This document shows positions 1 to 64,000 of a stretch of 64,000 nucleotides of DNA, in pieces (the stretch's first letter is position 1; every line of letters begins with the position of its first letter). The DNA is from Dolomitihabitans soli (GTDB lineage Bacteria > Actinomycetota > Actinomycetes > Streptosporangiales > Streptosporangiaceae). The notes under the pieces are model-generated. The model did not search any database, had not been told where the DNA came from, and saw only the letters and a program-made list of their open reading frames with translations. The translations under genes and the position numbers were made by a program. The stretch spans positions 62,001-126,000 of the forward strand of contig NZ_JAKNTW010000007.1 in assembly GCF_022213955.1 (NCBI RefSeq). The letters run 5' to 3'.

Positions 1-224
1 GTGATCACGTCGATCTCCCAGACCTGCCGGTCGCCGTCGCGGTCGAAGTCGGCGGACTCCACCCAGCCGCCGGCAACGGTCCCGAGCGCCGTCTTCACCG
101 CCTGGTCGAGAGAGACCTTCGGAGCGGAGACCGGGGAGGGAGTCTCGTCGGCGAGGGCGACGCCCCCGAAGGCGGCGAGCGCGGCGACCAGGGCGGCCGT
201 GGTGATGATCAGTGGCTTGCGCAT
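1..224 (-). CDS. Secreted PepSY-domain protein (partial, C-terminus outside window)
   Basis: Reading leftwards from the ATG at 224 gives 74 residues before the window edge. They begin MRKPLIITTAALVAAL, a typical Sec signal peptide (two basic residues, a hydrophobic core, then Ala-rich to about residue 25). The mature part contains 'VSLDQAVKTAL' and 'GWVESADFDRDGDRQVWEIDV', the pattern of a PepSY repeat. PepSY modules are exported or membrane-linked regions thought to bind or inhibit proteases or sense the envelope. The start is fixed by a GGAGG Shine-Dalgarno at 231-235, six bases upstream. The function cannot be narrowed because the rest of the protein is missing. Confidence 0.75.
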   Translation of the reverse strand, partial: MRKPLIITTAALVAALAAFGGVALADETPSPVSAPKVSLDQAVKTALGTVAGGWVESADFDRDGDRQVWEIDVI

Positions 225-559
225 GAATATCCTCCAGCACACTTGTTGTCGGTGATGACCCCAAGGTTGCCCGCCGCGGCGATAGCAGCACGCTGCGAGA
301 GTCCTAACGCACCGTTAAAAGACGAGCCGTCCCTCGCGGTACTCCAGAGGCCCTCAGGGATGGCACCCCGCAGCACTTGCGATCTTCGCCCGAACCCGCA
401 AGGCGGCCGGACAACGAAGATTCCCCGCAATGGACCTCGAAGAGTGGTAGAAGTTCGCACCCTTCGGCAGGCGTGGCAACACGGACGCACTAGCCCGGTG
501 ACCTCGGACAGTGCTGCCATAGGGTGATTCCGGCCCCGAGAGGCGGTGGCCACCGATGA
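225..559. other. Gene-free stretch between divergent genes
   Basis: This 335-bp stretch separates the leftward PepSY gene from the rightward LuxR-type gene and should hold both promoters. For the LuxR gene, TAGGGT at 530-535 fits an actinobacterial -10 (TAnnnT), with GTGACC at 508-513 as a weak -35 at 16-bp spacing; this is a guess from pattern only. No convincing small gene, RNA hairpin or long repeat was seen. Confidence 0.35.
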
Positions 560-574
560 TTGGCGCACGAATTC

Positions 575-3292
575 ATGTTGTACGGCCGCCAGGCTCAGCA
601 GGCGACGATCGATCAGCTGCTCGCCGACTTGATGCAGAGCCGGCCGGGCACGTTGGTCGTGCGCGGCGAGGCCGGGATCGGCAAGTCGGCGCTGTTGGAG
701 TACGCGGGGGCCGCCACGCAGGCCCGCGTGCTGCGCGTCACCGGCGTCGAATCGGAGGCGGGGCTGCCCTTCGCCGCCCTCCACCTGCTGTTGCTGCCGG
801 TCTTGAGCCATCTTGAGGCCCTGCCGGGGCAACAGGCCGACGCGATGTCGGCCGCGCTGGGCCTGGGGGCGGCGCCCCCCGCCGACCGGTTCCTCATCGG
901 CCTCGCCACCTTGAGCCTGCTCATGGAGTTGTCGGCGGCCGGTCCGCTGCTCTGCCTGGTGGACGACGCCCAGTGGCTGGACCGGGAGTCGGCCGACGCG
1001 TTGCTGTTCGCGGTTCGCCGCCTGCACGCCGAGCCGATCGCGCTGATCTTCGCGGCCCGAGAGGACGGCGGGTTCCCTCATACGTCCGGGCTGGCGGAGC
1101 TGCGGCTGGCCGGGCTGGACGCGGTGGCGGCGGGAGAGTTGCTGGCCGAACGGTCCGGTGGGCTGGCACTGGCGGTAAGGGATCAGCTCGTCGCCGAGGC
1201 CAGAGGCAACCCGCTGGCTCTGCGCGAACTGCCCCGCACCCTCAGCGCCGAGCAGCGGATGGGGGCGCTGACCCCGTTCGCCTTCTCCGCCGGCGGCGCC
1301 GAACCGGTCTCGAACCGGGTACTGGCCGGTTTCCGTGACCAGATCGCCGTACTGCCCGCGGCCACCCGGGCCTGCCTGCTGGTCGCGGCGCTGGATGACC
1401 GCAGCGAGCTGGAGACCCTGACCCGCGCGCTCGCCCCGATGGGCGCGTCCCTGGCTGACTTCGCCCCCGCCGAACGGGCCGGGCTCATCCACCTCACCGA
1501 CACCGGCGTGGTCTTCCGCCACCCCCTGACCCGTACGGCGGCGCGCCAGACCAGCGACGTCGCCCAGCGGATGGCGGCACACCGCGTCCTGGCCGGGGCC
1601 GTGGACGACGACCGGCGAGCCTGGCATCTGGCGGCGGTGACCACCAGCCCGGACGAACGGGTGGCCCTGGAACTGGACGGCAACGCCGTGCGCGCCCGTC
1701 TGCGCGGCGGCCAGATGGCGGTGTCGGCGGCCTACGCGCGGGCGGCGGAGCTGTCGGAGCAGCCGGCGGCCAGAGCACGGCGGTGGGCGGCGGCCGCGAC
1801 CGCCTCGCTCGACGCCGGCTTGTGGGACCGCGCCGGCGACCTGGCCCGGCGGGCCGGGCAGCCGTCGGAGCCGGCCGTCGCGGCCGAGCTGGCCCGCACC
1901 CGGGCGGCACTGGCCTTCGAGGCGGGGACGCCCCTGGAAGCCGTTCGGCTGCTGCACGAAGGCGTGTCGGCGCTCGGTGAAAGCGATCCGGCCACGACCC
2001 TGACGCTGATGGGGCTGGCCGGCATGTACGCCTGGGCCAGCGACAGTCACCCCGACCAGATCGAGCTGGCCCGCCGTACCGAGGAGCTGACGCCGCGGAT
2101 CGCGGGTCCGCTCGGCGCGGTTCACACGATCAACCGCGCCATCCGCGGCCTGCTCGAAGGCGACGTGGCCGGGGCCACCGCGATCCCGGCCGGGATGGGA
2201 TCCCAGATGTCGCTTCCCTTCGAGTTGCGAGTGCTCGCCGTCTACTTCGGCTTCGCACGCGGCGACCAGCACGCGATGCGCGCCGACGCCGAGCGTCTGG
2301 TGGCGGAGTGCCGCGCGGAGGGCCGGATCGGGCGTATGCCCCAGGCCCTCATGCTGCTCTCGGTCGCCGAGCTGATCAGCGGCCGGCACCGGGCCGCCCG
2401 AGCCGGTGCGGCCGAAGGGTTGCGCTTGGCAGCCGACGTCGGGCAGCCCTCCTGGCGCAGTTACCTCGCCGGCGTGCGGGCCTGGCTGTCGGCGGTCGCC
2501 GGCGCGCAGGAGGAGTGCCGGGCGCTGGCCGCCGAGGCCGCCGAGCTGGCCGGAGATCGGGCGTGGATGCCGGGCGTCTGCTGGGCGGAATGCGCGCTGG
2601 CCGCCCTCGACCTGGGGCTCGGCCGGTACGAGCCGATGCTCGACCGGGTGGATCGGGCTCTTCTCGGCCCGGCGCGGCATGCCTTCATCTGGTCCTACGT
2701 ATGCCCGGACTACATCGAGGCGGCGGTGCGCGCCGGCACCCCGCGGCGCGCCGAGCCTGCTCTGGCCCGTTTCGCCGCCTGGGCCCAAGCCGTCGGGCAG
2801 CCGTGGGCGCTGGCCGTCCTGCACCGGTGCCATGCGCTGATGACTCCCGGCGATGAGGCGGCGGCCCGCTACGAAGCGGCGCTGGCCCTGCACCAGGAGG
2901 GCGACCAGCCCTTCGAGCAGGCGCGTACCCGGCTGCTGTACGGCGAGTGGCTGCGCAGGCAGCAGCGGCGCGCCGAGGCGCGCACCCACCTGGAGACCGC
3001 GATGGAGACCTTCGACCGGCTGGGCGCCACCCCCTGGTCGGGCCGCGCCGCGGCCGAACTCCGCGCCACCGGCCTCCCCCGCCCCGCGCGAGCCCGCGCC
3101 GGAGACCCGCTGGCCATGCTCACCCCGCAGGAGCTACAGGTCGTACGGCTGGCCGCGGCCGGGGCCTCCAACCGCGAGATCGGCGCCCAGCTGTTCCTGA
3201 GCCCGCGCACCGTCGCCTACCACCTGTACAAGGCCTTCCCCAAGCTGGGCATCTCCGCCAGAGCCGAGCTGGCCAGGCTGGCGTTGACCTAA
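575..3292 (+). CDS. Large ATP-binding LuxR-family regulator (LAL type)
   Basis: A 905-residue LAL-type regulator (large ATP-binding LuxR family, MalT-like architecture). The N-terminal AAA/STAND module has Walker A GEAGIGKS at about residues 31-38 and a Walker B-like LCLVDDAQWLD near 125. A long Ala/Leu/Arg-rich helical TPR-like middle follows. The C-terminal 55 residues form a LuxR helix-turn-helix (LTPQELQVVRLAAAGASNRE...), so it should bind DNA when ligand and ATP trigger assembly. I prefer the ATG at 575; a TTG at 560 is in frame, but neither has a clear ribosome site. Targets and ligand are not visible. It stands alone, with the M24/SRPBCC pair downstream on the same strand as possible targets (inference). 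Confidence 0.88.
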   Translation: MLYGRQAQQATIDQLLADLMQSRPGTLVVRGEAGIGKSALLEYAGAATQARVLRVTGVESEAGLPFAALHLLLLPVLSHLEALPGQQADAMSAALGLGAAPPADRFLIGLATLSLLMELSAAGPLLCLVDDAQWLDRESADALLFAVRRLHAEPIALIFAAREDGGFPHTSGLAELRLAGLDAVAAGELLAERSGGLALAVRDQLVAEARGNPLALRELPRTLSAEQRMGALTPFAFSAGGAEPVSNRVLAGFRDQIAVLPAATRACLLVAALDDRSELETLTRALAPMGASLADFAPAERAGLIHLTDTGVVFRHPLTRTAARQTSDVAQRMAAHRVLAGAVDDDRRAWHLAAVTTSPDERVALELDGNAVRARLRGGQMAVSAAYARAAELSEQPAARARRWAAAATASLDAGLWDRAGDLARRAGQPSEPAVAAELARTRAALAFEAGTPLEAVRLLHEGVSALGESDPATTLTLMGLAGMYAWASDSHPDQIELARRTEELTPRIAGPLGAVHTINRAIRGLLEGDVAGATAIPAGMGSQMSLPFELRVLAVYFGFARGDQHAMRADAERLVAECRAEGRIGRMPQALMLLSVAELISGRHRAARAGAAEGLRLAADVGQPSWRSYLAGVRAWLSAVAGAQEECRALAAEAAELAGDRAWMPGVCWAECALAALDLGLGRYEPMLDRVDRALLGPARHAFIWSYVCPDYIEAAVRAGTPRRAEPALARFAAWAQAVGQPWALAVLHRCHALMTPGDEAAARYEAALALHQEGDQPFEQARTRLLYGEWLRRQQRRAEARTHLETAMETFDRLGATPWSGRAAAELRATGLPRPARARAGDPLAMLTPQELQVVRLAAAGASNREIGAQLFLSPRTVAYHLYKAFPKLGISARAELARLALT

Positions 3293-3315
3293 GCGGGCCG
3301 CGTCACCGTGCCCGC
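3293..3315 (+). terminator. Candidate terminator after the LAL regulator
   Basis: A 6-bp GC-only inverted repeat, GCGGGC (3293-3298) and GCCCGC (3310-3315), sits directly after the stop codon with an 11-base loop. There is no T-tract, which is common in high-GC actinomycetes, so this is only suggestive. Confidence 0.3.
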
Positions 3316-3371
3316 GGCTACCGTCGGATGACGGAGGAGCGGGCGGGTCGTCCGTCCGTAGCGTCGCCGGC

Positions 3372-4616
3372 ATGGACATTCCCACCTACTCCCTGGCCGA
3401 GCGGGACCGCCGCTGGGCGCTGGCGCGAGAGATCATGGACGCCGAGGGCGTGCAGGCGCTCATCGTCTACGGCGAGCACGAGTGCGCCGATCTCGCACCG
3501 TTCGCCCCCGACGTGTACTTCACCAATGACCGGCCGGGCGCGATCGTCATCTTCTGCCGTGACGCCGACCCGATCGAACTGACCTGGTCGACCCTGCCCA
3601 TCGCCGACCACATCCAGGCGGGCAGGCGCGGCGAGCGGCGATGGATCGCCCCGCGTGACATCCGGGTCGCCAAACACGCCACCGGAGTGGTGGAGGTCCT
3701 GCGCGAGCACCGGCTGGAGTCGGCGGCGGTCGGCGTGCTCGGCCTGGACCCCTACCCGCCCTTCCACATCAACCCGATCATGCCGCATGGGCTGTGGAGC
3801 CAGGTGCTGGCCGAACTGCCCGAGGTGAGCTTCCGCCCGGTCGGGCTCAGCTACCTGTTCGCCACCATCTGCCAGTCCGAGGAAGAGCTGGCGGTCATCC
3901 GGCACTCGGCGGCCACGGGCGATGCGATGGCCCAGGCCATGCTGGAAACGGCCCGGCCCGGCGTCAGCGAGGCCGAGGTGTACGCGGCCGGCATGGCGGC
4001 GGCCTTCCGGCGCGGGCTGGCCGCGCCCGGCATGCTGCTGTCCTCCGGACCGGGTTTCGTTTCCTGGGGCCCGCCCGCCTGGTCCTACCGGCCGCAGGCG
4101 CCGCGCGTGATCGAGGACGGCGACGTGGTCATGGCCGAGGTGTTCTGCCGGTTCGGCATGAAGGAGACCCAGCACCAGGTGGCCATCGCCGTCGGCGACC
4201 CGCACCCCGACATCGAACGGGGCGCCGAGGTCGCCCGCGCGAGCTACGCGGCCGGTCTGGCCGCCGCCAGGCCGGGCAACACCTTCGGTGACCTCGTGGA
4301 GGCGATGCGAGCACCGCTGCTGGCGGCCGACGCCTGGAACGTCCACCCGCTCGTGCACACCCTCAACCCCATGGGGCCGGTCTGCGGCTTCGGTGAGGGC
4401 CTGCGCCGGCTGCCGGAGGCGGAAGGGTACGGCCGGCTGTTCGAGGTCCCCACCATGGGCGGCGAACTGCCGCTGGCTCCTGGCATGACGTTCGCCTTCG
4501 AGCCCAACGCCGTCATCGGCGGCCGCCTGGCCAACCTCGGCGGCACCGTCGTCATCGGCCAGGACGACCCGATCGAACTCAATCCCTTCACCGCGCACCT
4601 GCTGAGGAGCAACTGA
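3372..4616 (+). CDS. M24 (creatinase/aminopeptidase P) fold protein with lost metal ligands
   Basis: A 414-residue protein with the two-domain creatinase/prolidase layout: an N-terminal creatinase-like domain (about 10-165) and a C-terminal pita-bread domain (about 170-410). Active M24 metallopeptidases use five metal ligands (Asp, Asp, His, Glu, Glu). By motif position the first Asp is Glu256 (GDVVMAEVF), the second is Gln267, the final Glu of the usual 'ED-T' motif is Gly390 (NLGGTVVI), and only His329 and Glu377 look kept. It is therefore unlikely to be a normal dinuclear aminopeptidase. M24-fold lyases and hydrolases (creatinase, DddP, ectoine hydrolase) are known alternatives. The next gene, an SRPBCC protein, starts 3 bp after the stop, so they are probably co-expressed. 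Confidence 0.8.
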   Translation: MDIPTYSLAERDRRWALAREIMDAEGVQALIVYGEHECADLAPFAPDVYFTNDRPGAIVIFCRDADPIELTWSTLPIADHIQAGRRGERRWIAPRDIRVAKHATGVVEVLREHRLESAAVGVLGLDPYPPFHINPIMPHGLWSQVLAELPEVSFRPVGLSYLFATICQSEEELAVIRHSAATGDAMAQAMLETARPGVSEAEVYAAGMAAAFRRGLAAPGMLLSSGPGFVSWGPPAWSYRPQAPRVIEDGDVVMAEVFCRFGMKETQHQVAIAVGDPHPDIERGAEVARASYAAGLAAARPGNTFGDLVEAMRAPLLAADAWNVHPLVHTLNPMGPVCGFGEGLRRLPEAEGYGRLFEVPTMGGELPLAPGMTFAFEPNAVIGGRLANLGGTVVIGQDDPIELNPFTAHLLRSN

Positions 4617-4619
4617 CTC

Positions 4620-5039
4620 ATGATCACTGTTGACCACGAGGTCGCCTACCCGCACGACGCTCAGCAGGTCTTCGCCGTGCTGGCCGACCTGGACGGCTTC
4701 CCCGCCTGGCAGTCCGACGTCCTGGAAGCCCACCTGACCGGACCGCTGCGCGAGGGTGCGGCCGTCGCCCAGGTGCGTCAGGTGATGGGCCGCCGTACGG
4801 AGGTCAGCCTCACCGTGACCGAGTACCTGCCCGGCGAACGCATCACTCTGCGGACCGCGCCGGGCACCCGGCCCGGCGTCACGCAGTCCTATGGTGTACG
4901 GCCCGCCGGGCAGGGATGCGCGGTGGAGTTCCACCTGGAGCTCGACGGAGTGCCGAGAATGGCGGAGCACCTGGTCAAGGCGCAGCTCACCAAGCAGGTC
5001 CAAGTGATGTTCGAGCGTCTGAGCGGACGACTGCGCTAG
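4620..5039 (+). CDS. SRPBCC (polyketide cyclase/START-like) protein
   Basis: 139 residues with the SRPBCC pattern: an N-terminal strand 'VDHEVAYPHDAQQVFAVLADLDGFPAWQ', central curved-sheet strands (VSLTVTEYLPGERITLRT) and a long C-terminal helix (MAEHLVKAQLTKQVQVMFERLSGRLR). This fold makes a deep hydrophobic ligand pocket in cyclases, dehydrases and lipid carriers. It starts 3 bp after the M24-fold gene and is very likely in the same transcript, so both may act on the same small molecule (inference). The substrate is unknown. Confidence 0.82.
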   Translation: MITVDHEVAYPHDAQQVFAVLADLDGFPAWQSDVLEAHLTGPLREGAAVAQVRQVMGRRTEVSLTVTEYLPGERITLRTAPGTRPGVTQSYGVRPAGQGCAVEFHLELDGVPRMAEHLVKAQLTKQVQVMFERLSGRLR

Positions 5040-5176
5040 CGTCCGCGCTACTCGCCGGCCGAACCGGTCGCCATGGGTACGTGGCCGGCCGATCGGTCCG
5101 CCGGTGGCCGACGCCGATCCTGACGACGGGACCGAGGATGCCCACGCCGCCGACCGCGGCGGTGAACCGGGCGCCG

Positions 5177-5767
5177 TCAGCGGTGGAGGGCCCTGGCCTG
5201 CAGGTCGTCGAGCGTGGCCTGGATGCGGGCCAGCTGGTGCCGGAGGCTGTCGATGTCGGCCCGGTCGGCGGCCTCCTCCTCCGGCTTCAGCCGTACCAGG
5301 AGGGTGCCGCCGGGGGCCAGGACCATGGCCTCGACGTCGCTGATGTGCTCCGCGCCCTGGCGGCGCAGCGCCGCCAGGACGTCGCCGCGGCGCAGGCCCA
5401 CCCGCGACAGCGCCGCGGCGTCGATCTGGCCGTCGCGGATCAACATGGTCGGGGTGCCCTCCAGCCAGCGTGCCAGCCGCGGGTGCCGCTCGGTGGCCAC
5501 CACGGAGAACCGCACGGTGACGGCGTTGACCCCGACCAGTACGACGGCGCCGAGCAACCCGCCGACCAGCGAGTTGTCGGGGCCGATAACGGCGTTCTGC
5601 ACCACGTTGGACAGCAGCAGGACCACCACCAGGTCCAGCGTGTTGAGCTGGGCGAGCTCCCGCTTGCCCGCCAGGCGCAGCAGCACGGCGATCGCGGCGT
5701 AGACGAGCACCGTGCGAATGATCTTCTCGGGTGCCGGGATGCCCAGTTCCCACAGGTCCTGCCACAT
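5177..5767 (-). CDS. DUF421 (YetF-type) membrane protein
   Basis: 196 residues. Three hydrophobic N-terminal segments (about 18-34, 42-62 and 66-85) are followed by a cytosolic DUF421 domain containing 'VATERHPRLARWLEGTPTMLIRDGQ' and 'ALRRQGAEHISDVEAMVLAPGGTLLV', both characteristic of the YetF/YrbG-like family. The C-terminus is a charged, probably coiled helix (ADIDSLRHQLARIQATLDDLQ). Family members sit in the cell membrane; a role in spore or envelope physiology has been suggested in Bacillus, but no biochemical function is settled. It converges with the SRPBCC gene. Confidence 0.85.
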   Translation of the reverse strand: MWQDLWELGIPAPEKIIRTVLVYAAIAVLLRLAGKRELAQLNTLDLVVVLLLSNVVQNAVIGPDNSLVGGLLGAVVLVGVNAVTVRFSVVATERHPRLARWLEGTPTMLIRDGQIDAAALSRVGLRRGDVLAALRRQGAEHISDVEAMVLAPGGTLLVRLKPEEEAADRADIDSLRHQLARIQATLDDLQARALHR

Positions 5768-5846
5768 GTCCCCGGATTATCCCGGCCGGGCCCTCCCGCG
5801 CGAACGGGGCGCGCGGGTGGAACAACGCGCGTGTCGGGGCCTCGGG

Positions 5847-6383
5847 TCAGCCGCCGAGCAGGTCGAGCAGGTCGTCGGCGTGTTCCTCCTCCTGCGCCAG
5901 GATCGACTCCATCAGCCGGCGGGTGGTGGGGTCGCCCTCGCCGAGCCATCGCACGATCTCCTGGTAGGTGCCGATGACGATGCGTTCGGCCTCCAGGTTG
6001 TCCTTCAGCATCTGCTGCAGGTCGTGCTCGGCGGGCGTGGTGTAGTCGGTGTGGGCGCGTTCCGCGAGCCCGGCGGGGTCGAAGTCGGGAGTTCCGCCGA
6101 GCTGGGAGACGCGCTCCGCGGCGCGGAGCGCGTGCTCCATCTCCTCCTTGGCGTGCTCGGTGAACTCGGCGGCCACCTGCGCGCGGTCCACGCCGATCGC
6201 GGAGATCGCATGCCGCGTGTAGCGCAGCCAGCAGACCACCTCGGTCGCGATCACGTCGTTCAGGATCTCGATGACCCGCGCCCGGTCCTTCCCGTAGGTG
6301 CCGGTGACCGAGCCGTCGGACATCTTCTCGCGTGCCTGCGCCCGGATCCGGGTCACATCCAGCACGAAGTCATCACTCATCAC
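5847..6383 (-). CDS. Bacterioferritin-like di-iron protein
   Basis: 178 residues, mostly helical, with the ferritin-like four-helix layout. Candidate di-iron ligands are visible: Glu48 (ATEVVCWLRY), Glu81-x-x-His84 (EEMEH), Glu131 or Glu133, and Glu165-x-x-His168 (QEEEHAD). This is the bacterioferritin/Dps-superfamily arrangement for iron oxidation or storage. The protein is longer than classical Bfr (about 160) and has an N-terminal extension of about 30 residues. The start is MMSDDF; either Met is possible. The divergent neighbour is a winged-helix protein, with a shared upstream region of 210 bp. Confidence 0.85.
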   Translation of the reverse strand: MMSDDFVLDVTRIRAQAREKMSDGSVTGTYGKDRARVIEILNDVIATEVVCWLRYTRHAISAIGVDRAQVAAEFTEHAKEEMEHALRAAERVSQLGGTPDFDPAGLAERAHTDYTTPAEHDLQQMLKDNLEAERIVIGTYQEIVRWLGEGDPTTRRLMESILAQEEEHADDLLDLLGG

Positions 6384-6593
6384 GCTTCCCCCGATGAAGT
6401 CATCCCCCTGTCGTTCGAGAATAGGGAGCCGCGGTCGCCGCGCCCCGCGTTTACGGCACCCCGCGTGTCGCGGGTAGACGCAGGTCAGGGGTGATGTACG
6501 CGCAAGGGGACGGGTGAATCCAGCCCAGCCATATGGGCCACGATCTGTCCTATATTCCGCCTAGTGTCGGGACGTCGAGCGAAGGAGATCCCG

Positions 6594-7757
6594 ATGGCCG
6601 ATACGCCCCGCCTCACCTGGGCCGAGGTGTGCGCCAGACGGCTGGAGCGGCACGCACTGGCCGGCCCTGCCGCCGGAGCCGGGCCCGCCGACGTGGTCGG
6701 CGCGATCTGCGGCGCACACGCCCAGGTGTTGTCGGCGGCCGAGCTGTCGGTCGGCCTGCGGCTGCCCGGGGCGACCCGTGACGAGGTCCGCGACGCCCTG
6801 TGGACCGGACGCACCCTGGTCAAGACCTTCGGTCCGCGCGGTACCGTGCACCTGCTGCCCACGCGCGACCTGCCCATGTGGACCGGCGCGCTGTCGGCGC
6901 TCCCCCCGCCGGGCAACGGCCACGCCAAGGACGTGCGGCTCACGCCGGAGCAGACCGACGAGGTCGTGGCCGCGATCGCCGCCGCCCTCGCCGCCGCGGA
7001 GCTCACGGCCGAAGAGCTGGGCGAGGAAGTCGTCGCCGCCACCGGACCGTGGGCGGGAGACCTGGTCATGCCCGCCTTCCAGGGCATGTGGCCGCGCTGG
7101 CGGATGGCCACCGCCGTCGCCGCCCACCGCGGCGCGCTGTGCTTCGGAGCCAACCGGGGCCGCCGGGTCACCTACACCAATCCGCACCGCTGGCTGCCGG
7201 GTTTCCGCCCCGCCGACGGCCGCACCGCCCAGGCCGAGGTCCTGCGCCGCTATCTGCACGCGTACGGCCCGGCCACGCCCGCCCACTTCGCCAAGTGGCT
7301 GGCCGCCTCCCCGCGGTGGGCGGGGGAACTGTTCGACTCACTCTCCGGCGAACTGGAACGGGTCGAGGTGGAGGGCGTCACCGCGTGGGTGAACGCCGGG
7401 GACACCGCCCCCGGCGAGCCGCCGGCGCCGGACGGGGTACGGCTGCTGCCGTACTTCGACGCCTACACGGTCGGCTGCCATCCGCGTGAGCTGCTCTTCC
7501 CCGGCCGCGCGGCGGAGCGTGCCCTGGCCGGCGGCCAGGGCGGCAACTTTCCCGTGTTGCTCGTCGGCGGGACCGTCGCCGGGGTGTGGCACCAGCGCCG
7601 CTCGGGCCGCAGGATCGACGTCACGGTGGAGCCGCTGGAGGCACTCACCTCGCGGCGGCTCCGCGGCCTTGAGGAGCAGGTCGCGCGGGTCGGCGAGATC
7701 ATGCTGGCCACGCCGAGCCTCACGGTCGGCACGGTGACCGTCGGCCCGCACGCGTGA
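6594..7757 (+). CDS. Winged-helix DNA-binding domain protein (AlkZ/HTH_42 family)
   Basis: 387 residues of the winged-helix family that includes the DNA glycosylase AlkZ and YcaQ (HTH_42). Recognisable stretches are 'ADVVGAICGAHAQVLSAAELSVGLRL', 'TLVKTFGPRGTVHLLPTRDLPMWTGAL' and a C-terminal 'RLLPYFDAYTVGCHPRELLFPG'. AlkZ-like proteins unhook DNA interstrand crosslinks and often guard antibiotic clusters, but many paralogues have other or unknown roles. I did not find a clear catalytic QxQ/QxD motif, so a repair role is unproven. The start is supported by AAGGAG at 6582-6587, six bases before the ATG. Confidence 0.75.
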   Translation: MADTPRLTWAEVCARRLERHALAGPAAGAGPADVVGAICGAHAQVLSAAELSVGLRLPGATRDEVRDALWTGRTLVKTFGPRGTVHLLPTRDLPMWTGALSALPPPGNGHAKDVRLTPEQTDEVVAAIAAALAAAELTAEELGEEVVAATGPWAGDLVMPAFQGMWPRWRMATAVAAHRGALCFGANRGRRVTYTNPHRWLPGFRPADGRTAQAEVLRRYLHAYGPATPAHFAKWLAASPRWAGELFDSLSGELERVEVEGVTAWVNAGDTAPGEPPAPDGVRLLPYFDAYTVGCHPRELLFPGRAAERALAGGQGGNFPVLLVGGTVAGVWHQRRSGRRIDVTVEPLEALTSRRLRGLEEQVARVGEIMLATPSLTVGTVTVGPHA

Positions 7758-7847
7758 TGACACTGCGGTCCTTTTGCCATGGCAGGTGCCTGTGGGGGTG
7801 CGGACCCGTGTCGCGGCCGGCCCGGGCAGGGCGGGCCGACGACGGTG

Positions 7848-8963
7848 CTACGGCTTCGCCGAGATGGCGACTGGTTCTGGCGTCGGCGGCTGGAGGCGTT
7901 CGGCGAACAGCCGTGCGACGAGCTCGCCGCGGCTGGAGATCCCCGCCTTGCCGAAGACGGCCTTGAGGTGACCGCGAACGGTGTGCGGGGAGATGAACAA
8001 GGCCGCGGCGATCTCGGAGGTGGGCAGGCCGCGTGCCACGAGCTGCGCGATCTCGAACTCGCGCGGCGTCAGACCGTACGCCTGGGCGACGATGACCGCC
8101 AGGTCGGCCGGGGCGGCGGGCTCGATGACGAGCACTGTCGGACCCGGCCGCCCCCCGGGACCGGTCAGGCATGAGGCGCGGCAGGTCAGCCACCACCGGT
8201 CGAGGGTTCGGATGCGAATCCGGGCGCTGCCGCGATCGCGACCTTGGGCGATGGCCCGTGCCTGCAGAGCCGTGCCGATCAACCAGATGGGCAGTCTCAG
8301 CCCGAGCGCCGACGGCGTGGACGGCCCGTCCGGCAACAACGCGAGGTGCCGCCGCGCCTCCTCGTTGATCGACGTTGCCTCGCCGTACTCGTCGAACAGC
8401 AGCAGGCCGGGTGCGGAGGCGCCGCTCGCGCCGTCCGATTCGCGCGGGCTGGCGAACCGGCGCAGCCGGTCGGCGAGCGGTCCGGACAGGTCGGCGAGCA
8501 GCGCGATCTCGTCCGGGCCGAACGCGGGGGCGCCCCGCATGCGGAACAGGCTCACCGAGCCCCACGGCCGGCCGCCGATCCGCAGCACGGCCCGCAGTTC
8601 GTCGTCGACGCCCTTGTCGCCGAGCAGGTGGCGGAAGCGCGCGCTGCGCGCGGGCAGATCGCCGGTGGCCGCGCGCAGACCGGCCGCGGGTACGGCGGCG
8701 CGGGCGAGGTCACGGAACGGGAGGACGTTCTCCTCCAGGAGTTCGCTTTCCCAGTAGGCGGCGCACCCGTCGCCGGAGCCGAGGTTCTCCACCAGCATGG
8801 GCGCGGTGACCAGGCCCGTCTCCGGGTCGGTGGCCGACCACACGGCGGCGTCGAACGGCATCAGCCGCCGCAGCCCGGCCGAGGCGCGGCTGAAGAAGTC
8901 CAGCGCGTCGGTCGCCCGCTCGGCGGCCGACACGATCTCGGCGTGGCGGTACGGGCGGGTCAT
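7848..8963 (-). CDS. LuxR-family transcriptional regulator
   Basis: 371 residues. The N-terminal half looks like a GAF-type sensing region (FDAAVWSATDPETGLVTAPMLV...; LRAVLRIGGRPWGSVSLFR) and the C-terminus is a LuxR helix-turn-helix (LTPREFEIAQLVARGLPTSE...SPHTVRGHLKAVFGKAG). The layout matches GAF-LuxR regulators of actinomycetes. An AGGAGG ribosome site seven bases upstream fixes the ATG at 8963 and excludes the longer in-frame extension. It is divergent from the FAD enzyme at 9182, which is its likeliest target (inference). Confidence 0.87.
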   Translation of the reverse strand: MTRPYRHAEIVSAAERATDALDFFSRASAGLRRLMPFDAAVWSATDPETGLVTAPMLVENLGSGDGCAAYWESELLEENVLPFRDLARAAVPAAGLRAATGDLPARSARFRHLLGDKGVDDELRAVLRIGGRPWGSVSLFRMRGAPAFGPDEIALLADLSGPLADRLRRFASPRESDGASGASAPGLLLFDEYGEATSINEEARRHLALLPDGPSTPSALGLRLPIWLIGTALQARAIAQGRDRGSARIRIRTLDRWWLTCRASCLTGPGGRPGPTVLVIEPAAPADLAVIVAQAYGLTPREFEIAQLVARGLPTSEIAAALFISPHTVRGHLKAVFGKAGISSRGELVARLFAERLQPPTPEPVAISAKP

Positions 8964-9181
8964 CGAGCCTCCTGGTGCCGGGCCCCTTCGAGGGCTGGAC
9001 GCGGGGTCAGTTTTGCCTGTTCTCCCCTCCTTCGCCAACCCCTCGTTTGAGGGGGTCATTCCTCGACGATCAGCCGCAAGCGGGGAATGGAGCGCGGTTC
9101 CGGTGTCCACGAGGCTCGGAAGGACCGTCTGGACGAAACGAGCTGGACGAAAACGAGCTGGACGAATTGAGGGAGAACGTC
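8964..9181. promoter_or_regulatory. Divergent control region with dyad and short tandem repeats
   Basis: The region lies between the LuxR regulator and the FAD enzyme. It holds a perfect 6-bp dyad CCCCTC-GTTT-GAGGGG at 9039-9054, placed centrally as a regulator site would be. Nearer the FAD gene are three tandem copies of a CTGGACGAA-type 14-15-bp unit (9129-9171), ending just before the GAGGGAG ribosome site. Function is inferred from position only. Confidence 0.4.
9129..9171 (+). repeat. Three tandem 14-15-bp units ahead of the FAD gene
   Basis: Units at 9129-9142, 9143-9157 and 9158-9171 all begin CTGGACGAA and end with a GAG-type trinucleotide; the third has drifted at its end. They sit in the probable 5' leader immediately before the ribosome-binding site. 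They may be slippage products, or a reiterated protein- or RNA-binding element. Confidence 0.6.
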
Positions 9182-10618
9182 ATGCGTATCGCGATCGTCG
9201 GAGCCGGCGCCGCTGCGGTCGGCCTGCTGGACGCGCTGGCCGTCAGCGAGGCGGAGGCGGGGGAGGTCACCGTGTTCGAGCCGTCCGTGCACCTGTGGCG
9301 GGGACGCCCGTACGGGCCGGACCTGGACAGCGTGCTGGTCAACTCCCCGCCCGCCATCATGTCGATCCGCCACTTGGACTTCGGGCACTACGCCTCCTGG
9401 CTGCGCCCGGAGCGTGCCGCCGCCCACCTGGACGACCTGCTGGGACAGCCGCTGGTGCCGCGCGCGGTCTACGGCGAGTACCTGGCCGACACCGCCGAGG
9501 CCGCGCTGGCCGGGCTGCGGGAGCGAGGGTGGCGGACCCGGGTCGTCGCCGACCGGGTCGTCGCGGTGGCCCGCTCCGGTGGCGGCCCCCGGCTGGCGCT
9601 GCGCACCGAGGACGGGCACGATCATCAGGCCGACCAGGTGGTGATGTGCGTGGGCGGGGGAACGCCCCAGGACCTCTACGGCCTGGACGGCACCCCCGGG
9701 TTCGTAGGTGATCCGTATCCGCTGGCGTACGCGCTCGACCAGGTCTCGAGCGAGGCCGACGTCGCGGTGATCGGCAGCGGGCTGACGGCCGTCGACGTGG
9801 TCGTGTCGCTCGCCGCGCGCGGCCATGCCGGGCGGATCGCCCTGGTGTCCCGGAGCGGCACGCTGCCCCACGTCTGGCAGCGCCCCCTCGGCCGCCGGTG
9901 GCGGCATCTGACCGCTGACCGGGTGGAGGCGCTGTGTCGCGAGCACGGCGTCGTCACCCTCGACGACCTCGCCGGGCTGCTCCGCGCCGAACTGGCGGAG
10001 ACGGGCGAGGACTTCGCGCGCTTCACGGCGGAACTGCTGGCGGCGAGGTCTGAGCAGCCCGTAGCGCGGTTGCGGCGGCAACTGGCCGCCGTCGACGACC
10101 CCGCGATCGGACGGCGTGCGCTGCAGGAGAGCGCGCACGCCGTCGGCCCGTACGCGTGGCGGCTGCTGCCCGAGCCCGACCGCGAACGGCTGCGCCGGCA
10201 CTTCCGACTGGCCACCAGCGTGGTTTCGCCGATGGTGCCGGTGAACGCCGCCTCCCTGCTGCGGCTGTTCGACTCCGGGCAGCTCACCATGGTCGCGGGC
10301 GTACGCAAGATCGAGGCGGTGGAGGGAGGGTTCCAGGTGCGGGGCGACGCCGGCGACCTGAACGCGGACGTCGTCGTCAACGCCGTGAACCCGCCGCCCC
10401 AGGCCGTGCCCCGCGCGGCCGAGCCGCTGGTCGCGTCCCTCCTCGCCGACGGGCTGGCGTCGCTGCACCCGGCGGGCGGGCTGGTCCCCGCCGACCCGCG
10501 CCTGCACGTGCTGGGAGACCTGGCCGGCGGCGGCCCGTTCATCACCTCAAGCATCCCCGGCGTCGCCGGGCAGGCCGCCCGTACCGCCGGCGGACTGCTG
10601 GCCACACAGACCGGCTGA
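9182..10618 (+). CDS. FAD/NAD(P)-binding oxidoreductase-like protein
   Basis: 478 residues opening with a dinucleotide-binding motif IAIVGAGAAAVGLL (GxGxxxxG, residues 7-14). A second nucleotide motif, VAVIGSGLTAVDVVVSLAARG, lies near 195, and a GG-type motif VMCVGGG between them. This is the arrangement of Pfam NAD_binding_9 / flavin-containing monooxygenase-like enzymes. The substrate is not evident. The ATG at 9182 is preferred over longer in-frame starts because the conserved FAD motif begins at once and GAGGGAG lies just upstream. It is probably controlled by the divergent LuxR regulator. Confidence 0.82.
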   Translation: MRIAIVGAGAAAVGLLDALAVSEAEAGEVTVFEPSVHLWRGRPYGPDLDSVLVNSPPAIMSIRHLDFGHYASWLRPERAAAHLDDLLGQPLVPRAVYGEYLADTAEAALAGLRERGWRTRVVADRVVAVARSGGGPRLALRTEDGHDHQADQVVMCVGGGTPQDLYGLDGTPGFVGDPYPLAYALDQVSSEADVAVIGSGLTAVDVVVSLAARGHAGRIALVSRSGTLPHVWQRPLGRRWRHLTADRVEALCREHGVVTLDDLAGLLRAELAETGEDFARFTAELLAARSEQPVARLRRQLAAVDDPAIGRRALQESAHAVGPYAWRLLPEPDRERLRRHFRLATSVVSPMVPVNAASLLRLFDSGQLTMVAGVRKIEAVEGGFQVRGDAGDLNADVVVNAVNPPPQAVPRAAEPLVASLLADGLASLHPAGGLVPADPRLHVLGDLAGGGPFITSSIPGVAGQAARTAGGLLATQTG

Positions 10619-10773
10619 TCAGGCGCGGGTGGGGCGCGTCGTGGGGGCCGCGGCTTGGGGGGCATCGTCGTCCAAGGTGCCGGCGGTCCTGATGGTGGGC
10701 ACGGCGGCCGCCCTGGTGCTCGCCCCGCTGGTCAGCCCGCGCGTGTGGCACGGCTGCGGCCGGATCACCGCGG

Positions 10774-11574
10774 CTAGGACCCCGTCGGCGGGGGACCGTT
10801 CTCCGCCTGGCGGCCGTCCACGAACGCCGCCACGCCGTCGAGGACCCGCTGCAACCCGAACTCGAACGAGCGCGCCGGGTCGGAGGCGGCGCCGAACTCG
10901 CTCCCCGCGGCGCTGCCGACCCTGGCCGCGAGCGGATGGCGGTCGGTGTCGAAGACCTTCTCCAGCAGCGGCGCGTAGGCGCTCCACCACTGCTCATCGC
11001 TCACGCCCGTACGCTGCTCGGCCTGCGCGGCGGCCACCGCGCCGCGCACGGCACCGTGAACGTAGTCGAGGACGAGGCTGATCAGCAGGTCCATCTCGAC
11101 GTCCGTCACGCCGATGCCCGCCACGGCGCGCAACTCGTAGTCGTACTTGGCGACGAGGTTGGGCCCGAGCACCGGGCGCGTCGTGGCGACCTGAAGCAAC
11201 CAGGGGTGGCGCAGGTACATCGCCCAGTTCTCGCGGGCGACGACCTCAAGCCGGCCTCGCCAGCCGCCGGGGACGTCTCCCGGCATGGCGGGCTCGCCGT
11301 ACACCGTGTCGAGCATGACGTCGATGAGCTCGGCCTTGGAGGGCACGTAGGTGTAGAGCGACATGGCGGTGACGCCGAGCACCTCGGCCACGCGGCGCAT
11401 CGACAGCGCCGTCAGCCCTTCCGCGTCGGCCAGGTCGATCGCCGCACGGGCGATCCGCTCGACCGTCAGGCGCGGTTTGGGTCCCCGTTTCGGCCGTTCC
11501 TGAAGCCCCCACAGCAGCTCGATGCTGCGCGCCGGGTCCCCGCTGCCGCTGTACTCCGTCGTCACCGTGACCAT
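10774..11574 (-). CDS. TetR-family regulator (TetR_C_11 type)
   Basis: 266 residues. The TetR helix-turn-helix covers about 33-85 (LTVERIARAAIDLADAEGLTALSMRRVAEVLGVTAMSLYTYVPSKAELID). An all-helical ligand domain follows, with 'WRGRLEVVARENWAMYLRHPWLL' as in tetracycline-repressor-like C-terminal domains. The N-terminal 30 residues are an unstructured extension. It is convergent with the FAD enzyme (155-bp gap) and has no divergent partner within 480 bp, so its target is not obvious and it may act at a distance or on itself. Confidence 0.85.
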   Translation of the reverse strand: MVTVTTEYSGSGDPARSIELLWGLQERPKRGPKPRLTVERIARAAIDLADAEGLTALSMRRVAEVLGVTAMSLYTYVPSKAELIDVMLDTVYGEPAMPGDVPGGWRGRLEVVARENWAMYLRHPWLLQVATTRPVLGPNLVAKYDYELRAVAGIGVTDVEMDLLISLVLDYVHGAVRGAVAAAQAEQRTGVSDEQWWSAYAPLLEKVFDTDRHPLAARVGSAAGSEFGAASDPARSFEFGLQRVLDGVAAFVDGRQAENGPPPTGS

Positions 11575-12060
11575 TCTTCTCTGCTGGAGATCGGTCGTGC
11601 CATCCTCCCAACGGTAGGAAGCGGCCGGGTCACTGCCGCTGATCTAGAGCATGTTGCGTCCATCTCAGGAAGCCCGGAGAGCCGCTCCACCTGCGAGGCG
11701 TCATCTTGTGAATCCGAAGCCTCCAGCCCACCCAAAGATCCGAACTCCGGACAGGCCCTGGCGGGAGCACATGGATGGCCGCGTCCAAGAGTGATCAGTA
11801 GCCGTCTGTGTGGTGGCTACTGTTCGTGTTCCTGGGCCTGATATTCAATGCCCCGCGAAAGACGCTCGGCCGGGTGTCCCAGCCGAGCGTCTCGCTATCT
11901 TCTCTTCACCAGTAGGTGATCACTGTGGTGCGACGACGCCAGAGGTGGGCGGGGGCTCATCCAGGGGGCCGTGCCTCTGACCTGTGGTGCGTCAGAGAGT
12001 TTCACCGGTCACCTGCCGGGCGGGCTCTCCGCCCTCTTGCGCTTCCGGCGTGGCCGGTGG
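11575..12060. other. Gene-poor region with two hairpins
   Basis: 486 bp between two leftward genes (the TetR regulator and the lectin). No credible protein gene was found. It holds a 7-bp stem AGTAGCC/GGCTACT (11797-11803 with 11815-11821) and a stronger 11-bp stem at 11860-11892 described separately. The order hairpin, terminator-like hairpin, pyrimidine-rich tail would fit the end of a small rightward transcript, but no promoter was identified. Confidence 0.35.
11860..11892 (+). terminator. Strong hairpin with pyrimidine-rich tail
   Basis: Perfect 11-bp arms AGACGCTCGGC (11860-11870) and GCCGAGCGTCT (11882-11892) enclose an inner GGG-TGT-CCC helix. The tail on the plus strand is rich in T and C (CTATCTTCTCTTC), so it looks like an intrinsic terminator for rightward transcription, although no rightward gene precedes it. 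It could also end the leftward lectin transcript. Confidence 0.55.
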
Positions 12061-12594
12061 TCAGGACAGCGTGTCCTTGACCTTGATCTGGGCGTCGTCG
12101 ATCACAAATGTCTGGTTGGCGTGGTTGGTCACGCACTGCCACAGGTGGATCTTGCTCCCGTTGGCGCGGGAGTTGGTGGCGTCCAGGCACACGGGATTGG
12201 CGGAGGCGAGGGTGTCCTTGACGATGATCGCGCCCCCCTTGACGACCCAGAGCTGGTTGGTGTGGTTGTTCACGCACTGCCACAGGTGGACTCGCGAGCC
12301 GTTGACGCGGGAGTTGGTGGCGTCCAGGCACACCTCCCGGCCGGTGCCGATCGTGTCTTCGACCTTGATATGGCCGCCGTCGACCACCAGCCTCTGGTTG
12401 GTGTGGTTGGCCACGCACTGCCACAGGTGGATCTGACTCCCGTTGGCGCGGGAGTTGGTGGCGTCGACGCACACCGGGGGCCCGGCGAGAGCGGTTCGGG
12501 AAGCGGGCGCGGAGGCCGCGGCGGGCAGGGCGGTGACCGTGCTCACGGCGACGATGGCGACGGCGCCGGCCAGCAGATGGCGAGCAAGCAACAT
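12061..12594 (-). CDS. Secreted ricin-type beta-trefoil lectin-domain protein
   Basis: 177 residues: a signal peptide (to about residue 28, cleavage near ALPAAASA) followed by almost nothing but three 47-residue repeats. Each begins VC(V/L)DATNSR and contains HLWQCVxNH(T/A)NQ. Three such subdomains make one complete beta-trefoil, so this is a minimal exported ricin_B_lectin. The usual QxW signature is intact only in repeat 2 (NQLW); repeats 1 and 3 read NQRL and NQTF, so sugar binding may be restricted to one site. The near-identity of the repeats implies recent internal duplication or gene conversion. An AGGAG site precedes the ATG. Confidence 0.85.
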   Translation of the reverse strand: MLLARHLLAGAVAIVAVSTVTALPAAASAPASRTALAGPPVCVDATNSRANGSQIHLWQCVANHTNQRLVVDGGHIKVEDTIGTGREVCLDATNSRVNGSRVHLWQCVNNHTNQLWVVKGGAIIVKDTLASANPVCLDATNSRANGSKIHLWQCVTNHANQTFVIDDAQIKVKDTLS

Positions 12595-12813
12595 GGTGTC
12601 TCCTGGGGGGGATTGATCAGAGCCAGAACACCATCTCGTAACGGAGAGTCATCTCACTATTACTTTCTGTTTACATTCAGCTGTCCCCGGGCGGGGCGGG
12701 AGAAGAGCCGAGATGCGGACGGTGAGCAAGGGGTGTCTCTTCCCGGTGCTGGGGGTGGGGACCGACGGGCGTCGTTAACATCGGGTTCTCAGCGGGTTCC
12801 GTACGTTCGGCCC

Positions 12814-14499
12814 ATGAGAAAGTCCCTCGCGATACTCGCGGCGATGCTGCCGATCGTGGCCGCCTGCACCGCCGCCCCCGGCGGCCCGCGGCGCGGACCG
12901 GTCGCGTCCGGCGCCGCGGTGCGATGCGACCAACTGCTGGACGAGGCGTTCAGCGCATGGGCGAAGGCCGGATTCAGCGGCTCGATCGCCATCTCGACCG
13001 GTGGCACGTTCGACTGTCTCGCCGGTTACGGATCGGCGGACGACGCCACGGGCGCACCGAACACGGCGGACACCGTCTTCGACATCGGGTCCGTCACCAA
13101 GGCCTTCACCGCAGCCGCCGTTCTCGATCTCGCCGACGCCGGAAGGCTCTCGCTCGACGATCGAGCGGGCGAGATCCTCCCAGCGCTCCGCGGCGCGGCG
13201 GCCAAGGCGACGATCGAACAACTCCTGCTGCACACGAGCGGCATCAACGGATCGCATGGCGATGACTACCGGCCACTCGGCCGTGACGCCGCCATAGCGG
13301 CGATCAGCGGGCTCGAACCGGCCTTCGAACCGGGCTCCACCCACCTGTATTCGAACGCCGGATACACCCTGCTGGCGCTCATCGTCGAGAAGGTGTCCGG
13401 CACGAGTTACCGGGACCACATGGCAGCGAAGATCCTGCCGCTTCCCGGCGGCCACACCGCGGGAGGATTCTGGAACGGTGAGCCCGCCGCGCCCGGCTCC
13501 CGCGCCGTCGGCTACCACGACGACGGAAGGACGGGCAGACGGGGCGACTTCCCCGGACCCCACTGGGGTATCGACGGCAACGGCGGGCTCGCCATGACGG
13601 CCAGGGACCTGGCGTCCTGGACACACCTTCTGTTCACCGGAGAGCTGGTGTCACCGAAATCGGTCAAGGCCGTCACCGGCCCCGGATTTCCCCTGGGCGA
13701 CGGCCGGTCGGAGACGGCGGGCTGGGTGGCGTTCGACGACTCGGTCTACGGGAAACCGTTTCTCACGACCGCGGGCGGCGGCGGAGACGTCGGCCACAAC
13801 GCCGTCGTCGTGTGGGTCCCCGAGCAGCGGCAGGTGATCGTGATCATGTCCAACAGGCCCAAGGTGACGGCGGAGGAGCTACTGAAGGCGGTGGGTCCTT
13901 CGCTCGTCGCCGGCGACCCGTTGCCGACCCCCGCGGCCCCCGCCCGCGGCGCCGACCCGGCCGCTATCGTCGGAACGTACAAGCCTGACGAGGGAGGCTC
14001 GTTCGAGGTGACCGCCACCGGAAACCGGCTAGCGATCTCCGCCAGCGGCGCCGACGCCGTGGGGGCCCTGTTCCCGCCACGCGGCGCCGTCCGGCCCGGT
14101 GACCTCCGCGACCACGAGAGGCGCGTGCTGACACTCCTCTCCGGGCAGTCCCAGGAGGGCCGTAAGGAGCGAGACGCGCTGGAGTCGGCGTTCGGGCAGA
14201 TCAGCGGCGTGGCACTCGCCGGCACCGTGATCAGCCACGGAGAGCCGCGCACCTACGTCACCGTCGCCACCGGCAAACGATCGATCACCGGGTGGTATTC
14301 GGTGAACGCGGCGGGCGGCGTCAACGCGGTGGAGATCCCCGCGAAGGGTCCGGCGCTGCCGTTCGTGCCGGCCGGTGACGACCGTTACCGGCCGGACGAC
14401 CCCACCGGCACCGGACCCGAGGTGACCGTGGCGTTCGATGCCGGCCGCATGACCATCTCCGGGCCGGGAGGGACGACCGTGGCCCGGTCGGCCGGCTGA
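12814..14499 (+). CDS. Beta-lactamase-fold serine hydrolase lipoprotein
   Basis: 561 residues. A lipobox IVAAC puts the lipidated cysteine at residue 18. The class C beta-lactamase/esterase (Pfam Beta-lactamase) domain follows, with catalytic SVTK (Ser93, Lys96), YSN (Tyr179-Asn181) and a glycine-rich third motif near GGGGDVGHN in place of KTG. The C-terminal 170 residues are a beta-rich extra domain. Such proteins are typically DD-peptidases, esterases or D-amino-acid hydrolases rather than resistance enzymes. The response regulator gene starts 12 bp later, so the enzyme and the two-component system are probably one transcript. Confidence 0.85.
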   Translation: MRKSLAILAAMLPIVAACTAAPGGPRRGPVASGAAVRCDQLLDEAFSAWAKAGFSGSIAISTGGTFDCLAGYGSADDATGAPNTADTVFDIGSVTKAFTAAAVLDLADAGRLSLDDRAGEILPALRGAAAKATIEQLLLHTSGINGSHGDDYRPLGRDAAIAAISGLEPAFEPGSTHLYSNAGYTLLALIVEKVSGTSYRDHMAAKILPLPGGHTAGGFWNGEPAAPGSRAVGYHDDGRTGRRGDFPGPHWGIDGNGGLAMTARDLASWTHLLFTGELVSPKSVKAVTGPGFPLGDGRSETAGWVAFDDSVYGKPFLTTAGGGGDVGHNAVVVWVPEQRQVIVIMSNRPKVTAEELLKAVGPSLVAGDPLPTPAAPARGADPAAIVGTYKPDEGGSFEVTATGNRLAISASGADAVGALFPPRGAVRPGDLRDHERRVLTLLSGQSQEGRKERDALESAFGQISGVALAGTVISHGEPRTYVTVATGKRSITGWYSVNAAGGVNAVEIPAKGPALPFVPAGDDRYRPDDPTGTGPEVTVAFDAGRMTISGPGGTTVARSAG

Positions 14500-14511
14500 C
14501 CGGCTCCCGCC

Positions 14512-15183
14512 ATGCGCATCCTGCTGATCGAGGATGACCCCGACCTGTCGGAGGTCGTCGCCCTCGGGCTCCGCAACGAGTCGTACGCGGTCGACCTGGC
14601 CGCCACCTACGCCGACGCCGAGGAGTTGCTCCGGATGACCGCCTACGACGTCGTGTGTTTCGACCTGGGCCTGCCGGACGGCGACGGGCTCGACCTCGTT
14701 CGCCGGGTCGCGCAGGATCCGGACCTCCGCCGGCCCCGGCGCTCGCTCGTGCTGACCGCCCGCGACGCCGTGGCCGATCGGGTCGCCGGGCTCGACGCCG
14801 GCGCCGACGACTATCTCGTCAAGCCGTTCCACTTCGCCGAACTCGTCGCCCGACTGCGGGCGCTCGGGCGCAGAGGTGACGATCACGGATCGACGCTGCG
14901 GGTCGGCGAACTGACACTCGACCTCGCCGCGCACCGGGCCTGCCGGGCGGGCACCGAACTCGATCTCACCCCGCGCGAGTTCTCACTGCTGCGTTACTTC
15001 ATGCACCACCCCGGCGAGGTGCTGTCGGCCGAGGATCTCCTCGAACACGTGTGGGACGCCCACGCCAACCCCTTCACCTCGTCGGTCCGGGTGATCCTCA
15101 GCCGGCTGAGGAGAAAACTCGGTGATCCGCCGCCCATCGTCACGATCAACAACGTCGGCTACCAGCTGAAGGTCAGATCGTGA
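14512..15183 (+). CDS. OmpR/PhoB-family response regulator
   Basis: 223 residues. The receiver domain has acidic pocket EDD (7-9), phosphoacceptor Asp51 (VCFDLGLPDGDG) and conserved Lys in LVKPFHF. The C-terminal winged helix (LTPREFSLLRYFMHHPGEVLSAEDLLEHVW) is of OmpR type. It overlaps the kinase gene by 4 bp and follows the beta-lactamase-fold gene closely. It probably controls cell-wall-related genes including this operon (inference). Confidence 0.93.
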   Translation: MRILLIEDDPDLSEVVALGLRNESYAVDLAATYADAEELLRMTAYDVVCFDLGLPDGDGLDLVRRVAQDPDLRRPRRSLVLTARDAVADRVAGLDAGADDYLVKPFHFAELVARLRALGRRGDDHGSTLRVGELTLDLAAHRACRAGTELDLTPREFSLLRYFMHHPGEVLSAEDLLEHVWDAHANPFTSSVRVILSRLRRKLGDPPPIVTINNVGYQLKVRS

Positions 15184-16238
15184 AGAGCGCCTGGCGGTCC
15201 CTGCGGGTACGGCTCGCCCTACTCGGATTCCTCGCGATCTACGTGCCGGCTCTCCTGCTGTTCGGCGTGATCCTGGTGACCGACATCGAGGTCGCGACGG
15301 AGGTGCGGGACGACGTCGAGTACGTCCGGGAGACGACGTTCCACCGGTCTTTCTGGGTCACCTGGACCGTCCTCGCGCTCGCCCCGGCCGCCGCCGTCCT
15401 GGCCTGGTGGTGGGCAGGGCGGGCGGTGCGCCCGCTCGACCGGGTGCGAGCGGTCGCCGAGGAGATCGAGGGCAGCGACCTCAGCCGGCGGATCGGGCTC
15501 CATCACGGCACGATCGAGATGGTGTCGCTCGCCGCCAGCTTCGACGCGATGCTCGGCCGTCTGGAGCGGGCCGCCGAAACGCAGCGAAGGCTGATCGAGG
15601 AGACCAGCCACGATCTGCGCATACCGCTGTCGGTGCTGGTGACCAATGCCGAGGTGCTGCTCGCCCACCCGGCGCCGACCATCGAGGTCTACCGGCAGGG
15701 ACTGGAACGGTCGAGGGGGGCGGCCGCACGCCTGCAGGCCACCATAGACGCGCTGCTCGCCGACGCCCGCGGTCGGGCCCGGACGATCGACCGGCGACCG
15801 GCCGATCTGGTGGCCATCGTGCGCGAGGTCGTCAAGGAGGCCGGGGTGGCGGCCACGACGAAGGGGATCGGGCTGTCGATCAGCGGGCCGTCGGCCGCCG
15901 TGTGCGCGGTGGACGAGCCCACGGTGAGACGAGCGGTCGCCAACCTCGTCGACAACGCGATCAGATACGCGCCGGCCCGCTCGGCGGTGGAGGTCGACGT
16001 CGAGGTCACGGCGGGCGAGGCGCGGGTCGTCGTGACCGACCACGGCCTCGGCATCCCGGGCGACGAACAGGACCACGTCTTCCAGCGCTTCTGGCGCGGC
16101 CGGCGCGACGTGGACGGCACCGGCCTCGGCCTGCCGATCGCCCGCCAGGTCGCGCTGGCCCACGGCGGCGATCTCACGGTGAGATCGCCGGGGCCCGCCG
16201 GCGACGGCTGCGAGTTCCGCCTCGCCCTGCGCCGCTGA
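15180..16238 (+). CDS. Sensor histidine kinase (HAMP, HisKA, HATPase)
   Basis: 352 residues starting at a GTG that overlaps the regulator's stop. Two membrane segments (about 9-34 and 60-80) bracket only about 25 extracellular residues, so it likely senses within the membrane. A HAMP linker (81-133), the phospho-acceptor His144 in ETSHDLRIPLSVL, and HATPase boxes N (NLVDNAIRYAP), G1 (DHGLGIP) and G2 (GTGLGLPIA) follow. It is the cognate partner of the adjacent OmpR-type regulator. Confidence 0.93.
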   Translation: MKSAWRSLRVRLALLGFLAIYVPALLLFGVILVTDIEVATEVRDDVEYVRETTFHRSFWVTWTVLALAPAAAVLAWWWAGRAVRPLDRVRAVAEEIEGSDLSRRIGLHHGTIEMVSLAASFDAMLGRLERAAETQRRLIEETSHDLRIPLSVLVTNAEVLLAHPAPTIEVYRQGLERSRGAAARLQATIDALLADARGRARTIDRRPADLVAIVREVVKEAGVAATTKGIGLSISGPSAAVCAVDEPTVRRAVANLVDNAIRYAPARSAVEVDVEVTAGEARVVVTDHGLGIPGDEQDHVFQRFWRGRRDVDGTGLGLPIARQVALAHGGDLTVRSPGPAGDGCEFRLALRR

Positions 16239-16304
16239 CGCCTCGCCCACACACCACCGTGGACGCGGCCGGAGCCGCGTGGACGTCATGACGCCGCCAC
16301 GTGG

Positions 16305-16340
16305 ACGCACAAGCCGGCGCGCACGCACAAGCCGGCGCGC
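16305..16340. repeat. 18-bp tandem repeat in a Z-DNA-prone tract
   Basis: Two perfect copies of an 18-bp unit (ACGCACAAGCCGGCGCGC) occupy 16305-16322 and 16323-16340. Two diverged copies starting ACGCAT follow (from 16341 and about 16358). The tract continues as GCGCGCGCATGCGC-like alternating purine/pyrimidine sequence, which favours left-handed DNA under negative supercoiling. Confidence 0.7.
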
Positions 16341-16453
16341 ACGCATGAAGCGCGCGCACGCATCACCCGCCGCGCGCGCGCATGCGCCGCCGCGCGCGCC
16401 CGGCCCGCGCCCGCGGGCGGCCACCACGGCGGCGGCCTCGTCTGTCGCTGAAG

Positions 16454-16480
16454 CCCGCGGCGGCTCCTGGCCGCCGCGGG
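16454..16480. terminator. Candidate bidirectional terminator
   Basis: Perfect 11-bp stem CCCGCGGCGGC / GCCGCCGCGGG with a 5-base loop TCCTG, placed between the convergent kinase and exporter genes. There is no T-tract on either side, but stem strength and position fit a high-GC terminator serving both strands. Confidence 0.6.
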
Positions 16481-16547
16481 GTACCGCACCGCCGAGCCCT
16501 TGCGGCCGGGACGTCTCCCGACCGCACCGGCCGACCGCATCGGCCGG

Positions 16548-18359
16548 TCACACCGGCCTGGTGACCTCCTGCGAGAACTGCGCCGCGTACAGCCGCGCGT
16601 ACGCCCCGCCCGCGGCCAGCAGTTCCGCGTGCCCGCCCTGCTCCACGATCCGCCCCGCCTCCATGACGATGATCACGTCGGCGTCGCGGATCGTGGACAG
16701 GCGGTGCGCGATGACGAAGCTCGTGCGGCCCGCCCGCAGCGTGCTCATCGCCCGCTGGATGAGCACCTCGGTCCGGGTGTCGACGGAGCTGGTGGCCTCG
16801 TCCAGCACCAGGACCACCGGCTCGGTGAGGAACGCCCTGGCGATGGTGATCAGCTGCTTCTCCCCCGCGCTGACGTTGCCGCCCTCCTCGTCCAGCACCG
16901 TGTCGTAGCCGTCGGGAAGGGTGCGGATGAAACGGTCGGCGTGGGTGGCCCGCGCCGCCTCGACGATCCGCTCGCGGGACACCTCGCCCGCCCCGAAGGC
17001 GATGTTCTCCGCGATGGTGCCGCCGAACAGCCAGGTGTCCTGCAGCACCATCCCGATCGGGGCGCGCAGTTCCCGCCGGGACATCCCGGCGATGTCGACT
17101 CCGTCCAGCGTGATCCGCCCGGCGGTCACCTCGTAGAACCGCATCAGCAGGTTGACCAGGGTGCTCTTGCCGGCCCCCGTGGGGCCGACGATCGCCACCG
17201 TGCTGCCCGGCTCCACCGTCAGCGACAGATCCTCGATCAGCGGCGTGTCCGGCTCGTACCGGAAGCCGACCCGCTCGAACGCCACCCGCCCGCGCACCTG
17301 CTCGGGCGCGCGCGGCAGCGCCGGGTCGGCGCTCTGCTCACCGGCGTCCAGCAGTTCGAAGACCCGCTCGGCCGACGCCACGCCCGACTGCAGCAGGTTG
17401 GCCATCGCGGCGACCTGGTTGATGGGCTGCCCGAACTGCTGGGAGTACTGGATGAACGCCTGCACCCCGCCGATCGTCATCGCGCCCGAGGTGATCTGCA
17501 ACGCGCCGATCACGGCAACCAGCACGTAGTTGAAGCTGCCGATGAACATCATCAGCGGCTGCATCAGCCCGGAGACGAACTGCGCCCGGAACCCCGAGGC
17601 GTACAGCGCCTGGTTGTGCTCCCCGAACCGGGCGGCGGACTGCTCGCTCCTGCCGAAGACCTTCACCAGGGAGTGCCCGGTGTACATCTCCTCCACATGG
17701 GCGTTGAGGTCACCGGTGGCGGCCCACTGCTTGACGAACTGGGGCTGGGCCCGCTTGCCGATGAACGTAGCCACCACCACCGACAGCGGCACGGTCACCA
17801 CCGCCACCAGGGCCAGCAGCGGCGAGACGCTGACCATCATCACCAGCACGCCCACGATCGTCAGCAGCGAGGTCACGATCTGGCTGAGGGTCTGCTGCAA
17901 CGTCTGGGCGATGTTGTCGACGTCGTTGGTGACCCGCGACAGCACCTCCCCGCGGGGCCGGCCGTCGAAGTAGGCCAGCGGCAGCCGGTCGAGCTTGGCC
18001 TGGGCCTGCCCGCGCAGGCGGAACGTCGTCTGCTGCACGATCCGTGCCGTGAGCCGCCCCTGTGCCAACGCGAATCCGGAGGCGGCCAGGTAGAGCGCCA
18101 GGACACCGGCGAGCACCTGGCCGACCGCGCCGAAGTCGGTGCCGTTCCCGGCGATCCCGGCGACGACCAGGTCGGTGGCCTGCCCGAGGATCCGCGGCAC
18201 GAGGACCGAGAGGGTGACGCTCGCCACCCCCAGGACGAGCACCCCGACCAGCAGGATCCGCTCGGGGCGCATCGTGCGCAGCAGACGGCGTCCCGATCCG
18301 CCGAAGTCCATCGACCTGTCCGCGGGCAGCGCCCCGCGCATCATGCCCGGGCCGCTCAT
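16548..18359 (-). CDS. ABC exporter half-transporter, catalytically complete subunit
   Basis: 603 residues: six-helix transmembrane domain (about 30-330) fused to a nucleotide-binding domain. Walker A is GPTGAGKST, Walker B ends in the catalytic Glu ([10 protein letters not shown]), and the switch His is present (VIAHRLST). The signature is the variant VSAGEKQ. The gene starts 4 bp inside the end of the upstream ABC gene, so the two are translationally coupled. Together they form a heterodimeric multidrug/lipid-type exporter in which this subunit supplies the competent Walker B and switch histidine. Confidence 0.92.
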
Positions 18360-20128
18360 GCCGCCTCCTCCTCGGTCAGCTGGGACAGCACGATCTCCCG
18401 GTAGGGCCCACCGGCCGCCATCAGCTCGTCATGGGTGCCGATACCGGCCACCCGGCCCTCCTCCAGCACGACGATGCGGTCCGCGTGCCTGATGGTGGAG
18501 ACCCGCTGCGCGACGATCACCATCGCGGCCTGGCCGGTCTCCCGCGCCAGCGCGGCCCGCAACGCCGCGTCGGTCCCGTAGTCCAGGGCGGAGAAGGAGT
18601 CGTCGAACAGGTAGATCTCCGGCCGGGCCACCAGGGCACGGGCGATGGCCAGCCGCTGCCGCTGCCCGCCGGAGACGTTCCCGCCGCCCTGCGAGATCGG
18701 CGCGTCCAGTCCTTCGGGCAGCGCCTCAACGAAGTCACGCGCCTGGGCGACCTCCAGCGCGTGCCACAACTCCGCCTCGTCCGCGTCGGGCTTGCCGTAC
18801 CTCAGGTTGGAGGCGACCGTCCCGGTGAACAGGTACGGCTTCTGCGGCACCAGCCCGATCGCCGCCGACAGCACCGCCGGGTCCAGTTCGCGGACGTCGA
18901 CGCCGCCCACCAGCACAGCTCCCTCGGTCACGTCGAACAGCCGCGGCACCAGGCTCAGCAGGGTCGACTTGCCGCTGCCCGTGGAGCCGATCACCGCCGT
19001 CGTCTCACCCGGCCGGGCGACGAGGTCGACGCCGCGCAGCACCGGCTCCTCCGCCCCGGGGTAGCGGAAACCGGCGCCGCGGATCTCCAGGTGCCCGCGC
19101 CGGGTCAGCCGCCGTACCGGGGCCGCCGGGAGCGCCACGCTGGAGGAGGTGTCCAGCACCTCCTGGATCCGCACCGCGCACACCTCGGCCCGGGGCACCA
19201 TCAGGAACGTGAACGTCGCCATGATCGCCGAGCCGAGGATCAGCCCGAGATAGTTGAGAAACGCGATCATGGTACCCACCTCCATCGATCCGCCGTCGAC
19301 CAGGTGCCCGCCGATCCACACGACCGCGACCGCGGAGACGTTCACCACCAGCATCGCCGCCGGGAACATCAGCGCCATGAGCCGTCCCGCGCGCAGCGAG
19401 ACCTCCATCAGCGCGGTGTTCGCCCCGGCGAAGCGATCCCGTTCCCGCTCCTCACGACCGAAGGCGCGGATCACCCGGATGCCGGTGATCTGCTCGCGGA
19501 TCACCCGGTTGACCAGGTCGACGCGCTCCTGCATGGCCCGGAACGGCGGCCCCATCCGGCGCAGAATCAGGCCGAGCGCCACCCCCAGCGCCGGCAGGAC
19601 CACCACCAGCAGCGCCGACATCCGCACGTCCTGCCGCAGCGCCATCGCGATCCCGCCCAGGCACATCAGCGGCGCCGAGATCATCATGGTCAGCGCCGTC
19701 ATGACCAGGACCTGCACCTGCTGCACGTCGTTGGTGGTCCGGGTGATGAGCGACGCGGCGCCGAAGTGCCCCATCTCACGCGCCGAGAACTCCTGGACCC
19801 GCCCGAAGATCACGGCCCGCATGTCGCGGCCGAGCGTGGTGGCGACACGCGCCCCCAGGTAGACCGCCCCGGCGGCGCACACGATCTGCGCGAACGCCAT
19901 GGCGACCATGAGCCCGCCGGTGCTCAGGATGTAACCCGTGTCGCCGCCGATCACGCCGTTGTTGATGATGTCGGCGTTCAGGCTCGGCAGGTAGACGGCC
20001 GCGAGGGTCTGCACGAACTGCAGCGCCATCACCCCGGCGATCGCCTTCGTATGGGGGCGGAGACCGGCGCGCAGCATGCGGGCCAGTACCCGCAGACCGC
20101 TCTTCTTCTCCCCCGTCGTATTCGTCAT
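18356..20128 (-). CDS. ABC exporter half-transporter, degenerate-site subunit
   Basis: 590 residues from the ATG at 20128 (in-frame starts exist at 20143 and 20152). It has a six-helix domain then an NBD with Walker [10 protein letters not shown] and a perfect signature VSGGQRQ. Walker B ends Asp-Asp ([11 protein letters not shown]) instead of Asp-Glu, and the switch histidine is Gln (VAQRVST). These two changes are the hallmark of the inactive ATP site in heterodimeric exporters such as TM287/288 or BmrCD. It is the first of two coupled exporter genes and lies downstream of an MFS pump. Confidence 0.92.
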
Positions 20129-20165
20129 GCCGCAAGCCTGCATGGTGAACAAAGGTTCAAGTCAA
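20129..20165 (-). promoter_or_regulatory. Candidate MerR-type promoter for the ABC exporter
   Basis: Read leftwards there is TTGACT (20165-20160), a 19-bp spacer, then CAGGCT (20140-20135), which would start transcription at or next to the ATG at 20128 (leaderless mRNA). The spacer holds a perfect dyad TGAAC-4-GTTCA (20146-20159). A long spacer with a central dyad is the arrangement activated by MerR-family proteins. No MerR gene is adjacent, so this is inference. Confidence 0.4.
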
Positions 20166-20189
20166 CTCGTTTTACCGCGACCGGCCGGC

Positions 20190-21737
20190 TCACGCCGTCA
20201 CCTTCTCAGGCTCGGGGTGGGCCGTGTGCCCCGCCGGGAGATGTCTCAGCAGGAGCGTGCTGAGGACGGCCGCCAGCGCGACGACGACGGCGCCCACCAC
20301 TGCCGCGACCTGCATCCCGCTGGTGAACGCCTCTCGGGCCGGGCCGAGCAGCGCCCCGGCGAGCGGTTCCGGCAGCCGCGCGGCCGCCGCGGCGGCGCCG
20401 CCGAGGGTGTCCTGGGCCGCCTCGGCGGCCGCCGGTGGAACACCCTCCGGGACGACGAGCCGGCCGCGATAGACGACGGTGGCCACACTCCCGAAGATCG
20501 CCAGCCCGAGCGCCCCGCCGAACTCCTGGCCGGTCTCCGACAGCGCCGAGGCCGACCCGGAGCGTTCGGGCGGCGCGGAACCCACGATGAGGTCGATCCC
20601 CAGCACCATGAGCGGCGCGGCGCCGGCGAAGAAGACGACCTGCCCGATCACCACGGCGGCCGGCCCGGACAGGTCGCCGGCCAGGGCGATCAGCGCCAGG
20701 CCGCCCGCGCCGACCGCCAGGCCGCCACCGGCCACGTAGGCCGGCCGGATCCGCCGGGCCAGCGCCGGGGCCAGCATGAAGCCGACGATGATCGCCACGG
20801 CCGGCGGCAGCGACCACAGGCCCGCCTCGAACGGGGAGAGCCCCAGCACGAGCTGGAGGTACTGCCCGGTGAGGAACCCCACGCCCGGCCCGACCAGGAC
20901 GACGAGCACCAACGTGCCGAGCGAGGCGCTGAACGAGCGCACGGCGAACAGCCGCAGGTCCAGCAACGGGTCGGGCAGGGCGCGCTGGCGGCGGACGAAG
21001 ACGAGGGCCAGCACGATCCCGGCGGCCGTCGAGAGCGTGGCGGGCACGGTCACGCCGTACGCCGCGATCTCCTTCAGCCCGTAGATCACGGCCAGCACCG
21101 CGGCCAGCGACAGCAGCGCGCTGAGGAGGTCGAGCCGCCCGGCGCCCGGGTCACGGTACTCCGGCAGCAGCAGCGGCCCGAGGATCAGCAGCAGTCCCAT
21201 CACCGGTACCCCCAGCAGGAACACCGCGCCCCACCAGAACTGCTCGATCAGCACCCCGCCGACCAGCGGGCCCAGCACCGAGCCGGCGGAGAACCCGGTC
21301 ATCCACACACTGATGGCCAGCGTGCGCTGCGTCCGGTCGTGGAACATGTTGCGGATCAGCGACAGCGTGGAGGGCATCAGGGTCGCACCGGCGACGCCGA
21401 GCAGCGCGCGGGCGGCGATGAGCATCTCGGCGCTGGTGGAGTAGGCCGCCGCGACGGAGGCGACCGCGAAGGCCGCGCCGCCGATCAGCAGCAGCCGGCG
21501 ACGGCCGATCCGGTCGCCCAGCGTGCCCATCGTGATCAGGAATCCGGCGATCAGGAAGCCGTAGATGTCGGTGATCCAGAGCAGTTGCGCCCCGCTCGGC
21601 GCCAGGTCCGCGCTCAGTTGCGGCACCGCGAGGAACAGCGCGGTCATGTCGATGGACAACAGCAGGGTCGGCAGAACCAGTACGGCAAGCCCGATCCATT
21701 CGCGCCGTCCCGCCTTCGACGGAACACCACCAGTCAT
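20190..21737 (-). CDS. MFS drug efflux transporter (DHA2, 14-TM type)
   Basis: 515 residues with about 14 hydrophobic segments. Motif A (GTLGDRIGRRRLLLIG) follows TM2 and motif C-like glycine-rich sequence (GSVLGPLVGGVLIEQFWWGAVFL) lies in TM5, as in the SMVT/EmrB DHA2 drug:H+ antiporters. The start is supported by a GGGGGGAT ribosome site. It is divergent from the TetR gene at 21858, a classic efflux-pump arrangement, and 37-61 bp upstream of the ABC exporter pair, which may partly share its transcript. Confidence 0.9.
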   Translation of the reverse strand: MTGGVPSKAGRREWIGLAVLVLPTLLLSIDMTALFLAVPQLSADLAPSGAQLLWITDIYGFLIAGFLITMGTLGDRIGRRRLLLIGGAAFAVASVAAAYSTSAEMLIAARALLGVAGATLMPSTLSLIRNMFHDRTQRTLAISVWMTGFSAGSVLGPLVGGVLIEQFWWGAVFLLGVPVMGLLLILGPLLLPEYRDPGAGRLDLLSALLSLAAVLAVIYGLKEIAAYGVTVPATLSTAAGIVLALVFVRRQRALPDPLLDLRLFAVRSFSASLGTLVLVVLVGPGVGFLTGQYLQLVLGLSPFEAGLWSLPPAVAIIVGFMLAPALARRIRPAYVAGGGLAVGAGGLALIALAGDLSGPAAVVIGQVVFFAGAAPLMVLGIDLIVGSAPPERSGSASALSETGQEFGGALGLAIFGSVATVVYRGRLVVPEGVPPAAAEAAQDTLGGAAAAAARLPEPLAGALLGPAREAFTSGMQVAAVVGAVVVALAAVLSTLLLRHLPAGHTAHPEPEKVTA

Positions 21738-21857
21738 GAGATCCCCCCAAGTAGTGGTCACAGTGTGTGACGAGAACGCTAGGACCTCAAGTGGACTTGA
21801 CGTCAAATCGGCGGCGGCCGCGATCGCAAAGCAGGCCAATCGTGCTAATGTCAGGCC
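21738..21857. promoter_or_regulatory. Divergent operator region, MFS pump / TetR
   Basis: Contains three dyads: GTCACA-GTG-TGTGAC (21757-21771), TCAAGT-GG-ACTTGA (21787-21800) and the perfect TTGACGTCAA (21797-21806) overlapping the second. The TCAA/TTGA elements recur three times with regular spacing, as expected for TetR dimers. TAATGT at 21846-21851, six bases before the TetR ATG, fits a -10 for a leaderless transcript. These are likely TetR binding sites (inference). Confidence 0.6.
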
Positions 21858-22484
21858 ATGCGGCCTGATAGCAGTCCAGTCGGACGAAAACGTAATCCGA
21901 TCATCGAGGCGGCCCGCCGCGCCCAGATCATCGACGCCACCATCGAGACCGTCGCCACGCTCGGCTACGCCCAGACCTCGCTGGCCCGGATCGCCGAGCG
22001 GGCGCAGACCAGCAAAAGCGTCATCTCCTACCACTTCACCAGCAGGGACGACCTCCTGGAACAGGTCGTCACACAGATCTACGACGACGCGTGGGCCGCC
22101 ATCGCCCCCCGGCTGGAGGCCGCCACCGGCGGCCCGGCCAAACTGCGCGCCTACATCGAGTCCAACCTCACTTACCTCAAGTCCCACCGATCCCGGCTGC
22201 TGGCCGTGGCCGACATCACCGGCAGCCACCGCGCGCCCGACGGCACCCCGCGCTTCGAGACCGTCGGCGAGCAGACCGGCATCGGCGTGCTGACCGGCAT
22301 CCTGCGCCAAGGCCAGAACGAGGGCGACTTCCGCGCCTTCGACCCGCGGATCGTCGCGCTCACCGTCAGCCAGGCCCTCGTCGGCGTCCTCGGCCAGTGG
22401 GCGCTCGACCCCGCCACCGACCTCGACGCCTGCGCCGCCGAACTCGTCACCCTCTTCGACCTCGCGACCAGGAGCACCCCGTGA
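21858..22484 (+). CDS. TetR-family regulator of the divergent efflux genes
   Basis: 208 residues. The N-terminal helix-turn-helix runs over about 18-65 (RRAQIIDATIETVATLGYAQTSLARIAERAQTSKSVISYHFTSRDDLLE), and the C-terminal domain is helical. No Shine-Dalgarno is apparent, and a -10-like TAATGT six bases upstream suggests leaderless translation. It is divergent from the MFS pump and likely represses it and itself. Its stop overlaps the GTG of the next gene by 4 bp, so that TIM-barrel protein is co-translated. Confidence 0.9.
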   Translation: MRPDSSPVGRKRNPIIEAARRAQIIDATIETVATLGYAQTSLARIAERAQTSKSVISYHFTSRDDLLEQVVTQIYDDAWAAIAPRLEAATGGPAKLRAYIESNLTYLKSHRSRLLAVADITGSHRAPDGTPRFETVGEQTGIGVLTGILRQGQNEGDFRAFDPRIVALTVSQALVGVLGQWALDPATDLDACAAELVTLFDLATRSTP

Positions 22485-23482
22485 CCCTCACCCACCGGGG
22501 CGTCAACTACGACGTCGGCACCAACTACCTGCCGGGCGGCGCCCTGTCCAGGCAGGAGTGGCGGCCCGAGTCGATGCGCCAGGAGATCGCCGCCATCCGC
22601 GACGAGTTGCACTGCACCTCCGTCGGCGTCTACGGCACCGACATCGACCGGCTCACCCAGACCGCCCGGGTCGCGCTGGAGCACGGCCTGCACGTCTGGC
22701 TCCAGCCCCGCCTCATCGACGCCGGAGCCGCCGACACCCTGGACCACCTCGACACGGCCGCCCGCGCCGCCGAGACCCTGCGCGAGGAGCACCCGGACGT
22801 CCATTTCAACGTGGGCTGCGAGCTCAGCGTCTTCTCGCACGGCATCATCGACGGCGACGACTACGGCGAGCGGAGCGCCAAACTCAGCTCCCCGCGTACC
22901 TGGATCAAGTTCCCGTGGATCAACCGCAGGCTCAACGACCTGCTGGGCAAGGCCGCCGCGGTCGCGCGCTCCCGGTTCGGCGGCCGGATCACCTACGGCG
23001 CCGGACTGTGGGAGGGCGTGCGCTGGGAGCCGTTCGACGTCATCGGCCTCGACTACTACCGGGTCCCCTACAACCGCTCCCGCTACGTCACCAACCTGCG
23101 CAAACTCCGCAGACACGGCAAGCCCGTGGTCATCGTCGAGTTCGGCTGCGCCGCCTACGAGGACGCCGTACGGCTCGGGCCCTCCGCCCACGAGATCATC
23201 GACCACGTCACCGGCGAGATCACCGGCGACCACGTCAGGGACGAGCACGTCCAGGCCGGGCAGATCGCCGAACTGCTCGCCGTCTACCAGGCGGAGAACC
23301 TGCACGGCGCCTTCGTCTTCGAGTTCATCGAACCGGGCCATCCGCACTCCGCCGACCCCCGCCACGACCTCGACATGGCCGGCTACGGCCTCGTCAAGGT
23401 CATCCCCGGCGACGACGGCGGCTACCGCTGGGAGCCCAAGGCCGCCTTCCACCGGGTCGCCGAGTTCTACTCCGCCGCCTGA
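22481..23482 (+). CDS. TIM-barrel glycosidase-like protein (database name often 'abortive infection protein')
   Basis: 333 residues starting at GTG in a GTGA overlap with the TetR gene. Sequence such as GVNYDVGTNYLPGG, LEHGLHVWLQPRL, Glu114 in NVGCELSVF and Glu220 in PVVIVEFGC suits a (beta/alpha)8 barrel of glycoside-hydrolase clan A, with the two glutamates at the ends of strands 4 and 7 in catalytic positions. Homologues in actinomycetes are sometimes labelled abortive infection protein; I recall that name but see nothing here that proves phage defence. Co-translation with TetR and divergence from a pump suggest a role tied to the same inducer. Confidence 0.65.
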   Translation: MTLTHRGVNYDVGTNYLPGGALSRQEWRPESMRQEIAAIRDELHCTSVGVYGTDIDRLTQTARVALEHGLHVWLQPRLIDAGAADTLDHLDTAARAAETLREEHPDVHFNVGCELSVFSHGIIDGDDYGERSAKLSSPRTWIKFPWINRRLNDLLGKAAAVARSRFGGRITYGAGLWEGVRWEPFDVIGLDYYRVPYNRSRYVTNLRKLRRHGKPVVIVEFGCAAYEDAVRLGPSAHEIIDHVTGEITGDHVRDEHVQAGQIAELLAVYQAENLHGAFVFEFIEPGHPHSADPRHDLDMAGYGLVKVIPGDDGGYRWEPKAAFHRVAEFYSAA

Positions 23483-23489
23483 ACCCCGG

Positions 23490-23524
23490 CGGGCCGCCGT
23501 ACTGAGAGCGATCGGACCGGCCCG
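23490..23524 (+). terminator. Candidate terminator after the TIM-barrel gene
   Basis: A 7-bp inverted repeat CGGGCCG (23490-23496) / CGGCCCG (23518-23524) starts eight bases after the stop. The loop is long (21 bases) and there is no T-tract, so support is modest. Confidence 0.35.
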
Positions 23525-23565
23525 CGAGACGGATCGCCGGCAGGCTCACCACGTCGGCGAACACA

Positions 23566-23730
23566 GGCGCCCTCGGCTACGGCGACGCGCCGGACAGCGA
23601 GGGCGCGAACGTGTTCGCCGAGATCCGGGAAGACCCCGGCAACGTCAGCGTCACCACGATGGAGAAGAAGGCGTTCGAACTCGGCGCGATCATCGAGGCA
23701 GGTTTCGCCAAGTTCGGCGGGAGTGTCGTC
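23566..23730 (+). pseudogene. Possible coding relic, weakly Tn3-transposase-like
   Basis: One plus frame reads coding-like sequence with no upstream start: VFAEIREDPGNVSVTTM, then KKAFELGAI. The 'PGNVS..(T/S)M' stretch resembles a segment I recall from actinobacterial Tn3-family transposases (DUF4158 region), after which similarity is lost. It runs antisense into the end of the response regulator gene. This is a low-confidence call from memory of a motif. Confidence 0.2.
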
Positions 23731-23777
23731 CGCTCTGGGAAGGCCTTGCCGGACACGGGGCAGTCGCCATCGGCGGC

Positions 23778-24380
23778 TTACAGCCAGTCGTGTTCACGCG
23801 CGTACCGCGCCGCCTCGTGCCGGGTCCGCGTCTGGGTCTTCTGCATGGCGTTGGAGAGGTAGTTGCGCACCGTGCCCTCCGCCAGGTGGAGCCGGGCGGC
23901 GATGTCGGCGACCGAGTAGCCTTCGCCGGTCGCCCGCAGCACGTCGATCTCCCGGTCGGTGAGCGGGCAGTCGTCGACGACGGCGAGTGCGGAGACGTCC
24001 GGGTCGATCCATCGCTTGCCCTCGTGCAGAGTTGTGATGACCGACACGATGTGCGCCGGTTCCGCGGACTTGCTGACGAAGCCCTGCACTCCGAGCTTCA
24101 GCGCCTTGCGGAGCACGCCGGGCCTGGCATGGCGGGTCAGCATGAGGATCACCTGGTCCGGCCGTACCCGGCGGATCTCCGCGACGGCACCGAGTCCGTC
24201 CACGCCGGGCATCTCCAGGTCGATGACGAGCACATCAGGCCGGTGGTGCAGCGTGGCCTGCACGGCCGCCTCGCCGTCTTCTGCTTCGGCGAGCACGGTG
24301 ATGTCGCCCTCGAGCGGGAGCAACGACGCCAGCGCTTTGCGGAGGAGGGCCTCGTCGTCGGCGAGCACCACGGTTGTCAT
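23778..24380 (-). CDS. NarL/FixJ-family response regulator (kinase partner decayed)
   Basis: 200 residues. The receiver domain has Asp8-Asp9, phosphoacceptor Asp54 (VLVIDLEMPGVDG) and Lys in FVSKSAEP; the C-terminal LuxR helix-turn-helix is LTDREIDVLRATGEGYSVADIAARLHLAEGTVRNYL. The ATG at 24380 has GAAGGAC upstream and overlaps by 4 bp the stop of a histidine-kinase remnant. Normally such a regulator sits with its kinase and an ABC-2 transporter in one locus; here only the regulator and the divergent transporter remain intact. Confidence 0.9.
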   Translation of the reverse strand: MTTVVLADDEALLRKALASLLPLEGDITVLAEAEDGEAAVQATLHHRPDVLVIDLEMPGVDGLGAVAEIRRVRPDQVILMLTRHARPGVLRKALKLGVQGFVSKSAEPAHIVSVITTLHEGKRWIDPDVSALAVVDDCPLTDREIDVLRATGEGYSVADIAARLHLAEGTVRNYLSNAMQKTQTRTRHEAARYAREHDWL

Positions 24381-24731
24381 CGGTCGTCCTTCCATGCTTG
24401 GAGGGCGGCGTCCGAACGGCCGTGTGGGAATGCCGCAGCCGTCAGGAAACGCCCGTCGTTCTGCTCCACCGTCAGCTCGCCTCCATGGCCCGCCACGCGT
24501 TCCCTGAGGGTAGCGAGCCCCCGGAGTTCGGGAGCGGGGCCGCCAGAGCGCTCGCCACGGTGAGGGCCGCGGTTGTCCACCGGTTGTTCTCCGACCACGA
24601 CTCCACGCCGTCAGGCAAATCGCCGCTGAGGTAGTGGAGGAAGAACGCTGCGCAGACCAGGAGGAAGACGGTCAGCGGAAATGCGCAGGGGTTCGGTGTC
24701 CATAGGTGGCTCTCCGGGATCGAACGGCAGA
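24377..24731 (-). pseudogene. Sensor histidine kinase remnant with large internal deletion and frame change
   Basis: The upstream part reads a membrane segment (FPLTVFLLVCAAFFLHYL), an extracellular loop and a second hydrophobic stretch (WTTAALTVASALAAPL) in one minus frame. From about 24540 coding similarity continues in another frame as the very end of a HATPase domain (LRGLATLRERVAGHGGELTVE, then FLTAAAFPHGRSD), stopping at 24377 in a 4-bp overlap with the regulator start. The dimerisation/His box and the N and G boxes are absent, a loss of roughly 250 codons. It cannot make a kinase. Confidence 0.75.
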
Positions 24732-24866
24732 GTCTGCCCAGTATTCTGCCGGTCCCGCGGTGACACCAGTGACACTGCGTCATGCGTTCACCTGCAGGAA
24801 TGTCATGGCGAGGTGATGACATGGTCGCACTGGCAGATGTGCGCGGGAACGACTGAGATCGACTGC
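24732..24866. promoter_or_regulatory. Control region of the ABC-2 transporter
   Basis: Two direct repeats of GTGACAC lie at about 24760-24777, and a perfect 6-bp dyad TGTCAT-9-ATGACA lies at 24801-24821, about 45 bp before the ATPase start. The TGACA/TGTCA core is common to both. These are reasonable binding sites for the nearby NarL-type regulator (inference). Confidence 0.4.
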
Positions 24867-25751
24867 ATGTCCTCTACACCAGTCATCGACGTCGAACGTC
24901 TGAACCTCACCTACGGCGACTTCCACGCCGTGAAGGACCTGTCCTTCCAGGTGCGGCGCGGGGAGCTCTACGCGCTGCTCGGCACGAACGGGGCGGGGAA
25001 GACCTCGACCCTGGAGATCATCGAAGGCCACCGTACGGCCACCTCGGGCACCGTGCGGGTCTTCGGGCAGAGCCCGCGCGACCGGCGGGCGGTGCGGCCC
25101 AGGATGGGCATCATGCTGCAGGAGAGCGGCTTCTCGCCGGATCTGACGGTGAAGGAATCCGTCCGGCTGATCGGAAAACTCACCCAGCGCACCGACACGG
25201 TCGAACGCGTGCTCAGCGTTGTGGATCTCACTCGCAAGGCCGGCACCAAGGTGTCCCAGCTCTCCGGCGGCGAGAAGCGGCGTCTGGACTTCGCGACCGC
25301 CGTGTACGGAGCGCCTGAGCTGATCTTCCTGGACGAGCCCACCACCGGCTTGGACATCCAGTCCCGGGACGATCTGTGGGACGCCGTGGACAAACTGCGC
25401 GAAGACGGCTCCACCATCGTTCTCACCACGCACTACCTGGAAGAGGCGCAGCAGCGCGCCGACCGCATCGGTCTCATGCACAGAGGCGCCTTCCACCGGG
25501 AGGGGACCGTCTCCGAACTGACGCAGACCCTCCCCGCCGCCATCCGCTTCTCCCTGCCGGCACCCGCACCCGCGCTACCGCTGCAGGCAACCCGCGAGAG
25601 TGACGGGAAGTTCCTCATCGAGACCTTCGGCTTGCAGAAGGACCTGTACACCCTGCTCCGCTGGGCGCAGGACCACGCCGTGGAGCTGCGGGAACTCCAA
25701 GCCGGACCGACCCGGCTCGACGACGTCTTCCGCGCCATCGACAACGACTAG
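24867..25751 (+). CDS. ABC-2 type transporter ATPase
   Basis: 294 residues. Walker A GTNGAGKTS, Q-loop in MLQESGFSPDL, signature LSGGEKRR, Walker B LIFLDEPTTGLD and H-loop TTHYLEE are all present, and a C-terminal DUF4162-like extension follows. This is the drug/antibiotic exporter ATPase type (DrrA/CcmA-like). The permease gene follows 47 bp downstream. Control is probably by the divergent NarL-type regulator whose kinase is broken. Confidence 0.92.
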   Translation: MSSTPVIDVERLNLTYGDFHAVKDLSFQVRRGELYALLGTNGAGKTSTLEIIEGHRTATSGTVRVFGQSPRDRRAVRPRMGIMLQESGFSPDLTVKESVRLIGKLTQRTDTVERVLSVVDLTRKAGTKVSQLSGGEKRRLDFATAVYGAPELIFLDEPTTGLDIQSRDDLWDAVDKLREDGSTIVLTTHYLEEAQQRADRIGLMHRGAFHREGTVSELTQTLPAAIRFSLPAPAPALPLQATRESDGKFLIETFGLQKDLYTLLRWAQDHAVELRELQAGPTRLDDVFRAIDND

Positions 25752-25798
25752 ACCACTCCCCCGAACTCCCCGAACCATCCAAGCAAAGGACTTTCGCC

Positions 25799-26518
25799 AT
25801 GCTCTCGATCGCTCTCAGTGAGCTGGTCCAGATCTTCCGGAACCGGCTGGTTCTGGTCACCAGTCTCGTAATGCCCGTAGTGGTCAGCGCGTTCTTCATC
25901 TACCAGCACGAAGTCTTCGCGGCCCTGGGCAGCCTCGGATACATCGCTGCGATAGTGATGTTCACCGTGGGGGCGTTCGGGCTCTACACCACCACGGTGA
26001 CCACGCTGGCCTCCCGCCGGCAGAACCTCTTCCTCAAGCGGCTGCGCTCCACCGCGGCCGGCGACACCGGCATCCTCTCCGGGCTGCTCCTCCCGATCAC
26101 CGTCATCTCGCTGGTCCAGGTGGCCGTGATCATGACCGTGCTGGCCGTGGTCACGGGCGAGCCGGACAACGTCTTCCTCCTGGCGGCGGCCGTCCTCTCG
26201 ATGGTGATCATGATGCTCGGCCTGGGACTGGCCACGGCGGGACTGACGAACTCCCCCGAGCACGCCCAGGTGACCACACTGCCCGTCAGCCTCGGCACCA
26301 TCGCCGTGGCCAGCTGGGTGGGGATCACCGGCACCGAGGAACTCACCCTGCTCAAGCGGCTGCTTCCCGGCGGCTCGGCCACCGAACTGGCCGTCAACGC
26401 CTGGAACGGCGGCGTCCCCGTCACCGAGTCCCTGATCCTCCTGGCGCCCACACTGAGCTGGGTCGTCGTCGCCGTCGCGCTGGCCTCCCGGATCTTCCGC
26501 TGGGAGCCGCGCCGATGA
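25799..26518 (+). CDS. ABC-2 type transporter permease
   Basis: 239 residues with six hydrophobic segments. The N-terminal 'LSELVQIFRNRLVLVTSLVMPVVVSAFF' is the usual ABC-2 membrane start, and a conserved loop motif 'LFLKRLRSTAAGDTGILSGLL' follows TM2. AAAGGA precedes the ATG. It pairs with the ATPase just upstream to make an exporter; the substrate is unknown. Confidence 0.9.
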   Translation: MLSIALSELVQIFRNRLVLVTSLVMPVVVSAFFIYQHEVFAALGSLGYIAAIVMFTVGAFGLYTTTVTTLASRRQNLFLKRLRSTAAGDTGILSGLLLPITVISLVQVAVIMTVLAVVTGEPDNVFLLAAAVLSMVIMMLGLGLATAGLTNSPEHAQVTTLPVSLGTIAVASWVGITGTEELTLLKRLLPGGSATELAVNAWNGGVPVTESLILLAPTLSWVVVAVALASRIFRWEPRR

Positions 26519-26531
26519 CGACTCTCGGCGT

Positions 26532-26560
26532 CGGGCGGCTGCCGGCCTGAGTTCCGCCCG
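26532..26560. terminator. Candidate bidirectional terminator
   Basis: CGGGCGG (26532-26538) and CCGCCCG (26554-26560) form a 7-bp stem with a 15-base loop in the 53-bp gap between the convergent permease and MOSC genes. Confidence 0.4.
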
Positions 26561-26571
26561 GGCCGATCCGC

Positions 26572-27114
26572 TCAGACGGGTGTCAGCGGCAGGTACGGCG
26601 GCGCCGGAAGCTCCACCCCGATCTCGTCGCCGGGCCGTACCTCGCCGCCCGCCACCACGACCCCCATCACGCCGGCCTTCCGCACCACGCCGCCCCGCTC
26701 GTCACGTCCCACCACCGCCGCCATCAACCCCGGCAGGAACGCGTCGAGCTGCAGGCACGGATTACGCAGCCCCGTCACCTCCACCACCGCCTCCCCGCCG
26801 AGCCGCAGGCGGGTCCCCACCGGCAACCCCAGCAGGTCCACCCCGCGCGTCGTCACGTTCTCCCCCATCTCCCCCGCCGTCACCGGGAACCCGGCCGCCG
26901 CGAGTTCCTCATGCAACTCGGCGTGGATGAGATGCACCTGCCGCAGGTTGGGCCGGCTCGGATCACGCGCCACCCGGCTCCGATGCCGCACCGTCACCCC
27001 CAGGTGCGCGTCACCCTCCACCCCCAGCCCCGCCAGCAGCCGCACGCTCTCGCACACCGGCTTGGCGAACGTGTACTCCGAACTGCGGCACACCGCCGTC
27101 ACCCACCTGCCCAC
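26572..27114 (-). CDS. MOSC-domain protein
   Basis: 180 residues from a GTG start. MOSC domains (molybdenum cofactor sulfurase C-terminal) are carried by YiiM-like and related molybdoenzymes and sulfur-transfer proteins. Conserved features are 'VEGDAHLGVTVRHRS', 'NLRQVHLIHAELHEEL', 'GEMGENVTTRGVDLLGLPVGTRLRLG' and the key cysteine in 'GLRNPCLQLD'. It stands alone, without the N-terminal beta-barrel domain or a reductase, and the substrate is unknown. Confidence 0.88.
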   Translation of the reverse strand: MGRWVTAVCRSSEYTFAKPVCESVRLLAGLGVEGDAHLGVTVRHRSRVARDPSRPNLRQVHLIHAELHEELAAAGFPVTAGEMGENVTTRGVDLLGLPVGTRLRLGGEAVVEVTGLRNPCLQLDAFLPGLMAAVVGRDERGGVVRKAGVMGVVVAGGEVRPGDEIGVELPAPPYLPLTPV

Positions 27115-27246
27115 AACGCCACCTCTTCCTTTCCCTACGCCACCACGTCAAATCTACGACCCGCCTGATCGCCGGGCGTAGAGTGAACCTGCCCTGCCCC
27201 ACGGTGGTCCGCCATCCACCCACAGCCCGCGCGAGGTCCATGACAC

Positions 27247-27822
27247 ATGAGCGAACCTGTGGCCTTCTGGATCGACCACGAGTACGACCGCGAACGCGCC
27301 CGCGACGGCATCAGCCGGTACGGCGAGCACCTGCGCGACAACACCGGCGACTTCTCCGACTCACTCGGCGACATCGCCCCCGTGGCCTTCGCCTGCACCG
27401 CCTGGCGGATCGCCACCTCCCCCGCCCTGTCCCCCGGCTACGTCCGCTGGCACCGCCGCATCCTGACCGCGGTCTGCGTCCGCAACCAGTGGGACGGCAC
27501 GCTGTCGGCGCGGGTCGAACTCGTCTCGCCCCGGCCCGCCACCCTCACCTGGACCCCCGACTGGCAGGGCGACCGCGAATGGCGCGACTGGCCGCAGACC
27601 TTCGGCCAGTTCCTCGAACCCTCCGAGCAGGACCTCGTCAAGACCTCCTACCTCCGCGCCATGCTCCTCATCCAGACCCCCATCCCGCTGGACGGCCTGC
27701 CGGAGGCCCCCCAGGAACCGCTCGACGACCTGGAGGAGACCGCACGCCGTACGGTGGCCCTGCTGGTCAGGAAACTCAACGAGGCGATCACCCCCATCGT
27801 CCGCCAGCTCGAACTGTGGTGA
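27247..27822 (+). CDS. Conserved-looking hypothetical protein
   Basis: 191 residues, soluble, no signal peptide or membrane segment, rich in Trp (VAFWIDHEYDR, CTAWRIATS, LTWTPDWQGDREWRDWPQTF). I do not recognise the family. It ends 23 bp before the tyrosine recombinase gene and is on the same strand, so the two are probably co-transcribed. High-GC codon use resembles the neighbours. Confidence 0.6.
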   Translation: MSEPVAFWIDHEYDRERARDGISRYGEHLRDNTGDFSDSLGDIAPVAFACTAWRIATSPALSPGYVRWHRRILTAVCVRNQWDGTLSARVELVSPRPATLTWTPDWQGDREWRDWPQTFGQFLEPSEQDLVKTSYLRAMLLIQTPIPLDGLPEAPQEPLDDLEETARRTVALLVRKLNEAITPIVRQLELW

Positions 27823-27845
27823 GCCGCCCCCGTTAGGATCAGCGG

Positions 27846-28847
27846 GTGGACGCGCCCGCCCTTCCCGCCATGCCCGCCCTTCCCGCCATGCCCGCCCTTC
27901 CCGCCGACGCCATCGCGCCCGCCACCGACCCCTACCGGGTCTATCTCGACTCGCTGGCCGGCGCGGAGTCCAGGCGCACCATGGCAGGCTGCCTCGACAG
28001 GATCGCCAGGGTCCTCACCGGCGACGACGACGCCACCGGGGCCGGGCAGCCGTGGCACCTGCTCCGCTACGAGCACACCGTACGGATCCGGGCCATCCTC
28101 ACCGGGCAGGGCTGGTCGCCCGCCCACGTCAACAAACACCTCGTCGCGCTGCGCCGGGTGCTGCGGGAATCGTGGCGGCTGGGCAAGATGACCGCCGAGG
28201 ACTACCAGCGGGCCGCCGACCTGCCGACCCTCCGGCACGACCGGCTCCCCGCGGGAAGCCACGTGCCGCCCGAGGTCGTCGGAGCCGTCCTCGCCGTCTG
28301 CGAACACGACGACACCCCCGCCGGACCACGCGACGCCGCCCTGGTCGCCGCCCTCTACTCCACCGGCTGCCGCCGCGCCGAGATCGCCGGGCTCACCCTC
28401 GCCGACTACGACCCCGGCGCCCGGTCCCTGCGCGTGCGCGGCAAACGCGACCGCGAACGCATGGCCTACCTCACCGGCCCCGCCATCGGCCGTCTCGAAC
28501 GCTGGCTCGCCATCCGCGGCCAGGCCCCCGGCGCCCTGTTCTGCCCCATCAGCCGCAACGGGCGGCTGCGCATCCGCGACGGCGTCCCCGTGGCGATGAC
28601 CGGCCAGGCCGTCGCCGACATCCTCACCCGCAGGCTCGCCGCCGCCGGCGCCGGCCGGAAGACCCCGCACGACTTCCGGCGCACCTTCATCGGCGAACTC
28701 CTCGACGCCGGCGTCGACCTGGCCACCGCCCAGGCCCTGGTCGGCCATGCCTCCCCCGCCACCACCGCCCGCTACGACCGCCGCCCCGAACACCGCCGCC
28801 GGGAAGCCGTCGACCGCCTCACCCTGCCCGAAGCCCGTTCCCTCTAG
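27846..28847 (+). CDS. Solitary tyrosine recombinase/integrase-like protein
   Basis: 333 residues. An N-terminal SAM-like core-binding domain (about 30-125) is followed by the catalytic domain with the full tyrosine-recombinase set: Arg176 (TGCRRAEI), Lys200 (RGKRDRE), His275-x-x-Arg278 (HDFRR), His301 (GHAS) and Tyr310 (ARYDRR). The extreme N-terminus is three repeats of PALPAM(D), encoded by an 18-bp tandem repeat (27852-27905); Met codons at 27870 and 27888 are alternative starts. No excisionase, attachment-site duplication, tRNA or cargo was seen nearby, so it looks like a domesticated or XerC/D-like chromosomal recombinase. Confidence 0.88.
   Translation: MDAPALPAMPALPAMPALPADAIAPATDPYRVYLDSLAGAESRRTMAGCLDRIARVLTGDDDATGAGQPWHLLRYEHTVRIRAILTGQGWSPAHVNKHLVALRRVLRESWRLGKMTAEDYQRAADLPTLRHDRLPAGSHVPPEVVGAVLAVCEHDDTPAGPRDAALVAALYSTGCRRAEIAGLTLADYDPGARSLRVRGKRDRERMAYLTGPAIGRLERWLAIRGQAPGALFCPISRNGRLRIRDGVPVAMTGQAVADILTRRLAAAGAGRKTPHDFRRTFIGELLDAGVDLATAQALVGHASPATTARYDRRPEHRRREAVDRLTLPEARSL
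27852..27905 (+). repeat. 18-bp tandem repeat at the recombinase N-terminus
   Basis: Three copies of a 6-codon unit: CCCGCCCTTCCCGCC preceded by GCG in the first copy and by ATG in the second and third (27852-27869, 27870-27887, 27888-27905). Each later copy carries a potential start codon, so copy-number change by slippage would add or remove N-terminal hexapeptides without a frameshift. Confidence 0.75.
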
Positions 28848-28957
28848 CGCGGGGACGGCCGGCCACGCCAAGACTTGCAGCGACCGATCCCGCTCCTCCT
28901 CCCCGTTTCACGGGCGGGCCCGCCCCGCCGCCGCCCTGGTGTGCGATCGTGGCGGTC

Positions 28958-29569
28958 ATGCTGCCCCCCATCGACGAACTGCGCGAGCGGATCACCGAGA
29001 ACCTCTCCGTGTTCCGCCGTCGCGGCGTGCCCGTACCCGACGGGCACCGGCAGGCCGCGGTGACGATCTGCGTGCTGGAGGACGCGGAACGCCGGCCGTA
29101 CACGATCGTGATCAAACGCGTACGGCAGGGCCGCAACCCCGGGCAGTGGGCGCTGCCGGGCGGGCGGCTCGACGACGGCGAGGAGGCCGTGGCGGCGGCG
29201 CTGCGCGAACTGGCCGAGGAGACGGCCGTCACGGGGGTGAGCGTGGCCGGCCTCCTCGACGACTACGTCGCCGACTCCGGCTTCGTGATCACCCCGGTCG
29301 TGGCGTTCGGCGGCACCCAGACCGCACGCCGTGACCCCCGGGAGGTCGCCTCGATCCACCGGATCCCGCTGGAACGCTTCCTGGCCGAAGGCGTCCCCCG
29401 CTGGACCACCGGCGGCGACGGGCGGAGCCTCCTGCAGATGCCGCTCGGACCGGGAATCCTGATCCACGCCCCCACCGGGGCGATCCTCTGGCAGTTCGCC
29501 GAGGTCGCGCTTCGGGGCGGTGACCTGCGGGTCGCCGACGTCGCCCAGCCTACGTGGACACGCCGGTAG
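28958..29569 (+). CDS. NUDIX hydrolase
   Basis: 203 residues. The Nudix box appears as GGRLDDGEEAVAAALRELAEE followed by TAV, matching Gx5Ex7REUxEExGU except that the last Gly is Ala. A C-terminal stretch with 'HRIPLERFLAEGVPRW' resembles CoA/NUDT7-like pyrophosphatases. It should cleave a nucleoside-diphosphate-linked compound; the substrate is uncertain. The ATG at 28958 is preferred; a GTG at 28949 is in frame. It is followed by the candidate RNA gene. Confidence 0.88.
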   Translation: MLPPIDELRERITENLSVFRRRGVPVPDGHRQAAVTICVLEDAERRPYTIVIKRVRQGRNPGQWALPGGRLDDGEEAVAAALRELAEETAVTGVSVAGLLDDYVADSGFVITPVVAFGGTQTARRDPREVASIHRIPLERFLAEGVPRWTTGGDGRSLLQMPLGPGILIHAPTGAILWQFAEVALRGGDLRVADVAQPTWTRR

Positions 29570-29577
29570 AACCCCTT

Positions 29578-29603
29578 GGAATAAGGAGTGCTGGACGTCC
29601 GTT
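29578..29603 (+). promoter_or_regulatory. SigR-like promoter (GGAAT-N18-GTT)
   Basis: GGAAT at 29578-29582 and GTT at 29601-29603 are separated by exactly 18 bases. This is the consensus of promoters read by the thiol-oxidative-stress ECF sigma factor SigR/SigH in actinobacteria. A start 7-8 bases downstream falls at about 29611, precisely where the RNA helix described next begins. Confidence 0.6.
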
Positions 29604-29610
29604 ACAGTCG

Positions 29611-29766
29611 TAGGGCCGATGTGGTCTGTGTCCCCCGGGCCGCAAATTACCGCCTTCACGGAATACCGTTCGGCTGGAGCCGTGTTGTGCCTCTCGCCGA
29701 GGAGGCGACCGCCACATCGGCCTTAGCTTGATCATGAGGGGCCCCGCACCAGCGGGGCCCCTCATG
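29611..29766 (+). ncRNA. Candidate structured small RNA of about 155 nt
   Basis: A 14-bp helix pairs 29611-29624 with 29712-29725 (core GGCCGATGTGG / CCACATCGGCC). It encloses about 87 bases that fold into small hairpins: ACGG-aata-CCGT (29658-29669), CGGC-tgga-GCCG (29671-29682) and GCCTC/GAGGC (about 29690-29706). A perfect 15-bp terminator hairpin follows directly (29733-29766). A SigR-like promoter lies just upstream. No protein frame is credible here. I do not recognise the RNA; tmRNA, RNase P and SRP RNA are excluded by length or by missing motifs. Promoter, fold and terminator fit one another, which is the main evidence. Confidence 0.6.
29733..29766 (+). terminator. Perfect 15-bp terminator hairpin
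   Basis: Arms CATGAGGGGCCCCGC (29733-29747) and GCGGGGCCCCTCATG (29752-29766) pair without mismatch around the loop ACCA. It ends the candidate RNA and insulates the PlsC gene, whose start is 51 bp further on. Confidence 0.85.
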
Positions 29767-29816
29767 CACGTGCGGGGTAGGGTTGTCGGGTCCACAGCAC
29801 AGCGCGAGGAGAGTCC

Positions 29817-30479
29817 GTGCTCTACGAGGTCACCAAGATCATCGCTTCCCCCTTCCTGCACCTGCTGTGGCGCCCAGAGGTGAGCGGAGTCGGCCACGTC
29901 CCCCTCGACGGCCCGGCGATCCTGGCCTCCAACCACCTGTCGATCCTCGACTCCACGTTCCTGCCCCTCATGCTGCCGCGGAAGGTGACCTTCGTCGCCA
30001 AGTCCGAATACTTCACCGGCAACCCGCTGATGGCCGCCTACATGCGCGCCACCGGGCAGATCAGCGTCGACCGCGCGAGCGCCGCCGGCGCCCAGGCGGT
30101 GCTCGACGCCGCCGTACGCGTCCTGGAGGCCGGCGAGTTGTTCGGCATCTACCCCGAGGGCACCCGCTCCCCCGACGGCCGCCTCTACCGGGGAAAGATC
30201 GGCGTCGCCTGGCTCGCCCTGACGACCGGCATCCCGGTCATCCCGGTCGCCATGTCCAACACCGAGAAGGTCCTGCCCCCCGGCTCGTCCGTCCCCCGCC
30301 TGGCCAGAATCGGGATCAAGATCGGCGAGCCCATTTCCTTCACCGGCGAGGCCGGGCACGCCCGCACCAGACGCGAGACGACCGACCAGATCATGGCCGC
30401 CATCCAGCGGCTGTCCGGCCAGGAATACGTCGCGACGTACGCCGCCACGCACAAGGCCCGGCTCAGCGAGGCCGCGTGA
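29817..30479 (+). CDS. plsC: 1-acylglycerol-3-phosphate O-acyltransferase family protein
   Basis: 220 residues from a GTG start (CGAGGAGAG upstream). Acyltransferase block I NHxxxxD is His40-Asp45 (SNHLSILD), block II-like 'ISVDRAS' and block III 'YPEGTRSP' are present, and block IV 'TGIPVIPVAMSNTEKVLP' follows. PlsC enzymes make phosphatidic acid at the inner membrane face. The gene symbol reflects the family; paralogues are common in actinomycetes, so this may not be the main housekeeping copy. Confidence 0.85.
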   Translation: MLYEVTKIIASPFLHLLWRPEVSGVGHVPLDGPAILASNHLSILDSTFLPLMLPRKVTFVAKSEYFTGNPLMAAYMRATGQISVDRASAAGAQAVLDAAVRVLEAGELFGIYPEGTRSPDGRLYRGKIGVAWLALTTGIPVIPVAMSNTEKVLPPGSSVPRLARIGIKIGEPISFTGEAGHARTRRETTDQIMAAIQRLSGQEYVATYAATHKARLSEAA

Positions 30480-30570
30480 CCACGACGTAGATCACGGAGG
30501 TAACGGGCGTGCGGCGGCGCCCCATCGCACTAAGCTCGACTGCCCGAAGGCCGTTGACCAGGGGGTAACC

Positions 30571-32196
30571 GTGCGTGGCCGTACAATCGCGATCGTCTCC
30601 GTGTCCACCGTCCTGGCGCTGGGAGCCGCCGCGGGAGGCGCCTACTATGTGCTGCACACCCGGGGCACCCCGGCCGAGACCGCGCAGCGCTTCACCCAGG
30701 CGTGGCAACGCGGCGACCTCGCCGCCATGCGCGCCGAACTGGCGGCCCCCTCCCCCGCGTTCGACACCGCCTACGCCACGCTGAAGAAGACCCTCGGCGT
30801 GGCGGCCACCAGCGTCTCCCTCGCCGGGGTCAAGGAGGCCGACGACGCGGCGACCGCGGCCTTCTCCACCGTCCAGACGTTCAAATCGGGCGGCGAGTGG
30901 GCCTACGACGGCACCCTGAGGCTCGTCGTCAAGGACCGCCACTGGAAGGTCGACTGGTCACCCGCCGCCGTCCACCCCGACCTCACCCCGGCCACCAAGC
31001 TCGCGCTGAAGACCACCTGGCCCACCAGAGCCGCGCTCACCACCGCCGACGGCGAGCGCATCGACGACGGCGACGACGGCGGCTCGGTGCAGCAACTCGT
31101 CGGCTTCCTCGACAAGGCCAAGAAGGACGACGTGGCCGACCTCGGCGCCGCCTACAAGCCGGGAGACGCCGTCGGGCGCGGCGGCCTCCAGGCCACCTTC
31201 GAGAAACGGCTCGCCGGAGTGCCCACCACCGAGATCGAACTCCTCGACGCGGGGGGCAAACGGGTCAAGGTGCTGGGCGCCGTCAAGGGCGAGGACGGCG
31301 AGCCGGTGGAGACCACCCTCGACCTGAAGGTGCAGCAGGCCGCCGCCGACGCGGTCCGCGACCTGGACAAACCCGCCGCTCTGGTCGCCATCCAGCCCTC
31401 CACCGGCGAGATCCTCGCCGTGGTCAACAACCGCGGCGGCTTCAACCGCGCCCTCGACGGCCGCTATCCCCCCGGCTCCACCTTCAAGGCCGTCACCGCC
31501 CTCGGCCTCCTCGCCGAAGGCGTCACCGCCACCGAGCGGGTCACCTGCCCCAAGTACGTCACCATCGGCGGCCTGCGGATCCGCAACTCCGAACACGCCG
31601 AGTACGGCTCGCTGAGCTTCTCCGACTCCTTCGCGCACTCCTGCAACACCACGTTCGCGCCGCTCGCCGCCGAGAAGCTGGGCGCGGCGAAACTGCTTGC
31701 CGCCGCCGAGAACGTCGGCTTCAACCAGCCGCTCAACATCGGCGTCCCCGCCGCCAAGGCCAGCTTCCCCAAGGCCAAGAGCGACTCCGAACTCGCCGCC
31801 GAGTCCTTCGGGCAGGGGCGCATCACCGCCAGCCCGCTGGTGATGGCCTCGGTCGCCGCCGCCATCGCCGACGGCACCTGGCGCCCGCCGACCCTCGTCA
31901 CCACGATCAAGCAGAAGGCCGAGGCGAAGGAACTGCCCTCGGAGGTGACCACCCCGATGCGCGCCATGATGGCCGCCGTCGTCACGAAGGGCACCGCCAA
32001 GGGCGCCGGCCTGCCCAAGGGCAGCCGCGGCAAGACCGGCACCGCCGAGTATGGCACGGGCGACAAGCTCGACTCCCACGCCTGGTTCATCGGCTACCGC
32101 GACGACGTCGCCTTCTCCGTGGTGGTCGAGGGCGGCGGCGGAGGCGGCAAGGTCGCCGCGCCGGTCGGCGCCGACTTCCTGCGCGCCCTCTCCTGA
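30571..32196 (+). CDS. Penicillin-binding protein (class B-like transpeptidase)
   Basis: 541 residues from GTG. One N-terminal membrane anchor (about 5-27), then an NTF2-like MecA_N domain (about 33-135), a dimerisation-type linker, and a transpeptidase domain with Ser303-Thr-Phe-Lys306, SCN (Ser357-Asn359) and KTG (488-490, KTGTAE). This matches actinobacterial PbpA/MecA-like class B enzymes acting outside the membrane in peptidoglycan crosslinking. It starts 91 bp after PlsC. A C-terminal glycine run (EGGGGGGK) is unusual but in frame. Confidence 0.9.
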   Translation: MRGRTIAIVSVSTVLALGAAAGGAYYVLHTRGTPAETAQRFTQAWQRGDLAAMRAELAAPSPAFDTAYATLKKTLGVAATSVSLAGVKEADDAATAAFSTVQTFKSGGEWAYDGTLRLVVKDRHWKVDWSPAAVHPDLTPATKLALKTTWPTRAALTTADGERIDDGDDGGSVQQLVGFLDKAKKDDVADLGAAYKPGDAVGRGGLQATFEKRLAGVPTTEIELLDAGGKRVKVLGAVKGEDGEPVETTLDLKVQQAAADAVRDLDKPAALVAIQPSTGEILAVVNNRGGFNRALDGRYPPGSTFKAVTALGLLAEGVTATERVTCPKYVTIGGLRIRNSEHAEYGSLSFSDSFAHSCNTTFAPLAAEKLGAAKLLAAAENVGFNQPLNIGVPAAKASFPKAKSDSELAAESFGQGRITASPLVMASVAAAIADGTWRPPTLVTTIKQKAEAKELPSEVTTPMRAMMAAVVTKGTAKGAGLPKGSRGKTGTAEYGTGDKLDSHAWFIGYRDDVAFSVVVEGGGGGGKVAAPVGADFLRALS

Positions 32197-32293
32197 GCCC
32201 CGCTCCAGGGCACCGGCACCCTCTCCCGTCAAGCCGCGTCCGCCACGGCGAGCGGGCCCCGGGCGCTCAGGGCCGCTCCGGCAAGGCGAGGGA

Positions 32294-32578
32294 TCACAGC
32301 GGAAGCGCGGCGGCCGCTTCGTGACGCAGGACCATGAGGAGCAACGTGGCGATCAAGGTGGCGATGAGGACCCAGCTCAGCAAAATGATCACAGTGGACC
32401 GCCGGAGACGACGCAACCGCCCGCGCTCCGCGCGCGGCTCCCGTCTCCGCGAGCCGGTCTCCTTGCGCTGCACACGTTCGTTGAAGGACTCAAGCCGCGC
32501 GGCCAGGCGCGGATCATCGTCGACGAGCTGGCGCTCGATCTGAGCCAGCACCCGCTCCTCGTCCTGCGACCAGGCCAT
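32294..32578 (-). CDS. DUF3040 membrane protein
   Basis: 94 residues. It opens MAWSQDEERVLAQIERQLVDDDPRLAARL, the defining DUF3040 start, has an arginine-rich middle and one membrane segment (about 62-84). These small actinobacterial proteins have no assigned function. GGGGAGG lies before the ATG, and TACCTT further upstream fits a -10. It is divergent from the intein-containing radical SAM gene, and their starts are 133 bp apart. Confidence 0.88.
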   Translation of the reverse strand: MAWSQDEERVLAQIERQLVDDDPRLAARLESFNERVQRKETGSRRREPRAERGRLRRLRRSTVIILLSWVLIATLIATLLLMVLRHEAAAALPL

Positions 32579-32687
32579 GCCGCACCTCCCCGCAACGCAA
32601 GGTATGTTCCGGAGTTCTGCCCATCGTGAAGATCATTAGCCATACCAAGAACAGGTAATTACCGTGTCTTTGGACTTGCGATCTTGC

Positions 32688-32703
32688 TCGAACTATTGTT
32701 CTA
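32688..32703 (+). promoter_or_regulatory. SOS (LexA) box
   Basis: TCGAACTATTGTTCTA matches the actinobacterial LexA site TCGAAC-N4-GTTCGA at 11 of 12 arm positions (one change, G to T, in the right arm). It lies 8 bases before the ATG of the radical SAM gene, where bound LexA would block initiation. It also argues for the start at 32712 rather than the in-frame GTG at 32664. Confidence 0.75.
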
Positions 32704-32711
32704 ATCGGGCG

Positions 32712-34205
32712 ATGCGCTGGGACAACCTCCGACTGACCGACACCGGCGAGGTCGAAACCGCCACGCCGCTCTTCGCCCGCGGAGCCGTCACCCGCACCTT
32801 CGACACCCCCGAATTCCGGGGCGTCACCTTCTACGAGATCCACGCCCGTTCCATCATCAACCGCGTCCCCGGCGGCTCCCACGTCCCCTTCGAGTGGACC
32901 GTCAACCCCTACCGGGGCTGCACCCACGCCTGCTCCTACTGCCTGCTGGGCGACACCCCGATCCTCATGGCCGACGGCGGCACCCGGCCGATCGCCGCCC
33001 TCCAGGCCGGTGACCGCGTCTACGGCACCCGGACACACGACGGCCACCCGCGCCACGTCGTCACCGAGGTCCTCGCCCACTGGCCCACCGTCAAACCGGG
33101 CCACCGGCTCACCCTCGCCGACGGCACCAGGCTGGTCGCCAGCGGAGACCACCGCTTCCTCACCGCCGGCGGCTGGAAACACGTCACCGCCGCCGGACCC
33201 GGCCACCCGCACCGCCCCTTCCTCACCCGCGCCGACCGCCTCATCGGATCCGGCGACCTCGCCGACGCCCCGCAGACCACCGCCGGCACCCCGGACCTCC
33301 AGGTCGTCTCCGTCGAGCCACTCGGCTTCGAGCTGCCCATGTTCGACATCACCACCGGCACCGGCGACTTCATCGCGAGCGGCGTCGTCTCCCACAACTG
33401 CTTCGCCAGGAAGACCCACGAATACCTCGACCTCGACGCCGGCCACGACTTCGACTCAAAGATCATCGTGAAGGTCAACGCCGCCGAACTGGTCCGCAAG
33501 GAACTCGCCGCGGCGCGCTGGGGCGGGCACCACATCGCGATGGGCACCAACGTCGACTGCTACCAGCGCGCCGAAGGCCGCTACCGGCTGATGCGCGGCA
33601 TCATCGCCGCCCTGCGCGACGCGGCCAACCCGTTCTCCATCCTCACCAAGGGCTCGCTGATCCTGCGCGACCTCGACCTGCTGACCCAGGCCGCCGAGGT
33701 GACCGACGTCAGCACGGCCGTGTCCACCGGCTTCGTCGACGAGGAGCTGTGGCGATCGGTCGAACCCGGCACCCCGAGCCCCCGCAAACGCCTGGAGGTC
33801 TGCGCCACGCTGACCGACAGCGGGATCCCGTGCGGCGTGCTGATGGCCCCGATCCTGCCCTACCTCACCGACTCCCCCAACGCGCTCGACGCCGCCGTGC
33901 GGCAGATCGCCGCCGCCGGCGCGACCAGCGTCTCCCCGATCATGCTGCACCTGCGGCCCGGCGCCCGCGAATGGTTCATGTCCTGGCTCGCGCGCGAACA
34001 CCCACGCCTGGTCCCGCGCTATCAGGAGCTGTACGGCAGGGGCGCCTACGCCCCGAAGTCCTACCAGCGGCGGATCGCCGACCAGGTCGGCGAGCTCGCC
34101 AGGCGACACGGAGTGGGCCGGTCCGCCTCCACCGCCCGCCTCCGCCGGGTCCGCGCCACCACTCCGCCGCCGCCACCGGGCGACGAGCAACTCACACTCC
34201 TTTGA
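32712..34205 (+). CDS. Rv2578c-family radical SAM protein carrying a mini-intein
   Basis: 497 residues as translated, about 344 after splicing. The host protein begins MRWDNLRL and has 'FEWTVNPYRGCTHACSY', where the radical SAM CxxxCxxC motif starts (Cys70, Cys74). The third cysteine is interrupted: Cys77 begins a 153-residue intein ending SHN at residue 229, and Cys230 (CFARKTHEYLDLD) is the +1 nucleophile that becomes the third cluster cysteine after splicing. The radical SAM barrel continues with GTNVDCYQRAEGRYRLMR and ends near residue 497. The protein is SplB-like and should bind [4Fe-4S] and S-adenosylmethionine; its reaction is unknown. The SOS box in front implies DNA-damage induction. 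Confidence 0.9.
   Translation: MRWDNLRLTDTGEVETATPLFARGAVTRTFDTPEFRGVTFYEIHARSIINRVPGGSHVPFEWTVNPYRGCTHACSYCLLGDTPILMADGGTRPIAALQAGDRVYGTRTHDGHPRHVVTEVLAHWPTVKPGHRLTLADGTRLVASGDHRFLTAGGWKHVTAAGPGHPHRPFLTRADRLIGSGDLADAPQTTAGTPDLQVVSVEPLGFELPMFDITTGTGDFIASGVVSHNCFARKTHEYLDLDAGHDFDSKIIVKVNAAELVRKELAAARWGGHHIAMGTNVDCYQRAEGRYRLMRGIIAALRDAANPFSILTKGSLILRDLDLLTQAAEVTDVSTAVSTGFVDEELWRSVEPGTPSPRKRLEVCATLTDSGIPCGVLMAPILPYLTDSPNALDAAVRQIAAAGATSVSPIMLHLRPGAREWFMSWLAREHPRLVPRYQELYGRGAYAPKSYQRRIADQVGELARRHGVGRSASTARLRRVRATTPPPPPGDEQLTLL
32940..33398 (+). other. Mini-intein (in-frame protein-splicing element)
   Basis: 153 codons. Block A is CLLGDTPILMADGG with Cys1; block B is LVASGDHRFL (intein His71, Ser in the usual Thr place); block F is ELPMFDITTGTGDFIASG (Asp136); block G is VVSHN followed by extein Cys, with His152-Asn153. 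No LAGLIDADG or HNH endonuclease lies between blocks B and F, so it is a class 1 mini-intein that can splice but not home. Inteins at this cysteine of Rv2578c-type proteins are, to my knowledge, already catalogued. Confidence 0.9.
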
Positions 34206-34223
34206 CATCCCCTCCGTCCTGAC

Positions 34224-34239
34224 CCGGCCTGAAGGCCGG
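34224..34239. repeat. Short hairpin resembling an IS200/IS605-type end
   Basis: CCGGCCT-GA-AGGCCGG is a perfect 7-bp dyad. It is preceded at the radical SAM stop codon by TTGACATCCCCTCC. Many actinobacterial IS200/IS605 elements begin TTGACATCC(T)CCCC and then have a ...CCCTGAAGGG... hairpin, so this may be a solo end or relic. It may equally be the terminator of the radical SAM gene. No tnpA or tnpB is present. Confidence 0.35.
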
Positions 34240-34468
34240 AGCACCGGCCCGCAGCCCGGTGGCCGCGCGCGGCACCCGGCGACTGGACGGCGCGGGCGGC
34301 TCCTTCGCGGCCGCGCCGCCGGGCCCCTTGCTAGTACGCCCAGTGCGGACCTTGGCGAGCCACCGGTATGCGCAGGAATGTAGTGAATAACGGCCGATAC
34401 GGGTATCAACCACTCAGGTGTCACCTAATCAGGCGATATCTCACTATCCACGGGGACCAGGGGGGACC

Positions 34469-34591
34469 ATGGGAGACACCCGGAAGAAACCGGCGAAAAC
34501 CTCGGCGAAGTCCAAGAAGGCGGCGATCAAGGCGAATCGCAGCGCCAAGCAGGCCAAGAAGCAGGCCAAACGCCCCGAGGTCGAGGAGTAG
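34469..34591 (+). CDS. Small Lys/Ala-rich basic protein (40 aa)
   Basis: 40 residues, MGDTRKKPAKTSAKSKK... ending RPEVEE. About a third is Lys or Arg, arranged as KKAAIK/KQAKKQAKR like histone-tail or ribosome-associated peptides, followed by a short acidic end. A GGGGGG ribosome site lies five bases before the ATG, and the ORF sits in otherwise non-coding DNA between two genes. I do not recognise a family; nucleic-acid binding is an inference from charge. A perfect 16-bp palindrome lies 14 bp after the stop. Confidence 0.6.
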   Translation: MGDTRKKPAKTSAKSKKAAIKANRSAKQAKKQAKRPEVEE

Positions 34592-34604
34592 CCCTTCGGC
34601 CTCA

Positions 34605-34620
34605 GCCGCCGTACGGCGGC
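34605..34620. terminator. Candidate terminator after the small basic protein
   Basis: GCCGCCGTACGGCGGC is a perfect 16-bp palindrome 14 bp downstream of the stop codon, able to form a hairpin with a tight loop. There is no T-tract. Confidence 0.4.
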
Positions 34621-34697
34621 GTCCCGCCGTCGTACGGCAGGCCGTGTCCCCTCACCCGATGCGAGGATGGAGCGATCATGTGAGCGGGAGGGGTCGA

Positions 34698-37600
34698 ATG
34701 CCAGCTTATTTGCGCTTTCCGGCGATATATCGGGACGTAGTGGTTTTCGCGGCGGAAGACGATCTATGGATGGTCCCCGCCACCGGAGGACGAGCCTTCC
34801 GGATGACAGCAGGCGTCGCCGAAGCCGGATATCCCAGATTCTCACCACACGGCGACCAACTCGCCTTCGCCGGACGCGAGGAAGGCCCGGAAGAGGTCTA
34901 CGTCATGCCCGCCGACGGCGGCGCCGCCCGCCGGATGACCTTCCACGGCGCACAGTCGACCGTCACCGGCTGGCACGGCGACTCCATCATCTACGCCAGC
35001 AACGCCGCCCAGCCATTCGGACGACGCAAATGGCTGCACGCCGTCACACCCGACGCCGACGGCCCGCCCGAACGCCTGCCGTACGGGCCGGCCAACACCA
35101 TCTCCCACGGCCCCCACGACCAGATCGTGCTCGGACGCAACACCGCCGACCCCGCACGCTGGAAACGCTACCGCGGCGGCACCGTCGGCGACCTCTGGAT
35201 CGACCGCACCGGCGACGGCGAGTTCCAACGGCTCATCGCCCTCCCCGGCAACCTCGCCGGCCCCTGCTGGGCCGGCAACCGGATCTACTTCCTCTCCGAC
35301 CACGAAGGCATCGGCAACGTCTACTCCTGCACCCCCGAAGGCGCCGACCTCCGCAGACACACCGACCACACCGACTACTACGCCCGCAACCTCTCCGGTG
35401 ACGGCACCCGCCTCGTCTACCACGCCGGCGGCGAACTCCACCTCCTCGACCCCGCCGAAGGCGAAGCACACCGCGTCGACGTACGGCTAGCCAGCTCCCG
35501 CACCCAGCGCAACCGCCGCTTCGTCCCCGCCGCCCGCTACCTCGACAGTGCCACCCTCAGCCCCGACGGCAGCGGCCTCGCCGTCACCACCCGCGGCAAG
35601 GCCTACTCCTTCGCCGCCTGGGAAGGCCCCGTCCGCCAGCACGGCGAACAGGACGGCGTCCGCTACCGGCACCTCACCTGGCTGAACGACGGCAAACGCC
35701 TCATCGCCGCCGCCAGCGACGACAGCGACCGCGAGACCCTCGTCCTCCTCACCGCCGACGGCACCGCCCCTCCCCAGCGGCTCGACATGCTCGACACCGG
35801 CCGCGCCATCGAACTGGAGGTCTCCCCCCGGCACGACCGCGTCGCCGTCGCCAACCACCGCAACGAACTCCTGATCATCGACCTCGAACCCGAACCACGC
35901 GTCACCATCGTCGAACACAGCAGATTCGGCGCCATCGACGACCTCACCTGGTCACCCGACGGCCGCTGGATCGCCTACGCCTACCCCACCGGCGCGCAGA
36001 CCACCGCCATCAAACTGCACGACACCCAACAGGGCCAGAGCTTCACCGCCACCAAACCCGTCCTACGCGACAGCAGCCCCTCCTTCGACCCCGAGGGCCG
36101 CTACCTCTACTTCATCGGCCAGCGCGTGTTCAACCCCGTCCACGACGCCCTCCAGTTCGAACTCGGCTTCCCCCTCGGCAGCCGGCCCTACGCCATCGCG
36201 CTACGCCCCGACATCGGCTCCCCCTTCGTCCCCGAACCACGCCCTCTCGCCAAAAAGGACGACAAGGACGACGACACCGACGATGACGCCACCACCACCA
36301 CCGACGACACCACCACCATCGACACCGACGGCCTCGACCGCAGAATCGTCGTCTTCCCCGTCCCCGAACGCCGCTACCACCGCATCGCCGGCGTCAAAGG
36401 CAAAGCGATCTTCACCTCCTTCCCCGTCGAAGGCAGCCGCAGCGACGAATTCGCCGAGACCTCGTCAGGCACCCTGCACTGCTACGACTTCGAAAAGCAG
36501 TGCAGCGAAACCCTCACCAGCGACGTCACCGACTTCCGCCTCGGCCGCGACGCCACGACCCTCCTGTACCGCTCCGAACGACGACTCCGCGTCGTCAAAG
36601 CCGGCGACGAACCCCCCGACGACAACGACACCACCCGGACGGCCGGCTGGATCGACCTCACCCGGATCAAGGTGTCCGTCTGCCCGGAAGCGGAATGGCG
36701 CCAGATGTTCCGCGAAGCCTGGCGCCTCCAACGAGAGAACTTCTGGACCGAGGACATGGCCGGCGTCGACTGGGACGACGTCTACCGCCGCTATCTCCCC
36801 CTGGTGGACCGGATCACCACCCGCGGCGAATTCTCCGACCTCCTGTGGGAACTCCTCGGCGAACTCGGCACCTCCCACGCCTACGAGAGCGGCGGCGAAT
36901 ACCGCCCCCGCCCCCACTACTGGCAGGGCCAGCTCGGCGTCGACTGGCGCTACGAAGACGGCGCCTACCACATCGCCTCCATCGTCGACGGCGACCCCTG
37001 GGACCCCGAAGCCACCTCCCCCCTCAACCGCCTGGGAGCCGACGTACGGCCGGGCGACACCGTGCTCGCCATCAACGGCCAGCCCATCGGCCCTGCCGTC
37101 ACCCCGGGCGAACGCCTCGTCAACCAGGCCGACGAGGAGGTGCAACTCACCGTACGGCGCGGCGAGACCACCAGAACCGTCACCGTCAAGGCAGTCTCCG
37201 ACGAACAACCGGGACGCTATCGAGACTGGGTCTCCGCGAACCGCGCCCGCACCCACGAACGGACCGGCGGCAGGGTCGGCTACCTCCACATCCCCGACAT
37301 GGGCCCCGAAGGCTACGCCGAGTTCCACCGCGGCTTCCTCGCCGAGTACGACCGTGAGGGCCTGATCGTCGACGTCCGGTTCAACGGCGGCGGCAACGTC
37401 TCCTCCCTGCTCCTGGAGAAGCTCTCCCGGCGCCGCATCGGCTACGACTTCCCCCGCTGGGGCGTGCCCGAGCCGTACCCGCCGGAGTCCCCGCGCGGCG
37501 CGCTGGTGGCGATCACCAACGAGTGGGCGGGCTCGGACGGCGACATCTTCAGCCACACCTTCAAGCTGCTCGGCCTGGGACCGCTCGTCGGCAAACGCAC

Positions 37601-37892
37601 CTGGGGCGGCGTGATCGGGATCTGGCCACGACACCGCCTGGCCGACGGCACCGTCACCACCCAGCCCGAGTTCTCCTTCGCCTTCGACGACGTGGGCTGG
37701 CGGGTGGAGAACTACGGCACCGACCCCGACATCGAGGTGGACATCACCCCGCAGGACTACGCCCGGGGCACTGACACCCAGCTCGACCGGGCCATCGAGG
37801 TCGCGCTCGAACGACTGGCCATGTACCCCCCGCACACCCCCAACCCCGCTGATCGGCCACGCCTTACCGCTCCGCTGCTCCCCCCTCGCTGA
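34698..37892 (+). CDS. Tricorn-like S41 serine protease
   Basis: 1064 residues with the tricorn protease order: N-terminal beta-propeller repeats (about 1-310, TolB-like; SPHGDQLAFAG, LSGDGTRLVYHAGG), a second propeller (about 320-570), a helical linker, a PDZ domain (about 755-855) and an S41 catalytic domain. Catalytic Ser946 lies in NEWAGSDGD and the His in GTSHAYE is residue 727, as in archaeal tricorn. Between the propeller and catalytic halves is a low-complexity acidic/Thr linker (about 515-540). Tricorn degrades oligopeptides from the proteasome, and actinomycetes also have proteasomes. There is no signal peptide, so it is cytosolic. GGGAGGGG precedes the ATG. Confidence 0.92.
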   Translation: MPAYLRFPAIYRDVVVFAAEDDLWMVPATGGRAFRMTAGVAEAGYPRFSPHGDQLAFAGREEGPEEVYVMPADGGAARRMTFHGAQSTVTGWHGDSIIYASNAAQPFGRRKWLHAVTPDADGPPERLPYGPANTISHGPHDQIVLGRNTADPARWKRYRGGTVGDLWIDRTGDGEFQRLIALPGNLAGPCWAGNRIYFLSDHEGIGNVYSCTPEGADLRRHTDHTDYYARNLSGDGTRLVYHAGGELHLLDPAEGEAHRVDVRLASSRTQRNRRFVPAARYLDSATLSPDGSGLAVTTRGKAYSFAAWEGPVRQHGEQDGVRYRHLTWLNDGKRLIAAASDDSDRETLVLLTADGTAPPQRLDMLDTGRAIELEVSPRHDRVAVANHRNELLIIDLEPEPRVTIVEHSRFGAIDDLTWSPDGRWIAYAYPTGAQTTAIKLHDTQQGQSFTATKPVLRDSSPSFDPEGRYLYFIGQRVFNPVHDALQFELGFPLGSRPYAIALRPDIGSPFVPEPRPLAKKDDKDDDTDDDATTTTDDTTTIDTDGLDRRIVVFPVPERRYHRIAGVKGKAIFTSFPVEGSRSDEFAETSSGTLHCYDFEKQCSETLTSDVTDFRLGRDATTLLYRSERRLRVVKAGDEPPDDNDTTRTAGWIDLTRIKVSVCPEAEWRQMFREAWRLQRENFWTEDMAGVDWDDVYRRYLPLVDRITTRGEFSDLLWELLGELGTSHAYESGGEYRPRPHYWQGQLGVDWRYEDGAYHIASIVDGDPWDPEATSPLNRLGADVRPGDTVLAINGQPIGPAVTPGERLVNQADEEVQLTVRRGETTRTVTVKAVSDEQPGRYRDWVSANRARTHERTGGRVGYLHIPDMGPEGYAEFHRGFLAEYDREGLIVDVRFNGGGNVSSLLLEKLSRRRIGYDFPRWGVPEPYPPESPRGALVAITNEWAGSDGDIFSHTFKLLGLGPLVGKRTWGGVIGIWPRHRLADGTVTTQPEFSFAFDDVGWRVENYGTDPDIEVDITPQDYARGTDTQLDRAIEVALERLAMYPPHTPNPADRPRLTAPLLPPR

Positions 37893-37997
37893 AAGTAATT
37901 CGCACAGAAAAGCAACGTTTCAGGGGCATTCGAGCGTCTAACGATCAGTGGGGCAGAACGGGGAATTCGGACTTCTGTCGCGCAGTACGCATTTACC

Positions 37998-38029
37998 GGC
38001 CGGTGGTGACATACAACTCACCACCGGCC
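37998..38029 (+). terminator. Strong terminator after the tricorn-like gene
   Basis: Perfect 12-bp arms GGCCGGTGGTGA (37998-38009) and TCACCACCGGCC (38018-38029) with loop CATACAAC, followed by ATGGTTTTG, a short T-run. This is one of the few classical intrinsic terminators in the window. Confidence 0.8.
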
Positions 38030-38098
38030 ATGGTTTTGCGCCGTCGAAACTCGGCAGAGGGTGACGACGGTCCACCGCGAGGAAGGGGACACTCGACA

Positions 38099-39349
38099 GT
38101 GCGTAGCGCTATCGCCCGGGGGACGGTCCGGCTGCTGGAAGCGGCCAACAGAAGGCGATCGAGAAAGGCGCCACCACCGACCACCGACACCATCAGGATC
38201 CTGCTGCTCCACGCCAACGGCATGGGCGGGACCATCAGGACCGTGCTGAACCTCGCCGGCTACCTCGCCCGCGAGCGCGACGTCGAGGTCGTCAGCGTCG
38301 TACGGGAGCAACTCGACCCGTTCTTCACCGTGCCACCGGGCGTGCGGATCACCTACCTCGAAGACCGGGTCAGCGGATTCAAGGGACCTCTGCGCCGGCT
38401 CCTGTCACGGATGCCCAGCAGGCTGATGCCGAAGGACGAGGCCGCCTACCATCGCTTCACGCTGTGGACCGACCTCAAACTGGTCCGCTACATCCGCCGG
38501 ATGCGAACCGGCGTGCTGATCGCCACCCGGCCCGGCCTCAACCTCGCCACCGCCCAGTTGGCGCCGCCCGGCGTGATCACGATCGGGCAGGAACACGTCG
38601 GCCTGGCCGGCCACTCCGAGGGCATCCAGAGCATGATCAAACGCCGTTACCGCCGCCTGAACGCCCTGGTGACGCTCACCAAGGCCGATCACAAGGGCTA
38701 CCGGACCCTGTTGCGCCACCGGCCGGACGTGCTCACCCGGATCCCCAACGCGGTACCCCCCATGGCCGGCTCCCCGTCCACGCTCACCGCCAAGACCGTG
38801 ATCGCGATCGGCCGGCTGACCAGGATCAAGGGCTTCCACAAGCTCATCGCCGCCTGGCAGGAGGTCGCTCCCCACCACCCGGAGTGGTCGCTGCGGATCT
38901 TCGGCGCCGGACCCCAGGAGGAGAACCTCACCAAGGAGATCCACGACCGGGGCCTGTGCGACCGAGCCTTCCTCATGGGACCGACCACCGACGTGGCGGC
39001 CGAACTCGAAGCCGCCTCGATCTACGCGCTCAGCTCCCGCCACGAAGGCTTCCCGATGACGATCCTGGAGGCGATGAGCAAGGGCCTGGCGATCGTCAGC
39101 TACGACATCCCGCACGGGCCGAAGGAAATGATCACCAACGACGTCGACGGGCTGCTGATCAAGCGGAAGACCACCGCCGGCATGGCCGAAGGACTCCGCC
39201 GGGTCATCGAGGACGAAGAGCTACGCCGCCGCCTTGGCACGGCGGCCATGGAAAGCGTGCAGAAATACGACGTCGACGTCATCGGGGCGGAGTGGGATTC
39301 GCTGCTGGAGAGGTTGCTCGAAAAGCAGGCCGCCGCCTTTACTAAGTAA
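38099..39349 (+). CDS. Group 1 (GT4) glycosyltransferase
   Basis: 416 residues, GT-B fold. The N-terminal Rossmann domain begins RILLLHANGMGGTIRTVLNLAGYLA (donor/acceptor Gly-rich loop). The C-terminal domain has 'IAIGRLTRIKGFHKLIAAW', 'SLRIFGAGPQEENL' and the E-x7-E motif region SSRHEGFPMTILEAMSKGLAIV, all typical of GT4. It likely builds a cell-surface or secondary-metabolite glycan. The GTG at 38099 is favoured because GAGGAAGGGGAC lies just upstream; longer in-frame starts would run into the preceding terminator. Its stop overlaps that of the convergent hydrolase by 8 bp. Confidence 0.88.
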   Translation: MRSAIARGTVRLLEAANRRRSRKAPPPTTDTIRILLLHANGMGGTIRTVLNLAGYLARERDVEVVSVVREQLDPFFTVPPGVRITYLEDRVSGFKGPLRRLLSRMPSRLMPKDEAAYHRFTLWTDLKLVRYIRRMRTGVLIATRPGLNLATAQLAPPGVITIGQEHVGLAGHSEGIQSMIKRRYRRLNALVTLTKADHKGYRTLLRHRPDVLTRIPNAVPPMAGSPSTLTAKTVIAIGRLTRIKGFHKLIAAWQEVAPHHPEWSLRIFGAGPQEENLTKEIHDRGLCDRAFLMGPTTDVAAELEAASIYALSSRHEGFPMTILEAMSKGLAIVSYDIPHGPKEMITNDVDGLLIKRKTTAGMAEGLRRVIEDEELRRRLGTAAMESVQKYDVDVIGAEWDSLLERLLEKQAAAFTK

Positions 39350-40088
39350 GAAAATGGATGAGACGCTCGGTGATCTCGGCCGGGCGTTCCATCCCCGGCA
39401 GGTGGCCCGCCCACTCCAGGTGCACCCGCGTCGCCCCCGAGAGCCGCTCCGCCAGATGGTCGGCCGTCTGCTGGAAGTAGGGCAGATCGTGGGCGCCGGA
39501 CACGACCAGGGCGGGCACCTCGATCTTGTCCAGGTCGATCTCGCCGGCGAACTGCGAGGGCTCCGGATCGGCCGCGAGCTGCACCTCGAAGGCGTGGCGC
39601 TGCATCTGCGTCAGCCGTTCCCGGGTCTGCTCGTCGGCCTCCGGGCCCAGCCAGGTGCGCACGTTGAGCTCCACCGCGCCCTCGACGTCGCCCTCCGACA
39701 GCAGGCGGTCCTCCTCCGCGCCGAACGCCCGCAGGTCCGGCGTCGGCGGCAGGCCGCCCCCGGCGTCCAGCAACACCAGCGCCGAGACCAGGTCCGGATG
39801 GGAGGTGGCCAGCTCCAGCGCCACCCGCCCGCCGTACGAGGCGCCGACGAGGGTCACCTGCCGCAGGCCGAGCGCCGCCAGCAGGTCCGCGACGTCGCCC
39901 GGGTCGGAGTAGGGCTCATCCGCGGCGTACGGCGTGCGGCCGTAGCCCCGGAAATCCGGGCGGATCACTCGGAACCGCTCCGTCAGCGGCCCCCACTGCG
40001 GATCCCACATGCGTGCGTCGGCCGCGCCGGAGTGAAGCAGCACGACCACCTTGTCGCCGTCGAGGGAATCGTCATAGGCGAGGCTCAT
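39342..40088 (-). CDS. Alpha/beta-fold hydrolase
   Basis: 248 residues. Oxyanion motif VVVLLHSGAADARMW, nucleophile elbow GASYGG (Ser84), an acid in VVSGAHDLPYF and catalytic His in WAGHLPGMERP near residue 230 make a complete hydrolase triad. The cap is short. The family covers esterases, lactonases and peroxidases; the substrate is unknown. It is co-directional with and downstream of the WYL regulator, but a hairpin separates them. Confidence 0.9.
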   Translation of the reverse strand: MSLAYDDSLDGDKVVVLLHSGAADARMWDPQWGPLTERFRVIRPDFRGYGRTPYAADEPYSDPGDVADLLAALGLRQVTLVGASYGGRVALELATSHPDLVSALVLLDAGGGLPPTPDLRAFGAEEDRLLSEGDVEGAVELNVRTWLGPEADEQTRERLTQMQRHAFEVQLAADPEPSQFAGEIDLDKIEVPALVVSGAHDLPYFQQTADHLAERLSGATRVHLEWAGHLPGMERPAEITERLIHFLT

Positions 40089-40122
40089 CAGGCCTCCAGC
40101 AGAATTGGCATCCGCTCATCGT

Positions 40123-40142
40123 GGCCTGACCGCCATCAGGCC
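40123..40142. terminator. Hairpin between WYL regulator and hydrolase
   Basis: GGCCTGA-CCGCCA-TCAGGCC, a perfect 7-bp stem with a 6-base loop in the 68-bp gap between two leftward genes; probably the terminator of the WYL regulator gene. Confidence 0.5.
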
Positions 40143-40156
40143 GCAAATCCTTTTGT

Positions 40157-41137
40157 TCACGACACGCCGTACAGGCGGGCGAGGTCGGCGACGCTCTCCC
40201 GGACCGACTCGCGCAACTCCGGCGGGCCCAGGACCTCGACCTGGCCGCCCATCCTCAGCAGCAGCCAGCGGGCGTGCCTGATCGACTCGACCGGCACCCG
40301 CACGGTGATCCACCCGTCCTCGTCGGGCGAGCCGGCCGCCGCCAGCGCGGCGGTGACCACCTCGGCGCCCAGGGTGTGGCCGAGCAGGCCCTCGGCGCCG
40401 GGCGCCAGCCGCAGATCGGCCTGGGCGGTGTACATCCGGTCGCGGAACTCCGCCGACCACGTCCGCCAGTACTCGATCAGGTCGAACTCCCCCGGACGCT
40501 CGAAGCGGCCGGGCAGGGGCTCGATGGAGAGAATCCGCGAGATCCGGTAGGTGCGCGGCGCTCCCCCGTCGGCCCCGGCCACCATGTACCAGGAGCCGCC
40601 GCCCTTGAGCACCAGGCCGTAAGGATGGACCACCCGCTCGACGTCGCGCGGCCCCCACCGGCGGTAGTGCATCCGCAGCGGGCGTTCGTGCCACACCGCG
40701 TCGGCCACCACCCCGAGATGGGGCACCTCGTCGCCGGAGCGGTACCACCCGGGGATCTCCAGGTGGAACCGGTCGCGCATGCGGGCCGCGTGCGAGCGGG
40801 GCCCGGGCGGCAGCGCCGCCAGCAGCTTCAGCTCCACCGCCGCGACCTCCTCCCCCAGCCCCAGCTCGGCGGCGGGCCCGGGCAGCCCGGCGAGGAACAA
40901 CGTGGACGCCTCCTCGGCGGTCATCCCGTTCAGCCTGGTCCGGTAGCCGTCGAGCAGCCGATACCCTCCCGCGGGCCCGCGGTCGGCGTAGACGGGCACC
41001 CCGGCGGAGGACAACGCCTCCACGTCGCGGTAGACGGTGCGGACCGAGATCTCCAGCTCCCCCGCGATCTCGGGCGCGGTCATCCGCCCCCTGGTCTGCA
41101 GGAGCAGGAGGAGCGAGAGCAGGCGACTGGCACGCAT
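40157..41137 (-). CDS. WYL-domain (HTH_11) transcriptional regulator
   Basis: 326 residues. The DeoR-like winged helix is at the N-terminus (RLLSLLLLLQTRGRMTAPEIAGELEISVRTVYRDVEALSSAGVPVYAD). A linker and a WYL domain follow (about 130-215, with 'RPLRMHYRRWGPRDVERVVHPYGLVLKGGGSWYMVAG'), then a WCX C-terminal extension. WYL regulators respond to nucleic-acid or nucleotide ligands in several defence and stress systems. It is divergent from a DeoR-type gene with only 55 bp between the starts and a perfect palindrome in that gap. Confidence 0.9.
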   Translation of the reverse strand: MRASRLLSLLLLLQTRGRMTAPEIAGELEISVRTVYRDVEALSSAGVPVYADRGPAGGYRLLDGYRTRLNGMTAEEASTLFLAGLPGPAAELGLGEEVAAVELKLLAALPPGPRSHAARMRDRFHLEIPGWYRSGDEVPHLGVVADAVWHERPLRMHYRRWGPRDVERVVHPYGLVLKGGGSWYMVAGADGGAPRTYRISRILSIEPLPGRFERPGEFDLIEYWRTWSAEFRDRMYTAQADLRLAPGAEGLLGHTLGAEVVTAALAAAGSPDEDGWITVRVPVESIRHARWLLLRMGGQVEVLGPPELRESVRESVADLARLYGVS

Positions 41138-41175
41138 ACGTCCAAGTGTGCTGTATTTGCGATATGAACATGCAG

Positions 41176-41193
41176 TGTGTTCATATGAACACA
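41176..41193. promoter_or_regulatory. Perfect 18-bp palindrome shared by divergent regulators
   Basis: TGTGTTCATATGAACACA is fully self-complementary, and its last base is the A of the DeoR-type start codon. A partial copy (ATATGAACATG) lies about 20 bp upstream (from about 41163) toward the WYL gene. Binding here would block the DeoR-type gene and probably the WYL gene, so it is a likely autoregulatory operator. Confidence 0.7.
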
Positions 41194-41951
41194 TGGATAG
41201 TCCGGATCGGGTCAGAGGGATCGTCAACGAGCTGCGGGCCAGCGACACCGTGTCGGTCGCCGACCTCGCCGCCCAGCACGGCGTGTCGGAGATGACGATC
41301 CGCCGCGACCTCGACGACCTCGCCCAGCAGGGCGTGGTCCGGCGGGTGCGCGGCGGCGCGATGAGCCTGCTGCTGAGTGGCGAGGAACCGCCGTTCGGCG
41401 TCCGCGAACGGGAGGCGGTCGAGGCGAAACGGCGGATCGGCGCCCAGGTCGCCGCCCTGATCGCCGACGGCGAGGCCGTACTGCTCGACGGCGGCACCAC
41501 CGCGCTGGAGGTCGCCAGGGCGCTGCGCGACCGGCGGGTGACCGTCCTGCCGCTGGCCATGCAGTCCGCGATCGAGCTGGCCGCCGCGCCGCGGGTCCGC
41601 CTGGTGATGCCCGGCGGGGAGGTACGGCAGGGCGAGCTGAACTTCTCCGGCCCGCTCACCGAGAGCTCCATCCGCGCGCTGCGCTTCGACACCGCCGTCA
41701 TCGGCTGCTGCGGCCTGTCCGCCGAGCACGGCATGACAGCGCACGATCTCCCCGAGGTCGCCGTCAAGCAGGCCGCCATGGCCTCAGCCCGCCGGGTCGT
41801 CGCCGTCGCGGACTCCGGCAAGTTCGGCCGCACCGCGTTCGGCGCCGTCTGCCCCCTGGACCACCTCGACGTCATCGTCACCGACCTGGCCATCCCACCC
41901 GAGCAGCACGACCAGCTGACCGCCGCCGGCATCACCGTCCACCTCGTCTGA
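41193..41951 (+). CDS. DeoR/GlpR-family transcriptional regulator
   Basis: 252 residues. Winged helix at the N-terminus (RVRGIVNELRASDTVSVADLAAQHGVSEMTIRRDLDDLAQQGVVRRVRGGA), then the sugar-phosphate-sensing DeoRC domain (AVLLDGGTTALEVARAL, VIGCCGLSAEHGMT, VAVADSGKFGRTAF). Such repressors respond to phosphorylated sugars. The MFS gene 86 bp downstream on the same strand is a natural target (sugar or related uptake), an inference from context. Confidence 0.93.
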   Translation: MDSPDRVRGIVNELRASDTVSVADLAAQHGVSEMTIRRDLDDLAQQGVVRRVRGGAMSLLLSGEEPPFGVREREAVEAKRRIGAQVAALIADGEAVLLDGGTTALEVARALRDRRVTVLPLAMQSAIELAAAPRVRLVMPGGEVRQGELNFSGPLTESSIRALRFDTAVIGCCGLSAEHGMTAHDLPEVAVKQAAMASARRVVAVADSGKFGRTAFGAVCPLDHLDVIVTDLAIPPEQHDQLTAAGITVHLV

Positions 41952-42037
41952 CCCTCGCCCCGCACCCGAACCGGATCCCGCCGCCGAGTGGAACAAGCAC
42001 CCGGTACGGCGCCGGCCCCTCTTGAAATCGGAGCGAC

Positions 42038-43234
42038 ATGACCCTCCCCCTTCCCGGCCGGGCCGATACGGCGCATGCCCGGGTCGCCGTCTCCCTGCTG
42101 TTCCTCCTGGCGGGGATGGCGATCGGAACCTGGACGGCGCGGCTCCCCGCCATCAAGTCCGGACTCGGCCTGAGCGACGGCCTGCTCAGCGTCGGGCTGC
42201 TCGGGATCGCCGCCGGGGCGATCGCCGGCATGCAGGTGGTCGGCCCGCTGGTCGACCGGTACGGAGCGAGCCGCATCATGGTGGGGAGCGCGCTGGTGCA
42301 GGGAGTGGTCCTGATCTTCCCGGCCCTGATGCCCGACCTGCTGACCCTCACGATCTCCCTCTTCGTCTTCGGCGTCGTGCACGGCACGCTCGACGTGTCC
42401 ATGAACGCCGGTGCGGTGGACGTCGAACGCGCCGCCGGACGGCGGATGATGTCGTCCTTCCACGCCGTTTACAGCCTGGGCGGGTTCGCCGGGGCCGTGC
42501 TCGGCGGTCTCTTCGCGTACGCGGATCTCAGTGCGACCCTGACCTTCCTCACCTCGGGCGCGCTCATCGCCGTGCTGGCCGTCTGGGCGGGCCGCTGGGC
42601 CCTCCCCGCCAGGCCGGCCGCGACCGAGGCGACGGACGGGGCCGGCGCACAGCGCGCGTCCGGCACCTGGAACGGGGTGGTGTTCCTGGGGGTGCTGGCG
42701 TTCTGCTGCCTGGTCGGTGAGGGCGCGGCGGCCGACTGGAGTTCGGTCTACCTTCGTGACAACCTCGCCGGCTCCGCCGGTTTCGCGGCCGCCGGCTACG
42801 CGGCGTTCTCGATCATGATGACGGCCGGGCGGCTGGCCGGGGACCGGCTGGCCACCAGGTTCGGCGTGGTCCGGCTGGTGCGCGGCTGCGGCGTGCTCGC
42901 CGCCTCGGGGCTGGGCGTCGCGCTGCTGATCGGGCACCCCATGGCGGGCGTGATCGGCTTCGGGTGCTTCGGCGCGGGGCTGTCGTGCATCGTGCCGCAG
43001 GTCTTCTCCGCCGCCGGGCACCGTGACCCGGCCCGCGCGGGACAGGCGCTCGCCAGGGTCGCCGGCCTCGGCTACATCGGTTTTCTCAGCGGCCCCGTGC
43101 TTATCGGCGGGGCCGCCGAACTGATCGGCCTGCCGACGGCGCTGGCCGTCCCCGCCGTGCTCGCCTTCTTCGTGGCGCTGGCCGCGCCGGCGCTGCGTGC
43201 CCCTAAGCCGCGAACTGATCCCATCCAAGCTTGA
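42038..43234 (+). CDS. MFS transporter (FucP/YbjJ-like)
   Basis: 398 residues, 12 hydrophobic segments. 'IGTWTARLPAIKSGLGLSDGLLSVGLLGIAAGAIAGM' and 'HGTLDVSMNAGAVDVERAAGRRMMSSFHAVYSLGG' are the signatures of the YbjJ-like branch. It lies behind the DeoR-type regulator, and its 3' end overlaps the convergent TauE/SafE gene by 32 bp. Confidence 0.85.
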   Translation: MTLPLPGRADTAHARVAVSLLFLLAGMAIGTWTARLPAIKSGLGLSDGLLSVGLLGIAAGAIAGMQVVGPLVDRYGASRIMVGSALVQGVVLIFPALMPDLLTLTISLFVFGVVHGTLDVSMNAGAVDVERAAGRRMMSSFHAVYSLGGFAGAVLGGLFAYADLSATLTFLTSGALIAVLAVWAGRWALPARPAATEATDGAGAQRASGTWNGVVFLGVLAFCCLVGEGAAADWSSVYLRDNLAGSAGFAAAGYAAFSIMMTAGRLAGDRLATRFGVVRLVRGCGVLAASGLGVALLIGHPMAGVIGFGCFGAGLSCIVPQVFSAAGHRDPARAGQALARVAGLGYIGFLSGPVLIGGAAELIGLPTALAVPAVLAFFVALAAPALRAPKPRTDPIQA

Positions 43235-43967
43235 CCACCAGCGCGGTCACCACGCACAGCAACACGATCCGGACGAACCGCGATCCCCTGCGCAACGCCA
43301 TCCGCGCGCCCACCTGGGCGCCGAGGACGTTGCACACCGCCATCGCCAGTCCCAGCGCCCACAGCACGTGCCCCTGCCAGGCGAAGACGATCAGGGCCCC
43401 GAGGTTGGTGCCGATATTGATGATCTTCGCGGTGGCCGAGCCGTGCACCAGGTCCATGCCGAGGATCGAGGTGAACGCGATGATCAGGAAGGTGCCGGCG
43501 CCCGGGCCGATGAACCCGTCGTAGAAGGCGATCCCGACTCCGGCGGCCAGGATCGCGGCCAGCACCCTGCCTCGGGTCCGGAGGTGGGGATGAGGCAGCG
43601 ACCCGAAGCCCGGTTTCAGGGTCACCAGCAACCCGACCCCCACCAGAGCCACCATGACCAGCGGGATCAGCGCGGCTTTGGAGATGGTGACGGCCAGCGT
43701 CGCGCCGAGCCCGGCGGACAGGACCGCGATCACTCCGGCGGGGACGGCGACCCCCGCGTCCACCTTGGTGGTCCGCGCGTAGGTGATCGCCGCCGAGCCG
43801 GTGCCGAAGATGGAGGAAAGCTTGTTGGTGGCGAGCGCCTGCACCGCGGAAACGTCCGCCAGCAGCAGTGCGGGGAGTTGCACCAGCCCTCCCCCGCCCA
43901 CCACGGCGTCGATCCACCCCGCGCCCGCCGCCGCGAGGAGCAGCAGCACGATCTGCGCCGCGTCCAC
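43203..43967 (-). CDS. TauE/SafE-family membrane permease
   Basis: 254 residues with about seven or eight hydrophobic segments. 'GAGWIDAVVGGGGLVQLPALLLADVSAVQALATNKLSSIFGTGSAA' and the second-half repeat 'GFIGPGAGTFLIIAFTSILGMDLVHGSATAKIINIGTNLGAL' are diagnostic. Family members move sulfite, sulfoacetate or related anions. It is far from the sulfur locus at 53-64 kb, so no direct link is claimed. Its last 32 bp overlap the end of the convergent MFS gene. Confidence 0.9.
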   Translation of the reverse strand: MDAAQIVLLLLAAAGAGWIDAVVGGGGLVQLPALLLADVSAVQALATNKLSSIFGTGSAAITYARTTKVDAGVAVPAGVIAVLSAGLGATLAVTISKAALIPLVMVALVGVGLLVTLKPGFGSLPHPHLRTRGRVLAAILAAGVGIAFYDGFIGPGAGTFLIIAFTSILGMDLVHGSATAKIINIGTNLGALIVFAWQGHVLWALGLAMAVCNVLGAQVGARMALRRGSRFVRIVLLCVVTALVVKLGWDQFAA

Positions 43968-44042
43968 CCGATCCCCCGATATTTCGTGATACGACCGACC
44001 GAAGGGTACCGGGGACGTCCGGGCCGCCTGCCGTCCGGGCCG

Positions 44043-45269
44043 CTATGACAGGTCGGCGGCTCCGATCGGGCGGCGCGCGGGGAAGGCGTGGCGGCGGGCC
44101 GCGGTGACGGCGGCGAGGGCGGCGGCGACCAGGGGCAGCGCGACCCAGGGCAGGGCTCCGGTTCCGGCGCTCTCCAGGATGACGCCGCCGGTCAGCGACC
44201 CGGCGGCGATGCCGATGTTGTAGACGGTCGCCTGCAGGGAGGTCGCCACGTCCGCGTCGCCCGGCCCGGCGGCGTCGACCAGTGCGGTCTGCAGCAGCGT
44301 GGGCGCTCCCCCGAAGGCGGCGCCCCACAGGGCGACCGCGACCAGCAGAACCACCGGGACGTCGCCGGCGAGCCCCAGGACGAGCATCGCGGCCGCGATC
44401 AGGGCCGTCGCGCCCAGCAGTGACCCCCGCAGGTGGCGGTCGGCGAGGACGCCGACGAGCGAGATCCCGGCGACCGTGGCGGCTCCGAACACGAACAGGA
44501 CCAGACCCGCCTGGCCGAAGCCGGCCCGCCCGGCGACGGGCGACATGTAGGTGTACATCACCTGGTGGCCCAGCAGCAGGACCAGGGTGACGACCAGCAC
44601 CGGGCGAATGCCGGGCCGGACGCCGATCCGGCGCAGCGGGACACGCGCGGCCGCCGGTTCGCCGGGGAAATCCGGGACCTTCCAGCGCACCCAGGCCACC
44701 AGGACCACCGCCAGCACGGCCGGCACGGCGAAGGCCGCGCGCCAGCCGAAGGCGGTGGCCGTCGCCGTACCGGCGGGGATGCCCAGGGAGAGCGCGACGG
44801 TGATCCCCGCCAGGACGATGGCGATGGCACGGCCGCGGCGCGCGGCCGGGACCATCCGGGCCGCGTAGCCCGCGAGCATCGCCCACAGCGTGCCGCCCGC
44901 CGCGCCCGCGAGCACCCGGGCCGCGAAGGTCAGCGGGTAGGAGGAGGACAGGGCGGTGACCGCGTTGACGAGCGCGAAGCAGGCGAGCACCCCGATCAGC
45001 ACCGTACGGCGGGGCACCCCGCGCAGCGCGGCGGTGAGGGGGATCGCGGCGAGCACGGAGGCGGCCGCGTAGCCCGTCACCAGGAATCCGACGCTCCCTT
45101 CCGGCACGTGCAGATCCGCGCTCATCAGCGGCAGCAGGCCGGCTGGGAGCAGTTCGGTCAGCACGGCGGTGAACGCCGCCGTGAACAGGGCCAGCAGCCC
45201 CCACAGCGGTAGTCTCGCCGTCGCGGCGGCAGGCGGAGCGGCGGCCTTGGCAGCCGATGTGTTCGACAT
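44043..45269 (-). CDS. MFS efflux transporter (DHA1, Cmx/CmlR-like)
   Basis: 408 residues, 12 hydrophobic segments. 'FTAVLTELLPAGLLPLMSADLHVPEGSVGFLVTGYAAASVLAAIPLTAALRGVPRR' and 'RVLAGAAGGTLWAMLAGYAARMVPAARRGRAIAIVLAG' are typical of DHA1 drug:H+ antiporters of the chloramphenicol-efflux/arabinose-exporter group. It is divergent from a MerR regulator across 59 bp containing a perfect dyad, a standard inducible-efflux arrangement. Confidence 0.88.
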   Translation of the reverse strand: MSNTSAAKAAAPPAAATARLPLWGLLALFTAAFTAVLTELLPAGLLPLMSADLHVPEGSVGFLVTGYAAASVLAAIPLTAALRGVPRRTVLIGVLACFALVNAVTALSSSYPLTFAARVLAGAAGGTLWAMLAGYAARMVPAARRGRAIAIVLAGITVALSLGIPAGTATATAFGWRAAFAVPAVLAVVLVAWVRWKVPDFPGEPAAARVPLRRIGVRPGIRPVLVVTLVLLLGHQVMYTYMSPVAGRAGFGQAGLVLFVFGAATVAGISLVGVLADRHLRGSLLGATALIAAAMLVLGLAGDVPVVLLVAVALWGAAFGGAPTLLQTALVDAAGPGDADVATSLQATVYNIGIAAGSLTGGVILESAGTGALPWVALPLVAAALAAVTAARRHAFPARRPIGAADLS

Positions 45270-45286
45270 GCGACCATGGTGAAACG

Positions 45287-45302
45287 TTCACATCAATGTG
45301 AA
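45287..45302. promoter_or_regulatory. Candidate MerR operator
   Basis: TTCACAT-CA-ATGTGAA, a perfect 7-2-7 dyad in the 59-bp gap between the divergent MFS and MerR genes. MerR proteins bind such dyads between -35 and -10 elements, so it probably controls the MFS gene and its own gene. Confidence 0.65.
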
Positions 45303-45328
45303 GGCAACTGTGCTGTCCGAGGAGCACG

Positions 45329-45724
45329 ATGAGGATCGGCGAGCTGTCCCGGCGAACCGGTGTCCCCACCCGGATGCTGCGCTATTACGAGGAGCAGGAC
45401 CTCCTGCACCCCGAACGGACCGGCAACGGCTACCGCGTCTACGGCGAGCCGGCGGTCTACCGGGTCCAGCAGATCCGTGGGCTGCTCGACTCCGGCCTGA
45501 CCACCGAGATCATCCGCAGGATCCTGCCGTTCCTGAACAAGCCGGACGAGATCCACCTCCACCCGGAGTGCCTGACCCCGGAGACCGCCGCGTTGCTCCG
45601 CGGTGAAGCCGAGCGGATCCAGCAGCGCATCGACTGCCTGGCCCGCAACCGCGACGCCATCCACGCCTACCTCGCCGTCGTCCAGCCCGGGGCGCCACCT
45701 GGCCCGCCGACTGGGCAGACGTGA
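45329..45724 (+). CDS. MerR-family transcriptional regulator
   Basis: 131 residues: MerR winged helix (MRIGELSRRTGVPTRMLRYYEEQDLLHPERTGNGYRVYGEPAVYRVQQIRGLL), then a long dimerisation helix and a short C-terminal part with one Cys (HPECL). It is too short for a TipA- or BmrR-type ligand domain. GAGGAG precedes the ATG. The likely target is the divergent MFS pump. Confidence 0.92.
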   Translation: MRIGELSRRTGVPTRMLRYYEEQDLLHPERTGNGYRVYGEPAVYRVQQIRGLLDSGLTTEIIRRILPFLNKPDEIHLHPECLTPETAALLRGEAERIQQRIDCLARNRDAIHAYLAVVQPGAPPGPPTGQT

Positions 45725-45797
45725 TCCGGCTGGGATGCCGGCCGATCCCCTTCCAGGGGGAGGCGACCTGGTGGCCCCGGCTGGCAGGATCGGAGTC

Positions 45798-47027
45798 ATG
45801 CGTCGTCTGCTCGCCCCGCTGACCAGCCGGGACACCTACCTGCGCTGGGCGTGCCTGATCCTGGGCGGCGCGCTGCTGATGCCGTACATGATGGCCGGGG
45901 CGGTGGTGGCCGGGATCCTGCGGGCGGTTCCGCAGGACGGGAGCCTGCTCGCCCTGATGCAGCCGCTCGTCTTCGTGTGCGTGCTGCCGCTGGTGGCGCT
46001 CACCGGGCTGGTCCTGCCGGTCCGCGCCCTGGAGATCACGGCGGCCCGCGGGCTGCTCGGCGCGGAGATCGGCCCGCTGCCGGCGACGGCGCGACGCACG
46101 TGGGCGGAGCGGCGGCGGACGGCGGCCTGGTTCACGCTGCATCTGGGGCTGGGCGGAATGCTGGCCGCGATCACCCTCGCCGTGATCCCGTTCGTGATCT
46201 GGCTGGTCGCGCTGCCCTTCTTCGACGGCGTCGATGCGCCGGCCGCGGCCCTGCTCCCCGCTTGGTGGAGCGACGTGTGGGCGCTCCCCGCGGCGGTGGC
46301 CTCCGCGTTCGCGCTCGTCCAGCTGGTCGCCGGCGTCGGCCGCCTGCTCGCCTGGTCCGCGCCCAGGCTGCTCGGCCCCTCGGCCGGCGACCGGCTCGCG
46401 GCCGCGGAGGAGCGGGCGCGCGACCTGGCCGCCCGCAACCGGCTCGCCCGCGAGCTGCACGACTCGGTGGGACACGCCCTCAGCGTGGTCACCGTGCAGG
46501 CGGGTGCCGCGAACCGGATCCTCGACCGCGACCCGCCCGCCGTACGGCAGGCGCTGGCGGCCATCGAGCGGCAGGCCCGCGGCGCCCTCGAGGAGCTGGA
46601 CCACGTCCTCGGCGTGCTCCGCGAGGAGAACGGCGCAGGAGGTCCCGAAGCGCCGCGGGCCACCGGGCGGTCGCTGGCCGACCTGGCCGAGCTGACCGGC
46701 CCGGCGGGCGCCGACGCGACGGTCCGCGGCGAGCTGGACGCCCTGTCCCCGCCGATCTCCCGCGAGGGCTACCGCATCGTCCAGGAATCCCTCACCAACG
46801 CGATCCGGCACGGCGACGGCCCGGCCAGTTTGTCCGTCATCGTCGACGCGGACCATCTGGAGATCTCCGTGCGCAACCCGGTCACGCGGCGGGAGTCACC
46901 GGCCAGGAGCGGCGGCCGGGGGCTGGCGGGAATGCGCGAACGGGTCACCCTGCTGGGCGGTGAGCTGCGCGCGGGCGCCGAGGAGGAGCACTGGCTGGTC
47001 CACGTACGGCTGCCGCTGCACGCCTGA
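45798..47027 (+). CDS. NarL-type sensor histidine kinase (HisKA_3)
   Basis: 409 residues. Four or more membrane segments in residues 15-185, a HisKA_3 phospho-acceptor His221 (NRLARELHDSVGHALSV) and a HATPase with N box 'IVQESLTNAIRHG' and G box 'GGRGLAGMRERVTLLGG'. This is the DesK/LiaS-like class. Its 3' end has been duplicated: 44 bp on, the last codons and the next 20 bp recur. The cognate response regulator starts 96 bp later. Confidence 0.92.
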   Translation: MRRLLAPLTSRDTYLRWACLILGGALLMPYMMAGAVVAGILRAVPQDGSLLALMQPLVFVCVLPLVALTGLVLPVRALEITAARGLLGAEIGPLPATARRTWAERRRTAAWFTLHLGLGGMLAAITLAVIPFVIWLVALPFFDGVDAPAAALLPAWWSDVWALPAAVASAFALVQLVAGVGRLLAWSAPRLLGPSAGDRLAAAEERARDLAARNRLARELHDSVGHALSVVTVQAGAANRILDRDPPAVRQALAAIERQARGALEELDHVLGVLREENGAGGPEAPRATGRSLADLAELTGPAGADATVRGELDALSPPISREGYRIVQESLTNAIRHGDGPASLSVIVDADHLEISVRNPVTRRESPARSGGRGLAGMRERVTLLGGELRAGAEEEHWLVHVRLPLHA

Positions 47028-47082
47028 CCACCGGCGCCACGTACCCCGTACGACTGCCGCTGCACTCCTGACCACCGGCGCC
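47003..47082 (+). repeat. 44-bp tandem duplication of the kinase gene end
   Basis: A 36-base stretch starting CGTACG (47003-47038), covering the last kinase codons and stop, recurs at 47047-47082 with two mismatches. The second copy would also encode VRLPLHS and a stop if read in frame, so the gene end was duplicated in tandem and the original remains functional. Confidence 0.75.
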
Positions 47083-47122
47083 GTGTGCTTCCCGCACGGC
47101 CGGGAACGGTACCGTCCTGGGC

Positions 47123-47764
47123 ATGACCGTGCGTGTGGTGATCGCCGACGACGAGGATCTGATCAGGGCGGGGCTGCGGATCATCGTGGACTCCGAACCC
47201 GGCCTCCAGGTGGTGGGCGAGGCGTCCGACGGGGCGCGAGTGGTGCCGGTCGTGCGGGAGACACGACCCGACGTGGTGCTGATGGACGTGCGGATGCCCG
47301 CCGTGGACGGCATCCAGGCCACCCGCAGGCTGGTCGCCATGCCGGACCCACCCAAGATCATCGTGGTCACCACGTTCGAGAACGACGACTACGTCTACGA
47401 GGCGCTGCGGGCGGGAGCGAGCGGCTTCCTGCTCAAGCGGACCCGGCCCGAGGAACTGGTGAGCGCCGTCAAACTGGTGGCGGACGGGGACTCGCTGCTG
47501 TTCCCCGAGGCGATCCGCGCCCTGGTGGCGCGTGGCGGGCACAGCAGGCCGGCGGCGGGCATCGGCAGGCTCACCGCCCGCGAGGGCGAGGTGCTGAAAC
47601 TGATGGCCCGCGGCCTGTCCAACGGGGAGATCGCCACCGAGCTGGTCGTCGGCCAGGAGACGGTCAAGACGCACGTCGGCAACGTGCTGGACAAGCTCGC
47701 CGCCCGGGACCGCACCCAGGCGGTCATCACCGCCTTCGAATCCGGCTTCGTGTCACCCCGGTGA
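47123..47764 (+). CDS. NarL/FixJ-family response regulator
   Basis: 213 residues. Receiver Asp55 (VLMDVRMPAVDG), Lys in FLLKRTRPEE, and a LuxR helix-turn-helix (LTAREGEVLKLMARGLSNGEIATELVVGQETVKTHVGNVL). It pairs with the upstream HisKA_3 kinase. Its stop codon falls inside the first unit of the 84-bp tandem repeat that follows. Confidence 0.93.
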   Translation: MTVRVVIADDEDLIRAGLRIIVDSEPGLQVVGEASDGARVVPVVRETRPDVVLMDVRMPAVDGIQATRRLVAMPDPPKIIVVTTFENDDYVYEALRAGASGFLLKRTRPEELVSAVKLVADGDSLLFPEAIRALVARGGHSRPAAGIGRLTAREGEVLKLMARGLSNGEIATELVVGQETVKTHVGNVLDKLAARDRTQAVITAFESGFVSPR

Positions 47765-47999
47765 CCGGCCGTACGGAAGACGCGGCCCGGCGTGACGCCG
47801 ATCGACAAGCGGACACCCACCGCGGCGCGCTTCACGACACCCCGGTGACCGGCCGTACGGAAGACGCGGCGCGGCGTGACGCCGATCGACAAGCGGACAC
47901 CCGCCGCGGCGCGCTTCACGGCACCCCGGTGACCGGCCGCGCGGAAGACGCGGCGCGGCGTGACGCTGCTACCGGCGCCCGCCGTCGCGCGACCCGCGG
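47754..47999. repeat. 84-bp tandem repeat, three units
   Basis: Units start with CACCCCGGTGACCGGCC at 47754, 47838 and 47922, and a partial fourth start (CACCCCCGTGACCGGC) lies at 48000. The first two units are nearly identical; the third is 78 bp and diverged in its second half. Each holds the dyad CGGCGT-G-ACGCCG. The unit is 28 codons long, so all frames stay open. It lies between the response regulator (whose stop is in unit 1) and the convergent kinase-like gene. Repeats are contiguous and unspaced, so it is not a CRISPR. Confidence 0.85.
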
Positions 48000-48015
48000 C
48001 ACCCCCGTGACCGGC

Positions 48016-48777
48016 TCAGATGTCCTCGCCGCCGCCCTGGTCGCCGTCGGGCGCGGGCGTGCCGGGACCGGTCTCCCCCGGCGACGGGGTCGGGGTGGGG
48101 TCCTGCGGGACGGGGGTCATCGGGATCGGCGGCGGCGTCGGCACGAACACGGTGGCCGGCAGCGGCCTGGGCGGCTGCCGGAGGTCCTCCGACCGGCCGA
48201 AGACCAGCAACGCCACCACGGTCAGCAGCGACAGCATCAGCGCGAGCACCGCCCCGGCCACGACGACGGCCCGTTTGGTCTCGGTGGGCGGCGGCTTGGG
48301 CAGCGGCGGCGCGGGCAGGGCGGGAATCCGGTCGCCGACCCAGAAGGGCACGAAGTCGGGGCCGTGCCTCTCCCCGATCAGGGTGCCGCTGACCAGCACC
48401 GGCTCCAGGAACCGCTCGGCGCCCGGCCGCCCGTGCGCGTACGGCGTGGCGACCCACGGCGCGGGCCCGACGTCCATCGCGACGACCGGCGGCATCGAAT
48501 CCGGCAGCGGGGTGCGCCCGCGCGCCGTACGCCGCGACACCCAGCCGCGCACGCCGCGCTCGGGCGCCGAGTCGCGGATCGCGGCCACGAACCGCTGGCG
48601 GGCCGCCGCGTCGAAGGCCGCGCCCTTGGTCAGCAGCGCGATCGACACCGCACGGCCGTCGGGGGCCTGCGCCAGGTAGACCAGCCCGGCAGGGCCCGCC
48701 CGGAGGCGTGCCTGCATGACGAAGGGCCCCAGTTGGGGCGGGTCTCCGTGCTGAAGCGGGCTGGCCACATCAATCAT
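48016..48777 (-). CDS. Membrane protein with a kinase N-lobe-like domain only
   Basis: 253 residues. Residues about 5-75 (PLQHGDPPQLGPFVMQARLRAG, LVYLAQAPDGRAVSIALLTKGA, RQRFVAAI) follow the start of actinobacterial Ser/Thr kinases. The glycine loop is poor (RLRAGPAGLVY), the VAIK lysine is lost (VSIALL), and there is no HRD or DFG motif, so it is not a kinase. A membrane segment follows (about 173-196), then an extracellular Pro/Thr-rich tail. The ATG at 48777 is chosen because the kinase-like motif starts there. It is divergent from the MoxR operon. Confidence 0.7.
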   Translation of the reverse strand: MIDVASPLQHGDPPQLGPFVMQARLRAGPAGLVYLAQAPDGRAVSIALLTKGAAFDAAARQRFVAAIRDSAPERGVRGWVSRRTARGRTPLPDSMPPVVAMDVGPAPWVATPYAHGRPGAERFLEPVLVSGTLIGERHGPDFVPFWVGDRIPALPAPPLPKPPPTETKRAVVVAGAVLALMLSLLTVVALLVFGRSEDLRQPPRPLPATVFVPTPPPIPMTPVPQDPTPTPSPGETGPGTPAPDGDQGGGEDI

Positions 48778-48906
48778 GAAAGCACACCCGTCCGACGCAG
48801 GTTGCCCGCACGTTTGGTGGAATAACAACCACAGGGGAACCCAGTCTCGTCAGCGAGCGAAAGGAGAGGCGCGCGCCACCGTACGGCGGAGCGCGCCGCA
48901 TCGCAG

Positions 48907-49911
48907 ATGACCGTCGCCGAAGAAGTTCCGAGCGGTACCGACGCCGAGGTGTTGCGCCAGGCCCTGGCCGAGGTCAGGCGGGTCATCGTCGGGCAGGAGC
49001 ACATGGTCGAGCGGCTGCTCGTCGCATTGCTGGCCCGCGGCCACTGCCTGCTGGAGGGCGTGCCCGGGGTCGCCAAGACACTGGCCGCCTCGACGCTGGC
49101 CACCGTGGTGGGCGGCAGCTTCGCCCGCATCCAGTTCACGCCCGACCTGGTGCCCAGCGACATCGTCGGGACCCGCGTCTTCCATCCCTCCAGCGAGCGT
49201 TTCGACGTCGAGCTCGGGCCGGTGTTCGTCAACTTCCTGCTCGCCGACGAGATCAACCGGGCTCCCGCGAAGGTCCAGTCGGCGTTGCTGGAGGTGATGG
49301 CCGAGCGGCAGGTGACGCTGGCGGGGGAGACGCATCCGCTGCCCAGGCCGTTCGTGGTGCTCGCCACCCAGAACCCGATCGAGTCGGAGGGCGTCTACCC
49401 GCTGCCCGAGGTGCAGCGCGACCGGTTCCTGTTCAAGGTCAGGGTGCGGCATCCCGACGCGCAGGAGGAGCTGGAGATCCTGCACCGGATGAGCGTCAGG
49501 CCGCCCACCCCCCAGCCGGTGCTCGACCCCGAGCGGCTCTCCTCCCTGCAGGATCTCGCCGAGCAGGTGTCGGTGCACCAGCTCGTCGCCGACTACGTGG
49601 TCCGGCTGGTGATGACCACCCGCAGGCCGCACGAGTACGGCATGCCCGAGCTGGCCGACATCGTGGAGATCGGGGTGAGCCCCAGGGCGACGCTCGGCCT
49701 GGTCTCCGCGGGCCGGGCGCTGGCGCTGCTGCGCGGACGCGACTATCTGCTGCCCGACGACGTGCGCGACGTGGCCGTCGACGTGATGGGGCACCGCCTG
49801 ATGCTCACCTTCGACGCGCTGGCCGACGGCGTCGACGCCGACGACGTGGTCAGGCAGATCCTCGCCGCCGTCCCCCCGCCGCTCGTGGTGTGGAACCAGG
49901 CGCAGAGATGA
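48907..49911 (+). CDS. MoxR-family AAA+ ATPase
   Basis: 334 residues. Walker A GVPGVAKT, Walker B LLADEINRAP, sensor 1 in LATQNPIESEGVYPLPEVQRDRFLF and a C-terminal lid. MoxR ATPases act as chaperones, usually with a DUF58 and VWA protein, as here (next two genes). The three genes are tightly packed (13-bp gap, then 4-bp overlap). Confidence 0.94.
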   Translation: MTVAEEVPSGTDAEVLRQALAEVRRVIVGQEHMVERLLVALLARGHCLLEGVPGVAKTLAASTLATVVGGSFARIQFTPDLVPSDIVGTRVFHPSSERFDVELGPVFVNFLLADEINRAPAKVQSALLEVMAERQVTLAGETHPLPRPFVVLATQNPIESEGVYPLPEVQRDRFLFKVRVRHPDAQEELEILHRMSVRPPTPQPVLDPERLSSLQDLAEQVSVHQLVADYVVRLVMTTRRPHEYGMPELADIVEIGVSPRATLGLVSAGRALALLRGRDYLLPDDVRDVAVDVMGHRLMLTFDALADGVDADDVVRQILAAVPPPLVVWNQAQR

Positions 49912-49924
49912 GCGGGCGGGCGCG

Positions 49925-50869
49925 ATGAACACGGCCGAGCAGGCGCTGCGGCGGCTGGAGCTGACGATCGTGCGCCGGCTCGACGGGATGCTCCAGGGCG
50001 CGCACCAGGGGCTGCTGCCGGGCCCCGGCAGCGAGATGGGCGACAGCCGCGTCTACGTCCCGGGCGAGGACGACGTACGGCGGATGGACTGGGCGGTCAC
50101 CGCCCGCACCACCGTCCCGCACGTGCGGGACCTGATCGCCGACCGGGAGCTGGAGACGTGGGCGCTGGCCGACCTGTCTCCGAGCATGGACTTCGGCACC
50201 GCCGAGATGGAGAAGCGCGACCTGGTGGTGGCCGCGGTCGGCGCCATCGGGTTCCTGGCCGGGCGGGTCGGCGACCGGTTCGGCGCCTACGTGCTGCACG
50301 AGTCCCACCTGCACCGGATGCCCGCCCGCGCGGGCAGGCCCGCCCTGTACGGCCTGCTGCACTCGCTGATGGACGCCCCCCGCGCCCGGCCCGCGCCCGA
50401 CCGGCCCACCCTGGGCGAGGGCATCGACGTCCTCGCCTCCGCCAGGCGCAGACGGGGCATGCGGGTCGTCGTCTCCGACTTCATCGACGACTCCCCCACG
50501 CTCGACCCCGGCGTGGAACGCCCGTGGGAGCGGCCCATCCGGCGCCTCGCCGCCCGTCACCAGGTCCTCGCGGTCGAGGTCATCGACCCGCGTGAGCTGG
50601 AGCTCCCGGCGGTGGGGATGCTGACCCTCACCGACCCGGAGACCGGCCGCACCCGCGAGATCCACCTGTCTCCCAAGGTGCGCGCCGACTACGCGGCGGC
50701 TGCGGCACTGCAACGGGAGGGGACCAAAGTGGCGCTGCGCCGCAGCGGCGTGGCGCACCTGGTGCTGCGGACCGACCGTGACTGGGTGTTCGACGTGGCG
50801 CAGTTCGTGCTGCGGCAGCGCCGGATGGCCCATCTGACCCACCGCCACCCGACCTCAGGAGCGAAATGA
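49925..50869 (+). CDS. DUF58 domain protein
   Basis: 314 residues. The DUF58 motif is '[52 protein letters not shown]', where DLSPSMDFG is a MIDAS-like metal site of a vWA-type fold. It lacks the N-terminal membrane helices of longer DUF58 proteins. It is partnered with MoxR upstream and the VWA membrane protein downstream, whose start overlaps its stop. Confidence 0.92.
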
Positions 50870-51813
50870 CCTTCCTCTCGCCCGTCTGGTTGTGGCTGTT
50901 CGCCGCGCTGGCGCTGCTGGCCGGCGCCTACGTGGCGGTCCAGTTCGCCCGGCGCCGCTACGCCGTGCGTTTCACCAACCTGCCGTTGCTCACGCTGGTC
51001 GCGCCGTCGGCGCCCGGGTGGCGGCGGCACGTGGCGCCGGCGCTGTTCCTGCTGATGCTGGCGCTGATGGTGCTGGCCGCCGCGCGCCCAGCCGACGCGG
51101 TGCGGGTGCCCCGCGACCGCGCCACGATCATGATCGCGCTGGACATCTCGCTGTCCATGGACGCCGGCGACGTGCCGCCGAACCGGATCCGCGCGGCCAA
51201 GGCGGCGGCCCAGAAGTTCGTCCAGGACCTGCCCGAACGGTTCAACGTCGGCCTGGTCTCCTTCGCCAGGTCCGCCGCCGTGGTCATCTCCCCCACCACC
51301 GACCACCTGGCGGTCGTCACGGCGATCGGCAACCTGACCACCCGGCCGGGCACCGCCATCGGCGAGGCCGTCTTCAACTCCCTCGACTCCATCCGCTCCT
51401 TCGACCAGCGGGCCGTGACCGATCCGCCGCCGGCCGCCATCGTGCTGCTGTCCGACGGCGACAACACCTCGGGCCGGCAGGTGAGCGAGGCCGTGGAGGC
51501 AGCCCTGGAGTCACGGGTGCCGGTCTCCACCATCGCGTACGGCACGCAGGAGGGCACCGTGACGATCGACGGGCGCCCGGTGCAGGTGCCGGTGAACAAG
51601 GCGACCCTGCAGTCGCTGTCGGACGGCACCGGCGGCCGGGCCTACTCCGCCGAGTCCGGCACCCAGCTCCGCGAGGTCTATGAGCAGATCGGCACGTCGC
51701 TGGGCTACAAGGTGGTGCACCAGGAGGTCGGGCAGTGGTTCGTCGTCGGCGGGGTGCTGGTCGGGCTGCTCGTCGGCGCCGCGGCCATGGTGCTCGGCTC
51801 GCGGCTGCCCTAG
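50866..51813 (+). CDS. VWA-domain membrane protein (BatA-like)
   Basis: 315 residues. Two N-terminal membrane segments (about 5-27 and 53-72), a von Willebrand A domain with MIDAS '[12 protein letters not shown]', and a C-terminal membrane segment (about 285-308). Together with MoxR and DUF58 it makes the widespread MoxR/BatA-like envelope-stress or protein-maturation module. It starts in a 4-bp overlap with the DUF58 gene. Confidence 0.92.
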
Positions 51814-51816
51814 ACG

Positions 51817-52428
51817 TTGGTAACGTCGGTGTCCGTGGCACATTACTTCCAGGAGCGCCCGGAGGCCGAGAGCAGGCCGGGCACGGTCACCCTCGTCCTA
51901 CCCGACCTGCACCTGCGGTTGCGTACGGACAGCGGGATGTTCTCCCCCGAGCGGGTCGACCAGGGCACCAGGGTGCTGCTGGAGAGCGTGCCGCCGCCGC
52001 CCGCCGAGGGCGACCTGCTCGACCTGGGCTGCGGTTACGGTCCGATCGCGCTGACCATGGCCACCCGGGCGCCGCGGGCGACGGTGTGGGCGGTGGACGT
52101 CAACCGCAGGTCGCTGGAGCTGTGCGAGGCGAACGCCCGGACCGCCGCCCTTGACAAAGTAAGGTCAGTGCATGTGGACGAGGTGCCGCCAGAGATCCGG
52201 TTCCGGGCCATCTGGTCCAACCCGGCCATCCGGATCGGCAAGCCCGCGCTGCACGAGATGCTGACCCGCTGGCTGTCCAGGCTCACCCCCGACGGCACCG
52301 CCTACCTGGTGGTGCAGAAGCACCTGGGCTCCGACTCGCTGCAACGCTGGCTGACCGACCAGGGCTGGCCGACGACCCGCGCGGCGTCCAGGTCGTCCTA
52401 CCGGATTCTGAAGGTGGAGGCCCGTTGA
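51817..52428 (+). CDS. Class I SAM methyltransferase (RsmC-like)
   Basis: 203 residues. SAM-binding motif I DLLDLGCGYGPIAL, then AVDVNRRSLELCEANA, and the substrate motif 'SNPAIRIGK' in place of the NPP(Y/F) of RsmC (16S G1207 methyltransferase). The Pro to Ala change in the catalytic tetrapeptide is notable. The start is uncertain: TTG at 51817 (used here) or GTG at 51829 or 51835 just before AHYF. It overlaps the next gene by 4 bp; both may act on RNA. Confidence 0.8.
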   Translation: MVTSVSVAHYFQERPEAESRPGTVTLVLPDLHLRLRTDSGMFSPERVDQGTRVLLESVPPPPAEGDLLDLGCGYGPIALTMATRAPRATVWAVDVNRRSLELCEANARTAALDKVRSVHVDEVPPEIRFRAIWSNPAIRIGKPALHEMLTRWLSRLTPDGTAYLVVQKHLGSDSLQRWLTDQGWPTTRAASRSSYRILKVEAR

Positions 52429-52961
52429 GCACCCGCAGGCAGTTGCGACCGACCGACGTCAAGCGGCTCAACCGCACCTGGCGCCGCTCCACGGAGAACC
52501 GGCTCGCCCTGATCCTGGAGTCGGTGACCGGCCCGTTCAACGTCGGCTCCATCTTCCGCACCGCCGCCGCGTTCGGCGTCGACCACATCTGGCTGGCCGG
52601 CAACTCCACGCCGCCGACCAACGCCAAGGCGCAGAAGACCGCCCTGGGCACCGACCGGCTGGTCGCGTGGAAGGACCCCGTGCCCGCCGTGCAGGCCGTA
52701 CAGGCGGCGAAGGACGACGGGTTCACCGTGCTGGCCGTGGAGCTCACCGGCGACGCCGTGCCGCTGCACGAGGCTCGGCTGACCGGCTCCGTGTGCCTGG
52801 TGGTGGGCAGCGAGGACCACGGCTGCTCCCCCGCGCTGCTCGACGCCGTCGACGGGGTCTGCTACATCCCGCAGGTGGGCCGGGTCGGGTCGGTCAACGT
52901 CGCGGTGGCGGCCGCCATCGCGCTGGCCGAGGCGCGACGCCAGGAGTGGACCGCGCAGTGA
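52425..52961 (+). CDS. TrmH/SpoU-family RNA 2'-O-methyltransferase
   Basis: 178 residues from TTG. SPOUT motifs: NVGSIFRTAAAFGVDHIWL (motif 1), VGSEDHGCSPALLD (motif 2) and IPQVGRVGSVNVAVAAAIALAE (motif 3), the knotted SAM site. It methylates a tRNA or rRNA ribose; the target is not deducible. It overlaps the upstream methyltransferase and ends at a strong hairpin. Confidence 0.92.
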   Translation: MSTRRQLRPTDVKRLNRTWRRSTENRLALILESVTGPFNVGSIFRTAAAFGVDHIWLAGNSTPPTNAKAQKTALGTDRLVAWKDPVPAVQAVQAAKDDGFTVLAVELTGDAVPLHEARLTGSVCLVVGSEDHGCSPALLDAVDGVCYIPQVGRVGSVNVAVAAAIALAEARRQEWTAQ

Positions 52962-52984
52962 CCCGAACGGTCACCGACGGCTGA

Positions 52985-53007
52985 CCGGGCAGATGGCATC
53001 TGCCCGG
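52985..53007. terminator. Bidirectional terminator hairpin
   Basis: CCGGGCAGAT-GGC-ATCTGCCCGG, a perfect 10-bp stem with a 3-base loop, in the gap between the convergent TrmH and SsuB-type genes. A second stem CCTGG/CCAGG follows at about 53011-53028. Confidence 0.75.
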
Positions 53008-53030
53008 CGCCTGGATGAGCACCCAGGGGG

Positions 53031-53780
53031 TCAGGACTCGTCCGGGCTCGTCGGGACGCGCAGCCGGGTGAGCAGGTTGCGGCGCAGGTCGCCGAAACCC
53101 GGGTGGTCGGCGGCGCGGGGGTGGGGCAGGGTGACGGCGGTGTCCTCGACGATGCGGCCGTCCTCCAGGACGAGAGTGCGGTCGGCGAGGAGCAGGGCTT
53201 CGTCCACGTCGTGGGTGACCAGGAGCGCGGCGAAGCCGTGCTCGGCGCGCAACCGGCCGAACAGCGCCTGCATCCGCAGCCGGTTGAGCGCGTCCAGGGC
53301 CGCGAAGGGCTCGTCGAGCAGCAGGATGTCGGGCTCCCTGACGAGGGCCCTGGCCAGGGCGACCCGCTGCGCCTGACCGCCGGACAGCTCCGCCGGCCAG
53401 GCGCGGCCACGGTCGGCGAGGCCGACCTCGGCGAGCGCGGCGGCCGTCCGTCCGGGGACATCGGAGCCGCGCAGGCCGAGCGCGATGTTGTCGGTGACGC
53501 GTTTCCACGGCAGCAGCCGGTGCTCCTGGAACACGACCCCCGTACGGCCTCTGGTGCTCACCTCGCCGGTGGCCCCGGAGTCCAGCCCGGCCAGGATGCG
53601 CAGCAGTGTGCTCTTGCCCGAGCCGCTGCCGCCGAGCAGGGCCACCACCTCGCCCCGGCCGATCCGCAGGTCGACACCGTCGAGGACCGTCTGGTCACCG
53701 AAGGCGCGCAGGATCCGGGTGGCGGTGACCACCGGATCGGCGAGGCCGGTGGTCAACTCGCCTGCAGCCCTTGCCGCCAT
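53031..53780 (-). CDS. ssuB: SsuB-type sulfonate importer ATPase
   Basis: 249 residues. Walker A GGSGSGKST, Q-loop VVFQEHRLLPWKRVTDNIALGL, signature LSGGQAQR, Walker B ILLLDEPFAALD and H-loop VTHDVDEA are those of the nitrate/sulfonate/taurine family. AGGAGG precedes the ATG at 53780. It overlaps the permease gene by 28 bp. It energises uptake of sulfonates or related compounds; the exact substrate is inferred from the locus. Confidence 0.88.
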   Translation of the reverse strand: MAARAAGELTTGLADPVVTATRILRAFGDQTVLDGVDLRIGRGEVVALLGGSGSGKSTLLRILAGLDSGATGEVSTRGRTGVVFQEHRLLPWKRVTDNIALGLRGSDVPGRTAAALAEVGLADRGRAWPAELSGGQAQRVALARALVREPDILLLDEPFAALDALNRLRMQALFGRLRAEHGFAALLVTHDVDEALLLADRTLVLEDGRIVEDTAVTLPHPRAADHPGFGDLRRNLLTRLRVPTSPDES

Positions 53781-54592
53781 GCCAGGGCCCTCCTTTCCGC
53801 CACGCGCAGCCCGAAGTCGGACAGCATGCCGAGCAGTGCGTAGATGAGCAGGCCCAGCACCACCACGTCGGTCTGGCTGAAGTCGCGGGCCTCCATCATC
53901 AGGAATCCGATCCCGGTCTCGGCGTTGACCTGCTCGCCGACCACGAGGCTGAGCCAGCCGGCGCCGAAGGCGAGCCGTACTCCCAGGAACAGCGAGGGCA
54001 GGGCGCCCGGCAGCACCACGTGGCGCACCCGGGCCGCCGCCGACAGGCCGCAGGTCCGGGCGGCCTCCACCAATCGCTCGTCGATGCCGCGGATGCCGGT
54101 GTAGGTGTTCAGGTAGATGGGGAAGAACGCGCCGAGGGCGACCAGGGAGATCTTCAGGGGCTCGCCGATGCCCACCCAGATGAGCAGCAGCGGGACGAGG
54201 CCGAGGTGCGGCAGCATCCTGGCCATCTGCACGGTCGGGTCCACGAGGTCGTCGCCGAGCCGGATGAGGCCCGCCAGGGCGCCGAGGGCGAGGCCGAGGA
54301 CGCCGCCGACGGCCAGGCCGACGAAGGCCCGCAGCAGCGAGTGGAGCAGGTGCAGGCCGAGGGTGCCGTCGAGGGTGAGCCGCAGCCCGACGCTCAGCAC
54401 GTCGCTGGGCGGCGACAGCTTCTCCGGGGGGAGGATGCCGAGCCGGGCCGCTCCCTCCCACAGCACGACGATGAGCACCGGCGTGACGGCGCGCCGCCAT
54501 CGGCGCGGGCCCGGCGACCTGCGCGGCCGGTCGCCCCGGGCGGACCTGGTCCGCTCCGCCGGGAGCGCCGGCGCCCGGACGTCCGCGGTCAC
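53753..54592 (-). CDS. ssuC: SsuC-type sulfonate importer permease
   Basis: 279 residues, six hydrophobic segments. The EAA loop 'VEAARTCGLSAAARVRHVVLPGALPSLFLGVRLAFGAGWLSLVVGEQ' and 'LLIWVGIGEPLKISLVALGAFFPIYLNTYTGIRGID' are diagnostic of SsuC/TauC. It starts at a GTG overlapping the binding-protein stop by 4 bp. Confidence 0.9.
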   Translation of the reverse strand: MTADVRAPALPAERTRSARGDRPRRSPGPRRWRRAVTPVLIVVLWEGAARLGILPPEKLSPPSDVLSVGLRLTLDGTLGLHLLHSLLRAFVGLAVGGVLGLALGALAGLIRLGDDLVDPTVQMARMLPHLGLVPLLLIWVGIGEPLKISLVALGAFFPIYLNTYTGIRGIDERLVEAARTCGLSAAARVRHVVLPGALPSLFLGVRLAFGAGWLSLVVGEQVNAETGIGFLMMEARDFSQTDVVVLGLLIYALLGMLSDFGLRVAERRALAWRQGLQAS

Positions 54593-55551
54593 CGGAAGAC
54601 CTCGCTGTATCTCTCGTCGATGCGGCCCTTGATGTCCACCTTGCCGGGGATGAGCCGCAGCGCGGTGAACCCGTCGGCGATGCGCTGCAGTTCGTCGCCG
54701 ATCGCGGCGGTGACCGGCGCGGTCGCCCTGGCGCTGCGTGCCAGCGCTCGCTCGGCGACGTCCTGGGGAATCTTCAACTCGGGGGCGAGCACTCGCGCGC
54801 GTTCCCCGGGGTTGGCGATGCCCCAGGCGGTGACCTCGTGCAGCGTCCGTAGAAATGTCCTGATCTTCTCGGATTTGCCATCGAGTGCCTCGGGCGCGGC
54901 GAGCAGGTACTCGCGGTTGCCCGCCAGCCCGGTCGCGTCGACGAGGATCTTGACGCCGGGCCGCTCGGCGAGCGCGAAGTACGGGTCCCAGATGATCCAC
55001 GCGTCGATCTGCCCGTTGTCGAACGCCGGACGGCCCTCCGCCGGTTTGAGGTACTTGACATCCACGTCGTCGATCGTCATCCCGTTCGTCTCCAGCAGCC
55101 GGACCAGCAGCCAGTTGACGTTGGAACCCTTGTTCAGGCCGATCTTCTTGCCCTTGAGGTCCTTGAAGCCGGTGAAGCCACTGCTCTCCTTGACCAGTAC
55201 GGCCTCGCCCTGCGGCACCTCCTCCGAGGCCCCGACGAGCTTGAAGTCGGTCTTCCCTGCGGCGGCGAAGATCGGGGGCGCCTCGCCGGTGCCGCCGAGG
55301 TCGATGGAGCCGGCCCTGAGCGCCTCGGTCAGCGCCGGGCCGCTTTCGAACAGCGACCAGGTGACGCCGGGGGCCGCCTCGCGCGCCTTGACCAGGGAAA
55401 GGCCGCCGAACCGCTGGTAGCCGATCCGCAGCGGGGTGTCGGCCGTGGCCCCGGAGTCGTCTCCACCGCAGGCGACGGTCCCCGCGGCGAGCAAGAGGAG
55501 CACACCGACGAGGGCACGGACCGAGCGGGGATGGCGCGGCTTTGTGCGCAT
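54589..55551 (-). CDS. ssuA: SsuA-type sulfonate-binding lipoprotein
   Basis: 320 residues from the ATG at 55551 (GAGGTGG six bases upstream). A lipobox GTVAC places the lipidated Cys at residue 28. The binding domain contains 'LRIGYQRFGGLSLVKA', 'GSIDLGGTGEAPPIFAAAGK' and 'DLKGKKIGLNKGSNVNWLLVRLLE', typical of aliphatic-sulfonate binding proteins. It delivers ligand to SsuCB encoded just downstream. Confidence 0.92.
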   Translation of the reverse strand: MRTKPRHPRSVRALVGVLLLLAAGTVACGGDDSGATADTPLRIGYQRFGGLSLVKAREAAPGVTWSLFESGPALTEALRAGSIDLGGTGEAPPIFAAAGKTDFKLVGASEEVPQGEAVLVKESSGFTGFKDLKGKKIGLNKGSNVNWLLVRLLETNGMTIDDVDVKYLKPAEGRPAFDNGQIDAWIIWDPYFALAERPGVKILVDATGLAGNREYLLAAPEALDGKSEKIRTFLRTLHEVTAWGIANPGERARVLAPELKIPQDVAERALARSARATAPVTAAIGDELQRIADGFTALRLIPGKVDIKGRIDERYSEVFR

Positions 55552-55580
55552 GTTCAACCACCTCAATTATGCCTATTAAA

Positions 55581-55597
55581 CCTACCAAATAGATAGG
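55581..55597. promoter_or_regulatory. Dyad upstream of ssuA-type gene
   Basis: CCTACC-AAATA-GATAGG, an imperfect inverted repeat (one mismatch) in the AT-rich gap upstream of the binding-protein gene. The half-site GGTAGG recurs at 59245-59250 ahead of the other sulfur operon, so a common sulfur regulator is possible. Confidence 0.4.
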
Positions 55598-55615
55598 TAA
55601 CTGAGCTTAGCGTGC

Positions 55616-56791
55616 CTAGAACAGGCCGTTCGCCGGAGGAGCGGCGTCGTCCAGGTAGTACGCGCCGACCACACCGGCCTTCCAGTAGCGCGGGTTGTGG
55701 TTGGCGACCGTGCGCGCGTTGCGCCAGTGCCGATCCAGGTTGTGCACCCGCGCGGTGGCCGATCCGCCGCCCACGTCGAACACCAGTTCCGCGGCCTTCA
55801 GTGCGGCCTCCACCGCGAAGAACTGCGCCTGCGCGACCTCGATCGACGCGGTCGTCAGCGTCTCCTGCGTCAGCCCCGCCTCCCAGGCCCGGTCGATCGC
55901 GCCGGCCGCGCGATCCACGGCGGCCTCCGCCGCGTACGCCCGCGCCGCGATCTCGCCGACCGCGTGCCGCACGTACGGGTCGGCGGCCGCACGCCCGGTG
56001 CTGCTGTGCTGGATCGGCCGGGCCCGCTCGCGGGCGAAGGACACCGCGTCGGCCAGCGCGTTCCTGGCGATGCCCGCCTCCACCGCCGCCAGGTAGAGCT
56101 GCAGGAACGGGGTCACCGGCGAGCGGCCGTCCCCGGCGGCGCGGGCGCTGATCTCCTCCGGGTGGACGGTGACGCCGTCCAGCTCGGTGGTGCCGCTGGC
56201 GGTGAGCCGCTGGCCGATGCCGTCGAAGTCGTCGGCCAGCCGCAGGCCCTCGCGGTCGCGGGGGAGGGTGAAGAACACCTTCTCGCCGTCGTCGCCCAGC
56301 GCGGCGGTGCCGATCCAGTCGGCGTACAGGGCGCCGGTGCTGTAGTACTTCGTCCCGGTGACCGTGTAGTGGTCGCCGGTCCTGGTGATCCTGGAGCTGA
56401 TGGCGCCGTTGGCGCCGCCTGTCTCCCAGCCCGCGTTGCCGAAGACATGGCCGGCCAGGAAGCGCGGAAACCACGTCTTCCGCTCCTCCTCCGACCCGGC
56501 GAGCAGCCCCTCCACCCGGCCGAACGCGGGCCGGACCGCCTGGGCGACGTTGGAGTCGGCCGCCGCGAGGTCGACGACGAAGCGGATCACCTCCCGCACC
56601 GACGAGCCCGCGCCGCCGTACTCGTCCGGGATGCGGAAGGTGAACAGGCCGGCCCGCGCCAGCGCGCGGATCTGCGCGTGAGGGAGGTCGCGCAGCCGCT
56701 CGCGGTCGGCCGCGCCCGCGGCCAGGTCGGGGAGGAGCTGCTCGGCGCCGGCCAGCAGGCGGGCCACACCGGTGGTCGTCCGGGTCGGCAT
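55616..56791 (-). CDS. Acyl-CoA-dehydrogenase-fold monooxygenase (DszC/SfnB-like)
   Basis: 391 residues. 'LFTFRIPDEYGGAGSSVREVIRFVVDLAAADSNVAQA', 'GNAGWETGG' and the C-terminal 'HNLDRHWRNARTVANHNPRYWKAGVVGAYYLDD' mark the flavin-dependent monooxygenase branch of the acyl-CoA dehydrogenase fold, in which DszC oxidises sulfur and SfnB serves sulfone use. It lies 3 bp after the LLM monooxygenase gene in the same transcript. It needs reduced flavin from a reductase not seen in this window. Confidence 0.88.
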   Translation of the reverse strand: MPTRTTTGVARLLAGAEQLLPDLAAGAADRERLRDLPHAQIRALARAGLFTFRIPDEYGGAGSSVREVIRFVVDLAAADSNVAQAVRPAFGRVEGLLAGSEEERKTWFPRFLAGHVFGNAGWETGGANGAISSRITRTGDHYTVTGTKYYSTGALYADWIGTAALGDDGEKVFFTLPRDREGLRLADDFDGIGQRLTASGTTELDGVTVHPEEISARAAGDGRSPVTPFLQLYLAAVEAGIARNALADAVSFARERARPIQHSSTGRAAADPYVRHAVGEIAARAYAAEAAVDRAAGAIDRAWEAGLTQETLTTASIEVAQAQFFAVEAALKAAELVFDVGGGSATARVHNLDRHWRNARTVANHNPRYWKAGVVGAYYLDDAAPPANGLF

Positions 56792-56794
56792 CGG

Positions 56795-57949
56795 TCAGCT
56801 CGACCCGGTGGACGCGAACGGGATCGACGCGGACTCCGCCGCGGGTGCCGCGGGGTGCTGCCAGAGCCCACGCTCGCGCAGAATGGGCAGCACGCCTTCG
56901 CCGAACCAGTACGCCTCCTCGACGTGCGGGTGCCCGGACATGATGAACTCGGTGATGCCGAGCCGCGCGTACTCCTCGATCCGGTCGGCCACCTCGGTGT
57001 GGCTGCCGACCAGCGCGGTGCCCGCGCCGCCGCGCACCAGCCCGACGCCGGCCCACAGGTTGGGCGAGATCTCCAGGTCGTCGCGGCTGCCGCCGTGCAG
57101 GTCGAGCATCCGCCGCTGGCCCTCCGACTCGCTGCGGCGCAGCCCTGCCTGGACCTTCTCCACCGTGGCCGGGTCGATGCCGTCGAGCAGCCTGCGGGCC
57201 TGCGCCCACGCCTCGTCGCCGCTGTCCCTGGTGATCACGTGCAGCCGGATGCCCTGGCGAAGCGCGCGGCCCTCGGCCGCGGCCAGCCCGTCCACCCAGG
57301 CGATCTTCTCCGCGACCGCGGCGGGCGGCTCACCCCAGGTGAGGTACGCGTCCACGTGCCGGGCCGCGACCTGCCCCGCGGCCGGGGAGGACCCGCCGAA
57401 GTAGACGTCCGGCACCGGGTCGGGCACCCGGTTCAGCCTCGCACCCTCGACCCGCAGGTGCTCGCCCGCGAAGTCGACGGTCTCCCCGCGCCACAGCGCC
57501 CGCACGATGTGCAGGAACTCGCCGCTCCGGGCGTACCTGGCGTCCTTGTCCAGGAAGTCGCCGTACGCGCGCTGCTCGTGGCTCTCCCCGCCGGTGACGA
57601 CGTTGAGCAGCAGCCGCCCGCCGGAGTGCCGCTGGAAGGTGGCGGCCATCTGCGCCGCCAGCGTCGGGGTGATCAGCCCGGGGCGGAACGCGACCAGGAA
57701 CTTCAGCCGCTCGGTGGTCTCGGTGAGCATCGCGGTGGTCAGCCACGCGTCCTCGCACCAGGCCCCGGTAGGGGTGAGCGCGCCGACGAAGCCGAGCTGC
57801 TCGGCGGCGTGCACGATCTGCCGCAGGTAGGCCAGCGTGGCCGGGCGTTCGCCGCCGGCCGCGCCGGCGGGCAGCCCGTGGCCGCCGCCGACGACGTCGC
57901 GGCTGTCGCCGTAGGTGGGCAGGAACCAGTGAAAGGTGAGGTTCGTCAT
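56795..57949 (-). CDS. ssuD: LLM-class FMNH2-dependent alkanesulfonate monooxygenase
   Basis: 384 residues. 'FHWFLPTYGDSRDV' at the N-terminus, 'FLVAFRPGLITPTLAAQMAATFQRHSGGRLLLNVVTGGESHEQRAYGDFLDKDARYAR' and 'YFGGSSPAAGQVAARHVDAYLTWGE' are hallmarks of SsuD. The reaction cleaves the C-S bond of sulfonates to sulfite and aldehyde with FMNH2 and O2. The ATG at 57949 (start of TNLTFHW) is preferred over one at 57961. Substrate range (alkanesulfonate, sulfone or other) cannot be told. Confidence 0.88.
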   Translation of the reverse strand: MTNLTFHWFLPTYGDSRDVVGGGHGLPAGAAGGERPATLAYLRQIVHAAEQLGFVGALTPTGAWCEDAWLTTAMLTETTERLKFLVAFRPGLITPTLAAQMAATFQRHSGGRLLLNVVTGGESHEQRAYGDFLDKDARYARSGEFLHIVRALWRGETVDFAGEHLRVEGARLNRVPDPVPDVYFGGSSPAAGQVAARHVDAYLTWGEPPAAVAEKIAWVDGLAAAEGRALRQGIRLHVITRDSGDEAWAQARRLLDGIDPATVEKVQAGLRRSESEGQRRMLDLHGGSRDDLEISPNLWAGVGLVRGGAGTALVGSHTEVADRIEEYARLGITEFIMSGHPHVEEAYWFGEGVLPILRERGLWQHPAAPAAESASIPFASTGSS

Positions 57950-57967
57950 CGTCTTTCCCATAGATGA

Positions 57968-59191
57968 TCAGAGCAGGCCGTGGCGGGGCGGGAGCTGTCC
58001 GTTGAGCGTGTAGCGGCCGATGTGCTGGATCTTCCAGCGGACCGGGTCGTGCAGCGTGTGGGTTCTGGCATTGCGCCAGTGCCGATGCAGGTTCAGCCCG
58101 TCCAGGCCGGCGCGGGCGCCGCCGAGCTCGAAGACCGCGCCGCCCAGCTCGACCGCGACCGGGTCGACGTACGCCTTGGCGCTGGCCACCGCGATGGACG
58201 CGGCGGCGGCGGATTCGTCGGTCAACGCGGCCGAGGCCGCGTCCACCGCGCGTCCGGCCGCGGCGAGCAGCGCCTCCGCGGCGCGCACCTTGACGGTCAG
58301 CTCGCCGATCCGCTGGATGGACAGCGGGTCCTCGACGGCGCTCTCCAGGCCGCTCTCGAACCAGGGCCGCGCCTTGGTCCGGACGAACTCCACCGCCTCG
58401 GCCAGCGCGCCGCCCGCGATCCCCACGTCGATCGCGGCGTGGATGAGCTGGGCCACCGCGCCGTGGAGCTGGGGCCCGGTGAAGGTGAGGTGGTGCGGCA
58501 CCACACGGTTCGCGGGCACGCGGACATCGTCGAGGCGCACGGTGCCGCTCGCCGTGGTCCGCTGGCCCATGCCGGCCCAGTCGTCGACGACGGTGAGCCC
58601 GTCGGCGTCCCTCGGCACGTACGCGACGTGCAGCGTCTCGTCCTCGCGGCGCGCCAGGACCGGGATCCAGTGCGCGAACAGCGCGCCGGTGCTGTAGTGC
58701 TTGACGCCGCGCAGCAGAAAGCCGCCGTCGCCGTCGGGGATCAGCCGCGTGCGGTAGTCCTGCACGTGCTTGGTGCCGGCTTCCGACTGCGCGTTGCCGA
58801 ACCTGTCGCCCGCGAGCACCCCGGCGAAGAAGAACGTCCGCTGCTCCGGGGTGCCCTGCCGGCGCAGCACGTTGACGTAGGCGAAGTGGCTCTGCGGGAT
58901 CTGCGCGATGTTCGGGTCGGCGGCGGCCAGCAGGCGTATGACCTCGGCGAGGGTCTCCGCGCGCACGTCCGCGCCGCCGTACTCGCGCGGCACGGTGATC
59001 GCGAGCAGCCCGCTCGCGGACAGCCGCTCCAGCTCCTCGACGGGCAGCAGTCTCCTGGCGTCGCGCTCGGCGGCGCCGGGCGCGAACTCCGCCGCCAGCG
59101 TGCGGGCGGCGGCGACCGCCTCGGCGTCGTCGGCGATCACGTGCGCGCTCGGCCGGTCCGGAGCCCGGGTCGGTGCGCTTTCGATACTCAT
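57968..59191 (-). CDS. sfnB: SfnB-type acyl-CoA-dehydrogenase-fold oxidoreductase
   Basis: 407 residues. 'LLAITVPREYGGADV', 'DPNIAQIPQSHFAYVNVLRRQGT', 'FGNAQSEAGTKHVQDYRTRL', 'LRGVKHYSTGALFAHWIPVLA' and 'LNLHRHWRNARTHTLHDPVRWKIQHIGRYTLNGQLPPR' fit the SfnB family of sulfur-acquisition oxidoreductases. It is first in a three-gene transcript with the SsuD-type and DszC-like enzymes. A convincing promoter lies just upstream (59225-59253). Confidence 0.88.
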   Translation of the reverse strand: MSIESAPTRAPDRPSAHVIADDAEAVAAARTLAAEFAPGAAERDARRLLPVEELERLSASGLLAITVPREYGGADVRAETLAEVIRLLAAADPNIAQIPQSHFAYVNVLRRQGTPEQRTFFFAGVLAGDRFGNAQSEAGTKHVQDYRTRLIPDGDGGFLLRGVKHYSTGALFAHWIPVLARREDETLHVAYVPRDADGLTVVDDWAGMGQRTTASGTVRLDDVRVPANRVVPHHLTFTGPQLHGAVAQLIHAAIDVGIAGGALAEAVEFVRTKARPWFESGLESAVEDPLSIQRIGELTVKVRAAEALLAAAGRAVDAASAALTDESAAAASIAVASAKAYVDPVAVELGGAVFELGGARAGLDGLNLHRHWRNARTHTLHDPVRWKIQHIGRYTLNGQLPPRHGLL

Positions 59192-59224
59192 ACTGGTGTC
59201 CGTTCTGCGCGTTACGTTAGGATC

Positions 59225-59253
59225 ACCCTAATCCCTGTATAACTGGTAGGCAA
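59225..59253 (-). promoter_or_regulatory. Promoter of the desulfurisation operon
   Basis: Read leftwards: TTGCCT (59253-59248), a 17-bp spacer and TAGGGT (59230-59225), fitting a sigma-70-type promoter about 34 bp before the SfnB start. The GGTAGG element at 59245-59250 overlaps the -35, where a repressor could act. Confidence 0.55.
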
Positions 59254-59343
59254 TATCTGCTTTGCTGACAACGCCGCTCCCGGCCAGGTCAGCCCGCAGG
59301 TAAGAGCCTCTGTGCGACCCCCGATGTAAGGACCCCGCCCACC

Positions 59344-60987
59344 ATGCGCACCACCTCAAGACCGTTGCTCGCCGCGGTGCTGTCCCTCGCCCTCGTGGCG
59401 CTCACCGCCTGCGGCGGCACGGGAGACACCGCCGGCGCGACCGCGTCGAGCGGCCCCCCGGTGAAGGGCGGCACGCTCGTGGTCGGCGAGAACGGCGACG
59501 AGCCGGCCTGCCTCGACCCCCACCAGCTCAGCGCCACCAACACGACCGTCGTCACCCGTCCGATCTTCGACTCGCTGCTGTGGCAGGACGCCTCGGGCAA
59601 GCTGCATCCATGGCTGGCCTCGTCCTGGGCGGTCTCCGAGGACGGCCTGACCTACACCTTCGAACTGCGCGAGGGCGTGAAGTTCCACGACGGCGCGCCG
59701 TGGAACGCCGACGGGCTCAAGGCCAACCTGGAGCACATGCGGGACCCGGCGACCAAGTCGCCGCTCGCGGCGTCGTACATCGCGCCGTACGAGGACAGCG
59801 AGGTCGTGGACGAGAACACGTTGAAGGTGCGCCTGTCCTCGCCGTACTCGGCGTTCCTCAACGTGCTCGCGCAGTCCTACCTCGCGATGGTCTCGCCGAA
59901 GCAGATCAAGGAGGCCCCGGCGAGCGTGTGCGAGAAGCCGATCGGGTCGGGCCCGTTCGTCTTCGGCGCCTGGGCCAAGGGGCAGAGCATCACCTACCGG
60001 AGAAACCCGGGCTACGCCTGGGGACCCCCCGGCGCCGCGCACACCGGACCGGCCTACCTGGACGGGCTGGAGATCCGCTTCCTCGGTGAGGACTCCACCC
60101 GCTACAACGCGCTGCTGTCCGGCGAGGTGAACGTCATCGACAACACTCCGCCGTCGAACGTCGAGGAGGTCAAGGCCAATCCGGACCTCGGATTCAGCAC
60201 GGTCGACCGGCCCGGCCACCCGTTCTCCATCTGGCGCAACACCTCCCGCGCGCCCTTCGCGGACCCGAAGGTGCGCACCGCGTTCACGTTCGCGGTCGAC
60301 CGCGCGGCCATCGTGAACAGCGTCTCCTTCGGCCAGTGGAAACCGGCGACCGGGTTCGTCACCCCGTCCACCCCGGACTACGCCGACGGCCTGAGCGAGA
60401 AGATCGCCTACGACCCGGCCGAGGCGAACCGGCTGCTCGACGAGGCCGGCTGGACCGCGAAGGACGCCGACGGCATCCGGACCAAGGACGGCAAGCGGCT
60501 GACCGCGGTGGCGCTGGACACCGGGGCGGTGCCGCAGAACACCCAGATCCTGGTGCAGGCCCAGGCCGCGGCGGCGAAGGCCGGCATCGAGATCAAGATC
60601 GAGAACGTCACCGCGCAGGTCTCCGCCGACCGCACGGCGGCCGGCGACTTCGACATCTCCGTCGGCATCTGGACCACCAACACCGCCGACGTGCTGTGGA
60701 TCCAGTACTCCTCCCACAACATCACCACGACCGAGCGGCGCGGCCAGAACACCACCCGGCTGCAGGACGCCGACCTGGACGAATTCCTGGACCAGGCGCG
60801 GGCGGCCACCGACGAGACGGCCAGGGCGGAGCTCTACACCAAGGCGCAGGCCCGGCTGATCGAACTGGCCCCCGCCATCCCGCTGTACAACCGGCCGAGC
60901 CTCGTGTCCTTCCAGAAGAAGGTACGCGGCCTCGGCTGGGACCACGCCTACGGCGCGGTCGGCTTCTACGACACCTGGATCGGCTGA
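59344..60987 (+). CDS. Dpp/Opp-type substrate-binding lipoprotein, copy 1
   Basis: 547 residues. A lipobox LTAC gives lipidated Cys23, and a bacterial SBP_5 domain covers the rest ('GGTLVVGENGDEPACLDPHQ', 'YTFELREGVKFHDGAPWNADGLKANLEHMRDP', 'FGQWKPATGFVTPSTPDYADGL'). It is followed 2 bp later by a close paralogue and then two permeases. Its divergence from SfnB/SsuD genes suggests import of organosulfur compounds rather than peptides (inference). Confidence 0.9.
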   Translation: MRTTSRPLLAAVLSLALVALTACGGTGDTAGATASSGPPVKGGTLVVGENGDEPACLDPHQLSATNTTVVTRPIFDSLLWQDASGKLHPWLASSWAVSEDGLTYTFELREGVKFHDGAPWNADGLKANLEHMRDPATKSPLAASYIAPYEDSEVVDENTLKVRLSSPYSAFLNVLAQSYLAMVSPKQIKEAPASVCEKPIGSGPFVFGAWAKGQSITYRRNPGYAWGPPGAAHTGPAYLDGLEIRFLGEDSTRYNALLSGEVNVIDNTPPSNVEEVKANPDLGFSTVDRPGHPFSIWRNTSRAPFADPKVRTAFTFAVDRAAIVNSVSFGQWKPATGFVTPSTPDYADGLSEKIAYDPAEANRLLDEAGWTAKDADGIRTKDGKRLTAVALDTGAVPQNTQILVQAQAAAAKAGIEIKIENVTAQVSADRTAAGDFDISVGIWTTNTADVLWIQYSSHNITTTERRGQNTTRLQDADLDEFLDQARAATDETARAELYTKAQARLIELAPAIPLYNRPSLVSFQKKVRGLGWDHAYGAVGFYDTWIG

Positions 60988-60989
60988 AC

Positions 60990-62642
60990 ATGACGCTGAA
61001 GAGAACCACCATCCGAGTGGCCGCCGCCGGAACCGCCGCCGCGCTGACCCTGGCCGCCTGCGGCTCCGGCTCCGGCGGCGACGACGCCGACGGAACCGCG
61101 ACCACCCCCAGGAACGGCGGCACGCTGGTGTTCGGCGAGAACGGGCAGGAGCCGACCTGCCTCGATCCGCACGGCAACGCCAGCTCCGACGGGCCCGTCA
61201 CCACCGTGCCCGTGGCGGACTCGCTGGTCTGGTACGCCCCGGGCGGCGAGATCCAGTCCTGGCTGGCCGACTCGTGGGCCGTCTCCGACGGCGGCCGCAC
61301 ATACACCTTCAAGCTGCGCCACGGCGTCAAGTTCCACGACGGCGCGGAGTGGAACGCCGTGGCGCTCAAGACCAACTTCGAGCACATGCGGGACCCGGCG
61401 ACCAAGTCGCCGCTCGCGGCCTCGTACATCGCGCCCTACGAGGACAGCAAGGTGATCGACGACCACACCCTGGAGGTCCACCTGTCCTCGGCGTACTCGC
61501 CGTTCCTCAACGTGCTCGCGCAGGGCTACCTCGGCATGATCTCCCCCAAGCAGATCAAGGAGGCGCCGCAGACGATCTGCGAGAAGCCGATCGGGTCGGG
61601 CCCGTTCATCCTCGACAAGTGGACCAAGGGACAGAGCGTCACCTACCACAAGAACCCCGACTACGACTGGGCGCCGAAAGGCGCCGCGCACACCGGGCCC
61701 GCCTACCTCGACAAGCTGGAGATCCGCTTCCTCGGCGAGGACGCGACCCGCTACAGCGCGCTCGTGTCCGGCGAGGTGCACGCGATCGACTTCACCCCGC
61801 CGCAGCACGTCGAGGAGGTCAAGGCGAACCCGGACCTGGGCTTCCTCAGCGCGATCCGGCCCGGCCACCCGATGTCGTTCTGGCTGAACACCTCCCGCGC
61901 CCCCTTCGACGACGTCCGCGTACGGCAGGCGCTGCTCGCCGCCGTGGATCGCAAGGCGATCATCGAGGGCATCTCCTTCGGCCAGTACGAGGTCGCCTCC
62001 GGCTTCGTCACCTCCTCCACCCCCGACTACGCCCGCGGCCTGGAAGGCACGATCACGCACGACGAGGCCGCGGCGAACCGGCTGCTCGACGAGGCCGGCT
62101 GGACCGCGAAGGGCGCCGACGGCATCCGGACCAAGGACGGCAGGCGGCTGGTCGCGTACTTCCCGATCGACCCCAGCTTCCCCGCCCAGCGCATGCAGAT
62201 CGCGGTGCAGACCCAGGCGGCGGCCAAGCGGGCGGGCATCGACATCCAGCTCCAGACCCCGCCGACGCAGGAGGTCAGCGACCGCATCCTGGCCGGCGAC
62301 TACGATCTCAGCTCGGGCCTGTGGGCGACCAACACCGCCGACGTGCTGTGGATCCAGTACTCCTCCGAGAACATCACCAGCGGCGACCGGCGCGGGCAGA
62401 ACGTGGCCCGGCTGAAGGACGCCGAGGTGGACCGGCTGGTGCAGGAGGCCAGGGAGACCACCGACAAGGCGGAGCAGGCCGACCTGTACAACCAGGTCCA
62501 GGCCAGGCTGATCGAACTCGTCCCCGCCATCCCGTTCTACGACGACCCGCGGCCGGTGTCGTACCAGAAGAAGGTGCGCGGGCTGAGCTTCACCCCCGCC
62601 TACCCCTCGCCGTACTTCTACGACACCTGGCTGGACCGGTGA
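60990..62642 (+). CDS. Dpp/Opp-type substrate-binding lipoprotein, copy 2
   Basis: 550 residues with a lipobox LAAC (Cys24) and an SBP_5 domain. It is a tandem paralogue of the preceding gene: long stretches such as 'FEHMRDPATKSPLAASYIAPYEDS' and 'NTADVLWIQYSS' are shared, while other stretches differ (for example VAYFPIDPSFPAQRMQ against VALDTGAVPQNTQ). Two binding proteins feeding one permease pair would widen ligand range. Its stop overlaps the permease start by 4 bp. Confidence 0.9.
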   Translation: MTLKRTTIRVAAAGTAAALTLAACGSGSGGDDADGTATTPRNGGTLVFGENGQEPTCLDPHGNASSDGPVTTVPVADSLVWYAPGGEIQSWLADSWAVSDGGRTYTFKLRHGVKFHDGAEWNAVALKTNFEHMRDPATKSPLAASYIAPYEDSKVIDDHTLEVHLSSAYSPFLNVLAQGYLGMISPKQIKEAPQTICEKPIGSGPFILDKWTKGQSVTYHKNPDYDWAPKGAAHTGPAYLDKLEIRFLGEDATRYSALVSGEVHAIDFTPPQHVEEVKANPDLGFLSAIRPGHPMSFWLNTSRAPFDDVRVRQALLAAVDRKAIIEGISFGQYEVASGFVTSSTPDYARGLEGTITHDEAAANRLLDEAGWTAKGADGIRTKDGRRLVAYFPIDPSFPAQRMQIAVQTQAAAKRAGIDIQLQTPPTQEVSDRILAGDYDLSSGLWATNTADVLWIQYSSENITSGDRRGQNVARLKDAEVDRLVQEARETTDKAEQADLYNQVQARLIELVPAIPFYDDPRPVSYQKKVRGLSFTPAYPSPYFYDTWLDR

Positions 62643-63676
62643 GCGAGCGAACCGGTGGGCGCGGCGGCCGTGTGCTCACGACGCCGGCGAAAGGCGGCGG
62701 CGTGCACGGGGCGCTGCGCCTGGTCGGCTGGCGGCTGCTGACCGGGCTGGGCGTGCTCTGGGGCGCGGCCACCCTGGCGTTCCTGGTGCTCCACCTGACC
62801 CCGGGCGACCAGGCGCAGGCCATCGTGGGCGGCGAGAACGCGGCCCCGACACCCGAGGTGATCGCCCAGGTCACCCGCGAGTACCGGCTGGACGAGCCCT
62901 GGTACGTCCAGTACCTGCTCCACCTGGGCAGGGTGGTGCGCGGCGACCTCGGGACGTCGTACCGGCTGCACACGCCGGTGACGCAGGCCATCGGCGAGCA
63001 GGCGGGCGCGACCCTGGAGCTGGCCGCGGCCGCGGCGGTCGTCGCCCTGGCGCTGTCGGTGGTGGTCGCGCTCGCCAGCGCGAAGCGGCGCAGGTGGGTC
63101 CGCGGCCTGGCCTCGGGCTCGGAGCTGGTCATCGCCTCCATCCCGTCGTTCTGGCTGGGCATCCTGCTGCTCACCGTCTTCTCGTTCGGGCTGCGGCTGT
63201 TCCCCGCGACGGGCAGCCACGGGTTCCAGTCGCTGGTGCTGCCCGCGCTCGCCCTCGCGCTGCCGATCGCCGGGGTGCTGGGCCATGTGCTGCGCGAGGC
63301 GCTGGAGGAGGTGCTGGAGGAGCCGTTCGTGATCAGCGCGCGTACCCGCGGGCAGGGTGACATGGCGGTGCGACTGCGGCACGCGCTCAGGCACGCCCTG
63401 GTGCCGCTCATCACGATGACCGGCTACTGGGTGGGCGCGCTGCTCGGCGGCGCGGTGATCACCGAGACGCTGTTCACCCGGCAGGGTATCGGGCGGCTGC
63501 TGCTGGGCGCGGTCAACGCCAAGGACCTGCCGGTGGTGCTCGGCGTCGTGCTGCTGTCGGCAGGGATCTACGTGCTGGTCAACCTGCTGGTCGACCTGCT
63601 CTACCTGGTGATCGACCCGCGGCTGCGCGACGCGCCCGCGCCGGCCGCGCGTACCGCCGTGGAGGGCTCCGCATGA
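62639..63676 (+). CDS. Dpp/Opp-type permease 1 (DppB-like)
   Basis: 345 residues from GTG. Six hydrophobic segments; 'RLLTGLGVLWGAATLAFLVLHLTPGDQAQAIVGG' at the start and the EAA loop 'VISARTRGQGDMAVRLRHALRHALVPLITMTG' are those of DppB/OppB. An N-terminal tail of about 25 residues precedes TM1. It overlaps both flanking genes by 4 bp. Confidence 0.92.
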   Translation: MSERTGGRGGRVLTTPAKGGGVHGALRLVGWRLLTGLGVLWGAATLAFLVLHLTPGDQAQAIVGGENAAPTPEVIAQVTREYRLDEPWYVQYLLHLGRVVRGDLGTSYRLHTPVTQAIGEQAGATLELAAAAAVVALALSVVVALASAKRRRWVRGLASGSELVIASIPSFWLGILLLTVFSFGLRLFPATGSHGFQSLVLPALALALPIAGVLGHVLREALEEVLEEPFVISARTRGQGDMAVRLRHALRHALVPLITMTGYWVGALLGGAVITETLFTRQGIGRLLLGAVNAKDLPVVLGVVLLSAGIYVLVNLLVDLLYLVIDPRLRDAPAPAARTAVEGSA

Positions 63677-64000
63677 GGAGGATCAGGCCGGGCGTCTGGC
63701 TCGCCGCACTGGTACTGGCGCTGCTGGTGCTGGCCGCGGCGCTGCCGTACCTGTTCACGGGGCAGGACCCGCTGACGGTGGACAGCGGCGCCACGCTCCG
63801 GCCGCCCAGCGCCGAGCACCTGCTCGGCACCGACGAGAACGGCAGGGACGTGTTCAGCCGGATCGTCTACGGCACCCGCGCCTCGCTGCTGCTCGGGTTC
63901 GGCGCGATCGCGATCGCGCTGGCCGCCGGCGGGCTGCTGGGCGTGGCCGCCGGGCTCGGCAACCGGTTCGTGGAGAACCTGATCATGCGGCTCTCCGACG
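63673..64000 (+). CDS. Dpp/Opp-type permease 2 (DppC-like), partial
   Basis: The first 109 residues are in the window: one membrane segment (WLAALVLALLVLAAALPYLF), then 'PPSAEHLLGTDENGRDVFSRIVYGTRASLLLGF', the classic DppC/OppC periplasmic loop, and a second segment. It starts in an ATGA overlap with permease 1. The ATPase genes are expected beyond the edge. Confidence 0.92.
   Translation, partial: MRRIRPGVWLAALVLALLVLAAALPYLFTGQDPLTVDSGATLRPPSAEHLLGTDENGRDVFSRIVYGTRASLLLGFGAIAIALAAGGLLGVAAGLGNRFVENLIMRLSD

Follow-up and report, generated by a model that had tools for sequence, protein, structure and literature searches.

A predicted structured RNA gene family of the Actinomycetes, with a SigR-type promoter motif ahead of many of its copies

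The nudix-plsC gap of Dolomitihabitans soli

The window analyzed here is a stretch of 64,000 nucleotides from the Dolomitihabitans soli contig NZ_JAKNTW010000007.1, and all coordinates given without a locus name are positions within it. The gap of interest lies between a nudix-type frame, whose last position is 29569, and a plsC-type acyltransferase gene, assigned by Pfam, whose first position is 29817. No convincing protein gene is seen between the two in the ORF list of the window, so that on this point the gap is as a sequence-only reading had described it. A mechanical 68-aa ORF (29520-29726) and antisense ORFs overlap the RNA described below, and the single-base length changes that can be seen by eye among relatives, in the C-run and the loop of our first alignment, argue against a conserved reading frame.

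The gap contains, on the forward strand, a promoter motif of the SigR/SigH ECF type (29578-29603), read directly as a -35 element GGAAT at 29578-29582, a spacer of 18 nt, and a -10 element GTT at 29601-29603. The core of a structured RNA follows at 29612-29723 and is matched over its full length by both of our covariance models, R1 and R2, scoring 106.7 bits with R2 (E value 9e-22) with the window copy itself among the model-building sequences. Beyond the core lies a terminator-like, GC-rich hairpin at 29733-29766, in which 29733-29747 pair with 29752-29766. The perfect 15-bp hairpin that had been read from the sequence as a terminator is therefore present, though it has no T-run.

The stretch 29578-29766 folds with an energy of -96.8 kcal/mol compared with a shuffle mean of -74, and none of 200 shuffles equaled it, giving a z-score of -4.7 to which the terminator hairpin contributes part. 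A consensus scan of 29400-29900 listed neither a terminator nor a sigma-70 promoter, which is consistent with a promoter of the ECF type and with a terminator hairpin of the kind used in actinobacteria. The same genome has a second copy (G000:C80:38518-38603, 82% identity with a 206-bp query), likewise found behind GGAAT-N18-GTT.

Conserved secondary structure of the RNA

Blast relatives of the RNA were found in 37 of 60 sampled genomes. The alignment on which R1 is based contains 51 distinct sequences of a set of 54 copies and was made with MAFFT without the use of structure. In this set L003 was left out by hand, L037 and L045 had no anchor match, a false anchor match (L025) and a duplicate (L057) were excluded, and L041 was re-anchored. 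Two-sided changes occur in 11 of 28 pairs of this alignment, and 89.5% of the cells are paired versus 31-47% in slid controls, the structure having been chosen after inspection of the alignment and its consensus fold. A broad alignment of 103 copies, which was fitted to a covariance model and hence leans towards the modelled structure, has two-sided changes in 20 of 29 pairs (474 cells, versus 39-79 in slid controls). In 49 of 500 shuffles the pair count came up to 20 as well; the other four measures were never equaled. The sequence-only reading had staked its RNA on conservation and compensatory base changes in relatives, and both are found.

A covariation scan over all pairs of columns returned seven pairs of the structure as its top seven and additionally revealed a two-pair extension, which we call P1b. 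Covariation is strong in P1, P1b, and P2. P1 closes the structure by pairing 29614-29624 with 29712-29722, and all 11 of its pairs show two-sided changes in the 103 sequences. Unguided consensus folding recovered this helix as well, once from the first set and once from the short forms described below. P1b joins 29630-29631 to 29708-29709, with 85.8% of cells paired. A closing helix of 14 bp had been proposed from the single sequence; the helix itself is borne out, and its extent is revised to the 11 bp of P1 and the 2 bp of P1b that covariation supports.

Inside the closing helix, a nearly invariant junction segment, CCCCGGGC, occupies 29633-29640 and precedes the P2 arm at 29652-29690. P2 is extended in the long form of the RNA, and the short form, which accounts for 46 of the 103 aligned copies, has a small loop in place of the upper part of P2, as in GCCGCUUCGAGCGGC. 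The P3 arm (29695-29707) reads CGCC-GAGGA-GGCG in the window and carries a GNRA tetraloop in most relatives. Its stem, CGCC-GGCG, is identical in 103 of 103 copies, and this invariance places P3 beyond a covariation test. Among the 102 of 103 rows in which the inner core could be tallied (one row lacks the pattern), the P3 loop is GAGA in 85, GCGA in 4, GUGA in 6, GAGGA in 6, and GACA in 1. The GAGGA loops occur solely alongside five C, in 6 of 6 copies, an association that is confounded by descent.

Energy folding of the inner core gave P3 a probability above 0.5 in 42 of 102 copies, and an alternative in which CCCCGGGC pairs with a P3 strand in 8 of 102. This alternative is the one picked when the 46 short forms are consensus-folded without guidance. 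Since both elements are invariant, the choice between them is not settled by covariation. The three internal hairpins that had been drawn in the window do not survive as such and give way to one covarying arm, P2, and one invariant arm, P3, since the minimum-energy inner fold of the window sequence alone differs from the conserved one. The modelled core measures about 110 nt and forms a closed junction, with covariation support for P1, P1b, and P2.

Distribution among Actinomycetes

At an E value of 0.001 or below, R1 matched 147 of 150 genomes of the GTDB family of the window and 82 of 296 genomes of the class. R2, built on 103 copies, matched 119 of 296 sampled class genomes, representing 55 of 115 sampled genera. 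A sample drawn across the phylum gave matches in 18 of 296 genomes, and all 18 were either the genome of the window itself or members of the same class. By these tallies the RNA is widespread in the class, though 177 of the 296 class genomes gave no match under strict filters that may have missed weak copies. The observation is confirmed and its interpretation as a structured RNA gene is supported, and the element reaches wider than the window alone could reveal.

A pattern scan of named genomes found at least 80 loci, and the 80 listed are from actinomycetes according to the record titles. Carriers among the matches listed include Streptomyces, Micromonospora, Nocardia, Gordonia, Arthrobacter, Rothia, Kocuria, Microbacterium, Cellulomonas, Brevibacterium, Nocardioides, Geodermatophilus, Saccharopolyspora, Nonomuraea, Actinomadura, [Mycobacterium] manitobense, and others. 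R1 at an E value of 1 or below matched each of the 80 pattern loci listed (81 matches), and the five weakest of these, with E values of 0.0045-0.039, came from Mycobacterium, Nocardia, and Gordonia. Because these loci had been chosen for the motif by the pattern itself, the check is independent only as regards pairing. The copies of the RNA almost certainly make up a real family of RNA genes.

Positive genomes have 1-4 copies each among the matches listed. Tandem copies with starts 180-250 bp apart were observed in L127 (389-475 and 571-657), in L034 (344-454 and 586-695), and in pairs on G150:C47 and G210:C1, and in L127 and L034 each copy has its own promoter-like motif before it. In L122, one short-type copy has a match to the Rfam family Ms_IGR-5 (RF02471; 787-977) at a distance of about 260 bp, on the opposite strand.

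Promoter motif and predicted transcript ends

The available portions of the cited papers give the SigR consensus as GGAAT-N18-GTT (PMC2375139, PMC9205884) and that of M. tuberculosis SigH as GGAAYR-N17-GTT (PMC4803200), with the same type of consensus for SigH of C. glutamicum, where GGAAC is read by SigE too (PMC10012870). Motif and spacing in front of the window RNA equal the consensus published, in those portions, for the SigR regulon of S. coelicolor and the SigH regulon of M. tuberculosis, and fall within the form GGAAT/C-N18(-19)-GTT that marks promoters of SigR-type regulons. This form is not peculiar to the window. The first 54 copies have GGAA(T/C)-N18-GTT in 46 cases and N19 in one, and 163 distinct upstream regions, many of them related and hence not independent events, have the motif at a spacing of 18 in 96 cases, 17 in 6, and 19 in 4. 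Every other spacing from 12 to 24 was found in at most 3 of the 163 copies, and mononucleotide shuffles gave a mean of 0.1 and a maximum of 1. When GTC was allowed beside GTT, 16 of the 163 copies also matched at spacing 14 and 14 at spacing 24. The 163 regions were derived from 170 identifiers by dropping the weak matches L084:2810 and L072:1452 and the duplicate L113, together with stretches shorter than 60 nt and identical ones. The SigR-like promoter motif of the sequence-only reading thus holds, and its exact 18-nt spacing recurs well outside the window.

The remaining 67 of the 163 copies do not have the N18 motif. Many of them are from Micrococcales, and several have a TTGAC-type sequence instead, which suggests that control by SigR is lineage-dependent. 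The genome of the window encodes RsrA (101.5 bits, over the cut-off), and the frame before this gene, which by eye is a SigR-like sigma factor, itself has GGAAC-N18-GTT upstream. RsrA matches were obtained in 289 of 296 class genomes, 241 of them over the cut-off, a near-universal presence that makes co-occurrence with the RNA uninformative. SigR very probably controls the RNA in the lineage of the window.

The GTT of the promoter ends 6-13 nt ahead of the modelled core, which would place the start of transcription at P1. At the other end, a perfect stem of at least 9 bp lies within 65 nt downstream in 50 of 102 long-type copies, compared with 0.43 expected from mononucleotide shuffles. Such a stem is found downstream of just 6 of 64 short-type copies, and in 25 of these 64 the ten bases that follow P1 include four or more T, so that P1 may itself end transcription there. 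By eye, six Streptomyces copies (L080, L076, L079, L113, L151, and L189) have in common a terminator loop rich in C, of the type TTCCCCCGTC; in the window copy this loop is not C-rich.

Genomic context on chromosomes, plasmids, and phages

The RNA had been placed upstream of plsC, and this is true of the window and of 26 of 63 distinct loci, of which 61 are from the family of the window; it is no feature of the RNA as a whole. The count derives from 71 loci (32 with plsC on the same strand downstream), eight of which were duplicates. Five loci were left out of this set by hand, 11 without an anchor were skipped (L028, L072, L073, L076, L077, L079, L080, L082, L084, L085, and L086), and L029 and L070 are the two loci from outside the family. 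Elsewhere the neighbors, assigned partly by eye, are of other kinds: a PHP-domain or epimerase-like gene at Streptomyces loci, a WhiB-family gene in mycobacteria, and in several Micrococcales a gene of unknown function on one side of the RNA and a DUF47/Pit-type gene on the other. In five Micrococcales genera the gene immediately upstream of the RNA (L154:2098-2751, L150:3725-4465, L208:3239-3889, L163:3457-4173, and L134:834-1421) encodes a protein of unknown function; these proteins look alike by eye, and the one of them that was scanned had no Pfam match. No constant neighbor gene was found among the chromosomal loci and plasmid copies compared, and a downstream gene kept constant across lineages, as expected for a riboswitch or cis-leader, is not seen. 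This variation of the flanking genes by lineage suggests that the RNA is independent and acts in trans.

A blastn search of a plasmid collection found 31 records with the window core and 67 with a Streptomyces core. The latter belong to Streptomyces (48), Rhodococcus (12), Prescottella (5), [Kitasatospora] (1), and Nonomuraea (1, a chromosome-sized record). Five copies from this collection were read, and GGAA(T/C)-N18-GTT is kept in four of them; the Nonomuraea copy is without the motif. Comparison of 13 proteins encoded beside nine plasmid copies gave matches only within the related pairs L271-L278 and L274-L263, and for a short piece of 48 aa between L261 and L275. A gene travelling with the RNA is ruled out for the loci compared, there being no recurrence beside plasmid copies except in related pairs; the comparison covered the plasmid records with usable annotation, which two further records lacked. 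In L276, a plasmid of Prescottella equi, an annotated erm(46) gene and an IS481 transposase are found some 2 kb from the RNA copy.

Among 50,697 phage records there were no blastn matches. In 2.9 million viral contigs, the core pattern had one exact match, L280:12476-12524, near the end of a 13.5-kb contig, which is perhaps host DNA beside a prophage, and the pentaloop form of the pattern had none. A phage-borne element is rejected on these counts. The window itself has a tyrosine recombinase gene (Phage_integrase) at 27846-28847, and a relative of it lies near the RNA in 12 of the 63 distinct loci.

Relation to known RNA families and regulons

In keeping with the failure of the sequence-only reading to match the RNA to a known family, Rfam 15 at gathering scores gave no matches on the window, nor any match over the RNA at 28 further loci with relatives. 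When the threshold was relaxed to an E value of 10, seven sub-threshold matches appeared on the window, all on or overlapping the terminator hairpin, and sbcD (13.3 bits versus a threshold of 40) was alone in reaching the core. A known Rfam family is rejected, with nothing over threshold on the RNA at gathering or relaxed settings for the window and the 28 loci. The literature searched, in the portions available, held no description of the RNA (PMC3765725, PMC11109978, PMC7157823, PMC9928087, PMC9205884, PMC4803200, PMC10012870, PMC2375139, PMC9130861, and PMC2422843). Its transcript may well already be catalogued as an scr, sar, or svr sRNA in the supplementary tables of Streptomyces RNA-seq lists.

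Among described actinobacterial RNAs, Ms1 (scr3559) offers a likeness as a widespread structured sRNA outside coding regions (PMC9130861). In S. coelicolor, according to the same source in the part available, Ms1 is an RNA of about 230 nt at the sco3558-sco3559 locus and is related to 6S RNA. The RNA described here differs in being about 155 nt long, in forming a junction, in lying at varying loci, and in having up to four copies per genome among the matches listed, and is set apart from Ms1 by these descriptions. Ms1 and 6S RNAs are recognized, in the available part of PMC9130861, by a double-stranded hairpin of some 180 nt or more that has a bubble at its center; the covarying structure found here is instead the closed junction of about 110 nt. 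The SigR and SigH regulons share their promoter motif with the window RNA and differ from it in their products, since no structured RNA of this kind was seen in the available portions of the SigR and SigH papers cited. Stress-sigma-driven sRNAs are already known as a kind; a class-wide family of junction RNAs with plasmid copies would be a new form of it.

MicA and RybB of the enterobacteria are short, Hfq-dependent antisense RNAs that depend on an ECF sigma factor. By description they resemble what is proposed here, a small RNA that acts in trans, has a terminator of its own, and is transcribed under a stress sigma factor of the ECF group. Unlike MicA and RybB, the window RNA is a junction RNA with a near-invariant core, found in one bacterial class.

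Possible mode of action

The junction segment and P3 are nearly unchanged across the class although P3 could covary, which suggests direct recognition by a conserved protein. According to the portion of PMC7157823 available, SigR responds to redox state and to antibiotics, so the RNA would be expected to be induced by thiol-oxidative stress and perhaps by translation inhibitors. Under the mechanism we propose, thiol-oxidative or antibiotic stress would free SigR from RsrA, the freed SigR would raise transcription of the RNA, and the closed junction RNA would then work in trans. A conserved protein or ribonucleoprotein would recognize its near-invariant core, that is, the CCCCGGGC junction and the CGCC-GNRA-GGCG arm, and would be sequestered or redirected for the duration of the stress. 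No protein partner was found, nor does any gene travel with the RNA among the loci compared. Protein binding is the mode that we favor over the others, at a probability slightly short of even, and the invariant core could equally reflect tertiary folding. For the locus itself, we lean moderately towards the view that 29578-29766 is an independent non-coding RNA gene of about 155 nt with an ECF promoter of the SigR type and its own hairpin end, belonging to a family of Actinomycetes outside Rfam 15 and having protein recognition as its proposed mode of action.

The main rival is that the RNA is a SigR-driven base-pairing sRNA whose C-rich junction, joined in Streptomyces by a C-rich terminator loop, blocks translation at the G-rich ribosome-binding sites of many mRNAs. 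The junction segment is indeed C-rich and is unpaired in the covariation-supported structure, the Streptomyces copies read have a CCCCC terminator loop, and both C-rich loops in Streptomyces sRNAs and targeting by C-rich loops in S. aureus are described in the available part of Moody et al. (2013, PMC3765725). Near-constancy across the class, however, points to an unchanging target rather than to shifting mRNAs; the adjoining arm is equally invariant, and the window copy has no C-rich loop in its terminator. We consider this explanation rather unlikely. A role as cis-regulatory leader of whatever gene lies downstream, plsC in the window and DUF47/Pit in Micrococcales, is improbable. It would be suggested by the recurrence of plsC on the same strand, the DUF47/Pit-type gene that comes after the RNA in several Micrococcales, and the T-rich sequence after P1 in 25 of 64 short-type copies. 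Against it, downstream genes vary among lineages and plasmids, and the RNA is followed by a strong terminator-like stem both in the window and in about half of the long-type copies. The placement beside a DUF47/Pit-type gene could still hint at a cis role in the Micrococcales. The least probable reading is that of a mobile or recombination element acting at the DNA level as a folded single strand, with no RNA gene at all, since the multiple copies in many genomes, the plasmid and tandem copies, and the recombinase genes nearby are to be set against a fixed 18-nt promoter spacing and downstream terminator-like stems for which such an element has no need, the low copy number among the matches listed, the lack of matches in phage records, and the 51 of 63 distinct loci without a relative of the recombinase within a flank of about 1.5 kb.

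A structured RNA that occurs in nearly half of the genera sampled, that has a SigR-type promoter motif before many copies, that is also carried by plasmids, and that no Rfam family covers would add an RNA arm to a well-studied actinobacterial stress circuit. It would also supply a defined RNA bait for finding RNA-binding regulators of actinobacteria, which to our knowledge are still poorly known. A further possibility, which we regard as doubtful, is that an actinobacterial ribonucleoprotein so far undescribed, built around this RNA and its class-wide near-invariant core, regulates the response to thiol and antibiotic stress, and that plasmids carry stress-inducible copies of their own that would steer the response of the host.

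Elsewhere in the window, at 32664-34205, a radical SAM ORF was identified by Pfam, and by eye it has an intein-like insert (CLLGDTPILMADGG ... VVSHNC) at the region of its cysteine motif.
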